A DNA stretch of 64,000 nucleotides from Cytobacillus oceanisediminis 2691 (GTDB lineage Bacteria > Bacillota > Bacilli > Bacillales > Cytobacillaceae): contig NZ_VEEP01000009.1 in assembly GCF_007678455.1 (NCBI RefSeq), forward strand, positions 94,172 through 158,171, read 5' to 3'. Numbering within the stretch: the stretch's first letter is position 1; every line of letters starts with the position of its first letter. Below are positions 1 to 64,000 of the stretch, one piece after another. The notes under the pieces were generated by a model. The model searched no databases. It saw only the letters and a list, made by a program, of their open reading frames with translations, and was not told the origin of the DNA. The position numbers and the translations under genes were made by a program.

Positions 1-12
1 GAGGCTTGCGTT

Positions 13-612
13 ATGAAAAAAATCTATATTATTAGCTCACTTATTGTTTTAATTGGTATTGCATCCGGAATCTCATACTTTTTAGTCAGGGATGCCAATG
101 CACAAATACCAGAAGGCATTACCCTGTTAACCATGGATGAAGAGAAATATACATTCGGAGAAGATACGGACACAATCAAGCTGGTGGAGTTTATTTATAC
201 AAATTGCCCGGATATCTGCCCTACGACAACCCAGGAGATGAACCTTCTGCGCAATGATTTAATAAAAGAAAACGTTTATGGAGATAAAGTTCAATTTTTA
301 ACGATTACGATTGACCCGTACCGTGACAGCCCAGAGGTTTTAAGGAAGTACATGGAGAATTTCGGACTTGAAAATGACGGGAATTGGATATTCCTTACCG
401 GGGACCCAGCCAATACCCTAGAAGAACAACAAAAAATCAAGAAGGTTGCCGATACATTTAAATTCCAGTACCGAGACCCAGGAAACGGTTTTTACGTGCA
501 CAGTACTTTTACTTACCTGATTGATGAAAATAATAAATTCATCAAGAAATTCCCTATGGGTGAGGATTTTAAAAAAGATAAAGTTTTCGAAGCCATTATG
601 GATGAGCTTTAA
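13..612 (+). CDS. SCO1/SenC/PrrC-family copper chaperone
   Basis: A 199-residue membrane-anchored thioredoxin-fold protein. Residues about 5-25 form an N-terminal hydrophobic anchor, so the domain faces the outside. The family copper/redox motif CxxxC is present (C65, C69, in TNCPDICP), as is the conserved distal histidine (H163, in YVHST). Known SCO proteins deliver copper to the CuA site of cytochrome c oxidase. The start is the ATG at 13; upstream context is cut by the window edge. A strong terminator follows, so this is the end of a transcript. No oxidase gene is visible here. Family assignment is secure; the exact partner oxidase is inferred. Confidence 0.9.
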   Translation: MKKIYIISSLIVLIGIASGISYFLVRDANAQIPEGITLLTMDEEKYTFGEDTDTIKLVEFIYTNCPDICPTTTQEMNLLRNDLIKENVYGDKVQFLTITIDPYRDSPEVLRKYMENFGLENDGNWIFLTGDPANTLEEQQKIKKVADTFKFQYRDPGNGFYVHSTFTYLIDENNKFIKKFPMGEDFKKDKVFEAIMDEL

Positions 613-616
613 AAAT

Positions 617-652
617 AAAAGAAAGCGGTGGCTGCACCGCTTTCTTTTATTT
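617..652 (+). terminator. Intrinsic terminator after the SCO gene
   Basis: A 14-bp stem (617-630 with 635-648) has a GCTG loop and is followed by a T-rich tract. The A-rich left arm could also stop leftward transcription coming from 744-881. Confidence 0.85.
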
Positions 653-664
653 TTATTAACCGTA

Positions 665-740
665 ATAGATTGGCTTTTACTTCATTACTGAGTGAAGTAG
701 CTGGATGCAGTTTACCGCGAAGAGGAAAAAGCCAGTCTAT
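665..740. repeat. Nested inverted repeat (cruciform-like)
   Basis: An outer arm at 665-678 (ATAGATTGGCTTTT) pairs with 726-740 with one mismatch. Inside it lies a second hairpin built from ACTTCATT and AGTGAAGT. It sits just downstream of the leftward small ORF at 744-881 and could be its 3' structure or a small structured RNA. Confidence 0.5.
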
Positions 741-743
741 CTC

Positions 744-881
744 TTAATGTGAATTAACAGTGGTGGGATGTTTCTCTGTTTTTTGCAGGGAGAAAAATTC
801 TGATTTTGGCTTAGTAAAGCTGACTTTTATCCCTGATTCCTTTAGGCGGTTCACAAAATCAACCAGCTGCTTTTTAGCCAT
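744..881 (-). CDS. Small basic protein, 45 aa, unknown
   Basis: A short leftward ORF starting MAKKQLVDFVNRLKESGI and ending TTVNSH. It has a clear ribosome site (AAAAGGAG) about 8 nt before the ATG, which is the main support. The protein is basic at the start, predicted soluble, with no cysteine pair or membrane segment. It faces away from the downstream ABC-F gene and ends against a nested inverted repeat. I do not recognise the family. A rightward ORF overlapping it has no ribosome site and looks spurious. Confidence 0.55.
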   Translation of the reverse strand: MAKKQLVDFVNRLKESGIKVSFTKPKSEFFSLQKTEKHPTTVNSH

Positions 882-1162
882 TTCAAAAACTCCTTTTTAT
901 CCATCTTTGTCTATTATTATTCTACATGAAAAATATGAAAAATGTGTGAAAATGAGCAAAAAAATTGACATCCAGACAAAAAATTTTTTCATTATTTTCC
1001 CAATATACTTCTTCCCCATATTATGTTAGCCAGATGGACAAAATCCCTTCTAAACTACTCTTGCTTTTTCCCATTTTCCCTCCAGTGGAAACACCTTTAT
1101 GAAAAAATGTTTCCTTCCTGCGCAATTTGAATGTAAAAGAATTCGCTCACAAGGTTCAAACA

Positions 1163-1171
1163 TGTTATAAT
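1163..1171 (+). promoter_or_regulatory. Extended -10 promoter of the ABC-F gene
   Basis: TGTTATAAT (TGn plus a perfect TATAAT) lies about 35 nt before the start codon. The -35 region is weak. The preceding 880-1160 stretch is AT-rich, and apart from the promoter for the leftward small ORF I see no gene in it. Confidence 0.6.
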
Positions 1172-1206
1172 CTTTGGGATATATATTAATGGAGGCTACT
1201 AAATAA

Positions 1207-2826
<1,620 letters not shown>

Positions 2827-2830
2827 GCTA

Positions 2831-2861
2831 AAAAACCCTCGGATTTCCTCCGGGGGTTTTT
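2831..2861 (+). terminator. Terminator after the ABC-F gene
   Basis: AAACCCTCGG pairs with CCGGGGGTTT around a short loop, followed by a T-run. Confidence 0.85.
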
Positions 2862-2873
2862 GCTTTGAACAAA

Positions 2874-3008
2874 TCAGCCTCTTTTCTGCTTCCTTCTGGA
2901 GGAATCAGCAGCCTTGCTTCCTGTTTCACTTGCCGTAGTGCCCTGCCCCTCCACCTGGCTCGAATTTAGTCCGATGGTTGATGGATCCTTTTTTCGCTTA
3001 TTTGACAT
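2874..3008 (-). CDS. YuzL-like small protein
   Basis: A 44-residue hydrophilic peptide, MSNKRKKDPSTIGLNSSQ onward, rich in Ser, Lys and Gly and ending SRRKQKRG. The start is fixed by AAAGGAGGTG six nt upstream; a longer in-frame reading lacks a ribosome site. The composition and the DPSTIGLNSSQVEGQG block match my memory of the YuzL family of small Bacillus proteins. No function is known to me. It is divergent from ykuS. Confidence 0.6.
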   Translation of the reverse strand: MSNKRKKDPSTIGLNSSQVEGQGTTASETGSKAADSSRRKQKRG

Positions 3009-3103
3009 GTCTGCACCTCCTTTACCTGCATTTAATATTGTGAAGCTCATGGAATAAATTATTCTTGCCGCGGACAAGTTAAATGAGTGAGGAGGTGTAG
3101 AGA

Positions 3104-3355
3104 ATGGCAAGAGTAGGTGTAGAACAATCTTTATCTAATATCTCTGAGGCATTGCGCCAAAAAGGCTATGACGTTGTAGAACTTCGCCAGGAAGCAGATG
3201 CACAGGGCTGCGATTTCTGTGTCATCAGCGGGATTGATTCAAACGTCATGGGTATGCAGGATGTTGTGACCCAGGGTTCGGTCATTGAAGCCAACGGCCT
3301 TTCTGCTGAGGACATTCTAAGACAGATTGATCAAAAATCAGGGCAAATCCAATAA
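3104..3355 (+). CDS. ykuS: UPF0180 family protein YkuS
   Basis: An 83-residue soluble protein beginning MARVGVEQSLSNISEALRQ, with the family blocks GYDVVEL and CDFCVISG and a C-terminal acidic region. Length and sequence fit UPF0180 (B. subtilis YkuS). The ribosome site GAGGAGGTG lies about 6 nt before the ATG. It is monocistronic, followed by its own terminator. The biochemical role of the family is not established. Confidence 0.85.
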   Translation: MARVGVEQSLSNISEALRQKGYDVVELRQEADAQGCDFCVISGIDSNVMGMQDVVTQGSVIEANGLSAEDILRQIDQKSGQIQ

Positions 3356-3364
3356 GAATCACCG

Positions 3365-3390
3365 AAACTGCCGATAGGCAGTTTTTCTTT
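3365..3390 (+). terminator. Terminator after ykuS
   Basis: AAACTGCC / GGCAGTTT stem with GATA loop and T-rich tail. Confidence 0.85.
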
Positions 3391-3531
3391 TCCCCGAAGA
3401 CCCTCTGTTTCACTATCCATGATATTTTCACCAACTTGTGATATTTTCATTATGTAGTCTCCTTCTATATCCGATATAATCAGTTATAACCATTGCATAT
3501 GATTAAAAGTTTTGTAAGGGGATGTCTTTGT

Positions 3532-4305
3532 TTGAGAAAATTACATATATTCCTTTTAGCTGCTTTTCTTACCGTTCTGACGAGTTGCGGAGCCAACAGC
3601 GATACAAAAGGAACTGAGCTTACCGTATCTGCTGCTGCAAGCCTTCGGGAGGCTTTGGAGGAAGCAGGAAAAACCTACTCGAACCAGAATCCAGACATTA
3701 AAATTATTTATAACTTTGGCGGTTCCGGTTCCCTTCAGCAGCAAATTTCCCAGGGTGCACCAGTAGATTTATTTGTTTCTGCAGCACAGGACCAATTCAA
3801 TGTATTAATGTCAAAACAACTTATAGATCAAAACCATAATGTCAAACTATTAAAAAACCAGCTTGTTTTGATTACCCAGAAGGATAACAAAAACCTTCAT
3901 TCTGTAAAATCACTTACAGATGCTGAGATTTCAAGAATTGCAATTGGAACACCAGAAACTGTCCCTGCAGGGATGTATGCAAAACAGGCTTTACTCTCTT
4001 TAGGTTTATGGGAAGATATCGAACAAAAACTAATCCCCACAAAGGATGTCCGCCAGGTTCTATCCTATGTTGAAACCAAGAATGTAGAAGCTGGCATTGT
4101 TTATAAAACCGACGCCATGGTTTCTGATCAAGTAAGAATTATACCTTTTCAGAAAGAAGCTCTGCATGATCCGATTATTTACCCTGCCGGGGTCATCGCA
4201 GGAACCAAACACAAGGAAGAAGCAAGCAGGTTTCTCGATTTTCTGAAAGGAAAAGAAGCGATGGAAATTTTCGAAAAATATGGCTTTAAAGCAGCATTGG
4301 AATGA
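3532..4305 (+). CDS. modA: Molybdate ABC transporter binding lipoprotein
   Basis: A 257-residue extracytoplasmic solute-binding lipoprotein. The TTG start is preferred because AAGGGG lies 10 nt upstream and it leaves a compact signal peptide ending in the lipobox LTSC; longer readings start at 3493 (TTG) or 3499 (ATG) without a good ribosome site. After the signal come the ModA-type blocks TVSAAASLREALEE, NFGGSGSLQQQI and GAPVDLFVSA. Family members bind molybdate or tungstate and pass it to ModB. modB follows after 6 nt. No modC ATPase is nearby. Confidence 0.88.
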   Translation: MRKLHIFLLAAFLTVLTSCGANSDTKGTELTVSAAASLREALEEAGKTYSNQNPDIKIIYNFGGSGSLQQQISQGAPVDLFVSAAQDQFNVLMSKQLIDQNHNVKLLKNQLVLITQKDNKNLHSVKSLTDAEISRIAIGTPETVPAGMYAKQALLSLGLWEDIEQKLIPTKDVRQVLSYVETKNVEAGIVYKTDAMVSDQVRIIPFQKEALHDPIIYPAGVIAGTKHKEEASRFLDFLKGKEAMEIFEKYGFKAALE

Positions 4306-4311
4306 TTATTT

Positions 4312-4968
4312 ATGAGCAGTGATTTTTGGACCCCGATCAAACTATCGGTGGAGATTGCATCAATGTCGGTGGTGTTTGTTTTCATTTTCGGCCTATTGTC
4401 TGCAAGGTTCATGGCGAAAAAGCAATTCTTTGGCAAAACAGCAGCAGAAACACTCCTGACATTGCCTTTAGTACTCCCGCCAACGGTAGTCGGGTTTATA
4501 TTGATCATCATCTTTGGCATCAACAGCCCGATAGGCAGAACAGTGGAAAATCTATTCGGCAGCACCATCATGTTTACCTGGTGGGCTGCCGTAATCGCTG
4601 CATCAGTCGTGGCATTTCCTTTGATGTATCAGTCAGCTAAAACTGGGTTCCTTCAAGTAGATCCAGGAGCAGAAGAAGCTGCAAGAGTAGATGGAGCAAA
4701 TGAATGGAAAGTATTTTGGTATGTAACGCTGCCCCTGTCATCAAGAACACTTGTTACAGGGTTGATCCTCAGCTTTGCAAGAGCTCTCGGCGAATTCGGC
4801 GCAACACTCATGTTTGCCGGCAATCTGCCCGGAAGAACACAGACAGCTCCGACGGCTATCTATATGGCGATTGAATCCGGGAATCTGGATGCTGCCTGGC
4901 TTTGGGTTATTGCCATGGTGGGCATCTCATTCCTTATGTTGCTTTCAACATCATTCTTAAAACAGTGA
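4312..4968 (+). CDS. modB: Molybdate ABC transporter permease
   Basis: A 218-residue inner-membrane permease with about five membrane helices. The cytoplasmic EAA loop that docks the ATPase is present (GAEEAARVDGANEWKVFW, about 123-140). The ALGEFGATLMF block is typical of ModB. It is translated directly after modA. In most bacteria modC encodes the ATPase; here the next feature is a terminator, so an ATPase must come from elsewhere, as I recall for B. subtilis yvgLM. Confidence 0.88.
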   Translation: MSSDFWTPIKLSVEIASMSVVFVFIFGLLSARFMAKKQFFGKTAAETLLTLPLVLPPTVVGFILIIIFGINSPIGRTVENLFGSTIMFTWWAAVIAASVVAFPLMYQSAKTGFLQVDPGAEEAARVDGANEWKVFWYVTLPLSSRTLVTGLILSFARALGEFGATLMFAGNLPGRTQTAPTAIYMAIESGNLDAAWLWVIAMVGISFLMLLSTSFLKQ

Positions 4969-4990
4969 GTCCGATTGCTTTATTTATCCG

Positions 4991-5033
4991 GAACAAAAGG
5001 GGAAGCCAATTCAATTGGCTTCCCCTTTTGTTC
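4991..5033. terminator. Perfect 21-bp bidirectional terminator
   Basis: Arms 4991-5011 and 5013-5033 are perfectly complementary around one base. The outer A/T-rich parts suit termination of modAB and of the leftward transcript on the other side. Confidence 0.85.
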
Positions 5034-5095
5034 ATTTACGATTCGAATTCTCCAGATGGCTGATTTTACCGATAAGCAGTAAAATATCTATTTTC

Positions 5096-5749
5096 CTAGT
5101 TAACATTCACAACTAGCTTTACAGGATCAGCGACCTTCTTCTTGCTCTCATCAACAAGATCACCTGACAGGATTTCTACTTTATTAAGGCTGTCCATATC
5201 CTCAACAATAAAACCAAGATTTCCGCGTTTCGTTTGTCCGGCTGAAATTTCGCCATTAAGGTTTTCTAAATAAAAATCATCTTCCCATGTCTTATGGATC
5301 GAATCATTGATATTCACCATCGCTACAGGGCCAAAGTGATAATTTTCTTTTGAATTATTCTTTACTTCAACATTTATCTTCACAAAATCAAATTCTTCAT
5401 CATGTGTATAGGCATGGAAGAAATCAATCAGGCTGTAAGCAGGTACAAAATGTAATAACCTCACATCTTTTACAATATATTCAATACCATTTACATTAAA
5501 GGTCTTATTGACTTCTTTCACTGTTTTCAGGGTTAACTCACCTTTATTGTCAGTCAAAGAATCGCCAGCTTTTTTAAGATTTATATCCTCCGTAACTTGT
5601 GGGTTAGGAACATACACATCGGTATTTTTCTTTAATGGTTTCTCAATAGCCGCCTCTGAGGATTTCGTCTCTTTTTTTGACTCAGCCTCTGCAAAAGAAC
5701 AGCCTGTCAGTAAAGTAGCAGCCAGCAATAATTGCAGATATTTCCTCAT
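5096..5749 (-). CDS. Lipoprotein, DUF4352-like
   Basis: A 217-residue predicted lipoprotein: short signal peptide with lipobox LLTGC (C16), a Ser/Lys/Glu-rich linker to about residue 60, then an all-beta domain. Blocks such as EYIVKDVRLL, FVKINVEVKNNS and GQTKRGNLGF resemble the immunoglobulin-like DUF4352 extracellular domain. It would be anchored on the outer face of the membrane. It lies downstream of the alkaline phosphatase on the same strand, but a hairpin separates them. Function unknown. Confidence 0.7.
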   Translation of the reverse strand: MRKYLQLLLAATLLTGCSFAEAESKKETKSSEAAIEKPLKKNTDVYVPNPQVTEDINLKKAGDSLTDNKGELTLKTVKEVNKTFNVNGIEYIVKDVRLLHFVPAYSLIDFFHAYTHDEEFDFVKINVEVKNNSKENYHFGPVAMVNINDSIHKTWEDDFYLENLNGEISAGQTKRGNLGFIVEDMDSLNKVEILSGDLVDESKKKVADPVKLVVNVN

Positions 5750-5769
5750 GTCAAAAACCCCTTTTCAAG

Positions 5770-5806
5770 AAATCTCCCGCTGGTCCAAGGTTCCGGCGGG
5801 AGATTT
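5770..5806 (-). terminator. Hairpin downstream of the alkaline phosphatase
   Basis: Stem AAATCTCCCGC / GCGGGAGATTT with a 15-nt loop. The T tail on the minus strand is weak, so read-through into the lipoprotein gene is possible. Confidence 0.6.
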
Positions 5807-5815
5807 TAAAATTAA

Positions 5816-7201
5816 TTATTTTCTTTTGCCGTTTGATAGTATATCAAAAATGTTTTTCGCATTATCCGTATTTTCGATATGGCCGTAGAAACGCTCTTTT
5901 CCAGGACCGAATGCATAAACAGGTACATCTTCCCCAGTATGTCCGCCGGTTGTCCAGCCAGTGTTTGAACGCTTGTCAAAAATCTTTTCAATAGCATTGT
6001 CAATATCCACAGGTTTTTTAGCTGCTGCAGCTTTTACAGATTCAATTTCTTCAGTTGTCAGCTCAGGCAGTCCTACAGATGTAAAGTCGATATATTTCTT
6101 CAGGGTTGCTTCTGCATCAGCGCCTTTTGATATTTCAGCCGCCATGAAATCAGGCGTACGTTTCGCAGCTCTGATTGGGGCTCCAAACCAGTTATAGATA
6201 CCATTGGCACCAATTGAATATCCGCCAGTTGAGTGGTCAGCAGTCGCAACGACTAAGGTATGCTTGTCCTTTTTCGCGAATTCGATAGCTGCTTTATATG
6301 CTTTCTCGAAATCTTCCATTTCACTCATTGCCGCAACAATATCATTGTCATGGCCGGCCCAGTCGATCTGGCTTCCCTCTACCATCAGGAAGAAACCATC
6401 TTTATCTTTATTTAAACGATTGATTGCCGAGTTGGTCATTTCTTCAAGAGAAGGAGTTTCTTCTCTTCGGTCGATCATTTTGTCCATTCCGCCTTCCGCA
6501 AAAAGGCCAAGAACCTTATCATTCGTATCATTAAGCATATCTTCTTTGTTGTTTACAAAGCTATAGCCATCTTTCTGGAATTCTTCAGTAAGGTTTCTGT
6601 CATTGCGCACAAAGTTGCTCAATCCGCCGCCTAGCATAACATCTATTTTATGGTCGCCATTTACCAATTCATCATAATAATCATCTGCAATTGCATTCAT
6701 GTTCTTGCGGCTTTCATCATGCGCGCCAAAGGAAGCTGGTGTTGCGTGAGTAATTTCTGAAGTTGCAACAAGGCCAGTTGCCTTTCCGTTTTCCTTTGCA
6801 GCTTCAAGGACTGTCTTTACTTCAGAACCATCATTATCGACTGCAATCGCATTGTTATAAGTCTTGATCCCTGCAGACATGGCAGTTGCTGCTGAAGCAG
6901 AGTCAGTTACATTTTGTTCAGGATCTTCAGGATAAGTCATTTGGTTACCTACAAGGTACTTATCCAGTTCTGTTCTCTCTGCCTCAGGTGTATCAGGATT
7001 ATCCTTCAAGTAGCGGTATGCTGATGTATAAGAGCCTCCCATTCCATCACCAACCAGGAAGATTACATTCTTAATTTCTGCACGATTATTGTTCTGGTCA
7101 TTTTTTGCCTCTGCATTGAAAGTTCCTACTAAGCTGCCAAACGCCACAGTTGAAAGGACAGCGAGCGGAAGAATCTTCTTTTTAAAGTTAGCTTTATTCA
7201 T
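5816..7201 (-). CDS. Secreted alkaline phosphatase (PhoA family)
   Basis: A 461-residue exported metalloenzyme that releases phosphate from monoesters. The ATG start follows GGAGG. The signal peptide (MNKANFKKKILPLAV onward) is cleaved probably near residue 32 (NAEA). Metal and catalytic motifs are intact: VGDGMG (D52), nucleophile S101 in VTDSASAATAMS, SQIDWAGHDND, TADHSTGGYS and the C-terminal GGHTGEDVPVYAFGPG. Length fits Bacillus PhoA/PhoB. A PhoP-like tandem repeat box lies upstream, supporting induction by phosphate starvation. Confidence 0.92.
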   Translation of the reverse strand: MNKANFKKKILPLAVLSTVAFGSLVGTFNAEAKNDQNNNRAEIKNVIFLVGDGMGGSYTSAYRYLKDNPDTPEAERTELDKYLVGNQMTYPEDPEQNVTDSASAATAMSAGIKTYNNAIAVDNDGSEVKTVLEAAKENGKATGLVATSEITHATPASFGAHDESRKNMNAIADDYYDELVNGDHKIDVMLGGGLSNFVRNDRNLTEEFQKDGYSFVNNKEDMLNDTNDKVLGLFAEGGMDKMIDRREETPSLEEMTNSAINRLNKDKDGFFLMVEGSQIDWAGHDNDIVAAMSEMEDFEKAYKAAIEFAKKDKHTLVVATADHSTGGYSIGANGIYNWFGAPIRAAKRTPDFMAAEISKGADAEATLKKYIDFTSVGLPELTTEEIESVKAAAAKKPVDIDNAIEKIFDKRSNTGWTTGGHTGEDVPVYAFGPGKERFYGHIENTDNAKNIFDILSNGKRK

Positions 7202-7238
7202 TTCAAGACCTCCAGATAAGATATTTACCACGCTTCCT

Positions 7239-7302
7239 ACTATAATGCCTGTCTATTAATCTCTTATTAACAAAATGTAAAGTTGTTTTAAGTCCTTGTA
7301 AA
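7239..7302 (-). promoter_or_regulatory. PhoP-like box and -10 of the alkaline phosphatase
   Basis: Reading leftward, TTTACA, TTAAAA, TTTACA and TTAATA occur 10-11 bp apart (7265-7302), matching the TT(A/T/C)ACA direct repeats of Bacillus PhoP sites. TATAGT at 7239-7244 is a suitable -10 about 20 bp downstream with no separate -35, as in PhoP-activated promoters. Confidence 0.65.
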
Positions 7303-7345
7303 ATCTATTTACAATCCTTCTTTTTCCAAATAAAATCCATAAAAA

Positions 7346-7367
7346 AAGCAGGCAAGATTACCTGCTT
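7346..7367 (-). terminator. Terminator overlapping the end of the carboxypeptidase gene
   Basis: AAGCAGG / CCTGCTT with an 8-nt loop and seven T on the minus strand. The stem begins inside the last codons and the stop codon lies in the loop. Confidence 0.85.
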
Positions 7368-8521
7368 CTAAATCTTCTATTTTTCTTTTGCTTTCGATTC
7401 ATGATCCATAGAATAGCGACTGCAGCCAAAAATGCCCCAATAATAGCATTGGCAGAAAGCAGTCCACTTTGCTTCGGCTCCTGAGTGGTTTTTTTTACTT
7501 CAGGTTTTTTTTCAATCAATGGTTTCAATTCAACCGATTGAATGGTCCTGCCATTTTCACTCTCTATATTCAAAACTCCGTCATCATCGACTACTCTCTT
7601 CCCATTTTCGATTGGTTCAGTCACAAAGAGATCCTTACCTGCTTTGAACTCGAGCTCTCCACTTGTGAAGGTTTCACCCTTTTTGATTTGTGCCGATTTA
7701 TAGGAAGCAAAACCGTAATCAAATAACTTGATCGTATCCTTATAAATCTCTCTTTTGAATTCAGATTTCAGTAATACTGCAGTCAATTGCATTCGGCCAT
7801 TCTCTGCCGTCGTAGCCAGCGTTTGTTTGGATTGGTCAACAAAACCTGTTTTACCGCCGGTTACTCCTTCATATGGAATTTCACCTTTTAACATTCGATG
7901 GTGGGAAAAAATCTGTGTATTCCATGACTCACCTTCCCACTTCAATTCCTTGGTCCCGAAGATCTCACGGAAATCCTCGTTTTTCATCGCATAGTTCAGA
8001 ATTAAAGCCAGATCCTTTGCAGTCGTATAGTGATTCTCGTCAAATAAGCCGTGGGGATTGACAAAATGGGTGTTTTTTACTCCGATTTCATTTTCCAGGT
8101 ATTCATTAATGCTTTGGGAGTAGTTCTCCATTGTCCCATCAAGATGAATAGCAATCGTCAATGCGGCATCGTTTCCCGAATTGATCAGCATACCCTGGAT
8201 CAGTTTCTTTAAAGTCACCCGTTCTCCAGGATTTAAATACACTCTCGTACCTTCTATCTCCTTGATTTTTTCACTAACGACTACCTGGTCATTCAAATTT
8301 GCACTTTCAATCGCATAAATAGCTGTGGCAATCTTTGTAAGACTGGCAGGATACATTCGTTTTTCTTCGTTTTTCCCAAACAGAATGGCACCTGACTGCG
8401 TGTCCATCAAGACAGCGGCTTCAGAGGTTAATACAGGATCATCTTCCTCCGCATGTACAAATTGCGCGAAAGAGTACATGCTTATCAGAACCGCCATTGA
8501 CAATGCCAAAAGTTTTCTCAT
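7358..8521 (-). CDS. D-alanyl-D-alanine carboxypeptidase (PBP5/DacF type)
   Basis: A 387-residue peptidase S11 enzyme that trims the terminal D-Ala from peptidoglycan stem peptides. A signal peptide (about 1-24, ending FVHA) leads to the serine transpeptidase motifs SLTK (S60, K63), SGN (115-117) and KTG (224-226). The C-terminal beta domain is followed by a membrane helix (about 352-374) and a Lys/Arg-rich tail that anchors the enzyme. The start at 8521 is chosen for its clean signal peptide; upstream ATG at 8536 is possible. It could be a DacF, DacA or DacB ortholog. Confidence 0.85.
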   Translation of the reverse strand: MRKLLALSMAVLISMYSFAQFVHAEEDDPVLTSEAAVLMDTQSGAILFGKNEEKRMYPASLTKIATAIYAIESANLNDQVVVSEKIKEIEGTRVYLNPGERVTLKKLIQGMLINSGNDAALTIAIHLDGTMENYSQSINEYLENEIGVKNTHFVNPHGLFDENHYTTAKDLALILNYAMKNEDFREIFGTKELKWEGESWNTQIFSHHRMLKGEIPYEGVTGGKTGFVDQSKQTLATTAENGRMQLTAVLLKSEFKREIYKDTIKLFDYGFASYKSAQIKKGETFTSGELEFKAGKDLFVTEPIENGKRVVDDDGVLNIESENGRTIQSVELKPLIEKKPEVKKTTQEPKQSGLLSANAIIGAFLAAVAILWIMNRKQKKNRRFRSR

Positions 8522-8809
8522 CCATAACACATCCATTTTAAAATTCTGCAATTATTTTACCAGAAACCGGCTTATAATGGTCTAGTGTTATTAATTTTTA
8601 ACCCAAATGGAACAAAAGGAAACATTGGCAGGACAAAAAAGGAAGCCTCGATTTATGCGCAGACAACGACTTGTACACTTATGTGTAAAATCGACTCCAC
8701 GCACAGAAAATCAGAATAGCAACCACAATAAGATACTTTTCCGTATAGAATTAGAAAAAGGGGTTTTCTTGTATTTATATTTGTGAGGAAAAATGAATAT
8801 AGAAACTTG

Positions 8810-8965
8810 AGTTGATTGGAGTGGAAGGTGCGTAGACTCCTCCGAAAATGCTAATGCATTTCCATCGTGCGTGGGCACATTCGTTGAAGCTATTCAGTGT
8901 CCTGCGGGATCAGCAGGTCAGGTGAGACCCCGCAGGATCGAAGCTCCTGAAACGGAAATCAACGG
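8810..8965. repeat. Bacillaceae interspersed intergenic repeat, degenerate copy
   Basis: The element starts GTTGATTGGAGTGGAAGG, contains GTAGACTCCT, CCTGCGGGAT and GTGAGACCCCGCAGG, and ends GAAACGGAAATCAAC. I remember this pattern as a common intergenic repeat in Bacillus relatives. The ends are complementary (GTTGATT / AATCAAC) and CCTGCGGG pairs with CCCCGCAGG, so a transcript would be highly folded. No ORF fits. It fills most of the 535-bp gap between the carboxypeptidase and nrnB. Confidence 0.6.
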
Positions 8966-8988
8966 ACCAAATTTAGAAGCTAGTCTAA

Positions 8989-9036
8989 AAAAAGAGGGTG
9001 CCCAAAAGTTTATATTTTTTGAGACATCCTCTTGTT
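8989..9036. other. Degenerate hairpin next to the interspersed repeat
   Basis: AAGAGGGTGCCCAAAAG and TTTTTTGAGACATCCTCTT form an imperfect stem around an A/T-rich loop. It resembles the terminator-like hairpins often seen beside such repeats. The pairing is too poor to call a terminator firmly. Confidence 0.35.
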
Positions 9037-9086
9037 ATTTACTTTGAAATCAGTGGCGAGGCTTCTTTTTTTGCTTAATGACACCT

Positions 9087-10286
9087 TCACGAAAGAAGAA
9101 CTTTATTATAGACTATGCTTTCAAGGTATCCAACATACACTTCATCCCTCGCAAGTGCTGCTCCATACCTCCTCTTCAAGAAGCGTTCGGCTTCTGGGAA
9201 ATCATTAAATGGCCCTAGGCTTTCTTCATGCTTTAGCTTTATAATATAGCGTGTTCCATCCTTAAAGATGAAAAACAAGTCCCTATCCCTATTCTCATAG
9301 AGACAGCCATTTTTAGAATCCTTTATATTATAAGTATTTTTGAATGCGTCATGTTTGATCGTTTCAAGGGGAAACACTTGATCAATATAACGTTTATAAG
9401 CCTCTCCATTTATCGTACATCCAGAAGCCTTCGCATGTCCACCGCCTCCAAATTCTCCTGCGACAGCAGAAACGTCCACATGATCATGAATTGTCCTGAA
9501 ACTGATTTTCTTGCCACCTACATTTAGGATCGCTATATAATCCAGGTGTGGAAACTCCTTCCCAAGTTCATTACCCAGCTCAGAATGATAGGATTCGGCA
9601 TGGACGACTCCTCCATAGAGTCCATCATGCTCCATTTGAATGATTTCCCTTTTCTTCCTCCTTATATAACGTTCGATTTTACCCTCTTCCATTTCCAATA
9701 ACTTTTGCTCAAATTCATCGAATTCGAATCCATTATCTGTTTGAAGCCTGGATATCATACGTTCTTCAAATTCTTCTATAGAAACCATGAAAAATAAATC
9801 ATTCAGATTTTTCGCCTTGAAATTCTGGTGAATATCCCAATCCCATGTATCATACTGGCGGACCAGCTCAACAAACTCATTAAGTGTACCGTTATCAGCC
9901 AATTGGCGTTTGTCTTTCAAGTATTCATAAACTAATGAAGACGCGCTTGTAAGTGTACCAGATTCATCTTCCACTTTTACATATCCCCAGCTATAGTCAT
10001 TGAAATGCAAAGCCGTTTTATGATGGTCGATCAGGTAAGCCTTCCCTCCTTCTGATACGAAACGATTGATTCTTTCCGTTACTTCGTGGTTGACGGAAAG
10101 GTCGGTTATGTATAGATGGTCTTCCTTTTTCAAGCGCTCATTCATTCTCTCAAAATATTTCTCCACCTGAAAATTCAACCCAGATACAGAATTATAGCGG
10201 ATATCCGCTTGCTCACCGAATGCAAGCCGGAATAGAATCCCACATGCCACTCCATCCAAATCATTATGTGTAAATAAACGGTACAT
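9087..10286 (-). CDS. nrnB: DHH-family oligoribonuclease NrnB
   Basis: A 399-residue cytosolic phosphoesterase, the same length as I recall for B. subtilis NrnB (YngD). The DHH domain shows the metal ligands NDLDG (8-12) and LIDHHK (86-90, D87-H88-H89), and the DHHA1 part has GGGGHAKASG near residue 280. Family members degrade oligoribonucleotides of a few residues left by RNases, and may act on pAp or linear dinucleotides. The gene is alone, with the repeat region downstream and a divergent cupredoxin gene upstream. Confidence 0.88.
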   Translation of the reverse strand: MYRLFTHNDLDGVACGILFRLAFGEQADIRYNSVSGLNFQVEKYFERMNERLKKEDHLYITDLSVNHEVTERINRFVSEGGKAYLIDHHKTALHFNDYSWGYVKVEDESGTLTSASSLVYEYLKDKRQLADNGTLNEFVELVRQYDTWDWDIHQNFKAKNLNDLFFMVSIEEFEERMISRLQTDNGFEFDEFEQKLLEMEEGKIERYIRRKKREIIQMEHDGLYGGVVHAESYHSELGNELGKEFPHLDYIAILNVGGKKISFRTIHDHVDVSAVAGEFGGGGHAKASGCTINGEAYKRYIDQVFPLETIKHDAFKNTYNIKDSKNGCLYENRDRDLFFIFKDGTRYIIKLKHEESLGPFNDFPEAERFLKRRYGAALARDEVYVGYLESIVYNKVLLS

Positions 10287-10448
10287 CGTTTTCCACCTTC
10301 ACTTTCCCAAGCTGTTTACTCTATAAGAGCCTAATTTATAGTCTATTGTTGGCAAGATAATCTATACAAAAGAAAATCCAAAAAATTAGACAAGTTCAAC
10401 AAGGGGACGAGCATAGATATTTAAAGAGGATTATAAGGAGGTGAAAAC

Positions 10449-10898
10449 ATGCATTTCTTTGTATTTAAAAGAAGGACTTTATATTTTATTGGCCTAATTG
10501 TCTTCACTGCCATCATCGGCTCAATTTGGATGAATTTAAAACCTGAATCCACTCCAGCTATAGGCGGACAGAATGAACAAATCAGGGAAATACACCTCGT
10601 GACAGGAGAATTCAAATCGAATACCGACGATGGTAAAGAAATTGAAGCATACCGCTGGGACCCAGGTACAATCTTCGTTGAAAAAGGCGAAAAGGTAAGC
10701 CTGAAAATTCTTGGCGTGAACGGCAAGGAGCATCCTTTCATCATTGAGGGAACAGAAATCAAGGGAGTTGTAAAAAAAGGCCAAGAAACCCTTGTCCCTT
10801 TGCAATTTGACAAGGAAGGAACATACAGACTGATTTGCCTTACCCACCCTTCAGCTGAACACAACGGGCCGATGATTGCTTATATTGTAGTGGATTGA
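10449..10898 (+). CDS. Membrane-anchored cupredoxin-like protein
   Basis: A 149-residue protein with one N-terminal membrane helix (about 10-29) and an external cupredoxin fold. Candidate type I copper ligands are present in order: H95 (KEHPF), C130 and H133 (LICLTHP) and M142 (GPMIAY). AAGGAGGTG lies 6 nt before the ATG. It probably carries copper or electrons at the membrane surface; the partner is not visible, although a SCO copper chaperone lies 10 kb away. It is monocistronic with a perfect terminator. Confidence 0.8.
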   Translation: MHFFVFKRRTLYFIGLIVFTAIIGSIWMNLKPESTPAIGGQNEQIREIHLVTGEFKSNTDDGKEIEAYRWDPGTIFVEKGEKVSLKILGVNGKEHPFIIEGTEIKGVVKKGQETLVPLQFDKEGTYRLICLTHPSAEHNGPMIAYIVVD

Positions 10899-10910
10899 AA
10901 TCCATCCGAG

Positions 10911-10938
10911 AACAGGAATCCGATTCCTGTTTTTTCTT
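10911..10938 (+). terminator. Terminator after the cupredoxin gene
   Basis: Perfect stem AACAGGAATC / GATTCCTGTT around one base, then TTTTTCTTTT. Confidence 0.9.
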
Positions 10939-10973
10939 TTAATTGAAGGTTGTTTTCTCATTTAAATTTAAAA

Positions 10974-11002
10974 TTGACACAAAACATACAAATCACTATA
11001 AA
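10974..11002 (+). promoter_or_regulatory. SigA-type promoter, distal, for pflB
   Basis: TTGACA (10974-10979), 17 nt, then TATAAA (10997-11002). It would give a leader of about 230 nt before pflB. No other gene lies in this 300-bp gap, so it probably serves pflB. Confidence 0.6.
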
Positions 11003-11137
11003 CACAGTGCAAACATTTCCTGATAGCATAAATACATAAACATTTTTATATAACAGACTCTTTTAAACTTCATTTAATTATAGTACAGTTCACTTCACTT
11101 CACAGAGAAACTTCGTTAAAAACTTGTTTTAATAGTT

Positions 11138-11216
11138 TTGTTCATAATTTCACAAATACGTCACACTCATTCTGTTATATTCGTAGTATGATAATAGTGT
11201 GATAACTGTTATACAA
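11138..11216 (+). promoter_or_regulatory. Candidate redox operators and proximal -10 of pflB
   Basis: TTGTTCATAATTTCACAA (11138-11155) is an imperfect Rex-like palindrome. A second imperfect dyad, centred on ATAAC-T-GTTAT (11202-11212), overlaps GTGTGATAAC. TATGATAAT (11187-11195) is a plausible proximal -10 without a clear -35. Redox control of pfl is known in related bacteria; these particular sites are inferred. Confidence 0.4.
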
Positions 11217-11241
11217 ACATCCACTTTAGAGGTGAACCAAA

Positions 11242-13467
11242 ATGGAACAATGGAAAGGTTTTAAAAATGGTGCTTGGCAAGAAGAAATCAATGTTCGCGA
11301 TTTTATCCTGAAGAACTTCTCTGAATATACCGGGGACTCAAGTTTCCTGGAAGGTGCCACAGAAGAAACACTCCAATTATGGCAGCAAGTAATGGAATTG
11401 ACAAAACAGGAGCGCGAAAACGGCGGAATACTTGATATGGATACTGAAGTGGTTTCCACCATCACTTCACATGGCCCAGGCTATCTTGATAAAACAAAAG
11501 AAAAAGTTGTCGGTTTCCAGACAGATCAGCCATTCAAGCGCTCTATGCAGCCATTTGGAGGCATCCGCATGGCAAAGGCCGCATGCGAGGCGTATGGATA
11601 CGAATTGGATAAGGAAGTTGAGAAGATATTTACTGACTTCCGTAAAACACATAACCAGGGCGTGTTCGATGTTTATACAAAAGAAATGCTCCAGGCCCGT
11701 AAAGCCGGCATCATTACCGGCTTGCCAGATGCCTATGGCCGGGGCAGGATCATTGGTGATTACCGTCGTGTAGCTCTTTATGGTGTCGACTTCCTGATGG
11801 AGCAAAAGAAGAAAGACCATGGAATGACAAGCAGTGTCATGACTGAAGACACAATGCGCCTGAGAGAAGAAATCTCTGAGCAATACCGTTCATTGAATGA
11901 ATTGAAGCATCTTGCTAAGAGCTATGGATATGATATTTCCAAGCCAGCAACCAATGCAGCGGAAGCTTTTCAATGGGTCTACTTTGCATACCTTGCAGCA
12001 ATCAAAGAACAAAACGGTGCAGCAATGAGCCTTGGACGTGTCGCGACCTTCCTGGATATCTATATTGAACGCGACCTCAAAAATGGAACCCTGACTGAAC
12101 AAGAGGCACAGGAACTTGTCGACCATTTCGTCATGAAGCTTCGTCTCGTGAAATTTGCGCGCACGCCAGATTACAACGAGTTATTCAGCGGGGACCCTAC
12201 CTGGGTTACAGAGTCAATCGGCGGTATGGCCCATACCGGGCAGTCACTTGTGACAAAGAACTCTTTCCGTTTCCTTCATACACTTGATAATCTTGGCCCT
12301 GCACCGGAGCCTAACCTTACTGTTTTATGGTCCCCTGCCCTGCCAGAGAACTTCAAGAAATATTGTGCTGAAATGTCCATTAAAACAAGTTCAATTCAGT
12401 ATGAAAACGACGATTTGATGCGCTGTGAATATGGTGATGACTATGGGATCGCCTGCTGTGTATCCGCGATGGAAATCGGCAAGCAGATGCAATTCTTCGG
12501 CGCCCGTGCCAATCTGGCAAAAGCTTTGCTTTACGCAATCAACGGCGGTGTCGATGAAAAGCTTAAGATCCAGGTTGCACCAGCCTTCGGCCCGATTACT
12601 TCTGATGTACTGGACTATAAAGAAGTAATGGAAAAATTCGATAATGTTATGGAATGGCTTGCTGGCCTTTACATCAACACTCTCAATGTTATCCACTACA
12701 TGCATGACAAATACAGCTATGAACGGATTGAAATGGCTCTTCATGATACAGAAGTCCTCCGTACAATGGCAACCGGGATTGCAGGGTTAAGTGTCGTAGC
12801 GGATTCATTGAGCGCAATCAAGCATGCAAAGGTAATAGTTATCCGTGACGAGAACGGCATTGCAGTTGACTTTGAAACAGAAGGCGATTTCCCTAAATAC
12901 GGCAACAACGATGACCGTGTCGACAGCATTGCTGTAGGGCTCGTCAAGAACTTCATGACAAAACTGCGCAAGCACCCGACATATCGCAACTCTGTCCATA
13001 CTATGTCGATCCTTACCATTACTTCAAACGTTGTATATGGCAAGAAGACTGGCAATACACCAGATGGCCGCCGCTCCGGCGAACCATTTGCACCAGGTGC
13101 CAATCCAATGCACGGCCGCGATACTAAAGGTACGCTTGCTTCCCTTTCATCAGTGGCTAAGCTTCCATACAGCTATGCAATGGACGGCATTTCCAATACT
13201 TTCTCCATCGTACCAAAAGCACTTGGTAAAGATGAAGAAAGCAGAACGAACAATCTTGTATCCATCCTTGACGGATATGCAATTAAGGATGGACATCATT
13301 TGAACGTCAACGTATTCAACAGGGAAACACTTTTAAACGCAATGGAACATCCTGAGGAGTACCCTCAGTTGACAATCCGTGTCTCTGGATACGCAGTGAA
13401 CTTCATCAAGCTGACACGTGAGCAGCAGATGGATGTCATTAACCGTACTTTCCATGAAACAATGTAA
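11242..13467 (+). CDS. pflB: Formate C-acetyltransferase (pyruvate formate-lyase)
   Basis: A 741-residue glycyl-radical enzyme that converts pyruvate plus CoA to acetyl-CoA plus formate under anaerobiosis. The catalytic cysteine pair is C405-C406 ([10 protein letters not shown]) and the radical glycine is G716 in RVSGYAV near the C terminus. Length is normal for the family. The ribosome site GAGGTG precedes the ATG. The activase gene follows after a partial terminator. Fermentative or redox-responsive control is likely from the long leader and its dyads. It implies facultative anaerobic growth. Confidence 0.97.
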
Positions 13468-13484
13468 ACACCAATCGTGAACTG

Positions 13485-13526
13485 AACAGGAGCTGCCCTC
13501 CCTGGAAGCAGGTCCTCCTGTTTTAT
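13485..13526 (+). terminator. Attenuating hairpin between pflB and pflA
   Basis: AACAGGAG pairs with CTCCTGTT across a 22-nt loop, followed by TTTATTG. It may reduce pflA expression relative to pflB, which suits a catalytic activase. Confidence 0.55.
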
Positions 13527-13543
13527 TGAAAGGAGAAATCATC

Positions 13544-14284
13544 ATGAACGGAAACATTCATTCTATCGAAACCTTTGGAACTGTAGACGGACCCGGAATC
13601 CGCTATGTAATCTTCACGCAGGGGTGCCTGCTGCGCTGCCAGTTCTGCCATAACGCAGATACGTGGGAAATTGGCACAGGCAAACAAATGGCTGTTTCCG
13701 AAATCATTGATGATCTGAAGTCTTATCTGCCTTTCATTGAAGCATCTGGTGGCGGCATCACAGTGAGCGGAGGAGAGCCTCTGTTGCAAATACCCTTCAT
13801 CACTGAGCTTTTCAAGGAGTGCAAAAAACTCGGAGTGCATACTGCCATTGATTCTTCAGGCGGGTGTTACTCAAGCGCTCCCGTTTTCCAGGAACAGCTT
13901 GCCGAACTTTTGCGCTATACTGATTTGGTCCTTCTGGACTTAAAACATATTAACAGAAAGAAACATATTAAGCTGACAGGCATGGCGAATGAACATATTC
14001 TCGATTTCGCCCGCTACTTATCACAGCACAACGTCCCTGTCTGGATCCGGCACGTACTTGTACCCGGGGTGACCAATGAAATTGATGACCTCACCGAGCT
14101 GGGGGCGTTCATAGGCACTTTGGAAAACGTACGCAAACTGGAAGTACTGCCTTACCACAAACTTGGGGTGTACAAATGGGAGGCACTGGGACTTGAATAT
14201 CCGCTAAATGATGTGGAACCTCCATCAGATGATGAGGTCGAGCGTGCTTATAGACTACTAACAGCCAAGACAGCCTTAAAATGA
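13544..14284 (+). CDS. pflA: Pyruvate formate-lyase activating enzyme
   Basis: A 246-residue radical SAM enzyme. The 4Fe-4S motif CxxxCxxC is C28, C32, C35 (QGCLLRCQFCHNADTW), and GGGITVSGGEPLLQ is the SAM-binding region. It generates the glycyl radical on PflB. The ATG at 13544 follows AAAGGAG; an earlier in-frame ATG at 13526 lies upstream of that ribosome site. It is co-oriented with pflB, 76 nt downstream. Confidence 0.95.
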   Translation: MNGNIHSIETFGTVDGPGIRYVIFTQGCLLRCQFCHNADTWEIGTGKQMAVSEIIDDLKSYLPFIEASGGGITVSGGEPLLQIPFITELFKECKKLGVHTAIDSSGGCYSSAPVFQEQLAELLRYTDLVLLDLKHINRKKHIKLTGMANEHILDFARYLSQHNVPVWIRHVLVPGVTNEIDDLTELGAFIGTLENVRKLEVLPYHKLGVYKWEALGLEYPLNDVEPPSDDEVERAYRLLTAKTALK

Positions 14285-14310
14285 CAGCAGGAATTCTTTC
14301 CTGCTGTTTT
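14284..14310 (+). terminator. Terminator after pflA
   Basis: ACAGCAGGAA / TTCCTGCTGT stem, TTCT loop, T-run. Confidence 0.9.
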
Positions 14311-14376
14311 TTCTGCATAGGTTCTTGATATTTCTCTAGTATCATTATGTTAATACATTTATTGGAGGATTTATTG

Positions 14377-15108
14377 ATGTATCAATTGCTTTCGGAAATC
14401 AGCAACTATTTAAGCGGACCTTTTTTTACTCTGGTGAATCAGACAGAACAAATCCCCATACTCGCAAGCTTCCTGCTGGGACTTGTAGGTGCTCTTGCTC
14501 CATGTCAGCTCTCAGCCAATATAGGTGCCATCACGTACTATGGCAATCGCAGCTTGCAGGCGAAGAGCCATTGGACGGAAATGTCCTTTTTCATACTCGG
14601 CAAAATCACGGTCTTTTCTTTGCTGGGGCTTGCCGTTTGGCTAGTTGGAAATGGTTTTCAGCAAATGCTTCCAGAATTCTTTTCCTGGTTCCGCAAATTG
14701 ATGGGCCCTCTATTCATTCTAATTGGCCTATCTCTTATAGGCCTCTTCGCATTCAATTGGATCAGCCGCTTAACATCTTTCCTGCCTGAATGGGGAGGCA
14801 GAGGCAAGACAGGTTCGTTTTTAATGGGGGTAAGCTTTTCCATCGCATTCTGCCCAACCATGTTTTCACTATTCTTCTTCACTCTCATGCCCATTGTGCT
14901 CAGTTCATCATATGGCGCAGTACTGCCGGCCGTTTTTGGAGCAGGCACCTCAATCCCGCTGATTATATTTGCCGCAATCATCTCCTTCATGGGACTTGAT
15001 GGTTCATTAATGAAAAAAAGCCGCAAAATAGGAGCTATGGTGCAAACTTCTGCAGGATATATTTTAATCTTGGTCGGAATCATGGATACTTTGACTTATT
15101 GGGTATAA
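14377..15108 (+). CDS. CcdA/DsbD-like (UreH-type) membrane protein
   Basis: A 243-residue integral membrane protein with about six helices. The start follows GGAGG at 14363-14368; an in-frame earlier ATG has none. Two helix cysteines in Pro/Cys contexts, ALAPCQLSAN (about 46) and IAFCPTMF (about 167), match the thiol pair of CcdA/DsbD transmembrane domains, which move electrons across the membrane for cytochrome c maturation or periplasmic thiol reduction. The family also holds UreH-like and metal-transport proteins, so the substrate is uncertain. It stands alone. Confidence 0.75.
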   Translation: MYQLLSEISNYLSGPFFTLVNQTEQIPILASFLLGLVGALAPCQLSANIGAITYYGNRSLQAKSHWTEMSFFILGKITVFSLLGLAVWLVGNGFQQMLPEFFSWFRKLMGPLFILIGLSLIGLFAFNWISRLTSFLPEWGGRGKTGSFLMGVSFSIAFCPTMFSLFFFTLMPIVLSSSYGAVLPAVFGAGTSIPLIIFAAIISFMGLDGSLMKKSRKIGAMVQTSAGYILILVGIMDTLTYWV

Positions 15109-15118
15109 AATTCACAGC

Positions 15119-15150
15119 AAAAAGGCCGACGTTCAAGTCAGCCTTCTTTT
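15119..15150 (+). terminator. Convergent terminator, imperfect
   Basis: AAAAGGCCGAC and GTCAGCCTTCTTTTT form a bulged stem with a T-run, overlapping the end of the antiporter gene. Confidence 0.65.
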
Positions 15151-16721
15151 TCATGAGACAAATTCACTAAAGCCTCAGTCAGCTCTTTTCGTTCTTTTTC
15201 CGCTGTTTCCGAAGAAATGATCTCTTCCATTGACAGTTTATCAACAGCCTCATGTTCTGCATAGAAAACAACTCTACGCAATGTTTCGGTTTGCTTCTCT
15301 TTCAGTTCAGGCTTCCTTCGGTACAATTCTTCCATTTCGGCAATTGCAATTTCCAGCTTCTGTTGATACTTTTGGACATACTCATCCGTAATTGTCTTTG
15401 TCAGATAGTATCTTCCTTTTGCTTCCATCATTTCTTTCATCGCCGTTTCATATCTGTGAATTTTTGAAAGCAGCTGTTCATATTCAAAATATACTTCTTC
15501 TTTTTTGTTGATCCCAAGGAAAGAAATGAGAGGTTTAATGGTCAAGCCTTGAACGACAAGTGAAAAGAGTACAACACTGAAGGCCAGGATCAATAGTTCC
15601 TCTCTCCCCTGGAAGTCCCTCGGCAGACTCAAAACAAGGGCGATTGATAATGAACCCTTTAGCCCTCCCCAATTTAAAATATGTTTCCAATTCATGCTGA
15701 AATCCCTGATGACAGACATGCTGGCATACACAGCTGCACTACGGGCAATAAGAACAAGGATAATGGCAATGAAAATTATTTCCCACTTATCCTGCATATC
15801 GATTCTTGTTATCTCCAGCCCGATCATCAAGAACACAATCGAATTCGCCAAAAGGGCAGCAACATCCCAAAAATTGTTAATATTCAATTTTGTAGTCGGT
15901 GTCATTCCTATGCTAGAACCGAAATTCCCGAAGATTAACGCTGCAACCACAACCGCTATAACACCAGAAGCATGTACGCTTTCTGCTATCAAAAAAGATC
16001 CATAAAATAAGAGGATGCTGAAAATAATTTCTAATGGATAATCATCAAAATACTTCGTCAAAAGGGAAAAACCATATCCCAGTGCACCACCGATGATCAG
16101 CCCGAGTGAAACGACCCTGATAAAATCCCATAGTCCCATGCCAAGTCCAGACCACCCGGCGTCCAGATATGTAATCAATGATAAGGCAGATATTTTGAAA
16201 AGTACTACTGCCAGCCCATCATTGAACAAGCTTTCTCCTTCAATGACGACTGCAAGCCGCTTTTTCACGCCCACGCTTTTAAAAATGGAAAGGACACTTA
16301 CTGGGTCCGTTGCACTCATCAATGCTCCAAAAACAAATGCAGCAGGCAGCGAAAGCCCAAGAAAATAGTGTGCTGTAAATCCTATCAGCAGAAATGAAAG
16401 TAGTGTACCTCCAAATGCCAATGCAAGGATCGGTTCTTTGTTTTCCTTCAAATGAGAAAATGGCAGTTTTAATGCTGCTTCCCCAAGCAGTGCAGGAAGA
16501 AATAATGTAATGATGACGAAATTAAAAATTTCCCCTTCTGTAATGAACATCTTCAATGGTTCAAGTAAAGGTATATTCAACAATCCAATTATTGCACCAA
16601 CGATAACCAGGGCAATAGGATAAGGCTGTTTAACTTTCTTGGCTATCGCTGTGATTCCCGCTGCAATTAAGATTAAAAAGAATCCAGTCTGAAATATTTC
16701 ATGCAAATTCACTTCTTCCAA
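15138..16721 (-). CDS. Na+/H+ antiporter, CPA1 (NhaP/NhaK-type) family
   Basis: A 527-residue transporter with about twelve hydrophobic segments followed by a charged cytosolic tail of about 120 residues. The ion-binding motif region is SATDPVSVLSIFK and GESLFNDGLAVVLF, diagnostic of CPA1 exchangers, which swap cytosolic Na+ or K+ for H+. A TTG start is chosen because GGAG lies 8 nt upstream; a GTG at 16745 (535 aa) is the alternative, with AGGGGA 11 nt before it. It is monocistronic. Confidence 0.9.
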   Translation of the reverse strand: MEEVNLHEIFQTGFFLILIAAGITAIAKKVKQPYPIALVIVGAIIGLLNIPLLEPLKMFITEGEIFNFVIITLFLPALLGEAALKLPFSHLKENKEPILALAFGGTLLSFLLIGFTAHYFLGLSLPAAFVFGALMSATDPVSVLSIFKSVGVKKRLAVVIEGESLFNDGLAVVLFKISALSLITYLDAGWSGLGMGLWDFIRVVSLGLIIGGALGYGFSLLTKYFDDYPLEIIFSILLFYGSFLIAESVHASGVIAVVVAALIFGNFGSSIGMTPTTKLNINNFWDVAALLANSIVFLMIGLEITRIDMQDKWEIIFIAIILVLIARSAAVYASMSVIRDFSMNWKHILNWGGLKGSLSIALVLSLPRDFQGREELLILAFSVVLFSLVVQGLTIKPLISFLGINKKEEVYFEYEQLLSKIHRYETAMKEMMEAKGRYYLTKTITDEYVQKYQQKLEIAIAEMEELYRRKPELKEKQTETLRRVVFYAEHEAVDKLSMEEIISSETAEKERKELTEALVNLSHEKEG

Positions 16722-16802
16722 TACAATCACTCCAATCTCTTCCACTACTTCTAATTTCCCCTATTTCTATCCTTATAAAAACTTTTATAGAAATTCCAAA
16801 AA

Positions 16803-16835
16803 AAATCAAAAAAACCATGGGGTTTTCCCATGGTT
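16803..16835 (-). terminator. Terminator of the 16841-17158 gene
   Basis: AACCATGGG / CCCATGGTT with GTTTT loop and T-run on the minus strand. Confidence 0.85.
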
Positions 16836-16840
16836 GTAAT

Positions 16841-17158
16841 CTATGCAATATTCATATTTTCCTTATACCCTGGCTCACAATACAGGCACACGGCATCTTC
16901 GTAATCCTCAGTATTGACATCTTCAGGGTTATACTCGATTCCACATAAGTCGCACTCTACCATTTCTCCCTCTGAATCTTCAGCCGCTTCCGGGATTGCG
17001 TCATTCACCTTCAGTTCACCTACCCAGACACCACTGATTGTCGACATTTCATTTTCAATATATTCATTCGCTGCTTCTTCTGTTTCCCATACACCATGGT
17101 CCCAGAGCATTTCGTCAGCGTCACCTGCATTGACCATTAATCCGTATACTATTTTCAT
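16841..17158 (-). CDS. Acidic protein with CxxC pairs, unknown
   Basis: A 105-residue acidic cytosolic protein. The N-terminal half starts MKIVYGLMVNAGDADEM. The C-terminal part holds two CxxC knuckles, CDLCG (about 74-77) and CLYC (about 91-94), that could bind one zinc ion. It has a terminator of its own. The ribosome site is modest (GAAAGGGG upstream). I do not recognise the family. Confidence 0.65.
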   Translation of the reverse strand: MKIVYGLMVNAGDADEMLWDHGVWETEEAANEYIENEMSTISGVWVGELKVNDAIPEAAEDSEGEMVECDLCGIEYNPEDVNTEDYEDAVCLYCEPGYKENMNIA

Positions 17159-17335
17159 ATTTGCTGCCCCTTTCGATTTGGGAAGTTTGTTCTATATAAT
17201 TAGCCCCTCCTTTCACTCTTGAAACCTCCAGTATATGGAAATCAGAACTTTTTCCATTTTATTTCGTATATATACTGATTGTTAAAAACAGGATTTTAAA
17301 ATATACTTGATTAATGAAAGAGAAGAGGTGATGGC

Positions 17336-17614
17336 ATGCTTATGGAAATTTACGCTCAGTCGATCGAAGCAACGGCAATGTATAGTGTTTATTTAACACT
17401 GCTCATCAGCATGTCAATGTCCGTCTTATGGGCATTAGGTGACACCTCTTATATCGAATCTTGTTATTTGCAGATCAAACTTAAGCCATCCGTTTCTGAA
17501 AAAGCGTTTAAAAATAAAGCTGAACTCGGAACGAGATTTCAGCTTCTGATCCTTAAGCGGATTAAAATAAAGATAGATCCAGGTGATGAAGACAGCATTT
17601 TTCTCCTTATGTGA
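17336..17614 (+). CDS. Small membrane protein upstream of yidC
   Basis: A 92-residue protein with one hydrophobic segment (about 14-34, YSVYLTLLISMSMSVLWAL) and a basic C-terminal half. GAGGTG lies 6 nt before the ATG. Its stop lies 26 nt before the YidC start, whose ribosome site is in that gap, so the two are probably co-transcribed and translationally close. I do not recognise the family. A link to membrane-protein insertion is only suggested by the neighbour. Confidence 0.6.
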   Translation: MLMEIYAQSIEATAMYSVYLTLLISMSMSVLWALGDTSYIESCYLQIKLKPSVSEKAFKNKAELGTRFQLLILKRIKIKIDPGDEDSIFLLM

Positions 17615-17640
17615 ACAACTTGAAAATTAGGAGGAGAAAA

Positions 17641-18411
17641 ATGAAAAATCGATTCACCATAATGATAGTACTTCTATTATCGACACTATTAACTGGTTGC
17701 CAGGCTATGACAAGCGAGGGATCTTTTTTCCAGACAACATTTATCAATCCATTCGCTTGGCTGATCCACTTTTTTGCAAGCATTACAGGAGGAAGTTATG
17801 GCCTTGCGATTATCTTGATTACAATGCTCATTAGACTCGCGCTCATGCCTCTTATGCTTAGACAGTATAAGAACCAGCAGAATATGAAAGAAAAAATGGA
17901 AATACTGAAGCCTGAAATGGACGAAATACAAAAGAAACTTAAACAAACAAAGGATCCTGCCGAACAAAGGAAGCTACAGCAGGAAATGATGGGCCTTTAC
18001 CAAAAACACGGGGTGAACCCACTATCTGTCGGCTGTCTGCCAATGCTCATTCAGATGCCAATCCTGATGGGGTTATACTATGCTATCCGCGGATCTGCTG
18101 AAATAGCCAGCCACTCTTTCCTCTGGTTCAATCTCGGGCATTCTGATATATGGATCACAGCAGCAGCCGGAATCATCTATTACCTGCAGTTTAAGGTATC
18201 GATGTCAAATGTTACAGAGGATCAAAAAAAGCAAATGAAACTAATGGGGCTCATGTCACCAGTTATGATCGTAATGTTTTCATTAAATGCACCATCCGCA
18301 CTTCCCCTTTACTGGACGGTAGGCGGGATTTTCCTTATTGCACAAACACTCCTTGGGAGAAAGATTTATGGCAAGAAAGAAAATACCATTAAAGTTGAAC
18401 ACCAGCTTTAA
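17641..18411 (+). CDS. yidC: Membrane protein insertase YidC/OxaA
   Basis: A 256-residue lipoprotein-type insertase. The signal peptide ends in lipobox LLTGC (C20), followed by the conserved core of five membrane segments (GSYGLAIILITMLIRLALMP, the cytosolic coiled-coil loop rich in Lys/Glu, and NPLSVGCLPMLIQMPILMGLY). Known homologs insert membrane proteins with or without Sec. The start is set by AGGAGG; the same ORF extends 10 codons upstream without a site. Bacillus has two paralogs (SpoIIIJ and YqjG); which one this is cannot be decided here. Confidence 0.92.
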   Translation: MKNRFTIMIVLLLSTLLTGCQAMTSEGSFFQTTFINPFAWLIHFFASITGGSYGLAIILITMLIRLALMPLMLRQYKNQQNMKEKMEILKPEMDEIQKKLKQTKDPAEQRKLQQEMMGLYQKHGVNPLSVGCLPMLIQMPILMGLYYAIRGSAEIASHSFLWFNLGHSDIWITAAAGIIYYLQFKVSMSNVTEDQKKQMKLMGLMSPVMIVMFSLNAPSALPLYWTVGGIFLIAQTLLGRKIYGKKENTIKVEHQL

Positions 18412-18421
18412 AATCTGAATG

Positions 18422-18451
18422 GCCCGGGATTGACTTTCCTGGGCTTTTCTT
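18422..18451 (+). terminator. Terminator after yidC
   Basis: GCCCGGGA / TCCTGGGC stem and T-rich tail. Confidence 0.85.
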
Positions 18452-18490
18452 ATGCCCATATACCCTTTTCTGAGAAGTGGAATAATATGG

Positions 18491-18519
18491 TTGACACCTG
18501 CGGATTTATGGAGTTATAC
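18491..18519 (+). promoter_or_regulatory. SigA promoter of the ABC-F resistance gene
   Basis: TTGACA (18491-18496), 17 nt, TTATAC (18514-18519). Transcription would start near 18526, giving a leader of about 300 nt. Confidence 0.75.
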
Positions 18520-18525
18520 TTTTAC

Positions 18526-18770
18526 TTAATTAAAACCGAAGGGAATGGTAAAGAGCCGATGAAATACTAATCTTATTTTCTGCCCGATTTTTCTAATACG
18601 AAAAAACGCGTGCCTGGAAATAGGATTAGTCTGCCCAATTTGCCATTCCCCGCCGATTTATACGTCCAAACTAGCATGAAGCCCAACAGGGGCAGCCATG
18701 CCTATTTCGGCGTTGAATCTGGTCTGAATGCCGAGCAGAACCTTCCAGGACACCTGGGGGGTTTTTTTAA
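18526..18770 (+). promoter_or_regulatory. Structured attenuator leader of the ABC-F gene
   Basis: A long untranslated leader ends in an intrinsic terminator: a 10-bp stem (18740-18749 with 18753-18762, loop ACA) and seven T. Upstream arms form nested pairs: GGGAATGGTAAA (18541-18552) with TTTGCCATTCCC (18638-18649), ACTAATC (18566-18572) with GATTAGT (18624-18630), and CGCCGA (18651-18656) with TCGGCG (18707-18712). CCTGGAA (18613-18619) is complementary to TTCCAGG in the terminator stem and could act as the antiterminator. A minimal uORF (ATG at 18559, Met-Lys-Tyr-stop) overlaps the second stem. This layout fits drug-induced, ribosome-mediated attenuation known for other ABC-F genes. Confidence 0.7.
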
Positions 18771-18826
18771 TGGATATAATACTCACCTTCAATCATTAAT
18801 CACAAAATGAAAGGTGGAATATTATT

Positions 18827-20545
18827 ATGGCAATCATGAAAATAAGAGGAATTCAGAAAAGCTTTAATGAAAAAATGGTGATCCAAAAAGCGGAGTTTGA
18901 TATAAAACAAGACAGCCGGATCGGCCTGGTAGGCAGCAATGGGGCCGGCAAAACAACATTGGCCAATCTAATCAATGGTGAATTCCCCGCTGATAAAGGG
19001 AGCATCGAAACGTTTAACGGCGCTCTAAAAATCGGCTATTTAAAACAATCTACAGAGCAAGCATTCCTTGAAACCGAAGATGCATATTCCCTGGCGGAAA
19101 ATGGCCTCTTCCATCATTCAAGCCAATTAGGACTCACAAAGGAAGTTGATTTGTTCAATGGAAATTGGAGCAATTTAAGCGGCGGTGAAAAGCTGAAACT
19201 TTCGCTTGCTGGTGTCTGGGCCAGCAGGCCAGAACTGCTCATACTGGATGAGCCGACTAATCACCTTGACCTTCAGGGCGTTGAATGGCTGATTGAGGAA
19301 CTAAGAGCTTTCAAAGGAGCCATTGTAATTATTTCTCACGATCGATATTTCCTGGACAGAACCGTTTCAGAAATCATTGAAATGGAAGATGGCATAACCA
19401 AAACATTCACTGGTAATTATTCGGCTTACCGTCAGGAAAAGGAAAGATTGTATCAAGTTCAGCTGCATCAATACGAATTGCAGCAAAAACACAAACAGCA
19501 GATCCAGCAGCAAATTGCCAACCTCAAGGGCTGGTCTGATAAAGCGCATCGGGATTCGACGAAACAAGGTACAGCTTCGGAAAGAAGGCAGATTGGCTAT
19601 AAGGAATACCATCGGATGAAGGCAAAGAAGATGGATACTCAAATAAAATCCAAGATGAAGCGCCTGAACCAGGAACTTGAAAAGGGTGAAGTAAAACAGC
19701 CTAAAGAGGAATCCAGGGTACACTTTGAATTCCAGGACAGACGAAAACGCGGGAAACGGATTATTGAAGCCGCTGACCTATCAAAGTATTTTGGCCATCG
19801 CTGTTTGTTTGATAAAAGCTATTTTTATGTGAATCATGGTGAAAAAATGGGATTGGTCGGCCAAAACGGTAGCGGCAAAACAACCATGATGAAAATATTG
19901 CTTGGTCAAGAAAGCGCATCTTCAGGTGATGTTTGGCTCAGTGAATCTCTGAAAATTGGCTATCTAAGCCAGGATGTTTCTGACCTCCCTGCTGAAAAAA
20001 CGGCAATGGAATACACAGGACTTACAGACCGCGAAGCAATCGGCAGAGCGAGAACGATTTTTGCTAATATCGGTCTCCACGAAGAAAAGCTTACCGTTCC
20101 AATCGGTCAATTAAGTCTTGGAGAGAGGACAAGAGTGAAGCTTGTCATGATGCTTCTTGAAGAACTCGATTTGCTTCTCCTGGACGAACCGACTAATCAT
20201 CTCGACCTTGCGAGCAGGGAGAGCCTCGAAAAAACTTTATTGGATTTTCAAGGGTCGCTTCTGGTTGTTTCACATGATGTTTATTTCCTAGAGAAGATCA
20301 CCGAAAAACTATTGGTGATTGAAAATGGGAAAATAACCAGAAAGGAATTTGGCATGCGGGAGTATAATGAGGCAAACACACGCAAGGATAACGATAAGGA
20401 AAAAGCAGAACAACTGATGGTCCTCCAGAATGAAATCAATGCTATTATCGGCAGACTTTCGTACATGACTAAAGATGAGCCCGGTTACGAAGAACTCGAC
20501 CAGAAGCTTGCAGAGCTATTTAGGAAGAAAAGGGAATTGGCGTAA
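18827..20545 (+). CDS. ABC-F ribosomal protection protein (VmlR-like)
   Basis: A 572-residue cytosolic protein with two complete ABC domains: Walker A GSNGAGKTT (about 36-44) and GQNGSGKTT (about 345-353), signatures LSGGEK and LSLGER, and two DEPTNHLD boxes. The long interdomain linker is charged (GWSDKAHRDSTKQ, MKAKKMDTQIKSKMKR), as in antibiotic-resistance ABC-F proteins that reach the peptidyl-transferase centre and displace lincosamides, streptogramins A or pleuromutilins. A C-terminal helical extension follows about residue 520. The structured attenuator upstream supports a drug-inducible role. The exact drug spectrum cannot be read. Confidence 0.85.
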   Translation: MAIMKIRGIQKSFNEKMVIQKAEFDIKQDSRIGLVGSNGAGKTTLANLINGEFPADKGSIETFNGALKIGYLKQSTEQAFLETEDAYSLAENGLFHHSSQLGLTKEVDLFNGNWSNLSGGEKLKLSLAGVWASRPELLILDEPTNHLDLQGVEWLIEELRAFKGAIVIISHDRYFLDRTVSEIIEMEDGITKTFTGNYSAYRQEKERLYQVQLHQYELQQKHKQQIQQQIANLKGWSDKAHRDSTKQGTASERRQIGYKEYHRMKAKKMDTQIKSKMKRLNQELEKGEVKQPKEESRVHFEFQDRRKRGKRIIEAADLSKYFGHRCLFDKSYFYVNHGEKMGLVGQNGSGKTTMMKILLGQESASSGDVWLSESLKIGYLSQDVSDLPAEKTAMEYTGLTDREAIGRARTIFANIGLHEEKLTVPIGQLSLGERTRVKLVMMLLEELDLLLLDEPTNHLDLASRESLEKTLLDFQGSLLVVSHDVYFLEKITEKLLVIENGKITRKEFGMREYNEANTRKDNDKEKAEQLMVLQNEINAIIGRLSYMTKDEPGYEELDQKLAELFRKKRELA

Positions 20546-20558
20546 ACCATTAAATGAC

Positions 20559-20586
20559 AAAAAAGCACCATTTGGTGCTTTTTTGC
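20559..20586. terminator. Terminator after the ABC-F resistance gene
   Basis: AAAAAAGCACCA / TGGTGCTTTTTT with a 2-nt loop. It is symmetric, so it may also stop the leftward acetyltransferase transcript. Confidence 0.9.
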
Positions 20587-20640
20587 TTGTGCACACTCCC
20601 TATGAATAAGCCTTCAGAGAATCAGAACTGCCAGCGCCAT

Positions 20641-21219
20641 CTATTTCATCTTGTCCAGCAGCATAGGTTTCAACTGTAACCACTCATCTTTGATGATACT
20701 GAAGACAACGGTATCCCTTACAAAGCCATCGGCGATGATACGATGTTTCCGGAGTACACCTTCTTTATTGGCACCGAGACGGGCAATTGCAGCTTGGGAA
20801 CGTACATTCCTTGAATCAGTGCAAAATTGCACCCTGTTTACATCGAGATTTTCAAACGCATACTGAAGCATCAGGAATTTTGTTTCTGTATTCACTCTTG
20901 TTCTCCAGTAATCTGGATTGTACCAGGTCCAGCCTATTTCCAATGATTTATGTACCTTGGAAAGCTCAAGATATCTTGAGCTGCCAATGATCTTATCTGT
21001 TTGTTTCTCTACTACCGTGAATGGAATTTGTGTCCCTTCACCCTTTGTTATCATCGCGGCCTCGATAACCTTTTTCATATCTTCCTTGCTTTGTATCTTT
21101 GATGCTGTAAATTCCCAGATTGACTGATTCTTGCCCGCTTCCCATAAGTCATCCAACTGGTCGGGTTTCATAAGAATGAGTCTTACTGTTTCTCCCTCAA
21201 GCGTGAGCCTATCGTCCAT
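20641..21219 (-). CDS. GNAT acetyltransferase, RimJ/RimL-like
   Basis: A 192-residue N-acetyltransferase. The family blocks are an N-terminal LEGETVRLILMKPDQ, IGWTWYNPDYWRTRVNTETK containing the acetyl-CoA loop region, and the distal FCTDSRNVRSQAAIARLGANKEGVLR that is typical of RimJ/RimL proteins. Members acetylate protein N termini, antibiotics or small amines. AGGGAG lies 9 nt before the ATG at 21219; a GTG nine nt further up overlaps that site. The substrate is unknown. Confidence 0.85.
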   Translation of the reverse strand: MDDRLTLEGETVRLILMKPDQLDDLWEAGKNQSIWEFTASKIQSKEDMKKVIEAAMITKGEGTQIPFTVVEKQTDKIIGSSRYLELSKVHKSLEIGWTWYNPDYWRTRVNTETKFLMLQYAFENLDVNRVQFCTDSRNVRSQAAIARLGANKEGVLRKHRIIADGFVRDTVVFSIIKDEWLQLKPMLLDKMK

Positions 21220-21356
21220 CTTCCCCACTCCCTAACAATATGTATTGCATAATCATATCATTGAATAATATGTTTCAGGAGGGTTTTTTCAAAGTTTTCT
21301 ATTAAATCTTGTGTTCATGATACAAGCACTTTGCATAACTTATTTACAAACAGAAA

Positions 21357-21376
21357 CTGCCCAGTAAACTGGGCAG
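21357..21376 (-). terminator. Terminator of the DUF6501 gene
   Basis: CTGCCCAG / CTGGGCAG with TAAA loop; TTTCTGTTT on the minus strand. Confidence 0.75.
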
Positions 21377-21384
21377 CCTTCGTC

Positions 21385-21591
21385 TTACTTCACTTCTTCA
21401 AAATACTCTTTATAATATCCGCCAACTTTACCGGAATTGTCGACAATGAAGTAAAACTCTTCCGTTTCATTTTTCACGTCATACACTTTTCCTGTTGTCA
21501 GCTTTTGATCGACGATGTATTTTTTTGCATTCGTATGAACGCATTTAAGTTTCTTTATCGTTTCACGTTCATGCCAGTTTGTATGGATCAT
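21385..21591 (-). CDS. DUF6501-like small protein
   Basis: A 68-residue soluble protein, MIHTNWHERETIKKLKCVHT onward, with the block YDVKNETEEFYFIVDNSG and ending YYKEYFEEVK. This matches my memory of the DUF6501 family of Bacillaceae. It is probably a small beta-rich domain. It carries its own terminator. No function is known. Confidence 0.65.
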   Translation of the reverse strand: MIHTNWHERETIKKLKCVHTNAKKYIVDQKLTTGKVYDVKNETEEFYFIVDNSGKVGGYYKEYFEEVK

Positions 21592-21661
21592 CCTATGCCA
21601 CTTCCCTTAATTGAATTTCATACTATATAGTATAAGGATAAGGTGATCGAAAAGGCAATAC

Positions 21662-21865
21662 TCAGCTGGCATTCGCTGCATCACCAGCGACCCGCAACCC
21701 GCGGATTTCTGATTTATCAAATGTCATGGTTTCACCTGTAATCACATTTTTCAGCGTTATATAACAAACATCACAAATGATATCTTTTCGAATATATTGT
21801 AAGAAAGATAGCCGTTCATTCTTATAAATCAGCTCATAAAAATCAGTTTTGGAAAATCCCTTCAT
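21662..21865 (-). CDS. Hypothetical protein, 67 aa
   Basis: A short ORF, MKGFSKTDFYELIYKNERLS onward, with an AAGAGGGG ribosome site about 6 nt before the ATG. The sequence includes CDVCYI (a CxxC) and a TGETMTFDKSEIRGLRV strand-rich stretch, giving the impression of a small beta domain. I do not recognise it. The 252 bp upstream contain no other gene. Confidence 0.5.
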   Translation of the reverse strand: MKGFSKTDFYELIYKNERLSFLQYIRKDIICDVCYITLKNVITGETMTFDKSEIRGLRVAGDAANAS

Positions 21866-22117
21866 GTTAACCCCTCTTTCCAGGATGTTTTCATCTTGGT
21901 GTTTGGCTGTGAGTATCTATACCACCATCAAGACTTGTATTAAACATCCGGCGAAAAAGGTAAATTTTTCTTAAGATTTGCACTTGTTTTTGTACAGGCT
22001 CTTTTTTTAATATTAGCATCTTTCATACCCATGGTCTTTTGGCATTCTAATTGAGACACACATCAATATGATAAACGACACTTTAAATATCATTGAGTAA
22101 GTACGAATCAGTATCCA

Positions 22118-22786
22118 TTATAGACTGTTTAATGGTGCAATAAGTTCTTTACCCTCATTTTTTGCAGAGTTGATTTCAGTGGATACCGCGTAAGATTCCA
22201 TCTCCCCTGCCTCATAAGGGACCAAAAGTTTTTTTAGTTCATCAGTGTTATCTATTGAACGGTCAAGCCACATTCCAATCCTGTTTTCCGGGAGAATGAC
22301 AGGCATTCTGTCATGTACCTTTTCGGTGACTTCATTCGGTTTTGTCGTAATGATTGTACAGGAAGTAATGCTCCTTCCACCTTTATTCCAGCTTTCCCAC
22401 AGTCCTGCAAAAGCAAAGGGCTTCTTGTTTTTCAAGCCAAAACGAAAGGGCTGTTTTTGTTTCCCTTCTTTTTTCCATTCGTAAAATCCATCAGCCAGTA
22501 TCAGACACCGTCTTTGTTTCAGCGCCTGCTGGAAGCTCGCTTTTTCATCGACTGTCTCAGCGCGAGCATTGATCATCCTGTAACCGATTTTCTCATCATC
22601 TGCCCAGAAAGGGATCAGCCCCCATCTCATCCTCGTGCCAACCCTGCCTTCCCCCTGATCAACCACTGTCAGAATGTCCTGACCGGGAGCAATGTTGTAT
22701 CGGGCATCTATGCCCTCAGGGAATTCGAATTGAAATTGTCCCTTCAGTGAGTTTATGTCTTCAAACAAAGAAAACCGTCCACACAT
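22118..22786 (-). CDS. SRAP-domain protein (YedK/HMCES family)
   Basis: A 222-residue SRAP protein. The start is placed so that the catalytic cysteine is residue 2 (MCGRFSLF), as the family chemistry requires, and GGAGG lies 7 nt upstream of this ATG; a reading five codons longer would bury it. Other family blocks are NARAETVDEKASF, RCLILADGFYEWKK and HDRMPVIL. Known homologs form a thiazolidine DNA-protein crosslink with abasic sites in single-stranded DNA, shielding them. The protein is cytosolic and the gene is monocistronic. Confidence 0.92.
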   Translation of the reverse strand: MCGRFSLFEDINSLKGQFQFEFPEGIDARYNIAPGQDILTVVDQGEGRVGTRMRWGLIPFWADDEKIGYRMINARAETVDEKASFQQALKQRRCLILADGFYEWKKEGKQKQPFRFGLKNKKPFAFAGLWESWNKGGRSITSCTIITTKPNEVTEKVHDRMPVILPENRIGMWLDRSIDNTDELKKLLVPYEAGEMESYAVSTEINSAKNEGKELIAPLNSL

Positions 22787-22901
22787 TCTGTCTTCCTCCA
22801 ATCTTTATACTGTTCTTATCATTCCCTTTGCTTTTCAGAAAGTAACGTATTCCTTCATATAGAAAAAAATAAGCCCAGCTTCTATTTTAAGCCAGGCTAC
22901 T

Positions 22902-23171
22902 TTAAACGTTCTTTGGATCTATATTCTTTTTGATTTTCGCTTTGAGCGCGATATTTGCCGCAACCAGGAAAGGAATGAGCGATGCTATTGTAAACCCAAG
23001 GGCATAACCTGATATACTTTCATTCAATACATGATCATTAATATCCAATCCCAAAAAGCTTACCCTTATCCCATTTCCATCCACATGGTTAATGACCGAC
23101 CACAGTTCGAGCCCTTTAAATAAAAATAAAACACTTATGGTTGTCAGTAATAAAACCAATAGCCATTTCAT
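22902..23171 (-). CDS. Small two-helix membrane protein
   Basis: An 89-residue protein with an N-terminal hydrophobic helix (about 3-22), a short external loop with NHVDGNGIRVSFLG, a second helix (about 55-76) and a Lys-rich tail. GGGGG precedes the ATG. I do not recognise the family. Confidence 0.6.
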   Translation of the reverse strand: MKWLLVLLLTTISVLFLFKGLELWSVINHVDGNGIRVSFLGLDINDHVLNESISGYALGFTIASLIPFLVAANIALKAKIKKNIDPKNV

Positions 23172-23345
23172 GCGACCAGAACCCCCATTTTCTCATTCCT
23201 GCAGCTACAGGTACAAGTATATACACTATATTATAGGGAGTAATGGTATTAAATAATATACTACCATTGGAGTTGTAACAAAATGTTCAAAAAGATGTTG
23301 TAAATTTCGTAATTACGTGTATATAATTTGCTAATTTACACTTTC

Positions 23346-23897
23346 TTATTTTTGAAAGTTCAGGCGTCCCATTATAAGCATATTATAACATTTTCCATCG
23401 GAGAGCTTTTTATCATTATTTAGGATTCCTTCGACTTCGAATCCAAGACTTTCATATAGCTTCCTTGCACCTTCATTTGTTTCCATTACATTCAAAGTCA
23501 TTTTATGTATACCACTTTCATCAGCCCATGATACCGATTCCTGCAACAGACTTTTTCCAATGCCAAAGCCCCAGAACTCCTTTAAGACTCCTACACCAAA
23601 CTCAACCTTATGTTTGAATCTCTTCAAATCCGTCCCTTCACACCTCGAAAAACCAACAAGCTTTCCATCCATTTCCGCCACTAAAAATATATTTCTCTCG
23701 CTATCTGAATCCGCTTTAATTAATGATTGAAAGCCTTTTGGATCAATAAACGCTTCACCAGGTTCACGGTCTAGATTTTCGGTTTCCCCATCAATTTGCA
23801 GCCTTAATTCAGATAATGCCTCCCCATCTGCCTCAACAGCTGATCTAATCGTATAAGTCAGGTTTTTAACACTCTTTATTTTTCCGGTTATTAGCAT
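23346..23897 (-). CDS. GNAT acetyltransferase
   Basis: A 183-residue acetyltransferase. The acetyl-CoA binding loop is seen in EFGVGVLKEFWGFGIGKSLL, and the C-terminal NVMETNEGARKLYESLGFE is the classic GNAT helix-strand. GGAGG lies 6 nt before the ATG. Similar to RimI/PhnO-type proteins of unknown substrate. Confidence 0.85.
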   Translation of the reverse strand: MLITGKIKSVKNLTYTIRSAVEADGEALSELRLQIDGETENLDREPGEAFIDPKGFQSLIKADSDSERNIFLVAEMDGKLVGFSRCEGTDLKRFKHKVEFGVGVLKEFWGFGIGKSLLQESVSWADESGIHKMTLNVMETNEGARKLYESLGFEVEGILNNDKKLSDGKCYNMLIMGRLNFQK

Positions 23898-24135
23898 CGT
23901 TTACCTCCAAAAATTTCCTGCTTTACGATTTTAATCTTTTCAAGATGAATTGTACATCATTTTAAATTTTTTATTTCGGCATAAATTGATTGGTTATCGA
24001 ATTATAAATGCCAGGTAATCCATGAAGAGAGCCCGGCAAGATTCCATAAACCAGGACTCCGGTTTTCCTTAGGGTTAGTTAGGAAAAAATTATCAATAGA
24101 AAAGGAGGGAATCTATTGATTCCATCCCTTCTCAT

Positions 24136-25785
24136 TTATACTCTTTTAAATTGTTCCACGGCTTCCATAGCTTGTTCTCTTAGCTTGAATTTCTGGATCT
24201 TCCCCGAAGCCGTCATAGGGTAGCTTTCAGTGAATTCAATATATCTCGGGATTTTGTGTTTTGAGATTTTGCCTTTGAAGTATTCTTTGATTTCACCTGC
24301 TGTAGCCTTCTCACCCTCTTTCATGATGATCCATGCCATCACTTCCTCGCCATAAACACTATCAGGTATTCCAACCACCTGGACATCAAGAACCTTCGGA
24401 TGGCTGTATAAAAATTCTTCTATTTCACGCGGGTAGATATTTTCCCCGCCTCTGATGATCATATCCTTTAATCGCCCGGTCACGCGGCAATATCCATTTT
24501 CATCCATTACTGCAAGATCACCCGTGTGCAGCCATCCTTCTTCATCGATCGCCTCCCTGGTTGCATCGGGATTTTTGTAATATCCATCCATGACATGATA
24601 GCCTCGTGTGCATAATTCACCCTGGACTCCGCGTGGAACCTCCTCCATCGTGCCAGGTTTGACAATCTTCACTTCAACCTCCGGAAGTGCTTTTCCGACT
24701 GTTTCTACCCTTAATTCTAGCGGATCGTTCGTTCTTGTCTGTGTGATGACCGGGGAAGATTCAGTCTGCCCATAGGCAATCGTTATTTCAGAAGCTCCCA
24801 TTTTCTCATTCACAGCTTTCATCACTTCTATCGGACAATTCGAACCTGCCATGATGCCCGTCCTCAACGATGACAAATCATATTTTTCAAATTCTGGATC
24901 ATTCAATTCGGCAATGAACATCGTAGGAACCCCATGAAGTGCAGTACACTTTTCTTTTTCGACCGTTTCCAGGACTGCTTTTGGGCTGAATTCCTGAACA
25001 GGAACCATTGTTGCCCCTACAGTCGCGCAGGCAAGTGTACCCATCACGCAGCCGAAGCAATGAAAAAACGGTACCGGGATGCACAGCCTGTCCTCATCAG
25101 TCAGCTTCATAGCGGAAGCTACATTATATGCATTATTCACAATATTGCTGTGGGTGAGCATGACACCCTTCGGAAAACCTGTTGTGCCCGAAGTGTATTG
25201 CATGTTGATCACTTCACTCTGCTTTAACGTAGCCATCTGCTGGTCAAGCTCATCTTCAGAAACACCATCCGCCATGTCCAGAATATCCTGCCAGCTGTAT
25301 GTACCAGGGAAGCGTTTTTCACCCATGACAATGACATTTTTTAAAAATGGCAGTCGGGCGCTTTCAAGCTTTCCAGGTTCACTCGTTTTCAGTTCAGGAA
25401 CAATTTCATATACCATATCAATGTATGAAGCATCCTTAAACTGCTCCATCAGAATGATTGTTGTCGAATCTGACTGCTTTAGCAAATATTCCAATTCAGC
25501 CGTCCGGTAGTTCGTATTGACGGTAACCAGCACCGCTCCCATTTTCCCTGAAGCAAACTGTGATACCACCCATTCTGGAGTATTGGAAGACCAGGCAGCA
25601 ATATGCTCTCCTTTTCTAACTCCCAGCTTCATCAGTCCCCTTGCAGCTTTCCTGCAAAGTTCATTGAATTCCTTGTAATTCAACCTGAGATTCCTGTCTG
25701 CATAAACAACAGCCTCATGTTCAGGATATCTTTTTGCTTGTACCTCCAGTAACTCCCCTACAGTATATGGCAGCAAATTCCCCAT
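24136..25785 (-). CDS. AMP-binding acyl-CoA synthetase (YngI-like)
   Basis: A 549-residue adenylate-forming ligase that activates a carboxylic acid with ATP and CoA. Core motifs are present: P-loop YTSGTTGFPKGVMLTH, YGQTESSP, GYHVMDGYYKN, the hinge TGDLAVMDENGYCRVTGR and the C-terminal catalytic lysine region MTASGKIQKFKLR. The sequence type suggests medium-chain or fatty acids. AAGGAGG precedes the ATG. A cre site overlaps the promoter region, suggesting repression by CcpA when sugar is plentiful, consistent with a catabolic role. Confidence 0.9.
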   Translation of the reverse strand: MGNLLPYTVGELLEVQAKRYPEHEAVVYADRNLRLNYKEFNELCRKAARGLMKLGVRKGEHIAAWSSNTPEWVVSQFASGKMGAVLVTVNTNYRTAELEYLLKQSDSTTIILMEQFKDASYIDMVYEIVPELKTSEPGKLESARLPFLKNVIVMGEKRFPGTYSWQDILDMADGVSEDELDQQMATLKQSEVINMQYTSGTTGFPKGVMLTHSNIVNNAYNVASAMKLTDEDRLCIPVPFFHCFGCVMGTLACATVGATMVPVQEFSPKAVLETVEKEKCTALHGVPTMFIAELNDPEFEKYDLSSLRTGIMAGSNCPIEVMKAVNEKMGASEITIAYGQTESSPVITQTRTNDPLELRVETVGKALPEVEVKIVKPGTMEEVPRGVQGELCTRGYHVMDGYYKNPDATREAIDEEGWLHTGDLAVMDENGYCRVTGRLKDMIIRGGENIYPREIEEFLYSHPKVLDVQVVGIPDSVYGEEVMAWIIMKEGEKATAGEIKEYFKGKISKHKIPRYIEFTESYPMTASGKIQKFKLREQAMEAVEQFKRV

Positions 25786-25810
25786 CCTTTAACCTCCTTA
25801 AGTTTAATTA

Positions 25811-25857
25811 TGTAAGCGTTTACCACTAACTATATCACCTAAGTTTGAATATTCAAT
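25811..25857 (-). promoter_or_regulatory. Promoter with cre site for the acyl-CoA synthetase
   Basis: Leftward -35 TTGAAT, 16 nt, -10 TATAGT is followed at once by TGGTAAACGCTTACA (plus strand TGTAAGCGTTTACC, 25811-25824), matching 13 of 14 cre consensus positions. Its position at the start site fits repression by CcpA. TTGAATATTCAA at the -35 is a small palindrome. Confidence 0.7.
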
Positions 25858-25902
25858 TTTTTTGAAATGTATTCCTTCCTTTTTCCTGAAAAAAATAAAA
25901 AA

Positions 25903-25922
25903 ACAGGGAGATTTCCCTGCTT
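25903..25922 (-). terminator. Terminator of the FAD protein gene
   Basis: CAGGGA / TCCCTG hairpin followed by a T-run on the minus strand. Confidence 0.75.
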
Positions 25923-25924
25923 TA

Positions 25925-26494
25925 TCATTTGTCATGCCACATATAGGATTTACCTGTCTCTGCAGACACAATTGAAATGCCTACAGAGGCACCGTGCCCG
26001 GATGCGATGACGGACTGACTTGACAAGCCTGCAAGCAAGCTCGTGATATATAGATTCGGAATATGGGTTTTTCCGTCCGGATCGATACCGAGCACCTTTT
26101 TTATTTTTCCGCTGGGCACTTTCTCATTAACAGCCAGTTCAAAGCCAATGCTCTCGAGAATGGAAGTCTGAATATTTGTAGCAACCACAAGATACTTCGT
26201 TTCCAGCTTTCTTCCGTCCGCCAAGGATACTTCAAAGGCACTTTCCTTCTGTTCAACAGATTGTACTGTTCCCTCAAACCATTCAGCCCCAGCAGCAACA
26301 GCTTGTTCCTTGATGTTTCCGAGCAGCTCTGGTCCAGTAATTTCTTTAATTCCAGGATAATTAAACACCTTTGAAACCTGCTTAATCTGGGATTTTCCAG
26401 AATCGATGACCGCGGTGTCCAATCCTCCCTGGGCAGTATAAATGGCCGCAGAACCACCTGAAATCCCGCCGCCAACCACTAAAACATCCAACAT
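25925..26494 (-). CDS. Single-domain FAD-binding, thioredoxin-reductase-like protein
   Basis: A 189-residue flavoprotein-like ORF. It has the FAD-binding GGGISGGSAAIYTA start, YPGIKEITGPELLGNIKEQ as in TrxB, and the C-terminal GHGASVGISIVSAE region. Compared with full thioredoxin reductases (about 310 aa) it lacks the NADPH domain and the CxxC redox site. It has a good GGGAGG ribosome site, so it looks intact rather than broken. It lies on the same strand downstream of the rhodanese/MBL gene, suggesting a role in sulfur or thiol redox chemistry. Partner reductase unknown. Confidence 0.75.
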   Translation of the reverse strand: MLDVLVVGGGISGGSAAIYTAQGGLDTAVIDSGKSQIKQVSKVFNYPGIKEITGPELLGNIKEQAVAAGAEWFEGTVQSVEQKESAFEVSLADGRKLETKYLVVATNIQTSILESIGFELAVNEKVPSGKIKKVLGIDPDGKTHIPNLYITSLLAGLSSQSVIASGHGASVGISIVSAETGKSYMWHDK

Positions 26495-26532
26495 AGATAT
26501 ACCTCCCGAATTTCGTTTACATCTTTATGTAT

Positions 26533-26554
26533 CCTCCCTAACCTGACAGGGAGG
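26533..26554 (-). other. Hairpin in the leader of the FAD protein gene
   Basis: CCTCCCT / AGGGAGG around an 8-nt loop, without a T-run. It lies about 40 nt upstream of the gene and could stabilise or process the transcript. Confidence 0.4.
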
Positions 26555-26572
26555 CTTAAAATAATTTAGAAA

Positions 26573-26729
26573 TCAAATAAATGACTCCTGCCAGGAGCCA
26601 TACGTACGTGGCTGGTCATATAGGAGGAAAGCCTGAAAACTTCCCCTGTCCTTCATCACCTGTACGCTTTGGTCCGATTCCTCAGGAACCGCCAGCACAA
26701 TGATTTGTTTTATTTTTTTCTTCTTCCAA
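26573..26729 (-). pseudogene. Small ORF apparently broken by one extra A in an A7 run
   Basis: GAGGTGAG lies 5 nt before a TTG at 26729, reading MEEEKNKTNHC and stopping soon after. The next reading frame is open right after the A7 tract (26713-26719) and runs to TGA at 26573 with coding-like composition: IKQIIVLAVPEESDQSVQV, then a stretch ending RTYGSWQESF. Dropping one A joins the two into a 51-residue protein. It may be a true pseudogene, a sequencing error or a slippage-expressed gene. I do not recognise the product. Confidence 0.45.
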
Positions 26730-26768
26730 AAATTCTCACCTCACATGCTTTATGGTATAAACCAATAA

Positions 26769-26797
26769 AAAGAGGAAAGCAGTGCTCTCCTCTTTTA
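26769..26797 (-). terminator. Terminator of the rhodanese/MBL gene
   Basis: AAAGAGGA / TCCTCTTT stem; T-rich tail on the minus strand. Downstream genes may depend on read-through. Confidence 0.7.
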
Positions 26798-26801
26798 TTT
26801 T

Positions 26802-27935
26802 TTAATGAGTGTGGTGGACAGCGCAACGGTTAGGACCGATCTCCAGCTCCATTGCTTCTTCTGCTGTCACTTCTTTCACACCGCGGTTGATTGCAACAAT
26901 ATCTTCAAAATTTGGCGGTGTCTCGCTTGATGCGGATTGTGCTACATGGTCGACAAACTCCTCGATTGTCTTGCCTGCCATGATTTCATTTTGCTTGCGG
27001 ATCAAACCTAACTGGCTTCCAATGAAACCTTCCGCATTCACCTCGTCGTCAAAAGCAGCATAGTGTCCTGGCAAAACAATCACGTCATCTGCAATTTGCG
27101 ATACCTTGCTATACACAGTATCATACAGGTCTTTTGCCCACTCTGCAGCTTTACCGCCAAGATCTGGACGGCCAAGACCGTTTACGAAGATGGTATCTCC
27201 GGAGAATAAAAGTTTATTATTCACGAAAAACGAAACACTGCCAGGGGTATGCCCAGGCGTTTTGACGGCTAATACTTCGAGTATGATATTCTCAAATTCA
27301 ATTTTATCATGCTGTTCCAGCGCTTCAAAGTCAAATACTGCGCCTTCACTCTTCATTAAATAATATTTTGCTCCAGTTATATCAGCCAGTTCCTTGCCGC
27401 CAGACAAATGGTCAGCATGGAGATGTGAATCGACGATGTGAGTGATTTTCACATTTTCTTTTTCAGCAACGTCTGTATAACGGTTTGTGAACCTTGAAGG
27501 GTCAACAACAAGTGCCTCGTTTTCAGAAAGGACCATGTATGACAGGCAGCCTTTTCCAACACGGATGAACTGAAGAACTTTGATTTCGTCATCCTTAAAT
27601 ACTTCAACCGGATATAGATATTCGCTCCATGACTTCATTCCGCCGGAAAGGTATGATACTTCGAAACCAACATCAGAAAGCATTTCAGCTACCATGACTG
27701 AAGAGCCTTCCTTAGCGCAGATAACGACGATATCCTTATCCTTAGGAAGCTGGTCAACAACCTCTTCCACGCCGTCAATCAATTCAAAGTAAGGGATATT
27801 GAGGTAATCAATATTCTCACCCTCAACCTTCCAGTCTTCAAAGTCTTTAACATTTCTTACATCAAAAATGAAAAAATCCTTCTTGCTAACTACCCATTCA
27901 TTTAGTTTTTCAGCAGTGATCGCTTGCATACCCAT
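26802..27935 (-). CDS. Rhodanese / metallo-beta-lactamase fusion, persulfide dioxygenase type
   Basis: A 377-residue cytosolic fusion. Residues about 1-110 form a rhodanese domain with cysteine C73 (VICAKEGSS). Residues about 118-350 form an ETHE1-like metallo-beta-lactamase fold with HxHxDH (H171, H173, D175, H176), TPGHTPGSVSFF, FSGDTIFVNGLGRPDLG and LPGHY. Family members oxidise persulfides to sulfite and transfer sulfane sulfur. GGGAGG lies 8 nt before the ATG. A CstR/CsoR-type operator sits on its promoter. It resembles CstB/YrkH-like detoxification enzymes, but the domain order is rhodanese first. Confidence 0.88.
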   Translation of the reverse strand: MGMQAITAEKLNEWVVSKKDFFIFDVRNVKDFEDWKVEGENIDYLNIPYFELIDGVEEVVDQLPKDKDIVVICAKEGSSVMVAEMLSDVGFEVSYLSGGMKSWSEYLYPVEVFKDDEIKVLQFIRVGKGCLSYMVLSENEALVVDPSRFTNRYTDVAEKENVKITHIVDSHLHADHLSGGKELADITGAKYYLMKSEGAVFDFEALEQHDKIEFENIILEVLAVKTPGHTPGSVSFFVNNKLLFSGDTIFVNGLGRPDLGGKAAEWAKDLYDTVYSKVSQIADDVIVLPGHYAAFDDEVNAEGFIGSQLGLIRKQNEIMAGKTIEEFVDHVAQSASSETPPNFEDIVAINRGVKEVTAEEAMELEIGPNRCAVHHTH

Positions 27936-27988
27936 TTTAAAATTCCTCCCTGTATAAAAGATATGTCATGGTACCAGATCCCCATCCG

Positions 27989-28033
27989 ATACCCTTATGG
28001 GTATATAATAAATGGTTGATAATAAAATTGCAA
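27989..28033 (-). promoter_or_regulatory. Promoter with CstR/CsoR-like operator
   Basis: Leftward -35 TTGCAA (28028-28033), 17 nt, -10 TATTAT (28005-28010). Abutting it is the perfect palindrome ATACCCTTATGGGTAT (27989-28004), the G-tract form recognised by CsoR/CstR-type repressors. Given the downstream persulfide dioxygenase, a persulfide-sensing CstR is the likely regulator; none is encoded in this window. Confidence 0.8.
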
Positions 28034-28179
28034 GCTTTTTTTGTTTACTAATGTGCGAATGGTGTTTTACCTATTAGATCAGGCAATGGATCGATTGTCT
28101 TTTGTGAACAAGAAAAAATTGCTAAAAAAAATTCTTCATAATGGGTTTTCAAATACTTAATAAACCTTTACAATGAATG

Positions 28180-28198
28180 AAACTATACAATATAGTTT
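28180..28198 (+). promoter_or_regulatory. Palindrome over the -10 of the sda-like gene
   Basis: AAACTATA-CAA-TATAGTTT is a perfect 8-bp inverted repeat that covers a candidate -10 (TATAGT, 28191-28196) with TTTACA 18 nt upstream. It could be an operator. I see no DnaA box nearby. Confidence 0.45.
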
Positions 28199-28234
28199 GA
28201 AAATTCAATCCATTCTTACCGAGGAGGAATGCAA

Positions 28235-28369
28235 ATGAAAATTATGAGCAATGAACAATTGGTGGTCTCGTATCGTGATGCATTAAAGTCGGAAAGTGAT
28301 AAAGAATGGGCAAAGGTTTTAAAAACCGAAATATCCAAAAGAGGACTCAAGCCATTTAAAAACCGTTAA
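28235..28369 (+). CDS. Sda-like sporulation checkpoint inhibitor
   Basis: A 44-residue peptide missed by most ORF length cut-offs: MKIMSNEQLVVSYRDALK onward, ending KRGLKPFKNR. The spacing of SNEQLVVSYRDA and VLKTEISKRGL matches the two-helix hairpin of Sda, which binds the kinase KinA and blocks entry into sporulation when replication is disturbed. GAGGAGG lies about 7 nt before the ATG. It is followed by a 56-bp repeat array that ends in a terminator. The Sda assignment is from pattern memory. Confidence 0.7.
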   Translation: MKIMSNEQLVVSYRDALKSESDKEWAKVLKTEISKRGLKPFKNR

Positions 28370-28454
28370 ACCGAATTGGAAGACTGGCGAAAGAAGACCT
28401 ACGAAAGAATGTCTAGTAACAACGCAGCTTGATTTATGGTGGAAAAGTAAACAA

Positions 28455-28750
28455 TTGAAAAGCCTAATGACCATTGCCGCTTGTGAATTGGAATTGAAAA
28501 CTGGAATATTGAAAAGAAACTAAGTGACAGCGCTGTTTGTGAATTGGATTAGAAAACTGAAAAAATGGAAAGTACCTTATTGACATCGTCGCTTGTGATT
28601 TGGAATTGAAAACTGACAAAAAGAAAAGTACCTTATTGACATTGTCGCTTGTGATTTGGAATTGAAACTGACAAAAAGAAAAGTACCTTATTGACATTGT
28701 CGCTTGTGATTTGGAATTGAAAACTGAAATAACGAAAAGTACCTTAAGAA
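28455..28750. repeat. 56-bp tandem repeat array downstream of sda
   Basis: Five copies, judged by the TTGTG landmark at 28481, 28537, 28593, 28649 and 28704 (periods 56, 56, 56, 55). The best-conserved units contain AAAGTACCTTATTGACATTG then TCGCTTGTGATTTGG, AATTGAAAACTGACAAAAAG. The first two are more diverged. The period is not a multiple of three, so it does not encode a repeated peptide. The array lies between sda and a terminator, so it may be the transcribed 3' region of sda. Confidence 0.9.
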
Positions 28751-28751
28751 A

Positions 28752-28794
28752 ATCGCCGCTTTGCTGCCTGATTGGCAGTGGAGCGGTTTTTTTT
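28752..28794 (+). terminator. Terminator closing the sda / 56-bp array transcript
   Basis: CCGCT and CTGCC pair with AGCGG and GGCAG through an internal loop, followed by eight T. Confidence 0.8.
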
Positions 28795-28873
28795 GTCGGA
28801 TGTTGTTAACAAAAAATTCACAAATGTCTGTGAGCAATTAGCTTACAATAAAAATATAGAAAGGAAGTGGACC

Positions 28874-29782
28874 ATGTTACTTAAAGTACGCACCGAGCCA
28901 TTGGAATTATTAACATTAAGGTATTTGAACAAACGAATGGATTTGCCCTCAAATGAAAAATTCAGGTTGAAGTCTATGGAAAAAGGTTATACAGGCGAAT
29001 TGATATTCGACAGGATGACCGAAAGCCTATCGGAAGAAAGGTATATCATTGACGACCTGCTCCTCCAGGTGAATAATTCATATTTCCAGCTTGATAAAGT
29101 GATCATTTCCAAGGATGCGGTTTATCTTAACGATGTGAAATATCACGAAGGAGATTATTATATCGATGGAGAAAAATTGTTATCCTTCAATAGCGGAAGA
29201 GAGCAAAAAAACCCTGTCATCCAATTAAAACGAAGTGAAACCCTATTCCGTCAGCTGCTCCAAAACTTTAACATGGACCACCTCGTCCGTGCCTCCGCCG
29301 TCTTCGTCAACCCTGAATTCACCCTTTACCAGGCCCCCATAGATCAACCAATCATTCTACCAACACAAGTAAAAAGATTTATTAAAGAGCTAAACAACAC
29401 ACCCTCTGCATTGGACAAGAGCCATCAGAAACTAGCTCAAACCCTGCTTTCAATGCATCAAACTAAAAATCCATATTCCACTTTTCCAAATTACAAATAT
29501 GAACAGCTGGAAAAAGGAATGCATTGCCGGGAATGTGGGTCATTGAATACTGAGGTAGATCATTACGACCTCGTTTGCGGAAAGTGCGGAACACATGAAA
29601 GAATCGAAAAGGCGATCCTGCGACATATAGAGGAAATCAAGGTACTTTTTCCTGAAATAAAAATCACCACACAAAATATTTATGATTGGTGTAATGGGAA
29701 GGTTAGTAAGAGGACATTCTTGAGAGTTTTGAAGAAGAACTATAAAACAGTTGGCAAGACAAAAGACGTATATTTTGAATGA
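28874..29782 (+). CDS. NERD-domain protein with C-terminal zinc ribbon
   Basis: A 302-residue protein. The start with AAAGGAAGTGG upstream is preferred; the ORF extends 34 codons further but through a terminator. The region GYTGELIFDRM (about 36-46) to YYIDGEKLLSF (about 103) matches the nuclease-related NERD domain of Bacillus. Near residue 217 begins a zinc ribbon, CRECGSL and CGKCGTH, followed by a helical tail. NERD proteins are thought to act on nucleic acids, but function is not proven. It lies between two tandem repeat arrays. Confidence 0.8.
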   Translation: MLLKVRTEPLELLTLRYLNKRMDLPSNEKFRLKSMEKGYTGELIFDRMTESLSEERYIIDDLLLQVNNSYFQLDKVIISKDAVYLNDVKYHEGDYYIDGEKLLSFNSGREQKNPVIQLKRSETLFRQLLQNFNMDHLVRASAVFVNPEFTLYQAPIDQPIILPTQVKRFIKELNNTPSALDKSHQKLAQTLLSMHQTKNPYSTFPNYKYEQLEKGMHCRECGSLNTEVDHYDLVCGKCGTHERIEKAILRHIEEIKVLFPEIKITTQNIYDWCNGKVSKRTFLRVLKKNYKTVGKTKDVYFE

Positions 29783-29834
29783 TTGCTGAGTTGGTGACTA
29801 TCTGGGGTTTAAATCCTAAGGTTAGACACGGTTC

Positions 29835-30360
29835 ATGACAGCTTAGCGGCTTCAACCTCCAAACCTGTCAAAATAACATCACTTTCTTGACAGCTTAGCG
29901 GCTTCAACCTTCAAACCTGTCACAATAACATCACTTTCTTGACAGCTTTGGCGCTTCATCCTTCATACCTGTCAAAATAATATCGGTTTTTTGACAGTTT
30001 AGCGGCTTCCTCCTCCAATCCTGTCAAAATAACATCACTTTCTTGACAGCTTTGGCGCTCTCTCCTCCAATCCTGTCAAAATAACATCACTTTCTTGACA
30101 GCTTTGGCGCTCTTTCCTTCAAACCTGTCAAATTAACAACACTTTCTTGACAGCTTTGGAGCTTCATCCTCCAAACCTGTCAAAATAACATCACTTTCTT
30201 GACAGCTTTGGCGCTCTTTCCTTCAAACCTGTCAAAATAACAACACTTTCTTGACACCTTTGGCGCTTCATCCTCCAAACCTGTCAAAATAATATCGGTT
30301 TTTTGACAGCTTAGCGGCTTCATCCTCCAAACCTGTCAAAATAACATCGATTTCTTGACA
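29835..30360. repeat. 52-bp tandem repeat array 1 (TTGACAG / CTGTCAA)
   Basis: TTGACA-type landmarks fall at 29835 (ATGACA), 29887, 29939, 29991, 30043, 30095, 30147, 30199, 30251, 30303 and 30355: ten units of exactly 52 bp. Each unit has TTGACAGCTT at positions 1-10, a variable block 12-25, CAAACCTGTCAAAAT at about 26-40, and a second variable block. TTGACAG and CTGTCAA form dyads in both directions. The array fills most of the 671 bp between the NERD gene and the odhB terminator. It contains no coding frame and no CRISPR-style unique spacers. Confidence 0.97.
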
Positions 30361-30416
30361 AACTTCACAGCTCCAGAGTTCGATCGCTAGCCACCGCTCA
30401 ATTCTCAAATAAGACG

Positions 30417-30446
30417 AAAAGCACTGCCAATCTCGGCAGTGCTTTT
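30417..30446 (-). terminator. Terminator of the odhAB operon
   Basis: AAAAGCACTGCC / GGCAGTGCTTTT with a 6-nt loop. Confidence 0.9.
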
Positions 30447-30453
30447 CCAATAC

Positions 30454-31743
30454 TTATCCCTGCAACAACAATGATTCTGGGTCTTCCATGAGCTGTTTAA
30501 TGTGTTTCAAGAAGGTAACTGCTTCTTTTCCGTCAACAATCCTGTGGTCGTAGGATAGGGCGATGTACATCATTGGCCTGTTTTCCATGCGGTCCCTATC
30601 GATTGCTACTGGACGAAGCTGGATGGTGTGCATGCCAAGGATTCCTACCTGCGGGCCGTTGAGGATTGGCGTTGATAGCAATGATCCGAACACGCCTCCA
30701 TTTGTGATCGTGAAGCTTCCACCCTGAAGGTCTTTCAAGGATAACTTGTTCGATCTCGCTTTTTCGGCGAGATCATTGATGTCGCGTTCGATCTCAGCAA
30801 AGTTTTTCCTGTCGGCATCCCTGATTACTGGGACAACCAGTCCTTCATCTGCAGCAACTGCGACACCGATGTCGTAAAATTTCTTCAGGACAAACTCGTC
30901 ACCCTGGATTTCTGCATTCAGATACGGTGTCTTCTTCAATGCTGCGACAACCGCTTTTGTAAAGAAAGACATGAAGCCTAGGCGGACATCGTTTTCTTCA
31001 AAGAAGCGGTCCTTCCACTTCTTTCTCAATTCCATGACGGCTGTCATGTCGACTTCATTGAAGGTTGTTAGCATGGCTGCTGTTTGTTGTACCTCTACCA
31101 GCCTATTGGCGATGGTCTGCCGTCTTCTTGACATCTTGATGCGTTCAAAGCGAGTATTATCCTCATTGGCAGCAGCTGCGGGTGCCGCTTTTTCCGGCCT
31201 GTTATTTGCAGGCTTGTTGTCTTCTGGCTTTTGCTGGTTAGGGGTATACGATTCAACATCCTGCTTCCTGACTCTTCCAAGTGGATCCTGAGAAGACACC
31301 TGGTTCAGGTTGATCCCCTTTTCCCTCGCAAGTTTTCGTGCTGCAGGAGAAGCAATAACCCGGCCCTGACTGTCATCATCTGCAGAATGTTCTTCCCTGC
31401 CAGCTTGGTTTTCAGGTTGTGCGCTCTGAGTTTGTTGATTTTCAGCAGGTTCATCTGGGGATTCAGCTTCCTTGCCCTGTTCCTCAGCTTTGATCTGTTC
31501 TCCGCCAGCTTGTTCACCTACAACTGCTATGGCTTCCCCAACTTTAACAGTATCGCCTTCTTCCGCAAGCAGTTCTGTCAAAACTCCATCATAATCAGAA
31601 ATAATTTCCACATTGACTTTATCCGTTTCCAGTTCAACGATATATTCACCTTTTTGGACTTGGTCACCCTTTTGTTTCAGCCACTGGGCAATCGTTCCTT
31701 CGGTAATTGATTCAGCGAGTTCAGGAACTTTAATTTCTGCCAT
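30454..31743 (-). CDS. odhB: 2-oxoglutarate dehydrogenase E2, dihydrolipoyl succinyltransferase
   Basis: A 429-residue acyltransferase of the TCA cycle complex. Domains in order: lipoyl domain with the lipoylated lysine in [12 protein letters not shown] (about 37-48), a Glu/Gln/Pro-rich linker, the E1/E3-binding domain ([18 protein letters not shown], about 129-146), a second linker, and the catalytic domain ending in [12 protein letters not shown] with the active histidine. GAGGAGG precedes the ATG. It overlaps the end of odhA by 14 nt in another frame, so translation is coupled. Confidence 0.96.
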
Positions 31744-34585
31744 TGTCGTTTCCTCCTCTATTTGTCTTAGTCAGTGCATCGCGAACGATCCTTGCTTGTT
31801 CCAACTTATGGGTATTAGGATCTCCTTCAGCCGGACTGGACCTTCTTCTGCGTCCGATATAGGCTACTTTGATTTCTTTTGGAGCCGCTTCATTGATCCG
31901 CGGTTCAACAAATGTCCAGGCTCCCATATTTTTAGGTTCTTCCTGGACCCAAACGACTTCTTTTAAGTTTGGATAACGGCCTAATATTTCTTTTAGCTCA
32001 TTCAGCGGGAAAGGATAGATTTCTTCAACTCTTAGCACATGCAGCCAGTCATTGTCCTCACCACTTAGTTGCTCTGCAATATCGATGCTCACTTTTCCGG
32101 AACATAACACGACCCTTTCCACTTGCTCAGGTTTAGACCCAAGTCCAGGCTGTTCGAAAATTGGCTCGAAGCTTCCTTCAGTCAGTTGTGTTGGGTCTGC
32201 CGCTACCAGCGGGTTCCTTAACAGACTTTTAGGTGTCATCAACACGAGAGGGCGAACCGATTCCTGTTTTAAAATCTTTGCCTGCCTCCTGAGGATATGG
32301 AAGTATTGGGCCGCAGAGGAAAGATTGGCAACAGTCCAGTTATTTTCTGCGGCTAAAGTTAGAAATCTCTCAACCCTGCCACTCGAATGTTCTGGTCCCT
32401 GTCCTTCATATCCGTGCGGCAAAAGCATCACTAGACCTGATTTCTGTCCCCACTTTGCCCTTCCAGCTGCGACGAACTGATCAAACAGGACCTGAGCAGC
32501 ATTCGCGAAATCTCCATATTGAGCTTCCCAGAGAACCAGGGTTTCGGGAGCAAAAACATTATAGCCATATTCAAATCCCACAACTGCCGCCTCAGATAAA
32601 GGGCTATTATGGATGGAGAAAGAAGCCCTGGCATCCGGCAAAGTATGGAGCGGCGAGAATTGTTCCCCGCTATTACTGTCATGCAGCACAAGATTTCTTT
32701 GGGCAAACGTTCCGCGCTCTGAATCCTGACCTGTCAATCTTACTGGCGTCCCTTCTTGTAAAATGGAAGCAAAGGCCAGAGTCTCGGCGAGGCCCCAATC
32801 GATTTTTCCGTCTTCAGCGAATGCATCCTGCCTTCTTTGCAGGATTTTCGCCAATTTATTGAAAACATTGAAGCCTTCCGGCCATTTAAGAAGGTCACTA
32901 TTAATTTTCTTCAAAATCTCTGCCGGTACCCCTGTATTGATCCTCGGAATGCCCATTTCAACTACTTCTGGAATATCAGGCTCTCTTTTAACCTCTTTCT
33001 CTGCTTTTGGAACTTTTTCATTGGCCGCTTTCAGGGTTGAGTTTATTTTATCTTCTATTTCTGCCCGTTTTTCTTCAGTGAACACACCCTGAGATACGAG
33101 CTTTTTCCCGTAAAGCTCCTTGACTGTTGGGTGATTGTGGACAAGCTTATACATTTCCGGATTGGTTGTCATTGGTTCATCCATTTCGTTATGGCCGAAT
33201 CGTCGGTACCCAATCAAGTCAATCAAGAAATCTTTGCCGAATGTCTTCCTGTATTCAAAGGCCAGCCTTGCTGCCATCAAACAGGCTTCGGGATCATCGG
33301 CGTTCACATGGATGATTGGTATTTCATATCCCTTTGCAAGGTCACTGGCATACCTTGTTGATCTGGAATCCATGGATTCTGTTGTAAAGCCAATCGTATT
33401 GTTTGCTATGACATGAACAGTTCCGCCGGTCTTGAATCCGTGCAAGCGGCTTAAATTCAAGGTTTCCGCCACAATTCCCTGTCCTGGAAAAGCCGCATCA
33501 CCATGAATCAGGATAGCCATCGCCTTAACAGGATCATATTTTGCATATCCGGGGAGATTTCGGTCATCCTGCGCTGCACGTGTAAAGCCTTCAACAACCG
33601 CGCCGGCGAATTCAAGGTGACTTGGATTATTGGCAAGTGTCAATCTTGCATTGGCGGTAGTACCTGATTTGATTTTACGGTCAATTCCCAGATGGTACTT
33701 TACATCTCCAGTCCATCCAAAATTGATTCCAATCGAGCCTTCAGAAGGCACCAATTCCTTGTTTGGCGCATGCTGGAATTCGGCAAAAATCATCTCATAC
33801 GGCTTACCTAAAACATGGGCAAGGACATTAAGCCTTCCCCGGTGAGCCATTCCGATATTAATAGTCTCAACACCATTATTTACCGCTCCGGCTATAACTT
33901 CATCCAAAAGCGGCACCATTGCATCAAGGCCTTCGATTGAGAAACGTTTTTGCCCAACAAACGTCCTGTGCAGGTATTTCTCGAAGTTTTCGACCTCTGC
34001 CAGGCGCTCAAATAAGCCAATCTTCCTTTCATCTTCCACCTGTGGAATCAGTGCTCCTGATTCTACTTTGTTCCTTAGCCACTCTTTTTCATCTAATTGA
34101 TTTACATGCTCAAATTCGTACGCTATTGTACTGGAATATACTTTTTTCAGATATTCAAAGGCTTCTTTTCCAGTTTTTACAGCAGGAGGAGCACTTGGAC
34201 ATATGAGATCTACAGGGACCATGTTTAAGTCTTCTTCGGCCAGTCCCCACTTTTCCAGGCCTTCCAGCACAGTGTCTAAACTTCCTGACTGTAAAGGGTA
34301 GATATTTGCAGATAAATGGCCGTTCGAACGAATATAATCTGCATATCTCAGTACGGCGGCGATTTTGGCTGGATTTCCAGACGTATATGCTGCCGTTGAC
34401 TTCGGAAAATTGACATCTTGATTTGCTGACATTCTCTTCTTAGAGTTCTGTTCAAAATATGCCTTCATCTCAGGATCTACCGCATTTGGGTCTTGCAGGT
34501 ACAATTCATACAATTCTTCCACATATCCTTGATTGGCCCCATAAAATCCCGGCCATTCTGTACGTTCCGTAACAGGCTTTTTCAT
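31730..34585 (-). CDS. odhA: 2-oxoglutarate dehydrogenase E1
   Basis: A 951-residue thiamine diphosphate enzyme that decarboxylates 2-oxoglutarate in the TCA cycle and passes the succinyl group to OdhB. Typical blocks are [48 protein letters not shown] and [12 protein letters not shown], plus the C-terminal transketolase-like half ([20 protein letters not shown]). Two adjacent ATG codons (34588 and 34585) follow GGGGG; the second has better spacing. It is first in a two-gene operon with odhB. The E3 subunit is not in the window. Confidence 0.97.
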
Positions 34586-34802
34586 CATATAACCCCCTTG
34601 CTTTTCGTAAAGTATGCTAATTATTTGTTACCCTGTCGTATTCTTTTTTAACGGTAAAATCAAAGAATAATAATATAATTCAGATATCAAACGGTTACAT
34701 TGATATTTTAACATGATATTTTCTTTTAACCAAAGGTTTTGACTATCACTATAGTGTTAAATAATTTCCCGGATTTTATTATTTCAAAAAAATTTACACA
34801 AT

Positions 34803-34826
34803 AAAAAAAACCGGTGGTTACCGGTT
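34803..34826 (-). terminator. Terminator of the 34860-35096 gene
   Basis: AACCGGT / ACCGGTT hairpin with eight T on the minus strand. The 34590-34800 stretch beyond it is AT-rich and holds no gene that I can support; it must contain the odhA promoter. Confidence 0.85.
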
Positions 34827-34859
34827 ATAGGTTAAAAATATATAAAGACATTCATATTC

Positions 34860-35096
34860 TTAAAGATTCATCATGGTGACATACATGTTCTTCGGCGCAA
34901 AAAGGTTATTTCTTTTTTCTATTTGATTTGCCTCAATCATTTCATTATGTTCAACAGGCAATTCACTGTGACCACAGGTAATGCTTTTTTGGAACCTTGA
35001 ACCTGCATTGAATATGTCGACTCCATCATTATTGGTGAATCCAACGCCTTCTTCATGCATTGAAAAACGATGATGACAAGTTTTTGATTCGCTCAT
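34860..35096 (-). CDS. Hypothetical protein, 78 aa
   Basis: Starts MSESKTCHHRFSMHEEG, with GGGAGG 7 nt upstream; the open frame extends further but without a ribosome site. It contains two cysteines and several histidines (CHHRF, CGHSELPVEH), which might bind metal. No membrane segment. It has its own terminator. I do not recognise the family. Confidence 0.6.
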   Translation of the reverse strand: MSESKTCHHRFSMHEEGVGFTNNDGVDIFNAGSRFQKSITCGHSELPVEHNEMIEANQIEKRNNLFAPKNMYVTMMNL

Positions 35097-35221
35097 ATTC
35101 CAGCCTCCCACGAAATAGTCCCTTACTATATTATATATCAAATTATCTAAATATTCAGTGATAAAACTCATAAAGAAAAGGAAAGCAAAATAATTGCTCT
35201 CCTTACTTAATTACCATTCCA

Positions 35222-36289
35222 TCAAATTTTTAAACCACTATTGGAATTAGTAATAGCGTGTGTGATTTTTTTCTCAAGTTGCTCCAATACATCAGGCGCA
35301 TCAGCATCGATTTCATGAAAGGGACCTGAATACTCCTGAAGTGCATGTCCATAACGTGGGTCATAATAATGAATTAACAGGATTTCAATCAGATCCAGAT
35401 AATTTTTTTCTTTCAAGGCAACTTGAAGTGATGTTGCCGCATCCTGGGAAATCCGCCTAAGAAGCTTGGTGACTTTTTCTTTTACTTCTTCTTCAAACCA
35501 GGCTTCTTCTTTAAAAGGATGTACATACTCATCATATATACGCTGAACCCTCTTGGGAATTGAACTTTTGACAAGGAAATGAATCCCCTCGGACTTTTTG
35601 GCAATCATTTCATCAGGTTGGGCAGCCCGTCCAATTCTCTTGCTTTCTGCCTCAATGATAAAGTAATTCGCTCCTTTTATTTCATTCAGTCGATCAAATA
35701 GCAGTGCATCGAAGGTTTTTTGGTTGTGGGCTTCACCCATCCCAATCATTCCAAAAATCGATCCCCTATGGTTGGCCATTTGTTCAAGATCGACAACAGG
35801 ATAGCCTTTTTCCTGCAAAGCTTTCAAAAGATCTGTCTTTCCTGTCCCTGTCATCCCGTGCAAAACAACTGCCTTTTGAGGTAATATTTCGGGGATTCTT
35901 TCCAAAATATACTCCCGGTAGGCGCGATATCCGCCCTCAAGCCGATAGGATGGTATTCCTGCATATTCGAGGAACGAAGCAACGGACCGGCTTCTCATCC
36001 CGCCTCTCCAGCAATGAATGATAGGCTCAGCACCGGTCTTTTTCAGTTCTTTTATTTCACCAAGAAGACGTGGCAGCTTCGGGGATACAATTTCCATCGC
36101 CCGCCATTTAGCTGCTTCCTCTCCTGATTTTTTGTATAGAGTGCCAATTTCCTGTCTTTCCTCATCGGTAAACAACGGTATATTCACAGAACCGGGTATC
36201 GCTGATTCCTTATGCTCAATTGGCGCTCTAACATCAACAGGGATATATTTACTTGAGCTGATTAATTCTTGTACAGATATGTCTTTCAT
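35222..36289 (-). CDS. mnmH: tRNA 2-selenouridine synthase MnmH
   Basis: A 355-residue fusion of an N-terminal rhodanese domain (active C93 in IIHCWRGGMRSRS) and a P-loop domain (GMTGTGKT, 145-152). This two-domain order is diagnostic of MnmH (SelU/YbbB), which replaces sulfur by selenium at the wobble 2-thiouridine of tRNA through a geranylated intermediate. The selenium donor enzyme SelD is not in this window. The gene is monocistronic. Family identity is firm; actual use of selenium is untested. Confidence 0.92.
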   Translation of the reverse strand: MKDISVQELISSSKYIPVDVRAPIEHKESAIPGSVNIPLFTDEERQEIGTLYKKSGEEAAKWRAMEIVSPKLPRLLGEIKELKKTGAEPIIHCWRGGMRSRSVASFLEYAGIPSYRLEGGYRAYREYILERIPEILPQKAVVLHGMTGTGKTDLLKALQEKGYPVVDLEQMANHRGSIFGMIGMGEAHNQKTFDALLFDRLNEIKGANYFIIEAESKRIGRAAQPDEMIAKKSEGIHFLVKSSIPKRVQRIYDEYVHPFKEEAWFEEEVKEKVTKLLRRISQDAATSLQVALKEKNYLDLIEILLIHYYDPRYGHALQEYSGPFHEIDADAPDVLEQLEKKITHAITNSNSGLKI

Positions 36290-36405
36290 TTTTCCAATTG
36301 ACCTCCATGGTCCATAAAGTAAAACTGCTTCTATTATTTGAAAAATAGTTCTAGTTTTACTCTTAAATCTTTTTTAATAAACTCCATCGTATCATATTTT
36401 GGGAA

Positions 36406-36432
36406 AGAAAAAAACCGCAGTGCGTCTGCGGT
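36406..36432 (-). terminator. Terminator of the 36432-37010 gene
   Basis: ACCGCAG / CTGCGGT hairpin abutting the stop codon, T-run on the minus strand. Confidence 0.85.
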
Positions 36433-37010
36433 CAACACGAAAACTCAATTCCAACGAGTTTGCTGAGGGCCTTGCAAAATTCCACCCATTCCCTTGGAAA
36501 AGCTTCAAGGCCTTTACTTTCATAGGTCTTTCCTTTTGTATTAAGAGTAACTGACCAGCTGGTACCATCGACGACAATTCCCTCTGTGTGGTAATCATCC
36601 TGCCAATCCCACAACTTAAACGAATACAGCAGTTTTTTGAATTCTAGCAAACTGCCATAGTTTCCCGTCCTTAGGGGCCCAGGCGCTTTTGAATCAAGAT
36701 GCCATTCAAAATACGTGAAGATATTTCTTTTAAAATCTATTCTTACTCTCATCTCAGGCCCAGGATAACCATGCAGTACTACGGTCAGCAGCATTGGTTC
36801 TTTGTCAGGCCTGATGGATACAGTGTCGTCATTTAAAACGAACCATTCAGTATTCCTGCTGATCAATGTTTTAATATAAGAAGGTTCAAGAATCGGATTT
36901 CTGTCGCGGACCAGGTTTGGTGCCTGCTCATTCATTTCCTCACATATGACTGGGATCGTTGCGTTTCCCTTTTCCTGGAGTATTGTGAGAATCGCCTCGT
37001 ATATTTTCAT
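36432..37010 (-). CDS. Hypothetical protein with N-terminal winged-helix-like domain
   Basis: A 192-residue protein. Residues about 1-65 (KIYEAILTILQEKGNATIPV onward to FVLNDDTVSI) resemble a HARE-type helix-turn-helix domain; the rest is a mixed alpha/beta domain with several tryptophans (WDWQDD, SWSVTLN). AAAGGAAG lies 9 nt before the chosen ATG; a TTG three codons earlier touches that site. I do not recognise the C-terminal part. A DNA-linked role is a guess from the first domain. Confidence 0.65.
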   Translation of the reverse strand: MKIYEAILTILQEKGNATIPVICEEMNEQAPNLVRDRNPILEPSYIKTLISRNTEWFVLNDDTVSIRPDKEPMLLTVVLHGYPGPEMRVRIDFKRNIFTYFEWHLDSKAPGPLRTGNYGSLLEFKKLLYSFKLWDWQDDYHTEGIVVDGTSWSVTLNTKGKTYESKGLEAFPREWVEFCKALSKLVGIEFSC

Positions 37011-37317
37011 ATCGGTCAACTTCCTTTGTAATAACTAAATATTTCGTCTTTTATCTTCCCATGTGTGCAACACTACTTTAAATAAAGTATATATAAATAT
37101 AATGATAAAGTACTGTAACAAATCGCACGTTTTTGTAAAAAATAACGATGGTCAGCCGTGACAAAAATAGTCATATTATTACCATGCTCGACTTATCTTT
37201 GTAGTTTATTGTCAAATCCTGCGCTTTCCCGAGAAATAATTTTCAGAATAAATTGAAAACACCGGCAATTTATATATTTTTCGGTGCGATTTCATCTATT
37301 AATGACTGTAATCCTAA

Positions 37318-37343
37318 CTTCTCAAACTGATTGGAATGAGAAG
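37318..37343. other. Inverted repeat upstream of the methyltransferase
   Basis: CTTCTCA and TGAGAAG flank 12 nt, about 70 bp before the gene. The 400-bp gap here (37011-37410) is AT-rich; I find no ORF with a ribosome site in it and no convincing promoter pair. Confidence 0.35.
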
Positions 37344-37410
37344 GGTGAGTTTAAAAGGAAACGAAAACTGGTATTAAAGAAAGGAAGAAGTACTTCAGAG
37401 GTGAGATAGA

Positions 37411-38010
37411 ATGATTGATTCAATTGCAAAGCAATTTGAGAAGCCTAAAGGAGTCCTTGGAAAACTCGCAGGGACTGTCATGTATTTTGAAAACAGAAAA
37501 ATAAATAAGTGGAGTATCAGGAAGCTTCATGTCGAAAAAAATGACCGTATTCTCGAGATTGGATACGGACCTGGATATGGAATTAAGACATTGATGTCAA
37601 GCTACGGATCCATTTTAGTGGATGGAATTGACTTATCGGATAAGATGAGGGATGAAGCCACAAGGAGAAATAAAGCATGGATTGAAACTGGTAAAGTCCA
37701 CCTTACCACCGGTGATGTAGCCGATTACCAACCGGATCATTGTTACAGTAAAATAATCTCTGTCAATAACTATCCCCTGTGGGAAAAACCGTTAATTTCG
37801 TTGAAGAGATTATATAAATTACTCGAAAGCCGAGGAAGGATCGTCCTCACTGTCCAGCCGCGTGAAGAAGGATCCACCGACGATACAGCAAAACAACTAG
37901 GTGAACAAATGAAAGAAGATTTACTTAGCACTGGTTTCGCAAATCCGGAAATCTCTTTTTTAAAAGTGAGACCTGTGTTGACAGTATGCGTCACGGCAGA
38001 AAAAAAGTAA
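37411..38010 (+). CDS. Class I SAM-dependent methyltransferase
   Basis: A 199-residue methyltransferase. Motif I is ILEIGYGPGYG (about 49-59), followed by VDGIDLSDKM and the motif IV region IISVNNYPLW. AGAGGTGAG lies 6 nt before the ATG. Similar to UbiE-like small-molecule methyltransferases; the substrate is unknown. It is convergent with the trp operon. Confidence 0.85.
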   Translation: MIDSIAKQFEKPKGVLGKLAGTVMYFENRKINKWSIRKLHVEKNDRILEIGYGPGYGIKTLMSSYGSILVDGIDLSDKMRDEATRRNKAWIETGKVHLTTGDVADYQPDHCYSKIISVNNYPLWEKPLISLKRLYKLLESRGRIVLTVQPREEGSTDDTAKQLGEQMKEDLLSTGFANPEISFLKVRPVLTVCVTAEKK

Positions 38011-38042
38011 CCGCTGCTCTAAAATCAAGCAGCGGTTTTTTC
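38009..38042. terminator. Bidirectional terminator, methyltransferase / trp operon
   Basis: AACCGCTGCT / AGCAGCGGTT with T-run on the plus strand and TTACTTTTTTT on the minus strand. It is the nearest terminator downstream of trpA. Confidence 0.85.
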
Positions 38043-38121
38043 TGTCAATCAATGCCGAATTTGCTTTCTATTTTTCATTCCTTGGTACGCTTTGGGTAGC
38101 ATTACAGACATCCACTTGAAA

Positions 38122-38892
38122 TCAAACACTAATTTTTTCAGCAGAAAGAACTAAATTCCTAATTTTTTCCAAATCATTTTGTTCAAATAAATCAATGATC
38201 TTACTGCCTACAATCACGCCATCACAGTGCCTGCAAACTTCCTCGACTTGTTCTTCAGTTGAGACACCGAATCCGGCTAAAACTGGGACGGGGCTCTCAC
38301 TTTTAACAAAGGACAAGAATTCAGCAAGATCTTCACTGAACTTGTTTCGTGACCCTGTGATTCCAGTAACTGTTACAGCATAGATGAACCCTGCCGCACT
38401 TTCAGCAATCTTCTTTATTCTTTCCTTTGGCGTCGTTAAAGTGACCAGCCTGATCAGGGATATATCATTCTGTTTAAAAGGGGCAAGGACCAATTCTTCT
38501 TCCTCAAGCGGGAGATCCGGAATGATGCAGCCAGAAATCCCGGCATTTGCAGCATCAACCGCAAAAGCTTCGATTCCGTACGCTACTACTGGATTTGCAT
38601 AGGTCATTAATATCAATGGTATTTTGATCTCCGTTTTATATGATTTAATATCTTTCAGCACCTTTTTAACAGTGATACCCCGAGCAAGCGCCCGGATGCC
38701 AGCTTTTTGGATGGTTGGACCATCAGCAACGGGATCGGAAAATGGAATGCCGATTTCAATCGCGTCTGCTCCGGAGTCCTGAAGGAAGAGCAATCTCTCC
38801 TTGAGTGCTTCCAATCCTCCGTCTCCTGCCATTATATAAGGTACGAAAACCTTTTTTCTTTTTTCAGTCAGGGCTTTTTCGATCCTTTCCAT
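38122..38892 (-). CDS. trpA: Tryptophan synthase alpha chain
   Basis: A 256-residue TIM-barrel enzyme that cleaves indole-3-glycerol phosphate to indole and glyceraldehyde 3-phosphate. Conserved blocks include EIGIPFSDPVADGPTIQ (catalytic Glu and Asp region), PLILMTYANPV, and GFGVSTEEQVEEV for the phosphate site. It is the last gene of the operon; its ATG overlaps the trpB stop by one base (TAATG), implying coupled translation of the two subunits. Confidence 0.97.
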   Translation of the reverse strand: MERIEKALTEKRKKVFVPYIMAGDGGLEALKERLLFLQDSGADAIEIGIPFSDPVADGPTIQKAGIRALARGITVKKVLKDIKSYKTEIKIPLILMTYANPVVAYGIEAFAVDAANAGISGCIIPDLPLEEEELVLAPFKQNDISLIRLVTLTTPKERIKKIAESAAGFIYAVTVTGITGSRNKFSEDLAEFLSFVKSESPVPVLAGFGVSTEEQVEEVCRHCDGVIVGSKIIDLFEQNDLEKIRNLVLSAEKISV

Positions 38893-40097
38893 TACTCCAT
38901 TCCTCCCATTAGATCTTTAATCGTCTGTACATCTTTATCACCACGTCCAGATAAGCAAACAACGATGTTTTCATCTTTGCTCATTCCGGCAGCGAGCTTG
39001 ACCGCATACGCGATCGCATGCGCGCTTTCAAGTGCCGGGATAATGCCTTCAAGCTTTGACAGAAGCTGGAAGGCTTCCAGCGCTTCTTCGTCTGTAACGG
39101 ATTCGTAATTGACTCTGTTGATATCATGAAGATGACTATGCTCCGGTCCAATACCAGGATAATCCAGGCCAGCTGAGATCGAGTGAGCCTCTTGTATCTG
39201 CCCGTCATCATCCTGAAGAAGGTACATCATTGCACCATGCAGGACTCCTGGCTTCCCTTTTGTTAATGATGCTGCATGCTTGTCAGTTGCCAACCCCATT
39301 CCTGCCGCTTCAACCCCGTAGATCGATACGCTTTCATCTTCAATGAACGGATAAAACAGGCCAATTGAGTTGCTGCCTCCGCCAATGCAGGCAACAAGGG
39401 CATCAGGCAGCTTACCTTCTTTTTCGACAAACTGCTGCTTCGTTTCCCTGCCGATCACACTTTGAAAATCGCGGACCATTTTAGGAAACGGATGTGGCCC
39501 CATCACGGATCCCAGAATATAATGGGTGTCTCTGACGTTTGTCACCCAGTATCTCAGTGCTTCATTGACTGCATCCTTCAGCGTTCCGCTCCCGGCATCG
39601 ACACTGACCACTTTTGCCCCAAGCAGTTCCATTCTGAAGACATTTAATTGCTGGCGCCTGATATCCTCTTTTCCCATGAAGATGACACATTCCAGATTCA
39701 GCAAGGCACAGACTGTGGCTGTGGCAACCCCGTGCTGTCCTGCTCCGGTCTCGGCGACGATCTTTCGCTTGCCCATCCTGACCGCAAGCAGGGCCTGACC
39801 GACTGTATTGTTTATTTTGTGGGCTCCTGTATGATTCAGGTCCTCACGCTTTAGATGAATTTTGGCCCCGCCGGCATGCTCGGTGAGATTGCCTGCCAGG
39901 TATAAGGGTGTTTCCCTCCCTACATAATCCTTCATTAACTTTTGCAGTTCTTCTTGAAAATCCTTATCCACCAATGCACGGTTATATTCTTTCTCCAATT
40001 CCAGTACAGCCTCCATCAGTGTTTCTGGAACGAACCTTCCGCCATAATTCCCAAAATGTCCTTTTTCATCCGGCAAATTATAAGTATTAGTTGACAT
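38892..40097 (-). CDS. trpB: Tryptophan synthase beta chain
   Basis: A 401-residue PLP enzyme joining indole and serine. The PLP lysine is in [17 protein letters not shown], and GGGSNSIG binds the cofactor phosphate. The start at 40097 follows GGAGGAAGAG; it overlaps the end of trpF by 11 nt. Length matches TrpB1-type proteins. Confidence 0.97.
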
Positions 40098-40716
40098 ACT
40101 TCTCTTCCTCCCCCGCATTTTTTGCGTTATTTATAAATTCTTGTATCTTTGCAAAGTCCTTTTCCCCGTTTGTTTCAACACCGCTGCTGACATCAACCAT
40201 CATGGGATTGACCTTTGAGATCGCTTTGCTGATATTCCCAGGGTCCAATCCACCCGCTAAAATTATATTCTTCATTGACTTGCCGATTGCTTTAACCAGA
40301 TTCCACTCAAAACTCGAGCCGTTTCCTCCTCGATATTCCGTTGGAGGACTGTCAAGAAGGATATAGTCAGCTTCGAGTGCATCAATTCTCTCAAGGTCTT
40401 CCAATGATTTAACGGAGACAGCCTTAATTATTGGCAGCCCAATTGACTGATAGTCAGCTGGAACTTCATCTCCGTGAAGCTGTATATGGGTGAGTCCTAC
40501 AAACTCAGCAATTCGCTCTATTTCTCCAGCATCCTCGTTGACAAATACTCCTACCTTCCAGACATGTTCCGGTATAGTTTCAATAATCTTTTTTGCCTCT
40601 AAAGCCGTAGTTTGCCTTTTGCTCCTTGCAAAAACAAAACCAAGAGCGTCAGTTCCGCATTCAACCGCGTGCAGTGCTGCTTCCACCGTTCTTATTCCGC
40701 ATATCTTAACTTTCAT
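40087..40716 (-). CDS. trpF: Phosphoribosylanthranilate isomerase
   Basis: A 209-residue TIM barrel beginning [14 protein letters not shown], with the catalytic cysteine in KICG, the Asp region in DYILLDS and the phosphate loop [13 protein letters not shown]. It overlaps trpC by 11 nt and trpB by 11 nt. Confidence 0.96.
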
Positions 40717-41500
40717 GATAATTCCTCACGACTGGAACAGTGAATTTAGTGAAGGTTTCCTTAAGATCGGCTGAAGTCATGAATGTCTCCCCAACGAGTA
40801 CTCCGTTTGCACCAGCCGCTGCTGCACGGACGATATCGCCCCTAGTTTTCATGCCGCTTTCACTGATCAGCAATGCTCCTGCTTTTTTAACAAGCGGTCC
40901 AAGCTTCTCGGTATTTTCAAGATAGACCTCGAATGTTTTTAAATCACGATTGTTGATTCCGATGACTTGAGCTTTTATATTAATAGCCTTTTCCAGGTCT
41001 TTTTCGTCATGGATCTCAACAAGGCACTCCAATCCTTGTTCAGAGGCATATTTGTATAGCTCTGTAAGCTCTTCAAGGGATAATGCTGAGGCGATAAGCA
41101 AAATGACATCTGCTCCTGCGAAACGGGCCAGATCTATTTGAATTTTATCAACGATAAAATCTTTACAAAGAATTGGCAGGTCCACTGCTTCCCTTACTTT
41201 TCTCAAGTCGCTGAAAGATCCCTTAAAACCTTTTTCATCTGTTAACACCGATATAGCAGATGCACCAGCCCGGGCATAAAGTTTAGCTTGCCGGGCAGGA
41301 TCCAATGAAAGATTGATGTCTCCTTTGGAGGGTGACGCTCTCTTAAATTCAGAAATAATGGCAATATTTTTGGCTTCCCTTAAAACCTTGATTAAGGACC
41401 TAGGCGGCAATGATGATTCCTTAATATCCATTTCAGCGTTCTTCAACTCTTCTACTTCCACTCTTTTTCGTTCTATGATTGAATCAAGTATTGTTCCCAT
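40706..41500 (-). CDS. trpC: Indole-3-glycerol phosphate synthase
   Basis: A 264-residue TIM barrel. Blocks IISEFKRASPSKGDI, PILCKDFIVDKIQI, VIGINNRDLKTFEV and LISESGMKTRGDI are typical of TrpC. It is a separate gene rather than a TrpC-TrpF fusion. One nt separates it from trpD. Confidence 0.97.
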   Translation of the reverse strand: MGTILDSIIERKRVEVEELKNAEMDIKESSLPPRSLIKVLREAKNIAIISEFKRASPSKGDINLSLDPARQAKLYARAGASAISVLTDEKGFKGSFSDLRKVREAVDLPILCKDFIVDKIQIDLARFAGADVILLIASALSLEELTELYKYASEQGLECLVEIHDEKDLEKAINIKAQVIGINNRDLKTFEVYLENTEKLGPLVKKAGALLISESGMKTRGDIVRAAAAGANGVLVGETFMTSADLKETFTKFTVPVVRNYHES

Positions 41501-41501
41501 C

Positions 41502-42527
41502 TCAACCTACCGCCTTTTTGTTTCGATTGCTGATGCTGATTAAATTCTCCAGTTTGGCCAGTGCCTTGCCTGAATCGATGCTTTCAGCCGCAAGGTTCAC
41601 TCCGTCCAGTATCGTTTCCGCCTTCCCGGCTGTATAAATTCCGAGGCCCGCGTTCAACAGCACGGTATCCCGATGTGCCCCTTCTTTACTTTTAAGAACC
41701 TGCAGCAGGATTTCCGCATTATCCCGTGCATCACCACCCCTGATCCTGCTGTTATCATATACTGGCAAATTCACTTCTTCAGGCTGGAGTTTGAAACGAT
41801 CGATTTCTCCTTCTGAAACGATGACCAATTCGTTTTCACCAGCAAGAGATGCTTCATCCATTCCTCCAGCTCCATTAATGACAATGGCCCGTTTCCTGTT
41901 GAGATTAGATAGCACATGGGCAAACTTATCGAGCATATCCCTGCGATAAATTCCAAGCAGTTGGTAATCAAGATGTACTGGATTCGTCAATGGCCCAATT
42001 AAATTAAAGATCGTCGGGATTTTCAGATCCCTTCTTACCTTCATGATTTGTTTCAATTTTGGATGGACGTGTGGTGCAAAAAGGAAGGCAATTCCATTCT
42101 GTTCAAGGATTTCTTCTGTTGCTTCTGGAGAGAAGTCAAGGCTGACACCAAGAGCCTCCAACACATCTGCGCTTCCAGTCTTGCTCGAAACGCTTCTGTT
42201 CCCATGCTTTGCTACTGTTATTCCAGCTCCGGCAATAACGAATGCCGAAGTAGTGCTGATGTTGAAGCTTTTGGATCCATCCCCTCCTGTTCCGCAATTA
42301 TCAAGAACATTCGGTATTTTCTTTGTAAAATTCAGGGCATGAGTCCTGATTGCTTTAACTAATCCCGAAACCTCCTCTGCTGTTTCACCTTTGGATTTAA
42401 GGCCGGTTAAAAAAGAAGCAATCTCAGAGTCAGTCGTGTCCTGTGTGAAAATTCCCCGGACAGCTTCCTCCATTTCATGTTCCAAAAGCGATTTTCCTTC
42501 GACCAGCTTTTCAAGATAATGTTTCAT
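41502..42527 (-). CDS. trpD: Anthranilate phosphoribosyltransferase
   Basis: A 341-residue transferase with the PRPP loop DNCGTGGDGSKSFNIST, KHGNRSVSSKTGSADVLE, and FLFAPHVHPKLK. It adds phosphoribose to anthranilate. It overlaps trpG by 17 nt. Confidence 0.97.
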   Translation of the reverse strand: MKHYLEKLVEGKSLLEHEMEEAVRGIFTQDTTDSEIASFLTGLKSKGETAEEVSGLVKAIRTHALNFTKKIPNVLDNCGTGGDGSKSFNISTTSAFVIAGAGITVAKHGNRSVSSKTGSADVLEALGVSLDFSPEATEEILEQNGIAFLFAPHVHPKLKQIMKVRRDLKIPTIFNLIGPLTNPVHLDYQLLGIYRRDMLDKFAHVLSNLNRKRAIVINGAGGMDEASLAGENELVIVSEGEIDRFKLQPEEVNLPVYDNSRIRGGDARDNAEILLQVLKSKEGAHRDTVLLNAGLGIYTAGKAETILDGVNLAAESIDSGKALAKLENLISISNRNKKAVG

Positions 42528-43113
42528 AAGTTAAAATCTCCTTTCTGATTTCGCTAAGAAAATGGGCTAAAATCTGCATTCCACTCTTTGTTCCGATTGA
42601 TTCTGGATGGAATTGAAGTCCGTATAAATGATAATCTTTATGCTTGATTGCCATGATTTCATCGTCATCAGCTGCTTGGGCAAGCACCTCAAAAACCTGA
42701 TTCAGGGTCAGGGGATCGATCACTAAAGAGTGATATCTCATTACGTCTGGATGCTCCTCCAGATCCTTCATGAGTGAAGTTCCGTTATGGCGGAGCGTGG
42801 ATTCCTTTCCATGTCTGATTTTTTTTGCCTTGATTATTGAACTGCCAAATGCATGTGCGATTGCCTGATGGCCAAGACATATTCCCAGGATCGGGATGTC
42901 TGACGCCAGTTGTTTAACAGCTTCAACGCAAATCCCTGCTTGTTCCGGCCTGCCCGGGCCAGGAGATAGGACGATGGCTTCCGGTTCCATTCGTGCGATT
43001 TCCTGAACCGTAATTTTATCGTTCCGGACCGTTCTCACTTCAGCCCCAAGTTCACTGAGATACTGGTAAAGGTTATAGGTAAATGAATCGTAATTATCAA
43101 TCAGTAGTATCAT
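42511..43113 (-). CDS. trpG: Anthranilate synthase glutamine amidotransferase
   Basis: A 200-residue class I amidotransferase. The catalytic triad is visible as PILGICLGHQAIAHAFG (Cys) and FHPESIGT (His, Glu). Here it lies within the trp operon, unlike B. subtilis, where I recall the shared pabA/trpG in the folate operon. It may still serve both pathways if no other copy exists. It overlaps trpE by 17 nt. Confidence 0.95.
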   Translation of the reverse strand: MILLIDNYDSFTYNLYQYLSELGAEVRTVRNDKITVQEIARMEPEAIVLSPGPGRPEQAGICVEAVKQLASDIPILGICLGHQAIAHAFGSSIIKAKKIRHGKESTLRHNGTSLMKDLEEHPDVMRYHSLVIDPLTLNQVFEVLAQAADDDEIMAIKHKDYHLYGLQFHPESIGTKSGMQILAHFLSEIRKEILTYETLS

Positions 43114-44491
43114 TGGCCGCCTCCATCAACGCTTTTAATTTATGGTTCGTTTCATCGAACTCTTTTGCTGGATCAGAATCATATACAATTCCAGCACCCG
43201 CCTGAAGATAACCTTTGCCATCCTTGATAACCAATGTTCTGATTGCGAGCGCAAAATCCATGCTTCCACAAGCAGAGAAGTAACCGACTGCACCGGAATA
43301 AACGCCTCTTTTTTCAGCCTCAAGATCGTTGATGATTTGCATCGCCCGAATTTTCGGAGCTCCTGACACTGTTCCTGCAGGCAGGCATGCCGCCAATCCG
43401 TCAATCGGGTGTGCACCTGCCAAGAGTCTCCCGCTCACCTCTGATACTAGATGCATAACAAACTGGTACCTCTCAACAGCCAGGAATTTATCAATTTTGA
43501 CACTGCCGATTTCACATATCTTGCCTAAATCATTCCTCGAAAGATCGACGAGCATTTTGTGTTCTGCTAATTCCTTTTCATCCTGTTTCAATTCCAATTC
43601 AAGTTTTACATCTTCATCAGCGGAAATTCCCCTCGGCCTGGTTCCCGCAATTGGGTTGGTAACCATCGTTCCATCCCGGTATTTCACCAGGCTTTCGGGT
43701 GATGTACCAGCTACAATATAGTTTTCAAAGTCAATGAAGTACATATAAGGGGAGGGATTATCAATCCGCAGTTTTCTGTAAAATGAAAATGGATCTCCTT
43801 TTGCGGTTGCCGTAAGCCTTCTTGATAACACAACCTGAAAAATCTCTCCTTCTTCAATCAAAATCTTTGCTTTCCTGACTGATTCTTCAAATTCCTCTCT
43901 TTCTTGCGATGATTTAAACTCTGATAGTGAAAATGGATTGACAGGCTGTTTTGTAACTGGCGAATCAAGTTCCTTTTTACGACTCTTTATTTTTTCAGAA
44001 AGATCCTCATTGCTATATCCTGGAAAGGGAATGCCGATCAGGTTGATTTTTTGTTTAAGGTGATCAAATACGATGACTTCATTGAAGAACATTAAGTGCG
44101 CTTCTGGCATTGCGAGAGGGTCTTCCTTAAGAGGACCAATTTCTTCAAACTCGCGAATGAAATCATAGCTTACAAAACCGACTCCGCCTCCTATGAAAGG
44201 AATATCATGTTCAGGTTTTATTTGAGGAAGCAACTCTTTCAGCACCTTCGAAAATGAACCTGCTGCTTGCTCCCTGCACCCCTCTCTCACCAAATAGGTC
44301 TCGCCCTTTTCATTTAAAAGTTCATAAACGGGATCACAGCCAATAAAAGAAAAACGGCCGGAATCATGATGTTTATGGGAACTTTCGAGAAGGAATTTTT
44401 TCGTACCGGAAATCATTTGATACACGGATATAGGGGTTAATGTATCTCCCTCAATTTCCTCAATATAAACATCAGGTGTGTCTACTTTCAT
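43097..44491 (-). CDS. trpE: Anthranilate synthase component I
   Basis: A 464-residue chorismate-utilising enzyme. The start follows AAGGAGG and gives MKVDTPDVYIEEIEGDTLTP; the open frame continues upstream into the T-box leader and is not used. Feedback-site residues (LLESSHKH) and catalytic blocks (PAGTVSGAPKIRAMQIINDLE, GRLLAGAHPIDG) are present. It is first in the operon, 26 nt after the second T-box terminator. Confidence 0.96.
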   Translation of the reverse strand: MKVDTPDVYIEEIEGDTLTPISVYQMISGTKKFLLESSHKHHDSGRFSFIGCDPVYELLNEKGETYLVREGCREQAAGSFSKVLKELLPQIKPEHDIPFIGGGVGFVSYDFIREFEEIGPLKEDPLAMPEAHLMFFNEVIVFDHLKQKINLIGIPFPGYSNEDLSEKIKSRKKELDSPVTKQPVNPFSLSEFKSSQEREEFEESVRKAKILIEEGEIFQVVLSRRLTATAKGDPFSFYRKLRIDNPSPYMYFIDFENYIVAGTSPESLVKYRDGTMVTNPIAGTRPRGISADEDVKLELELKQDEKELAEHKMLVDLSRNDLGKICEIGSVKIDKFLAVERYQFVMHLVSEVSGRLLAGAHPIDGLAACLPAGTVSGAPKIRAMQIINDLEAEKRGVYSGAVGYFSACGSMDFALAIRTLVIKDGKGYLQAGAGIVYDSDPAKEFDETNHKLKALMEAANDTTD

Positions 44492-44511
44492 ATAAACCCT
44501 CCTTAGAAAAT

Positions 44512-44815
44512 AAAAAAGTCCCCTATACATGCACAGAAATTGTGCTGTATAGAGGACGATTACGATTGGACCGCGGTGCCACCTCTGGTTGGAACTCAAA
44601 AGTTCCCTCTCTTCAGGTACAGGAAACCTAAAAACGATTTCGGTATACCCTATCCCTTTAACGGAGAATTCCGGGCAGCCCTACTGTCATTTCAGGCCGC
44701 CTCTCACAAGGCCATTCAACAGGCATTTACGTACCGGTTCGCACCATACCCGGCTCTCTGAAACGAAAATATCCTGTTTACTCTTCTTGATCAACGAGTT
44801 AACATAATAATTTTA
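44512..44815 (-). promoter_or_regulatory. T-box riboswitch 2 (proximal), tryptophan
   Basis: Leftward leader with the T-box core AGGTGGCACCGCG (44572-44584), a specifier loop GAATGGCC containing UGG (44712-44714 on the plus strand reads CCA), and a terminator stem from GTCCTCTATACAGCACA and its complement with six T (44512-44556). Uncharged tRNA-Trp should stabilise the antiterminator and allow trpE transcription. Confidence 0.92.
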
Positions 44816-44852
44816 TTATTTATTTCACTACTGGTTCCCTTTTTAGACAAAT

Positions 44853-45134
44853 AAAAAAGGGCCCTCTCCTTATATGAAAATAAGGACGAGAGACCCGTGG
44901 TGCCACCTTAATTAGCTGTAAAAACAGCTCACTTTAAAGCATCAAGCATCATTTGCTTAATACCTGCCTTTTGTAACGATAAGGCCTGTTCGCCAAAGCC
45001 TACTGCCTGATGGGTTCGGTTTGGAAGCTCGGAAGTCCATTCGCTGCAACAGTTACACTGATTCTCACCAACCATCAGCTCTCTTGAGTACCCGTTTCAG
45101 TTACTACTCTTCGTCAACACTTTGCGTTATATTG
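44853..45134 (-). promoter_or_regulatory. T-box riboswitch 1 (distal), tryptophan
   Basis: A second complete T-box upstream of the first: core AGGTGGCACCACG (44896-44908), specifier region GCGAATGGACTTCC with UGG (CCA at 45037-45039), stem I motifs AGAGAGCTGATGGTTGGTG, and a terminator ending in six T (44853-44895). Both must be passed before trpE is transcribed. Confidence 0.92.
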
Positions 45135-45140
45135 TTTAAA

Positions 45141-45169
45141 ATAATAAGCGCATTAAATATAAAAGTCAA
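45141..45169 (-). promoter_or_regulatory. SigA promoter of the trp operon
   Basis: Leftward TTGACT (45164-45169), 17 nt, TATTAT (45141-45146); start predicted near 45134, just before T-box 1. Confidence 0.85.
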
Positions 45170-45186
45170 TAAAAAAATGTAAAATT

Positions 45187-45828
45187 TTAATTTTTCTGGA
45201 TTAAAAGTTTATTTAGTTCTTCTTTCCAGGCCTCTGCCAGTCCTTCCGTACCTATGAGTGATTCAATTGCTTTCATATCATTCCTGCGATGAAAAAGAAT
45301 CTCATTGGCCATCAGAATGGAAAAATCCTCTTGTTTCCGCTCCAGTAATACGATTTCAGCATCTTCATTGACGATACCTTCCTCCAGCACCCTGAAAAAA
45401 TAACCTGTATAACCAGTCTGGACTACTCTTTTCAATAACAGATCAAGATCATTATTTTTGGAAATTTTTGAACATGGGATTCTGCCCTGCGTCACCTGTA
45501 TTTTCGTTTCCCCCAATCGGTAGATATCTCCTATGTATACCATATCCTCATTCATTCCTAATGCGGAAATATTTTCACCAAAAGTGGGTGCTTCTATATT
45601 TTTATTAAATTCATCTGACCATTTTTGATAATGTTCGAAAGGGTAAAAGCATACCGCTCTGTCAGGCCCACCATGATACTCTGTTGCAGCTACACCATCA
45701 CCCTCGAACGAATTCTTTGTAAGATAGGCTTGTTTCACACTCTTTTTCGAGATTGCAGATTGTTCTTCCCTTCCCTTCCAGTTCTTCAGTTCTGGCTTCC
45801 CTACATTTAAATACAGGATCTTCGCCAT
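45187..45828 (-). CDS. MOSC-domain protein (YiiM/YflK-like)
   Basis: A 213-residue protein with the MOSC fold. EYHGGPDRAVCFYP (about 51-64), FGENISALGM and the cysteine of QGRIPCSKI are the family marks; the cysteine position is thought to carry sulfur to a molybdenum cofactor or bind it. Stand-alone MOSC proteins often help reduce N-hydroxylated compounds. It lies just upstream of the trp promoter with no clear terminator between. The substrate is unknown. Confidence 0.88.
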   Translation of the reverse strand: MAKILYLNVGKPELKNWKGREEQSAISKKSVKQAYLTKNSFEGDGVAATEYHGGPDRAVCFYPFEHYQKWSDEFNKNIEAPTFGENISALGMNEDMVYIGDIYRLGETKIQVTQGRIPCSKISKNNDLDLLLKRVVQTGYTGYFFRVLEEGIVNEDAEIVLLERKQEDFSILMANEILFHRRNDMKAIESLIGTEGLAEAWKEELNKLLIQKN

Positions 45829-46006
45829 GTTCCTCCACCCTTCCGGACTTTTCCAACTATTTTATCCTTTCCACAAAAAAAATACCATATAGATTTATAA
45901 TTCAGCCATAAAATCAAATGTACGGACATTACCATAAAAAGACACCATTTTTTCAACCGTTTTCGACCACACTAGAAATAGTATGAATTAAAGGCAGGTT
46001 TCGAAA

Positions 46007-47278
46007 ATGAATCATATTGAGAACTTGTTTCCAAAATCCGGGAGTCTTTCGGGTAAGAAAGATAAGGATACCAATGATGATCCTGTCAAAAATCAAAAAT
46101 GGGCGATCGTATCGATTGCATCCATACCACTTGTGATGACTCTTGGCAATTCAATGCTGATTCCTGTATTGCCTGTTATTGAAAAGCGAATGGGCATTTC
46201 TGCATTCCAATCAAGCCTGATCATTACTGTCTATTCAATAGTGGCAATCTTTTTAATCCCAATTGCCGGGTATTTATCTGACCATATCGGCCGAAAAAAA
46301 GTCATCATTCCGAGCCTGATCATTACTGGTATCGGGGGAATCATCTCGGGATGGGCCTCATGGCAAATGACCGACGGATATTGGATTGTTTTAATCGGCA
46401 GGGCTCTGCAGGGTGTGGGAGCAGCTGGAGCCTTCCCCATCGTATTGCCACTTGTCGGGGATATGTTCAAAAGCGATGATGAAGTCAGTGGTGTGCTTGG
46501 GGAAATTGAAACAGCCAATACACTTGGGAAGGTCCTTAGCCCAGTGCTGGGTTCATTCCTGGCAGGTTTCATATGGTTTATTCCTTTTTTCTCAATCCCG
46601 GTCTTCTGTGCAATTTCAATTATATTGATGATCTTTCTCGTTAAAAGTCCCAAAAAGAAGAATAAACCATTGCCTTTTAAGGATTTCATCAAAAAAGTAA
46701 AACTGATTTTTACTGAGAATGGACGTTGGCTGTATGCCATCTTTTTTATTGGTACAATTGTTATGTTTGTGCTTTTTGGAGTATTGTTTTACCTTTCCGA
46801 TATCCTTGAGAACAAGTATGGAATAAAGGATCTTAAGAAAGGGCTATTGCTTGCTCTGCCATTAGGGGCACTTTGCCTTTCATCTTTTATTACAGGTAAA
46901 ATCATTAAGAAAAATATGGTGCTGATGAAATGGATAACTTTTACCAGTTTGTTGATCCTTGGGATCGCAGTTATCCTGCTGAGCTTTTCTAAAGAATTGT
47001 GGTTTCTAATATCGATGTTCCTTTTTGCCGGGATTGGAATCGGTGCAAGCCTTCCTCCTCTTGATGCGCTAATCACTGAAAGTATCGAGAAGGAAGAAAG
47101 GGGCACGATTACCTCAATTTATAGTTCGATGAGGTTTATTGGCGTCGCAGCAGGACCTCCCATCATCGCTTTGATGATGAAGAATTCGAACAAACTCATT
47201 TTCATCACACTTGCATCATTAAGTATAGCAGCAGCTCTTGCCACTTTTCTGGCAATCAAACCGGATAAAAAGGCATAG
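46007..47278 (+). CDS. MFS efflux transporter
   Basis: A 423-residue major facilitator protein with an N-terminal soluble stretch (about 1-35) and twelve predicted helices. The loop 2-3 signature GYLSDHIGRKKVIIPS and the motif C-like LQGVGAAGAFPIVLP place it among drug:H+ antiporters. A second conserved region, FAGIGIGASLPPLDALITES, lies in the second half. The ribosome site is modest (AAAGGCAGG). Likely exports a toxic compound; the substrate cannot be inferred. Confidence 0.88.
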   Translation: MNHIENLFPKSGSLSGKKDKDTNDDPVKNQKWAIVSIASIPLVMTLGNSMLIPVLPVIEKRMGISAFQSSLIITVYSIVAIFLIPIAGYLSDHIGRKKVIIPSLIITGIGGIISGWASWQMTDGYWIVLIGRALQGVGAAGAFPIVLPLVGDMFKSDDEVSGVLGEIETANTLGKVLSPVLGSFLAGFIWFIPFFSIPVFCAISIILMIFLVKSPKKKNKPLPFKDFIKKVKLIFTENGRWLYAIFFIGTIVMFVLFGVLFYLSDILENKYGIKDLKKGLLLALPLGALCLSSFITGKIIKKNMVLMKWITFTSLLILGIAVILLSFSKELWFLISMFLFAGIGIGASLPPLDALITESIEKEERGTITSIYSSMRFIGVAAGPPIIALMMKNSNKLIFITLASLSIAAALATFLAIKPDKKA

Positions 47279-47280
47279 AG

Positions 47281-47312
47281 AAACGCATTGACCAGTGTCA
47301 ATGCGTTTTTTT
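47281..47312. terminator. Convergent terminator, MFS / hydrolase
   Basis: AAACGCATTGA / TCAATGCGTTT with CCAGTG loop and T-run. Confidence 0.9.
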
Positions 47313-48081
47313 ACAGCCTGGCAGCCTCTTTCAGCAAAAAACTAGTTATTTCCTTGTTAAAATCCTGCCACCTTTTTACAGGAACCTGATGTGAGACCTT
47401 TGGGATAATGGCTGTTTCGAAATGTTCAAGCTCTTTCTCATAGGTCCTAAGATGCTGGTTAATTAAATCTTTTGAACCATAGATCAGCAGTAAAGGAACT
47501 GACAGCGATTTAAGCCTTTCGACACAAGAATAGTTTAATGACTCGTAATAAAAGTGAAACCAGGTATTCATGTCTGTTTTCAACATATGCTCAATAAGTT
47601 CCGACCTGTATTCCGGATCGAAGGTATGGGCAGTTGCAATCGTTTTTGCCAGCGTTTTTGGAGAGCGTTTCACAAAGTACATTCCAAGCAAATGTTCATA
47701 CCTTAACGCAGGGGACTTTACTTCCGCAAAGCCACCAGACAAAATCAGGCCTTTAGTACGTTCTGGATAAGTCAGCGCGAATTCCTGGGCGATGCTGCCG
47801 CCAGAGGAGTATCCGCACAATATTACTTCCTCCAAGCCAATCCAGTCTGCGAGCTTCAGTACTTCTTCCGCGTACTTCTGGATTGTGACTCTTTCCGGCA
47901 CGGCTGTGGATTCTCCGTGACCGCTTAAGTCAGAGAAGATCAGTCTGAATCGTTCGCTTAATGGCCTCTGATAATGGAATACCTTTCTCCCCATACCCGG
48001 CGGATGGAGGAAGATGATTGGGACTCCTTCGCCCGCTTCTTCGTAAAAAATATCACCATAGTCTAATTTGCATACTGGCAT
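47311..48081 (-). CDS. Alpha/beta hydrolase
   Basis: A 256-residue alpha/beta hydrolase. The oxyanion region is FLHPPGMGRKVF, the nucleophile elbow GYSSGG (serine near 97), and the catalytic histidine lies in KVSHQVPVKRW near the C terminus. AAGGAG lies 11 nt before the ATG; a TTG two codons upstream has tighter spacing. The family covers esterases, C-C hydrolases and lactonases, so no substrate is assigned. Confidence 0.85.
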   Translation of the reverse strand: MPVCKLDYGDIFYEEAGEGVPIIFLHPPGMGRKVFHYQRPLSERFRLIFSDLSGHGESTAVPERVTIQKYAEEVLKLADWIGLEEVILCGYSSGGSIAQEFALTYPERTKGLILSGGFAEVKSPALRYEHLLGMYFVKRSPKTLAKTIATAHTFDPEYRSELIEHMLKTDMNTWFHFYYESLNYSCVERLKSLSVPLLLIYGSKDLINQHLRTYEKELEHFETAIIPKVSHQVPVKRWQDFNKEITSFLLKEAARL

Positions 48082-48171
48082 CGCCAATTCACTCCTTCAT
48101 ACACGGATTGAGATAACTTTCATAGTATAGCCATTTTGCAAATCTGCTCATGCATAAAGGATCATATAACC

Positions 48172-48200
48172 GTGACATTGCCAGCCTTGTATGGTATTCT
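48172..48200 (+). promoter_or_regulatory. Promoter of the antitoxin RNA
   Basis: GTGACA (48172-48177), 17 nt, extended -10 TGGTATTCT (TATTCT 48195-48200). Predicted start near 48207. Confidence 0.6.
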
Positions 48201-48206
48201 TGTATT

Positions 48207-48335
48207 GTAAAAATGTATAAAAAGGCCGCCGGTGTTGGCCCACCGGCAGCCATTGCAATAGCCGTTCCCATTGAGGATCGGACATGGATCTGCTGGACCT
48301 CTCACTCAATTTCGGTTAAGGGAGGTCTATTTTTT
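48207..48335 (+). ncRNA. Antisense antitoxin RNA of the holin-like toxin
   Basis: A predicted RNA of about 129 nt that ends in a terminator pairing GACCTC (near 48297) with GGAGGTC (48324-48330) and followed by eight T. Its last part is complementary to the end of the toxin ORF, and its 5' part to the toxin mRNA 3' region. This convergent overlap is the layout of txpA/RatA and bsrG/SR4. Ends are inferred from promoter and terminator only. Confidence 0.7.
48218..48245 (-). terminator. Terminator of the toxin mRNA
   Basis: Leftward GCCGGTG / CACCGGC hairpin with flanking GC pairs and TTTTTA. Toxin and antitoxin transcripts would overlap over about 115 nt. Confidence 0.75.
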
Positions 48336-48416
48336 TTGGCTGAACGTCAGCACTGCGAGGATGAGGCTGGCAAATGAAAACATTGCCATAAAGGTCTCGA
48401 ATACTGTCAAAGGCAT
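48327..48416 (-). CDS. Holin-like type I toxin peptide, 29 aa
   Basis: MPLTVFETFMAMFSFASLIL is followed by a short hydrophobic stretch and ends FSQKK: one membrane helix with a basic tail, as in the small putative holin-like toxins of Bacillus. AAGGGGGTG is directly before the ATG, and an upstream CCCC can pair with that GGGG, hiding the ribosome site in a hairpin as in other type I toxins. Overexpressed relatives depolarise the membrane. The antisense RNA on the other strand is the predicted antitoxin. Confidence 0.8.
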   Translation of the reverse strand: MPLTVFETFMAMFSFASLILAVLTFSQKK

Positions 48417-48470
48417 CACCCCCTTCCTCCGGGGTTCGCCGACCATCCAATAGATTTGACTATTGCTTCT

Positions 48471-48482
48471 CAAGTATAACAT
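48471..48482 (-). promoter_or_regulatory. Extended -10 promoter of the toxin
   Basis: Leftward TGTTATACT (TATACT 48473-48478) with a weak -35. The 5' part of the mRNA contains CAATAG / CTATTG, a small hairpin. Confidence 0.5.
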
Positions 48483-48584
48483 ACCCTCGTCCAAAACTAG
48501 AACACATGTTCTGTCGTTAACCAAAAATTAGGGCTAAGATACTAGATGATCAGGAATGACATCCATCCAGTATCCACCCTTTTA

Positions 48585-49385
48585 TTAATCTGTTATAAGC
48601 CTCGGTTTGCCAGGATCACAGCCAGGCTGTTTCATTGCCGTTGCTTCCGCCACTTTCGATAAGTAGTAACACTCTTCCCTAAACATATGGTCAGCCATAA
48701 GTGGCGCAAAACTGCCTAAAGCCTGTTCAGACAACCTAAGTTCTTTTAATTCATCAAGAAATCTCATGAACACCTTAATTTCCATAGAAACCTCATGGTT
48801 CATTCTTTCCAGGGCTGGAAAAGAGGCTAAATTTGTACGCAGATAACCAGTCAGCTCCACAGCTTTCAGGTAAAAATCTTCAAATTGCTTTACAAATTTC
48901 TCACTTGTAGCTTTCAAACGTTTTTCAACCTGGTCAATATTACTTTGGATCGCACCAGCATGACCAGCTGCATCAAGCAGCCAGACCGTATGGTGATGCA
49001 GTTCATGAAATACGGGCGGTACCTCTCCCCTTTTCAGATACTCAAGAACCCTTAGATATTCTTCGACCTCATTTACCATGTGATTGACAAAAGTAGGACC
49101 TAAATGGATTTTTACCTTTCCGGTCAGCATTTTTTCAATGAGCTCTAATTTAAATTTCCTGATTTTCTTCGCTTCTTCATCCGCTCTCATACTCAAATGG
49201 ATTAAGTCTGTTGTATCCACTCTCTGCAGCAGCCTATCAAAAGTATTGATGAAATACTTCGAGGAATCAATTTCTTCCTGTTCAATGGGAGCAAGTGCCT
49301 CGAACATGAATCTTCCATGATCCCCAAGAACCTGAAGCCAAAACCGATGCTCAAAAACAGCCGCCTCCTTGAAATCCCGATCCAT
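48585..49385 (-). CDS. DUF2935 family protein
   Basis: A 266-residue mostly helical protein. It starts MDRDFKEAAVFEHRFWLQVL after GAGGAGGGG; an upstream in-frame extension has no site. Histidine/glutamate-rich helices (EHRFWLQVLGDH, HELHHHTVWLLDAAGHAGA, MADHMFREECYY) recur in each half, consistent with DUF2935, whose two four-helix bundles may bind metal. Function is unknown. Confidence 0.8.
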   Translation of the reverse strand: MDRDFKEAAVFEHRFWLQVLGDHGRFMFEALAPIEQEEIDSSKYFINTFDRLLQRVDTTDLIHLSMRADEEAKKIRKFKLELIEKMLTGKVKIHLGPTFVNHMVNEVEEYLRVLEYLKRGEVPPVFHELHHHTVWLLDAAGHAGAIQSNIDQVEKRLKATSEKFVKQFEDFYLKAVELTGYLRTNLASFPALERMNHEVSMEIKVFMRFLDELKELRLSEQALGSFAPLMADHMFREECYYLSKVAEATAMKQPGCDPGKPRLITD

Positions 49386-49478
49386 TCCAGTCCCCTCCTC
49401 AAAAATGGTTTCATAAAAGCATATCTGTGTCCCATGTAAATTATTCATTCAACTACCCTAAACAAATCACAAATAAAA

Positions 49479-49505
49479 GGCCTGCAGATACTAAAATCTG
49501 CAGGC
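49479..49505 (-). terminator. Terminator of the fruRKA operon
   Basis: GGCCTGCAGAT / ATCTGCAGGCC with a 5-nt loop; TTTTATTT on the minus strand. Confidence 0.9.
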
Positions 49506-49511
49506 CAACTA

Positions 49512-51371
49512 TTATTTTGTTACGGGCTTTTTCAATAACCCAAGCAAGATTGCTGTGATTGCTGAGCCAATTAAAATCGCGGCCAGGTATAACAACCATC
49601 CGCCGTCCACAAGCGGAACTACGAACAAACCGCCATGAGGAGCTCTAAGTCCGATATTGAACATCATTGACAATCCGCCGGCTACTGCCGCTCCAGCCAT
49701 CGCGGATGGAATCACACGAAGCGGATCAGCGGCAGCAAATGGGATTGCACCTTCTGTGATGAAGGAAAGTCCCATGATATAATTCGCTTTTCCAGCATCT
49801 TGATCTTCTTTTGAGAATTTGTTCCTAAAGATTGTAGTCGCTAATGCAATTCCTAATGGCGGGACCATGCCAGCAGCCATAATGGCAGCCATTGGCTCAT
49901 ATACCCCGTTCGCAAGCAAGCCTGTTCCAAAAACATAGGCTGCCTTATTCACTGGTCCGCCCATGTCGAATGCCATCATTAGGCCAAGTACAATTCCAAG
50001 CAATACAGCATTGCCTGTCCCTAACCCTGACAGCCAGTCTGTAATAGCCTGGTTCAAGGCACCAACCGGTTTATTTACCAGGAATAACATAATGAATCCT
50101 GTAAGGGCAATTCCGAATAATGGATACAATAGGATTGTTTTAATCCCTTCCAGTGATGCTGGAAGGCTAGCGAATAATTTCTTCAGACCGAGAACGAGAT
50201 ATCCTGCGAGGAATCCAGCGACCAAACCGCCAAGGAAGCCGCCGCCCCCTGTTGCTGCAAGCACACCGCCAACCATACCAGGAGCAAATCCAGGTCTGTC
50301 AGCAATACTTAGAGCAATGAAACCAGCAAGAATAGGTACCAGCAATCCAAATGCTCCCGCTCCTCCGCCAATATCCATCAGGGCCTTGGCAATTGGATGA
50401 TAGGATGGATCCTCAGGATTGAAGGCATTATAGCCGAACATGAAGGAGATCGCGATCAGGATACCGCCTCCGACAACAAATGGAAGCATATTTGAAACAC
50501 CATTCATCAAATGCTTATAGATTCCGCCTCGGCTTTCTTTCTTTTCTGCCGGCGCATTGCCTGTCGACTTATAAAGTGGCGCATCCTTCATAACCGCTTT
50601 TTCAATCAGATCTTTTGGTCTGCGGATTCCGTCGGCAACTGGTACATCGATCAATGGCTTGCCTGTGAACCTTTCCATATCAACTTTTGTATCGGCAGCG
50701 ATAATGACAGCCTCTGCTCTTTCAATGTCTTCCGGCGTCAAGACATTTTTGGCGCCTCCTGACCCATTCGTTTCTACCTTGATGTCTACGCCCATTTCAG
50801 CCGCTTTCGCTTTTAACGAATCCGCTGCCATGTACGTGTGGGCAATACCCGTTGGGCAAGCAGTAACTGCGACGAGGTATTTTCTATTTCCCCCTACAGA
50901 TTTCTCTTCTTTTTCTTCCTGGTCATAACTGTCAATGATACCAATGACTTCATCGGCTGACTGTGCAGCCATCAGCTTCTCACGTGCATCTGCCTTCATT
51001 AAGATGGTCGAAAGTCGTGCCAGTGCCTCCAGATGTGTGTTATTTGCACCTTCCGGGGCTGCAATCATGAAAAATAGATGTGCTGGCTGCCCATCAAGAG
51101 ATTCATAGTCGATCCCTGACTCTGAGCGGCCAAATACGATGGCAGCGTCTTTCACAACTCGAGTTTTTGCGTGTGGTATAGCGATCCCATCCCCAACACC
51201 TGTTGTGCTTTGTTTTTCGCGATTCAAAATAGCTTCCTTGAATATCTCCTGGTCTGAGATTTTACCGGCTGCATCAAGTACCCCGACAAGTTCATTGACA
51301 GCATCGTGCTTTGATTTGGCAGTCATGGATAAAAGAATAGTTTCTCTTGTCAGCAATTCTGTGATTCTCAT
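49512..51371 (-). CDS. fruA: PTS fructose transporter EIIABC
   Basis: A 619-residue fusion that imports fructose and phosphorylates it to fructose 1-phosphate. Domains in order: EIIA with phospho-histidine H67 (GDGIAIPHAKT), EIIB with phospho-cysteine C172 (AVTACPTGIAHTYM), and membrane EIIC (about 290-615) with several helices. The start follows GAGGGGGAG; the frame extends 24 codons upstream into fruK. Third gene of the operon, 11 nt after fruK. Confidence 0.96.
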   Translation of the reverse strand: MRITELLTRETILLSMTAKSKHDAVNELVGVLDAAGKISDQEIFKEAILNREKQSTTGVGDGIAIPHAKTRVVKDAAIVFGRSESGIDYESLDGQPAHLFFMIAAPEGANNTHLEALARLSTILMKADAREKLMAAQSADEVIGIIDSYDQEEKEEKSVGGNRKYLVAVTACPTGIAHTYMAADSLKAKAAEMGVDIKVETNGSGGAKNVLTPEDIERAEAVIIAADTKVDMERFTGKPLIDVPVADGIRRPKDLIEKAVMKDAPLYKSTGNAPAEKKESRGGIYKHLMNGVSNMLPFVVGGGILIAISFMFGYNAFNPEDPSYHPIAKALMDIGGGAGAFGLLVPILAGFIALSIADRPGFAPGMVGGVLAATGGGGFLGGLVAGFLAGYLVLGLKKLFASLPASLEGIKTILLYPLFGIALTGFIMLFLVNKPVGALNQAITDWLSGLGTGNAVLLGIVLGLMMAFDMGGPVNKAAYVFGTGLLANGVYEPMAAIMAAGMVPPLGIALATTIFRNKFSKEDQDAGKANYIMGLSFITEGAIPFAAADPLRVIPSAMAGAAVAGGLSMMFNIGLRAPHGGLFVVPLVDGGWLLYLAAILIGSAITAILLGLLKKPVTK

Positions 51372-51382
51372 TGTTCTCCCCC

Positions 51383-52297
51383 TCACTGGTATTCGTGAAT
51401 TTTCACTTCTGGAAGAAGTGTCTCTATTTTTCCAGGTGTACATAGCCCGATTGAAAAGGCTGTTGCGCTGCCTGATGCCACACTGAAACGGAAAGCCTCT
51501 TTGCAGTCACTACTTTTTAAGAACTGTGCCATGAAGCCTGCCACCATCGAATCGCCTGCTCCCACAGAGCTTTTGACTTCCCCTTGTGGAACGGTCGCAT
51601 AAAAGGCTTCTGTTTCACTGATATAGACAGCACCCTTTTCAGCAAGAGAAACAATGACGTTTTTTGCTCCTGCCTCTACGAGTTTTTTTCCATATACAAT
51701 GGCATCCTCCGCTCCTGATATCTCTCTGTCGAAAAACTGTCCCAATTCGTGATGGTTTGGTTTAATCAGAAAAGGCTTATATTCGAGCACAGTTTTAAGC
51801 AAATCACCTTCTGCATCAATGACTACTTCTGCCCCGTTTTTTTTACAGATCCGGACGATATCCTGATAAATCGTTTGAGGCATGCTTGATGGAATACTTC
51901 CAGCAAGGATCAGATAATCATCTTTTCCAAGCTGTTGGATTTTTTCTTTCAATAATCCGATTGCAAGAGAGGATATTTCCGGGCCCCTTGCATTGATTTC
52001 GGTTTCTTTTCCGGCCTTCAGTTTGATATTGATTCTTGTATCTCCCTCGACTTTGACAAAGCCCGTATAAGTGCCTTCCCTATTGAGGAACTCTTCAACG
52101 TATTTGCCTGTAAAGCCTCCTAAAAAGCCAGTTGCTTTGCTCTCGATTCCTAGTGAGCGCAGGACCCTTGAAACATTGATGCCTTTTCCGCCAGGAAGTT
52201 TTGTTTCATGGGAAGTTCTATTTAAAGTTCCAAGTACAATCTCGCCTGCTTCGACGATATAATCGACAGATGGATTAAGTGTCAGCGTATAGATCAT
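51383..52297 (-). CDS. fruK: 1-phosphofructokinase
   Basis: A 304-residue PfkB-family sugar kinase converting fructose 1-phosphate to the 1,6-bisphosphate. Family signatures GGKGINVSRVL (about 36-46) and the catalytic GAGDSMVAGF are present. Its ATG overlaps the fruR stop by 4 nt, so it is translationally coupled. Confidence 0.96.
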   Translation of the reverse strand: MIYTLTLNPSVDYIVEAGEIVLGTLNRTSHETKLPGGKGINVSRVLRSLGIESKATGFLGGFTGKYVEEFLNREGTYTGFVKVEGDTRINIKLKAGKETEINARGPEISSLAIGLLKEKIQQLGKDDYLILAGSIPSSMPQTIYQDIVRICKKNGAEVVIDAEGDLLKTVLEYKPFLIKPNHHELGQFFDREISGAEDAIVYGKKLVEAGAKNVIVSLAEKGAVYISETEAFYATVPQGEVKSSVGAGDSMVAGFMAQFLKSSDCKEAFRFSVASGSATAFSIGLCTPGKIETLLPEVKIHEYQ

Positions 52298-53046
52298 GGT
52301 GTCACAACCTTTATTGAAGTTTTGCTGGTATATTGTCCTTTTGTCTCTTCCTCAAGAATATTGGTAATAATTCCAGCTTCATGCAAATCGGCTATTTTAG
52401 CAAAAGTGATTTCCGAGAATTTACTGTCATCTGCCAGTACATATGCTTCACGCGATAATGAAATCGCTTTGGATTTGATCATCGCTTCCTCCTGGTCAGG
52501 TGTTGTAAAGCCAGAATGAGGATGAATGCCATTAACCCCAAGGAAACATTTATCAAAACGGTATTGTTCCAGACTGGCCAATGCTCCTCTTCCAATCACT
52601 GCATTTGTCTTTGGCTTCGCATAACCTCCGATGACATAGGTTTCAATATTCCTTTCCATCAGGGCCGGCAAATGCATGAATCCGTTGGTAACAACTACTA
52701 TATCCTTCACAGGCAGGAAAGGGATCATTTCCTTGATTGTCGAGCCTGCATCCAGATAAATACTGTCGCCTTCTTCTACCAGACTTGCAGCATACTGGGC
52801 GATTTGCCTTTTTTCATGAAGGTTTTTGGAGGATTTCTCATTCATGCTTGGTTCTTGAAGTTTCCCCCTCAGTCTTGCAGCACCTCCATGTACCCTCTTC
52901 AGGAATTCACCCTCTTCAAGGACTGTCAGGTCCCGACGTATAGTGGACTCGGAAGCTTCTGTTATATCAACAAGTTCTTGAATTTTCACAATTGGTTTTT
53001 CTTTTATGAGCTGTAAGATGAGCTGGTGGCGCTCAGGTGTTAACAT
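52294..53046 (-). CDS. fruR: DeoR-family repressor of the fru operon
   Basis: A 250-residue regulator. The N-terminal winged helix contains TEASESTIRRDLTVLEEGEFLKRVHGGA, the classic DeoR signature. The C-terminal DeoRC sensor domain (about 75-235) has DAGSTIKEMIPFL and VVTNG, and probably senses fructose 1-phosphate. First gene of the operon, so autoregulated through the upstream repeats. Confidence 0.93.
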   Translation of the reverse strand: MLTPERHQLILQLIKEKPIVKIQELVDITEASESTIRRDLTVLEEGEFLKRVHGGAARLRGKLQEPSMNEKSSKNLHEKRQIAQYAASLVEEGDSIYLDAGSTIKEMIPFLPVKDIVVVTNGFMHLPALMERNIETYVIGGYAKPKTNAVIGRGALASLEQYRFDKCFLGVNGIHPHSGFTTPDQEEAMIKSKAISLSREAYVLADDSKFSEITFAKIADLHEAGIITNILEEETKGQYTSKTSIKVVTP

Positions 53047-53079
53047 GAGCCATTCCTCCTAAATTGCTTCGTAAGTCCA

Positions 53080-53164
53080 TCATAATGTAATCGATTTCAA
53101 AAATCAATCATTTTCTTTCAAAACCAATCAAAATTGAGCAGTTTCTCAAGATTATTGATTGGTT
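53080..53164 (-). promoter_or_regulatory. fru promoter, cre site and FruR-like operators
   Basis: Leftward -35 TTGATT (53102-53107), 16 nt, -10 TATGAT (53080-53085). TGTAATCGATTTCA (53087-53100, plus strand) in the spacer matches 12 of 14 cre positions. Upstream are repeated TGATTGATTT and TGATTGGTTT, and AACCAATCA (53122-53130) pairs with TGATTGGTT (53156-53164). These repeats are likely FruR sites. Confidence 0.65.
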
Positions 53165-53187
53165 CTGAATGTTTTCATAAAAATAAC

Positions 53188-53211
53188 CTCTTTTAAAAGA
53201 GGTTATAAACA
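53188..53211 (-). terminator. Terminator of the LysE remnant transcript
   Basis: ATAACCTCTTTT / AAAAGAGGTTAT palindrome with TTTTATG on the minus strand. Confidence 0.75.
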
Positions 53212-53221
53212 TATTATTTTA

Positions 53222-53596
53222 TTAAAATAAAGCTTTGATGCACTGGTAAGCACTGCTGATCGATATGTTGAATCCCGTGAGGAAGCATTTAAATAAAGAC
53301 TCTCTCCCGCTGCTGAAGGCAAGATGGATATCATTTGCCTTCAGCAAGCATTCAATGCCCGAATAAATGAGTACGAAACCGCCAAAAAACCACAGAAATA
53401 TTTGGATGAGAGGCATGTCCAAAAAATTCACAAGCCCAAGAAAGATAAGAAGAATTAAAATGGCATCAGCAATCATCGATCCTGTACCAACAATCCATGC
53501 ATGCCAGAACCCAATTTTGATTACCTTATCCAGCCTGGCTGAATTCACCGGGCCAATGACCAAGTTGTCGTCTTCCACCACAAATAAATTATGCAA
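53222..53596 (-). pseudogene. Truncated LysE-family transporter
   Basis: A 124-residue ORF aligning with the middle of the LysE protein encoded at 54896-55516. Matches run from IGPVN through DKVIKIGFWHAW, MIADAILIL, FLDMPLIQIFLWFFGGFVL and YSGIE. It lacks the first membrane helix (replaced by MHNLFVVEDDNL, a hydrophilic start) and diverges after NISIS, where the conserved NP motif should follow, so about half of the protein is missing. It looks like a decayed copy. No convincing ribosome site. Confidence 0.75.
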
Positions 53597-53701
53597 ATTT
53601 TATATGCGCAGGTTGAAAAATAATACAAATTGCACCAGATTTCCTAAAAATATAAATTGAAATCAATTATTTTTATGATATAATTCTTTTATAACTAATT
53701 C

Positions 53702-53785
53702 GCGGGTGTGGCGGAATCGGCAGACGCGCTAGATTCAGGTTCTAGTGGTGGCAACACCGTGGAGGTTCAAGTCCTCTCATCCGCA
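53702..53785 (+). tRNA. tRNA-Leu (anticodon CAG)
   Basis: A class II tRNA of about 84 nt. The acceptor stem pairs GCGGGTG (53702-53708) with CATCCGC (53778-53784), followed by discriminator A. The anticodon arm CTAGA-TTCAGGT-TCTAG gives anticodon CAG at 53736-53738, reading CUG codons. A long variable arm (TGGTGGCAACACCGT) and the GGTTCAAGTCC T-loop are present. CCA is not encoded. Confidence 0.97.
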
Positions 53786-53791
53786 TACAGA

Positions 53792-53821
53792 AAAGGTGCC
53801 TTTTAAGAGGGCACTTTTTTT
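53792..53821 (+). terminator. Terminator after tRNA-Leu
   Basis: AAAGGTGCC / GGCACTTTT with one G-T pair and a T-run. Confidence 0.8.
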
Positions 53822-53903
53822 GTGTTTTCAACCAGTTTTAAGTAAAGCTCGTTTGTGTGGTATATGATAAAGATTTGATTGACCATCCTGCGGAAGAGGG
53901 ATC

Positions 53904-54170
53904 TTGACTGCCTTGGCTCCTAAACCTTCAAACCTGTCAAAATCATGGGACTTTCTTGACAGCTTTAGCCCCTCTGCCTGCAAACCTGTCAAAATTATGG
54001 TGCTTTTTTGACAGCTTTAGATCCTCTGCCTGCAAACCTGTCAAAATTATGGTGCTTTTTTGACAGCTTTAGATCCTCTGCCTGCAAACCTGTCAAAATA
54101 CTAACCCTTTCTTGACAGCTTCACCTTCTCCACCTATAAAACTGTCAAATTAAAAGCGTTTTTCTGGCAG
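53904..54170. repeat. 52-bp tandem repeat array 2 (TTGACAG / CTGTCAA)
   Basis: TTGACA-type landmarks at 53904 (TTGACT), 53956, 54008, 54060, 54112 and 54164 (CTGGCA) give five units of exactly 52 bp. The conserved blocks TTGACAGCTTT and CAAACCTGTCAAAA are the same as in array 1. The variable blocks differ (TAGATCCTCTGCCTG here). The two central units are nearly identical, and the outer ones decay. It lies between tRNA-Leu and ydjO, in a 496-bp gap with no supported ORF. Confidence 0.97.
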
Positions 54171-54240
54171 CCTGGGCCACTACATCTCAAAGTCCTTCTG
54201 AATCAACTATATTATTGAGTTCGCTTCATCTTCCAGAATA

Positions 54241-54273
54241 AAAAAAACAGCCTGGATGAAACCCAGGCTGTTT
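54241..54273 (-). terminator. Terminator of the ydjO-like gene
   Basis: AAACAGCCTGG / CCAGGCTGTTT; T-run on the minus strand. Confidence 0.9.
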
Positions 54274-54283
54274 GTACCATTGG

Positions 54284-54499
54284 TTAACCGATCAGATTTT
54301 GACTATGGTTATTGACCACTTCGAGTACTTTGGTCGTTTCCTCCATATCACTTTTGCAAATCGGGCAAGCGGGGACATTGCTGCTTTTAAAGTTGTCACG
54401 AACCCAGCAATTGCAATCATCAGAAGTACATACCCATATTTTCGTTTCTGCTGTGACGATTTCTTCAGGCGGTTTTCTTCCAAATGCCAATTTCCTCAC
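54284..54499 (-). CDS. YdjO-like cold-inducible protein
   Basis: A 71-residue soluble protein with two cysteine pairs (VCTSDDCNCWVRDNF and ACPICKSDM) forming a probable zinc ribbon, and an acidic tail. Cysteine spacing and the C-x-W-(V/M)-R-x-N-F block match my memory of YdjO of B. subtilis. It is the only supported gene between the 52-bp array and the LysE gene. Function unknown. Confidence 0.75.
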   Translation of the reverse strand: MRKLAFGRKPPEEIVTAETKIWVCTSDDCNCWVRDNFKSSNVPACPICKSDMEETTKVLEVVNNHSQNLIG

Positions 54500-54617
54500 G
54501 CTCCTATCGTTTTAGTCACGGTTTTTTTTCTTAGATGCCTGTTTGCAGGATCCCGAAATTCATCCTGGAACCAACTCCATTCGAGAAAAACCTCATCATC
54601 GTTCGATTGATAAAAAA

Positions 54618-54668
54618 ATTCATTTATTATAAAAAGCCGGCAATTGATACTTTTTATAATAAATGAAT
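54618..54668. repeat. 19-bp perfect inverted repeat
   Basis: ATTCATTTATTATAAAAAG (54618-54636) and its exact complement (54650-54668) flank 13 nt. It lies in a 396-bp gap upstream of both ydjO (leftward) and lysE (rightward). A leftward ORF crossing it (GTG at 54702 to 54496) has no ribosome site, so I do not call it. The rest of the gap shows nothing further. Confidence 0.85.
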
Positions 54669-54895
54669 GGTCCGAAAGTTGATATCTATTCCATTTTACC
54701 ACACTTTCTTATTTTTACCAAAAGTGACACCCTGATGTTCCCGAACAACAATAAATAGTATATTCATTTCCTCATTTTTTATTTAGAAAGGCAAAATTTT
54801 ATTTGTTTTTTAACAAAAAGGGTTGTACACCATCCTTTGCCTGAATAGAAATAGTACAAGCAAATCATGCCTTGGCTATTGGGGGTTTCTTAAAA

Positions 54896-55516
54896 TTGAG
54901 TGTCTTCCTGGGTTACATTTTCCTTGGTCTGTCACTTGCCGCGCCTATTGGCCCTGTCAATGCGGCACAAATGGACAAAGGGATCAAGAGCGGCTTCATA
55001 CAGGCATGGCTTTTTGGCCTTGGTGCCTTGACAGCCGATATTATCTATATGCTTACTGTCTATCTTGGGGTTGTTAAGTATCTTGAAACTCCATTCATGC
55101 AGTCTTTCCTCTGGCTGTTCGGATTCTTTGTCTTGTTGTACACAGGCATCGAGACAATTATCAATTCTGGAAAAATCATGATGGATCATCGAGAAGGAGA
55201 CTCAATTATAAAATCTTTTTTCTCCGGTTTCATAATGTCAATTTCTAATCCGCTGACCATGTTATTCTGGTTAGGCATTTACGGCTCTGTCCTTGCAAAA
55301 ACTGCTTCCTCCTATGGAACCGGTGAACTTGTTATATACAGCTTCGGCATCATTCTCGGACTCCTTATGTGGGATATTGTGATGGCCGCTATTTCTAGCA
55401 GCTTCCGCAAGCTGCTCACATCAAGACTATTGACCTTCATTTCCCTTATATCAGGGGTTTCTCTGATTGGATTTGCATTTTATTTTGGATATCAAGCGCT
55501 GAAGCTGTTTCTGTGA
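54896..55516 (+). CDS. LysE-family transporter
   Basis: A 206-residue membrane protein with six helices. The signature APIGPVNAAQ near the start and NPLTMLFWLGIYG in the middle are diagnostic of LysE/RhtB exporters of amino acids. A TTG start is chosen because GGGGG lies 10 nt upstream; another TTG 8 codons earlier has no site. It is the intact counterpart of the remnant at 53222-53596. The substrate is unknown. Confidence 0.85.
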   Translation: MSVFLGYIFLGLSLAAPIGPVNAAQMDKGIKSGFIQAWLFGLGALTADIIYMLTVYLGVVKYLETPFMQSFLWLFGFFVLLYTGIETIINSGKIMMDHREGDSIIKSFFSGFIMSISNPLTMLFWLGIYGSVLAKTASSYGTGELVIYSFGIILGLLMWDIVMAAISSSFRKLLTSRLLTFISLISGVSLIGFAFYFGYQALKLFL

Positions 55517-55614
55517 TTTTTTTGATTGGTTGTTCTAAGTGAGGTTTTTCCTTGATTGTTTATGGGGATTTCGATATATAATAGAAAGGACAAAACCAAA
55601 AGGATGAGACGTAC

Positions 55615-55926
55615 ATGAAGATTACCGGACATACCGTCGAACTCCTCGAAGATCCATTCGGACTTCTGACAGGAGATAGATATGAGTATTTTTTAAATAT
55701 TGAAGTGGATGAAGACGATGAGCTTTATACTGATAAAGGGCTGCTTTTGAAGGTCCTGTTTCTCGTGGACGAGAACAACAGCCGAATTCTCCAAAGCTAC
55801 TTCATTGAACAGGAAACTGAAACGGTTCTCGATTTTGAACTTGAGGATGATGAAGCAGAGCTGGTAAAAGCGTATTGTGAACAACACTTACAGGCTGATG
55901 AAGAAACCGAAACCGAACAGGAATAA
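55615..55926 (+). CDS. DUF6509-like protein
   Basis: A 103-residue acidic soluble protein, MKITGHTVELLEDPFGLLTG onward, ending in a Glu-rich tail. The opening block and GDRYEYFLNIEVDEDDELY match my memory of DUF6509 in Bacillaceae. AAGGATGAG lies 6 nt before the ATG. It is monocistronic. No known function. Confidence 0.65.
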   Translation: MKITGHTVELLEDPFGLLTGDRYEYFLNIEVDEDDELYTDKGLLLKVLFLVDENNSRILQSYFIEQETETVLDFELEDDEAELVKAYCEQHLQADEETETEQE

Positions 55927-55929
55927 ACG

Positions 55930-55964
55930 AAAAGAAGAGCAGGAAAACCCTGCTCTTCTTTTTT
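55930..55964. terminator. Convergent terminator
   Basis: AAAAGAAGAGCAGG / CCTGCTCTTCTTTT, usable in both directions by the flanking genes. Confidence 0.9.
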
Positions 55965-56358
55965 ATACCTCTATTGACTTGCCTTCCTCAAGTATATGAA
56001 AAAGAAGATGGGCAAGGTGCTGAACAGGGCCAAGTTCTCCCTCTTCTTCGTTCAGTTCTTCCGTGAATTCTAGGTCATTCAGGTACAATGCAGAAAATTC
56101 ATAGAAATCCTTGAGGTCAAATCCATAGCAATTTGAAGGCTCTTCACTGCCATCCTCATATTGGAGCATTAGATAGGATTCCTCGCCATCCTTATCTTCT
56201 GCATCAAAGAAAACAAAGAAACCTATATTTGTGTCCAAATCAAAAAGGTGACGTGTGCCCCCTTCAGTCGCTTGGTCGTAATCTTCACTGCTCAATTTTT
56301 GGACCTTCATCGTTTCTACCTGATCTTCTGCATGAAATTTGACTTCAAATATTTTCAA
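55963..56358 (-). CDS. Hypothetical acidic protein, 131 aa
   Basis: Starts MKIFEVKFHAEDQVETMKVQ, with many Asp and Glu residues and no membrane segment; it appears to be a mixed alpha/beta domain. The ribosome site is weak. Its close spacing to the phosphodiesterase gene upstream (24 nt) suggests one transcript. I do not recognise it. Confidence 0.6.
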   Translation of the reverse strand: MKIFEVKFHAEDQVETMKVQKLSSEDYDQATEGGTRHLFDLDTNIGFFVFFDAEDKDGEESYLMLQYEDGSEEPSNCYGFDLKDFYEFSALYLNDLEFTEELNEEEGELGPVQHLAHLLFHILEEGKSIEV

Positions 56359-56382
56359 GAGAAATTACACTCCATTCTGATT

Positions 56383-56880
56383 TTATTGCTTATCTTCAAA
56401 AAAGATATGCTTTGCTTCGATTTTTTCCCCGATTGTCAGGATACCATAGGAAAATTCCTTCTGTCTTCTTTTATCTGTTGGAGATCCGGGATTAAAGATG
56501 ATCACTCCGTTATTTTCCTTTAAGACGGGAATATGTGAATGGCCATAAATGATGCAATCAACGGCATCATCGGCAAATGCATCTATTGCCCTTTTTTCTG
56601 TCGTTTTCCCTGTGCCGTGTCCATGGACAATCCCTATACGGAAATCCCCCGCAATGAACAGTTCTTTTGATTTGAGAAGGCTTTTAAGTTCCGGACCATC
56701 CACATTGCCGGTTACCCCGATGGCCGGTGCATATTGTTTCAGTTCATGATAAAGTTCGATCGTTTGCCAGTCTCCGGCATGGATGATGAAACTACAATCT
56801 TCCAGGTCACGCTTCAGTATTGTCGGCAGATGCTTCGCCTTCCTCGGCATATGAGTGTCGGAAACGACAACAACTTTCAT
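56383..56880 (-). CDS. Metallophosphoesterase (YfcE/YsnB-like)
   Basis: A 165-residue calcineurin-like phosphodiesterase. All metal motifs are present: SDTHMP (7-12), HAGDW (about 34-38), GNVDG (about 58-62), VHGHG and YGHSHIP. Members hydrolyse phosphodiester model compounds; the physiological substrate is unclear. GGAGGGG lies 11 nt before the ATG. Confidence 0.9.
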   Translation of the reverse strand: MKVVVVSDTHMPRKAKHLPTILKRDLEDCSFIIHAGDWQTIELYHELKQYAPAIGVTGNVDGPELKSLLKSKELFIAGDFRIGIVHGHGTGKTTEKRAIDAFADDAVDCIIYGHSHIPVLKENNGVIIFNPGSPTDKRRQKEFSYGILTIGEKIEAKHIFFEDKQ

Positions 56881-56938
56881 GGTGTAACAAACCCCTCCCG
56901 CCTGCTTTTCCCTGTTATGTTACCCTGTGTGAACCGGT

Positions 56939-57460
56939 TTAACCTTTATACTTGGTTACATTAAAATAATCATTTGTTTTGTTATACTGATTGACCTCAA
57001 TATCAAGGTCGTGGAAAAAACGGTGAAGATGAACCAGGACCTTTTTATCTTTGCTGCCGTCCTGGATCGTTTTTGAATAGTTGGCGATCGTTTCAAAATC
57101 AGACTGAAGAGAAGCATTTTCAGTTTCTACTGTGGATATCACCGATATAATTTCCCCTGCGATCTTCCTTTGTTCTTCCCAGTCAACTTTGTCGATCCTT
57201 CCCCAGCCAAGGGTATCATTATATTTTTTGTGAAAATCAGAAATAAACTTCCCGACAGATGAGTAGCCAGTGTTATCTGATCCTTCCTGGAACACCGCAA
57301 CAGTCTGTCCCTTCCCCTGATTGCTTGTATTGCTGCTGTTCATGATAAGATTGCCGCTGCCGTTTTCCCATATTGAATAGCCAGCATACAATCCGAAAGC
57401 CAGCAAGAACAGACTGGCAGGTAAGATCATGAGTTTCCATTTATTTTTTTTCTTTTCCAT
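56939..57460 (-). CDS. Membrane-anchored protein of unknown function
   Basis: A 173-residue protein with a Lys-rich start, one hydrophobic helix (about 9-28) and an external domain (about 60-173) that appears helical. It reads DFHKKYNDTLGWGRIDKVDWEEQ, split here as DFHKKYNDTLGW and GRIDKVDWEEQ. GGGGG precedes the ATG. It could be a bitopic lipid-facing or cell-wall protein; I do not recognise the family. Confidence 0.65.
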   Translation of the reverse strand: MEKKKNKWKLMILPASLFLLAFGLYAGYSIWENGSGNLIMNSSNTSNQGKGQTVAVFQEGSDNTGYSSVGKFISDFHKKYNDTLGWGRIDKVDWEEQRKIAGEIISVISTVETENASLQSDFETIANYSKTIQDGSKDKKVLVHLHRFFHDLDIEVNQYNKTNDYFNVTKYKG

Positions 57461-57585
57461 CTGTCAGCCCCCTATGTCCCCTATTTCAACTCAAACTGAA
57501 TCTGCCCTTCATATATAATTAGACAGCAGTCAGCTGATTCCCTGCAAGAAAGCACCATGTAACGACCAGCAGGCGTGCGCATAAA

Positions 57586-57618
57586 AAATATCCCGGCATA
57601 CTTAGCTCCGGGATATTT
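57586..57618 (-). terminator. Terminator of the GreA-like gene
   Basis: AAATATCCCGG / CCGGGATATTT; TTTTTTAT on the minus strand. Confidence 0.9.
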
Positions 57619-57646
57619 CTATGAATAGGAGAACAAACTCATTGTA

Positions 57647-58144
57647 TTACTTTGCTGCTTCATCCCAAGTGCTATAAAGCCCTATAACCCTGCACTTGAT
57701 TTTGCCAGAGGGAAGTGAGAGAATCGTTTCCTCTCCTACTTTTAAACTGATTAGTTTTTGGGCAACCGGGGCATCATAGTAAATTTTATTTTCATCAATA
57801 TTTGATTCTCCATAACCGACGATTTCATAGGTTTCTTCTTCTGAATCATCCGGATACTTAAATAAACACTTAACGATTGAACCGATCGCAACTTCCTTTG
57901 TATTTCTCTCCTTAAACTCAATTAATTCAGCAGTCTTGTACGTTTGTTGTATTTCGTTCAAACGGTCCATTAATATCCGCTCATCTTGTTCTAACTTATG
58001 AAAATTGGGATTAGCCAGTTTATCATCCCCGCAAGCATTGAAGGCAATATTTTTCTCCATACGTACTTGCTTTAATTCTTGTTCCAGCCTTGCTATTTGC
58101 TGCAAAATCAATTGCTCTCCCGATGGGGTGATCTTAACTGCCAT
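57647..58144 (-). CDS. GreA/GreB-family protein
   Basis: A 165-residue two-domain protein: an N-terminal coiled coil (about 8-75) and a C-terminal FKBP-like domain with VAIGSIVKCLF, EETYEIVGYGESN and APVAQKLISLKVGEE. This is the architecture of transcript cleavage factors GreA/GreB. The coiled-coil tip has DDKLAN rather than the clear acidic pair plus aromatic of GreA, so it may be a secondary-channel regulator rather than a cleavage factor. AAAGGAGAG precedes the ATG. Confidence 0.82.
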   Translation of the reverse strand: MAVKITPSGEQLILQQIARLEQELKQVRMEKNIAFNACGDDKLANPNFHKLEQDERILMDRLNEIQQTYKTAELIEFKERNTKEVAIGSIVKCLFKYPDDSEEETYEIVGYGESNIDENKIYYDAPVAQKLISLKVGEETILSLPSGKIKCRVIGLYSTWDEAAK

Positions 58145-58171
58145 GTTACTCTCCTTTTAACTGCAAAATTT

Positions 58172-59074
58172 TTATTCGCTAATCTTACCATATGCCATGA
58201 TATATTTCTTGATTAATGTATCCAGAAGAAGATGGAGATCCATAAATCCGTAACCCAGTGCTGCCGCACGTGAAGTGTCGATCGACCATGACCCAGGTAA
58301 AGCATATGGTGACATACTGTCCGAAGGAGGATTTTTATCAACGATTGCTTCTTTTCCAGTCAGCAATTCTATCTTATCGATCAGTTCTTGCAGACTGATG
58401 TCCCCTGCAGAACCTGGGTTGATTGGACCGATATAATCTGACTTTCCGATTTTCACCAGGAAATTTGCAGCTTCAGCTGCCTCGATAAAACTGTAGCGCA
58501 TTTCAGGTTGCGGAATACCAATCGCCTGGCCTGAAAGTATTTTATCGACATGGAACTTCAAACGCTCTGTGTAGTCATCTTCAGAAACTACAATCGGGAA
58601 CCGGGAAGAGACGGTTTCAAATTGTCCAAGCTGGTGGAACACAGCTTCAGAAGCACGCTTTGCCTCTTTGTAACCTACATAACCAGGATACTCCCTGCGC
58701 CCTTTGTATTTGATCGGATATGTAAATGGATTGAAATCCTCTTCCTTATGGAGCGTGCCGAATTCATAGACAGCCTGGGAAGAAGTGAAAATATATCGAC
58801 CCACACGTCCACATAACAATTCTGAAGTATCTCTTGCTTCCGTTGGCGAAAAACACGATTGGTCATAGACAAGATCCCACTCCTTTCCTTTGAAGGCTTC
58901 TGCCAGTGTCTCTTTCTTTTCCCGATCAATCCTGAGCCGGTTCACTTTATCACCAAAAGGATCTGCTTTAGTTCCTCTCGTGGCGATGGTAACTTCATTA
59001 CCATGGTCAATCAGCATTTCGACCAGCTTTTTCCCAAAATACTGGGTTCCTCCCAGGACAAGTACCTTATTCAT
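58172..59074 (-). CDS. NAD-dependent epimerase/dehydratase family protein
   Basis: A 300-residue Rossmann-fold protein with GGTQYFGKKLVEM (8-20) for NAD binding. The extended-SDR catalytic residues look altered: the usual YxxxK is read as YVGYKEAKR (about 152-160). IFTSSQAVYEFG is the Ser region. It resembles sugar-nucleotide reductases or isoflavone-reductase-like proteins. GGGGGG precedes the ATG. Confidence 0.82.
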   Translation of the reverse strand: MNKVLVLGGTQYFGKKLVEMLIDHGNEVTIATRGTKADPFGDKVNRLRIDREKKETLAEAFKGKEWDLVYDQSCFSPTEARDTSELLCGRVGRYIFTSSQAVYEFGTLHKEEDFNPFTYPIKYKGRREYPGYVGYKEAKRASEAVFHQLGQFETVSSRFPIVVSEDDYTERLKFHVDKILSGQAIGIPQPEMRYSFIEAAEAANFLVKIGKSDYIGPINPGSAGDISLQELIDKIELLTGKEAIVDKNPPSDSMSPYALPGSWSIDTSRAAALGYGFMDLHLLLDTLIKKYIMAYGKISE

Positions 59075-59149
59075 TATAAACCCCCCTCTTCTTTATTCTT
59101 TTTATTCTTCTTTTATCGGGGATTTTCCTTTTTCATTTAAATACAAGAT

Positions 59150-59180
59150 AAAAACCGGCCATCATAAAAGGTGGCCGGCA
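59150..59180 (-). terminator. Terminator of ku
   Basis: CCGGCCA / TGGCCGG with T-run on the minus strand. Confidence 0.85.
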
Positions 59181-59200
59181 TAAGTTGATTCCAAGTTCTA

Positions 59201-60055
59201 TCAGGCTTGTTTCTTTTCCTTTGCTTTTGGTTTTGCAGCTGTCTTCTTTTTCTTTGCGGCTGCAGGTTCTTTCTTTTTCTCAGGCTTCGTCCGGTCAATA
59301 GAAGCCTGCAGCGCTGCCATAAGATCTGTCACATTGGATACTGGCTCTTTTTCTGTTGGTGTAACCAGCTCTTTGCCTGTGCGCTTTGCTTCGATCAATT
59401 CTAATAATGCTGTCCGATAATCGTCTTTATATTTATCTGGTTCAAATTCGGTGGTCAACTGATCAATGAGCATAATGGCTGTTTCCAGCTCTTTTTCGGT
59501 CACCTTGTCATCTGCAGGGACGTTTGGTACGTCAACGGTTTTCCTGACTTCATCGGGAAAATGGATCGTTTCCATGACCAGTGTGTTATCATAGACCCTT
59601 ATTACAGCCAATTGCTCTTTGGCGCGGATCATGATTTTGGCAATGCCCACCTTCTGTGATTCCTCAAGTGCCTTTTTTAACAAGGAATAGGCTTTTCCGC
59701 CGCTTTCATTTGGCGAGATAAAATAGCTTCGCTGATAGTAAATCGGATCGATTTCGGACATTTTCACAAAATCAATAATTTCGACGGCCTTGTCTTCGTT
59801 TTCTTTCCTCAATGCTTCCAAATCTTCCTCTTCAAGGATGACAAACTTCCCTTTCGTGTACTCATATGCTTTGACAATGTCTTCATTCTTTACTTCTTTA
59901 TCACAAACCGGACATGTTTTTTCGTATTTAATCGGCGAGTGGCATTCTTTATGAAGTGTCCGAAGCTTGATGTCCTTATCTTCTGTTGCAGCATGAAGCT
60001 TGATGGGGATATTAACGAGACCGAAGCTGATGCTCCCTTTCCAAATAGTATGCAT
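59201..60055 (-). CDS. ku: Non-homologous end-joining protein Ku
   Basis: A 284-residue homodimeric ring protein that binds DNA ends. It starts MHTIWKGSISFGLVNIPIKL after GGTGGAG; the frame extends four codons upstream without a site. The core (about 1-250) has CPVCDKEV in the central part, and the C-terminal tail is rich in Lys and Ala (EKKKEPAAAKKKKTAAKPK), typical for DNA contact and LigD stimulation. It is divergent from ligD. Confidence 0.95.
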   Translation of the reverse strand: MHTIWKGSISFGLVNIPIKLHAATEDKDIKLRTLHKECHSPIKYEKTCPVCDKEVKNEDIVKAYEYTKGKFVILEEEDLEALRKENEDKAVEIIDFVKMSEIDPIYYQRSYFISPNESGGKAYSLLKKALEESQKVGIAKIMIRAKEQLAVIRVYDNTLVMETIHFPDEVRKTVDVPNVPADDKVTEKELETAIMLIDQLTTEFEPDKYKDDYRTALLELIEAKRTGKELVTPTEKEPVSNVTDLMAALQASIDRTKPEKKKEPAAAKKKKTAAKPKAKEKKQA

Positions 60056-60193
60056 GGCGTTCTCCACCTTATCGTTTTTTTATTACTAATTTGCTTTAGA
60101 ATTCAATGAATCATTCCTTAAAACATTTGCCAGCGTACTAGTTTGCACTCAATCAGGAACACTATAAATATGACCGAGGAAAGGATGGGAAAA
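60056..60193. promoter_or_regulatory. Divergent ku-ligD promoter region
   Basis: A 138-bp region with no ORF. CGTACTA (60134-60140) resembles a SigG -10 for ligD but has no well-spaced -35. On the minus strand GAATG, 18 nt, CAAATTA weakly fits SigG for ku. In B. subtilis the pair is expressed in the forespore; here this is only suggestive. Confidence 0.3.
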
Positions 60194-62029
60194 ATGCTGA
60201 AACCGATGCTCCCAACACTTGCATTTGAAGCACCCCGGGGAGATGGATGGCGTTACGAAGTCAAATATGATGGTTTTCGTGCGCTGTTGACATGGGATCA
60301 TGAATTGGAATTGACAAGCAGGAATGGAAAGGCGCTGCTGCCTTTGTTTCCGGAAATCGCTGACTTTCTGCTGGGTAATAAGGAGAAGTTCGCGCCCTAT
60401 TTACCGCTGACTTTTGACGCTGAACTAGTTTACCTGGAAAACCCGTTCAAGGCGAACTTCGGAGCCATCCAAATCAGGGGGAGAATGAGATCCCAGGACA
60501 GAATCAGGACAGAATCAGCGAGGAATCCTTGCAGGCTGATGGTTTTTGACCTTCTTAAAATAAAAGGCAAAAGTTTGGAGGCTGAAAGTTACCAAGACAG
60601 GCGCAATCAGCTCAGCACTTTATTCACTGAACTTGAGTTGCCTCAATCCCCAAACCCTAAATATCCGGACCTTTTACAGCTTGTCGGCAGTGAAAAAAAT
60701 CTGGATAGCGTATGGGAAAAAGTTGTCATTTATGATGGAGAGGGAATCATTGCGAAGCAAGCCAATAGCAAATGGGAGGAAGGAAAGCGTACAGAGACAT
60801 GGATAAAAACAAAAAACTGGAAATATGTATCCTGTTTTGTGACTGCATATGAAAAATCGAATGGTTATTTTTATATCTCTGTTTATAAAGGAGGGGAATT
60901 ATACCAAATAGGCCTGGTGATCTTTGGATTTAAGCCTGAGGAAAAAAATGCCCTTCATCAAATCATCAAGCAGAACAAAAGCGGAGAAGACCACCAATTC
61001 ATCTATGTAGAGCCCGCGATTTGTCTGGAGGTAAAATACCTTGAAGTTTATGAGGATCAGCTTCGTGAGCCTCATTTCCATCAATTCAGGTTTGATTTAA
61101 CTCCATCTGCCTGTACGTATGATAAATTCGTTCTCCAGCAAAAGAACTTGCCCCCGGATATCGAAATCACGCATCCTGACAAGCCGCTTTGGGAAGATCC
61201 GCCAATCCAAAAGATTGACTATATCCATTATTTGAGGGAAATCTCGCCCTATATGCTCCCTTTCCTTCAAGACAGGCATTTGACGGTGATCCGTTTTCCG
61301 CATGGCATGTTTGGAGAAGCCTTTTACCAAAAAAACGTTCCTGACTATGCACCGGAATTTGTTCAAACCTCAAAATGGGAAGGCATTGAATATATTGTCT
61401 GCAATAATATGAAGACCCTTTTATGGCTGGGGAACCAAATTGCAGTTGAATTTCACATTCCTTTTGAGACAATCAATAGCAAAGGACCAGAGGAAATAGT
61501 CTTTGACCTTGACCCTCCATCCAGGGAATATTTTCATCTGGCAATTAAAGCTGCGATTGATATTAAGGAAGTTCTTGATGAATTGAAGCTGATCAGTTTT
61601 ATAAAAACATCTGGCAACAAGGGGCTGCAGATTTACGTTCCGCTTCCTACAAATGTATACAGCTATCATGATACAAGATTGTTCACCGCATTTATCGCGA
61701 ACTATCTCGTCTCAAAGGATCCTGATTCTTTTACGATTGAGAGGCTGAAAAAAAACAGGGGAAATAGGCTGTATGTGGATTATATACAGCATGCTGAGGG
61801 TAAAACGATTGTCAGCCCCTATTCCGCCCGCGGAAAATCTCATGCAGGAGTGGCGACACCGCTCTTTTGGGAAGAAGTGACTGAGGATTTGAAGATTGAA
61901 GATTTCCATCTGGGGGCGATCATCGAGCGTGTAAAGAGATTAGGCTGCCCATTCCGGACTTACTTTGCTGCAAAAGCCGAACAGGACTTTGAACCAGTTT
62001 TAGACGTATTAAAAAAGAAAAAATCCTGA
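60194..62029 (+). CDS. ligD: DNA ligase D (ligase-polymerase)
   Basis: A 611-residue bifunctional enzyme, the same length as I recall for B. subtilis YkoU. The N-terminal ATP-dependent ligase has the adenylation lysine K24 in KYDGFRAL and the OB-fold region to about 300. The C-terminal primase-polymerase domain (about 320-600) has the metal motif VFDLDPPS and KTSGNKGLQIYVPLP. No phosphoesterase domain. The ATG at 60194 has AAAGGA 8 nt upstream. Works with Ku to join broken DNA ends, useful in spores. Confidence 0.95.
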   Translation: MLKPMLPTLAFEAPRGDGWRYEVKYDGFRALLTWDHELELTSRNGKALLPLFPEIADFLLGNKEKFAPYLPLTFDAELVYLENPFKANFGAIQIRGRMRSQDRIRTESARNPCRLMVFDLLKIKGKSLEAESYQDRRNQLSTLFTELELPQSPNPKYPDLLQLVGSEKNLDSVWEKVVIYDGEGIIAKQANSKWEEGKRTETWIKTKNWKYVSCFVTAYEKSNGYFYISVYKGGELYQIGLVIFGFKPEEKNALHQIIKQNKSGEDHQFIYVEPAICLEVKYLEVYEDQLREPHFHQFRFDLTPSACTYDKFVLQQKNLPPDIEITHPDKPLWEDPPIQKIDYIHYLREISPYMLPFLQDRHLTVIRFPHGMFGEAFYQKNVPDYAPEFVQTSKWEGIEYIVCNNMKTLLWLGNQIAVEFHIPFETINSKGPEEIVFDLDPPSREYFHLAIKAAIDIKEVLDELKLISFIKTSGNKGLQIYVPLPTNVYSYHDTRLFTAFIANYLVSKDPDSFTIERLKKNRGNRLYVDYIQHAEGKTIVSPYSARGKSHAGVATPLFWEEVTEDLKIEDFHLGAIIERVKRLGCPFRTYFAAKAEQDFEPVLDVLKKKKS

Positions 62030-62052
62030 AGGTGGTCTTCAGGATTTTTCAG
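62019..62052 (+). terminator. Terminator of ligD
   Basis: AAAAATCCTGAAG / CTTCAGGATTTTT; the stop codon lies inside the left arm. Confidence 0.9.
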
Positions 62053-62075
62053 GTTTATGGATATACATATCCCTC

Positions 62076-63056
62076 TTAAAATCTGCTGAGATACTTTTTG
62101 GCATGCTCCTGCAGCTTTTCATATTGCAAATCTTCATTGAAGTCTTCCTGTTCAAGAATCTCTGTAAGGATTCCATCGGCATTAAAATCAATATCGATCT
62201 GGGCGGAGTACACAAACGTGGCATTGCCAATCAAATCAATGGTGAAGGTTTCACCTTCTTTATGGACTGCACACTGTACCATTCCTCCATTGTTGTACAC
62301 ATCTATTGGCTGATCATACTCATTTTCATTCATCAGGCATGTAACAAGAGTTGAGGCTGACATAGCTGTGCCACAGGCGTTTGTGTAGCCTACTCCCCTT
62401 TCAAAAGTCCTGACAAAAATGCTTCCCTTTTCCAGCAGTCTGATGAAGCTGACATTAACACCATCAGGAAATAAATCGTTTGGCTGGTTTAATTTTTCAC
62501 TTAGCTCAGTCTGCAGATCAGAATCCAACTGGTCTTTGCTGACAACGGCTGTTAGGTGCGGATTAGGTACAGCCAACGCGGTAAATGTTAATTCTTCTGA
62601 CAATGCGGGGATCCTCTCCTGGATGAGGGTATCCTGATCCAAATTTAATGGCAAATCGTTCAAGTCAAAGGTGACCGGAGAAATTTCCACTTGATAGGTA
62701 GGAATTCCACTGAAGACTTCTTCATGCTTCCTGACCTTCAGATTAGCCTTCATCGTTTCAATGACCGCTTCATCCACTCCCAGCTTCTCGCATACATACC
62801 GGCCTGCACAGCGAAGTCCATTTCCGCACATGGATGCTTCAGTGCCGTCCGAATTAAAGATGCGATATTGCGCATCTGCGACCTTGCTGGGACGGATGAA
62901 CAGGATTCCATCTGCCCCCAATGAGTTTTCCCGGTCACATAGCGCCAACGCCAAATCACGCCTTTTAAAATCATCAAATTTATAGTTGCGGTCACTTTCA
63001 TCTATCAGTAAGAAATCATTATTCGATCCATGGCATTTAATTAAATCAATTAACAT
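62076..63056 (-). CDS. DapF-like diaminopimelate epimerase, divergent
   Basis: A 326-residue PLP-independent racemase-fold protein. Both catalytic cysteines are present: C77 in MCGNGLRCAGR and C228 in YTNACGTAMSAS. It is about 40 residues longer than typical DapF (about 284), with an acidic C-terminal extension ending HAKKYLSRF. The expected function is conversion of LL- to meso-diaminopimelate for cell wall and lysine, but it may be a paralog with another substrate. The start follows GGGGG; the frame extends 14 codons upstream. Confidence 0.82.
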   Translation of the reverse strand: MLIDLIKCHGSNNDFLLIDESDRNYKFDDFKRRDLALALCDRENSLGADGILFIRPSKVADAQYRIFNSDGTEASMCGNGLRCAGRYVCEKLGVDEAVIETMKANLKVRKHEEVFSGIPTYQVEISPVTFDLNDLPLNLDQDTLIQERIPALSEELTFTALAVPNPHLTAVVSKDQLDSDLQTELSEKLNQPNDLFPDGVNVSFIRLLEKGSIFVRTFERGVGYTNACGTAMSASTLVTCLMNENEYDQPIDVYNNGGMVQCAVHKEGETFTIDLIGNATFVYSAQIDIDFNADGILTEILEQEDFNEDLQYEKLQEHAKKYLSRF

Positions 63057-63180
63057 GTTTACGCCCCCAAAATCCTTCGTTATATTACAAGATGCCATAA
63101 ATATCCGAATTGTTCAATAGACATGCTATCTTGCAGCACTTTATCAATCCTGCTCCTGCCCTTTTTAGGCAGTCCTAAGC

Positions 63181-63212
63181 AAAAAAAATGACCAGCATAG
63201 CAGCTGATCATT
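63181..63212 (-). terminator. Terminator of the yhjQ-like gene
   Basis: ATGACCAGC / GCTGATCAT with a 6-nt loop; eight T on the minus strand. Confidence 0.85.
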
Positions 63213-63219
63213 CCAATGA

Positions 63220-63549
63220 TTATGACGCAATTTTTCTGCATTCTTCTGCGCAATTAAAGCATGCTTCCGCACATTTTTGGCAATGTTCATGATCATGCTT
63301 TTTACATTCATTGCCGCAGGCTTCGCAAATATCCGCACATAAACCGCAGATCTGGTTGACGAAGTGGCTGTTGGTCTGCATCGCTGTCACTGCCATGCCG
63401 CAGATTTCTGCACATTCTCTGTCCATCCTGATGCACTCAGCCATCATTTTTACATTCTCTTCCTTCAGGCAGGAATCAAAACATACATTACAAGCTTCGA
63501 TACATTCAATACAAGCCTGAATACAATCCTGATATTGCTGGTTTACCAT
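63220..63549 (-). CDS. Four-helix copper-storage protein (YhjQ/Csp family)
   Basis: A 109-residue protein with regularly spaced cysteines on its helices (CIQACIECIEACNVCFDSC, CIRMDRECAEICG, CGLCADICEACGNEC, CQKCAEACFNCAEEC), about twenty in all. This is the Csp/DUF326 pattern, in which thiols lining a four-helix bundle bind many Cu(I) ions. No signal peptide, so cytosolic storage is expected. AAAGGAGG precedes the ATG. Copper genes elsewhere in the window (SCO, cupredoxin) are not linked to it. Confidence 0.92.
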   Translation of the reverse strand: MVNQQYQDCIQACIECIEACNVCFDSCLKEENVKMMAECIRMDRECAEICGMAVTAMQTNSHFVNQICGLCADICEACGNECKKHDHEHCQKCAEACFNCAEECRKIAS

Positions 63550-63636
63550 ATTCCAACCTCCTTTTGTTTCCTATCTATCTGTAACCTGATAGAAGGTTGG
63601 ATAAACGAAAAAAAAAGAAGTGGAATAATTTTCAAA

Positions 63637-63963
63637 CTAGTGATCGTAATACATATAGCGAATAGCAAGGGCAGCAAATACTGTCAGCCGCTCTTCCTGG
63701 CTCAAACTATAATCGAAGGCAAGTACTGGTGTATTTGCCTCTTTAAAATATTGGGTCCACTCAAGGGGCATCCAGCCTTTTTGAAGCCTTGCCGCGACCT
63801 CCCCTTCTTCCCGTACCAACTTAATATCATTATACAGACCGGAGGATTCTTTTACTCTCAACTTTTTTCCGTTCTTAACAAACGCTATGCCAGCAACTCC
63901 CGGCTGCTTTTTTCCCGGATAAAATAAGCCGGTGATTTCCCCTTTTTGATCCCGTAATTTCAT
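63637..63963 (-). CDS. Hypothetical protein at the window edge
   Basis: A 108-residue ORF with GAGGG 7 nt before the chosen ATG; an in-frame ATG at 63996 is also possible and coding could extend beyond the window. Residues about 1-60 are basic and strand-rich (LRDQKGEITGLFY, VKNGKKLRVKESSGLYND), a pattern that recalls tubby/LURP-type beta domains, and the end is helical. I cannot assign a family firmly. Confidence 0.55.
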   Translation of the reverse strand: MKLRDQKGEITGLFYPGKKQPGVAGIAFVKNGKKLRVKESSGLYNDIKLVREEGEVAARLQKGWMPLEWTQYFKEANTPVLAFDYSLSQEERLTVFAALAIRYMYYDH

Positions 63964-64000
63964 CCTTTTTCCCTCTTCGTCCAGGCTTCCTTGCATCCTT

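Follow-up and report, generated by a model that had tools for sequence, protein, structure and literature searches.

The tandem array at 29836..30360 of the window, the window being the whole stretch of 64,000 nucleotides of Cytobacillus oceanisediminis 2691 analysed here, is a real element and a member of a published, unexplained class of 52-nt satellites in Bacillus. The orientation of its relatives across the genus nearly always follows the replication fork and the units share a core of two paired half-sites, and both properties are worth following; the literature searched suggests that they are new.

The 52-bp arrays of the window

The features concerned are the following, with coordinates in the window.

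29836..30360, minus strand: 52-bp array 1, 10 units plus edge half-sites
53912..54170 (dyads 53934-54170), minus strand: 52-bp array 2, 5 units with degenerate edges, of the same family and polarity as array 1
30454..31743, minus strand: odhB, 2-oxoacid dehydrogenase acyltransferase (PF00198), right flank of array 1
30416..30447, minus strand: intrinsic-terminator-like hairpin (14 pairs) that follows odhB and precedes array 1
28772..29782, plus strand: NERD-domain protein (PF08378) of a multi-copy family, left flank of array 1

The ten units and exact 52-bp period described by the initial annotation are borne out by a dyad scan, which found CTGTCAA-N15-TTGACAG ten times at 29865-30361 with at most one mismatch each, all nine gaps between the dyads being exactly 52 bp. 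The other half-site spacing is TTGACAG-N23-CTGTCAA (7+15+7+23=52), and the unit is asymmetric by a conserved mismatch of the outer bases. Tandem Repeats Finder places the array at 29832-30360 with period 52, 10.2 copies and 86% matches. In its leading-strand (G) form, found on the minus strand, array 1 reads GCTGTCAA-RAAA..TTATT-TTGACAGG-TT..AAA. In line with the initial annotation, it is unlikely to be coding, because its stop-free stretches never exceed 51 codons in any frame.

A tRNA-Leu (CAG) gene lies upstream of array 2, at 53702-53785. A different tandem array, with a 56-bp unit in 4.9 copies, is found at 28472-28761, to the left of the gene for the NERD protein. Within the loci examined, which cover part of the genome, its motifs occur only in the window and at the same place in genome G123.

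Arrays in the source genome and in relatives

Array 1 is not unique. The source genome, a 4.9 Mb draft in 477 contigs, holds about 30 arrays of 52 bp, two of them at contig ends and probably halves of one, and the search that located them gave 61 matching pieces. Dyads with at most two mismatches number 365, against 9 for a reversed control pattern, which excludes a chance origin. From one dyad to the next there are 324 gaps, and 312 of these measure 52 bp exactly. Arrays of this class are placed between genes and on both chromosome arms. By rough ORF calls, 17 of the 28 arrays with genes called on both sides lie between tandem genes, 6 between convergent and 5 between divergent ones. This bears on the suggestion that array 1 terminates or insulates convergent transcripts: its own flanking genes are convergent, but a large majority of the other gaps are tandem or divergent, and the terminator-like hairpin of odhB is separate from the array. 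The number of terminator-like hairpins in the array 1 region is at chance level. A terminator or insulator between convergent genes is therefore regarded as highly improbable.

Of 193 genomes of the family, 23 gave matches. The same genus accounts for 17 of them, out of 21 genomes, and the rest belong to genera g3 (two), g49 (three) and g5 (one); the g5 genome and one g49 genome have a single match only. A 59-bp pattern that fixes the period of 52 had at least 30 matches in fifteen of the 19 congeners other than the source, and none in G002, G008, G010 and G014. The arrays are dispensable, since four of the 21 genus genomes have no match, G010 being only 66% complete. When a tree of OdhB is rooted at its midpoint, three of the array-less genomes make up one of the two sides, whereas the fourth stands beside array-bearing groups, with a support of 91/93 that is below the threshold of the program.

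Relatives with freely varying periods or without conserved dyads, which would have spoken for neutral duplication, were looked for and not found: among gaps of 30-80 bp in the loci scanned, 967 of 994 are 52 bp and the others 50, 51 or 53, in a set where some loci overlap and gaps above 80 bp, corresponding to a missed unit, are left out. Among the matches listed, Mesobacillus boroniphilus, Robertmurraya kyonggiensis, R. yapensis and Aquibacillus koreensis are carriers, and many of the single matches listed for a variable-gap pattern over genome contigs look like chance. The Aquibacillus array (L124:1249-1500) keeps the period of 52, but its half-sites start at intervals of 20 and 32 bp where the usual ones are 22 and 30. 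Short TTGACAG/CTGTCAA clusters with other spacings in Olsenella and Atopobiaceae (L058, L073, L108) are a different element. Contigs labelled 'Chryseobacterium sp. ISL-80' (JAGGQZ; L052, L070, L084, L091, L101, L107, L109, L128) align at about 84-93% to loci of the source genome, and the label looks wrong because the genome they align to belongs to the Bacillaceae.

Anatomy of the unit

The consensus of 312 units from 30 source-genome arrays, normalised for polarity, is AAA-GCTGTCAA-RAAA-variable-ATT-TTGACAGG-TT-variable-AAA. Each unit has two inverted half-sites with the core TGTC-N19-GACA, whose starts are spaced by 22 and 30 bp. Just outside each half-site, 96% of weighted units have a G; in array 1 this outer base reads C on the plus strand at both half-sites and G on the leading strand. 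The mirror positions 0 and 30 accordingly form a conserved G.G mismatch of the dyad, and positions 10 and 20 are mostly A.A. Because the leading strand keeps G outside both half-sites, the 52-bp unit has a direction.

Conserved and variable blocks had been noted in each unit, and the difference between units of the same array agrees with this, being 0.057 in core columns against 0.236 in variable columns. The blocks between the half-sites recur within arrays, which differs from the unique, unrelated spacers of CRISPR. At one edge of L021, L024 and L041 another unit type is found (AAGTA.. beside the half-site, with CG/CG or similar replacing AA/TT), and the interiors are of the common type, as if overwritten from within.

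History of the array sites

Array sites are of old standing, as the array after odhB occupies the same gap in 14 of the 21 genus genomes. Of the remainder, G013 is cut by a contig end after unit 1, the contig of G006 ends too early, and five genomes lack the array, four of them being array-less throughout by the pattern used. The unit type at this site varies by species, RAAA..TTATT or AAG..CTT, and the period stays at 52, occasionally 50 or 51, across the types. Twelve of 29 source-genome loci have at least two flanking genes in common with an array retrieved from G009 or G019, and two more share one; a good part of the arrays occupy the same site in different species. Between the two genomes available for the species of the window, copy number after odhB differs, 10 versus 15, and is equal at two further loci, 13 versus 13.

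Orientation and the replication fork

Most source-genome arrays are almost purely G-form or C-form, and in 28 of 30 it is the one that flanking GC skew in this draft genome would predict. L048, which is among the two that disagree, corresponds to L236 of G018 (array masked), where the skew is near zero; this region of G018 is the terminus zone. The fork itself was addressed in six closed congener genomes, with the origin taken from dnaA and BLAST hits merged, some of them weak. The orientation predicted by the fork was found in 148 of 159 array places, and in 139 of the 147 that remained once those less than about 6% from the midpoint had been removed; for hits of at least 100 bits the numbers were 96 of 103 and, away from the midpoint, 92 of 97. 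Agreement was complete in G009 (23/23) and G019 (30/30). These counts are not independent events, because array sites are common to several species. Among the named loci, 15 of 18 scored agree with the local skew, including both Robertmurraya loci and that of Aquibacillus.

Orientation tracks replication better than it tracks the flanking genes. A polarity set by the flanking genes was rejected: of the 17 arrays in tandem gaps, 11 are co-oriented with their neighbours and 6 are not.

Truly reversed arrays are L029 with its G123 copy L229, L239 of G018 with its G015 counterpart L242, and L243 of G016, whereas the apparent exceptions L230 and L240 agree with the local skew by their marker bases. 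Mixed arrays, in which either the outer and inner blocks are opposed or the two sides differ, one having G and the other C, are L047/L230, L101 and L241; arrays whose two sides differ in this way are present also in G009 and G019. What seems to be the L029 locus in ISL-80 has its right flank aligned at 93% and its left flank not; its outer markers are mostly C, whereas the inner block has retained the opposite sense. This hints that conversion or selection has re-polarised the array where it stands.

The agreement with flank skew raises the question of whether polarity is a passive effect of strand composition on symmetric repeats. The arrays' own GC skew is mostly of the same sign as that of the flanks, and larger, and the 28 of 30 arrays that agree are also what such an effect would give. 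The evidence from genus g49 leans the same way, as it is mostly GC skew itself. In that sample of 60 stretches (1.2 of 4.9 Mb), Tandem Repeats Finder reported 13 rows of 51-53 bp corresponding to 12 arrays, of which 4 have the core. In 10 of the 12 arrays (11 of 13 rows) the array and its flanks concur in skew, most of the arrays being judged by their own GC skew alone. All three arrays of the g49 family TGTC(C/T)TTCAT flip with the sign of the skew, and the sole sequence marker there distinguishes C from T, a difference for which mutation bias could also account. As far as it goes, the sample from this second genus is in agreement with the polarity. In the source genome, however, both marker columns are 96% G against a skew of 0.21 at the variable columns, turning G into C takes a transversion, and L029, although reversed, holds to its own polarity, with 28 of 28 markers retained against a flank skew of -0.12. 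The polarity mark does not come from local composition alone, and skew acting passively on symmetric repeats is a most unlikely explanation.

Stretches L259, L262, L264 and L273 of genome G185 contain 21- and 42-bp repeats beside the 52-bp ones, and these match the second published size class.

The main rival explanation is that of a selfish or neutral satellite, spread by way of the single-stranded lagging-strand template, whose orientation was set at insertion and not by function. Polarity without function is what insertion coupled to the lagging strand would be expected to leave. Of the 30 arrays, 29 were folded (DNA parameters), and in all 29 the G-form strand, which is the lagging-strand template, folds better than the complementary one, an advantage that is partly one of composition since mononucleotide shuffles behave likewise (-19.4 versus -15.1). 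Arrays also come and go, as the 12 of 29 loci with shared flanking genes illustrate, and copy number differs at one of the three loci compared. Protection of the half-sites is what the satellite does not explain: they stay intact inside arrays while adjacent bases drift, and the period remains 52 through the replacement of unit types at the odhB site. No insertion enzyme was found for it, Y1 transposase (PF01797) being unmatched in G006 and G015, and no array match was obtained in viral contigs (exact pattern), plasmids or phages. A satellite of this kind is held to be rather improbable.

Pairing and folding

Both strands of the array fold better than shuffles (z of -8.7 and -10.8), and this strong folding of both strands is due to the array being an inverted tandem repeat. 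It is also what a precursor of repeated small hairpin RNAs, another of the roles first proposed, would show. Covariation of the dyads, the check named with that proposal, was analysed in 82 arrays with 914 units from several species. Watson-Crick pairing was about that of independent columns at most pairs, and equal to or below it outside four pairs, where a slight excess was seen: 6-24 (0.76 versus 0.73), 7-23 (0.35 versus 0.31), 10-20 (0.21 versus 0.14) and 36-46 (0.30 versus 0.25). G.T pairs tend to persist on the G-form strand, with 63 T-G versus 6 C-A at pair 1-29 and G-T in 185 of 312 at pair 8-22; such retention fits either a structured strand or a strand-biased C-to-T mutation.

The hairpin reading can thus point to the small excess at a few pairs and to the kept G.T pairs, and the 52-nt repeats of B. 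coagulans are reported to be transcribed, by RNA-seq (PMC8625621). The G.T preference suits strand-specific mutation equally well, though, and the mismatches G.G (0-30) and A.A (10-20) are the common state. Orientation follows replication better than the flanking genes, the sole promoter-like site of the array 1 region equals the chance number and lies outside the array, and no Rfam family was over its cut-off or near one. Hairpin RNAs are considered very unlikely, and a cruciform was rejected on the same grounds of folding and pairing.

The half-sites are kept, the blocks between them drift and there is little covariation, which together favour binding to double-stranded DNA over a hairpin RNA. 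On balance, spaced half-sites are more probably recognised in double-stranded DNA than as a conserved hairpin, while the pairing excess at four pairs and the CG/CG edge units leave some room for a structured strand.

A possible directional nucleoprotein array

A phased protein-binding array, one of the readings offered by the initial annotation, fits best with the fixed period, the conserved half-sites, the variable blocks and the near absence of pair covariation. A putative double-strand DNA-binding protein would occupy the half-sites, which are expected to lie near one face of the helix, since spacings of 22, 30 and 52 bp correspond to about 2.1, 2.9 and 5 turns. The protein may then polymerise into a directional nucleoprotein strip. 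The most likely job of such a strip would be that of an oriented mark on the chromosome arms, tolerated or read by the machinery that travels from origin to terminus, be it the replication fork, a DNA translocase or SMC, and serving nucleoid organisation or segregation. The fixed period, same-face spacing, protected half-sites and direction mark are all in keeping with a directional nucleoprotein array, and we give this reading, from the bound half-sites to the oriented arm mark, a modest preference. Points that speak against it are the four array-less genomes, the reversed and mixed arrays, the copy-number difference at one of three loci, the transcription reported for B. coagulans and the 22 of 27 published units in which the core is missing.

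A bolder version is speculative and rather doubtful: a polarity code of the chromosome arms, in which TGTC-N19-GACA arrays, at intervals of some 160 kb, would be coated by directional filaments of a dedicated candidate protein. Were it true, traffic from origin to terminus (fork, SMC, translocase) would pass and opposite traffic would be stopped or turned, a behaviour likened to that of oriented CTCF sites acting on cohesin.

The NERD protein was rejected as a partner. The 17 genomes of the genus that bear arrays have 6-10 matches to it apiece, but it is found also in array-less ones (6 in G002, 3 in G008, 5 in G014; 0 in the 66% complete G010). RTP and Y1 transposase were likewise rejected, their phyletic pattern being unfit. 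The candidates looked at yielded no binding protein. The NERD-domain family reaches 10 matches per genome in genus g1, fragments included, which is unusually many.

As to the initial annotation overall, the array and the protein-binding reading stood, the claim of novelty fell, and the polarity and its link to replication had been missed.

Comparison with known systems

The fork traps RTP-Ter and Tus-Ter are polar, protein-bound inverted sites. RTP-Ter sites are clustered at the terminus, whereas the 52-bp arrays occur on both arms from origin to terminus, an 11-unit array in G009 being only 62 kb from dnaA. RTP (PF02334) was over its cut-off of 26.7 bits in none of 20 genus genomes, five of which reached 21.6-22.9 bits.

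Mycobacterial minisatellites of the MIRU-VNTR type are dispersed intergenic tandem arrays of varying copy number. The arrays described here differ from them in a period fixed at 52 bp across species and in fork polarity. As for REP/RAYT elements, Y1 transposase is present in most of the other genomes and goes unmatched in G006 and G015, although both are rich in arrays, with some 240 units per genome.

KOPS of FtsK and SRS of SpoIIIE, which the gamma domain of these translocases reads, resemble the arrays in being genome-wide and oriented from origin to terminus, but are single 8-bp motifs where the 52-bp elements are phased arrays. The SRS octamer occurs 0 times in 18,101 bp of arrays.

The initial annotation held that no described element fits; 52-nt tandem repeats have, however, been published for about 30% of the Bacillus species studied, in 176 genomes (Subirana & Messeguer 2021, PMC8161180). 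They are of constant length with species-specific sequences, contain short motifs and their reverse, are shared by B. selenatarsenatis, B. boroniphilus and B. subterraneus, and are of unexplained function, a nucleoid protein or small RNAs being discussed. The present arrays are alike in the 52 nt with occasional 51 or 53, in many arrays per genome and in variable copy number; they have at least four repeats at a constant 52 (51-53) and conserved motifs along with their reverse, and array 1, the one for which coding was assessed, is most likely non-coding. In the main text of that paper the words orientation, replichore, polarity, origin of replication and terminus are absent. No report on the polarity of 52-nt repeats was found in the literature searched as full text, a scope that a 2020 J. 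Bacteriol. paper falls outside.

PMC8161180 sees no sequence conservation among the repeats. TGTC-N19-GACA is nevertheless present in 5 of the 27 consensus units of its Table 1, under four species names, and absent from the other 22; units with shuffled letters gave a mean of 0.01 and a maximum of 1 in 2000 rounds, and other TGTC/GACA gaps, from 4 to 44, occurred once or never. Against the published description, what stands out here is this shared core together with fork polarity, and the two turn a published enigma into a directed question as to which protein and which direction-sensitive machine are involved; if confirmed, the arrays would be a new type of oriented chromosome-arm element.
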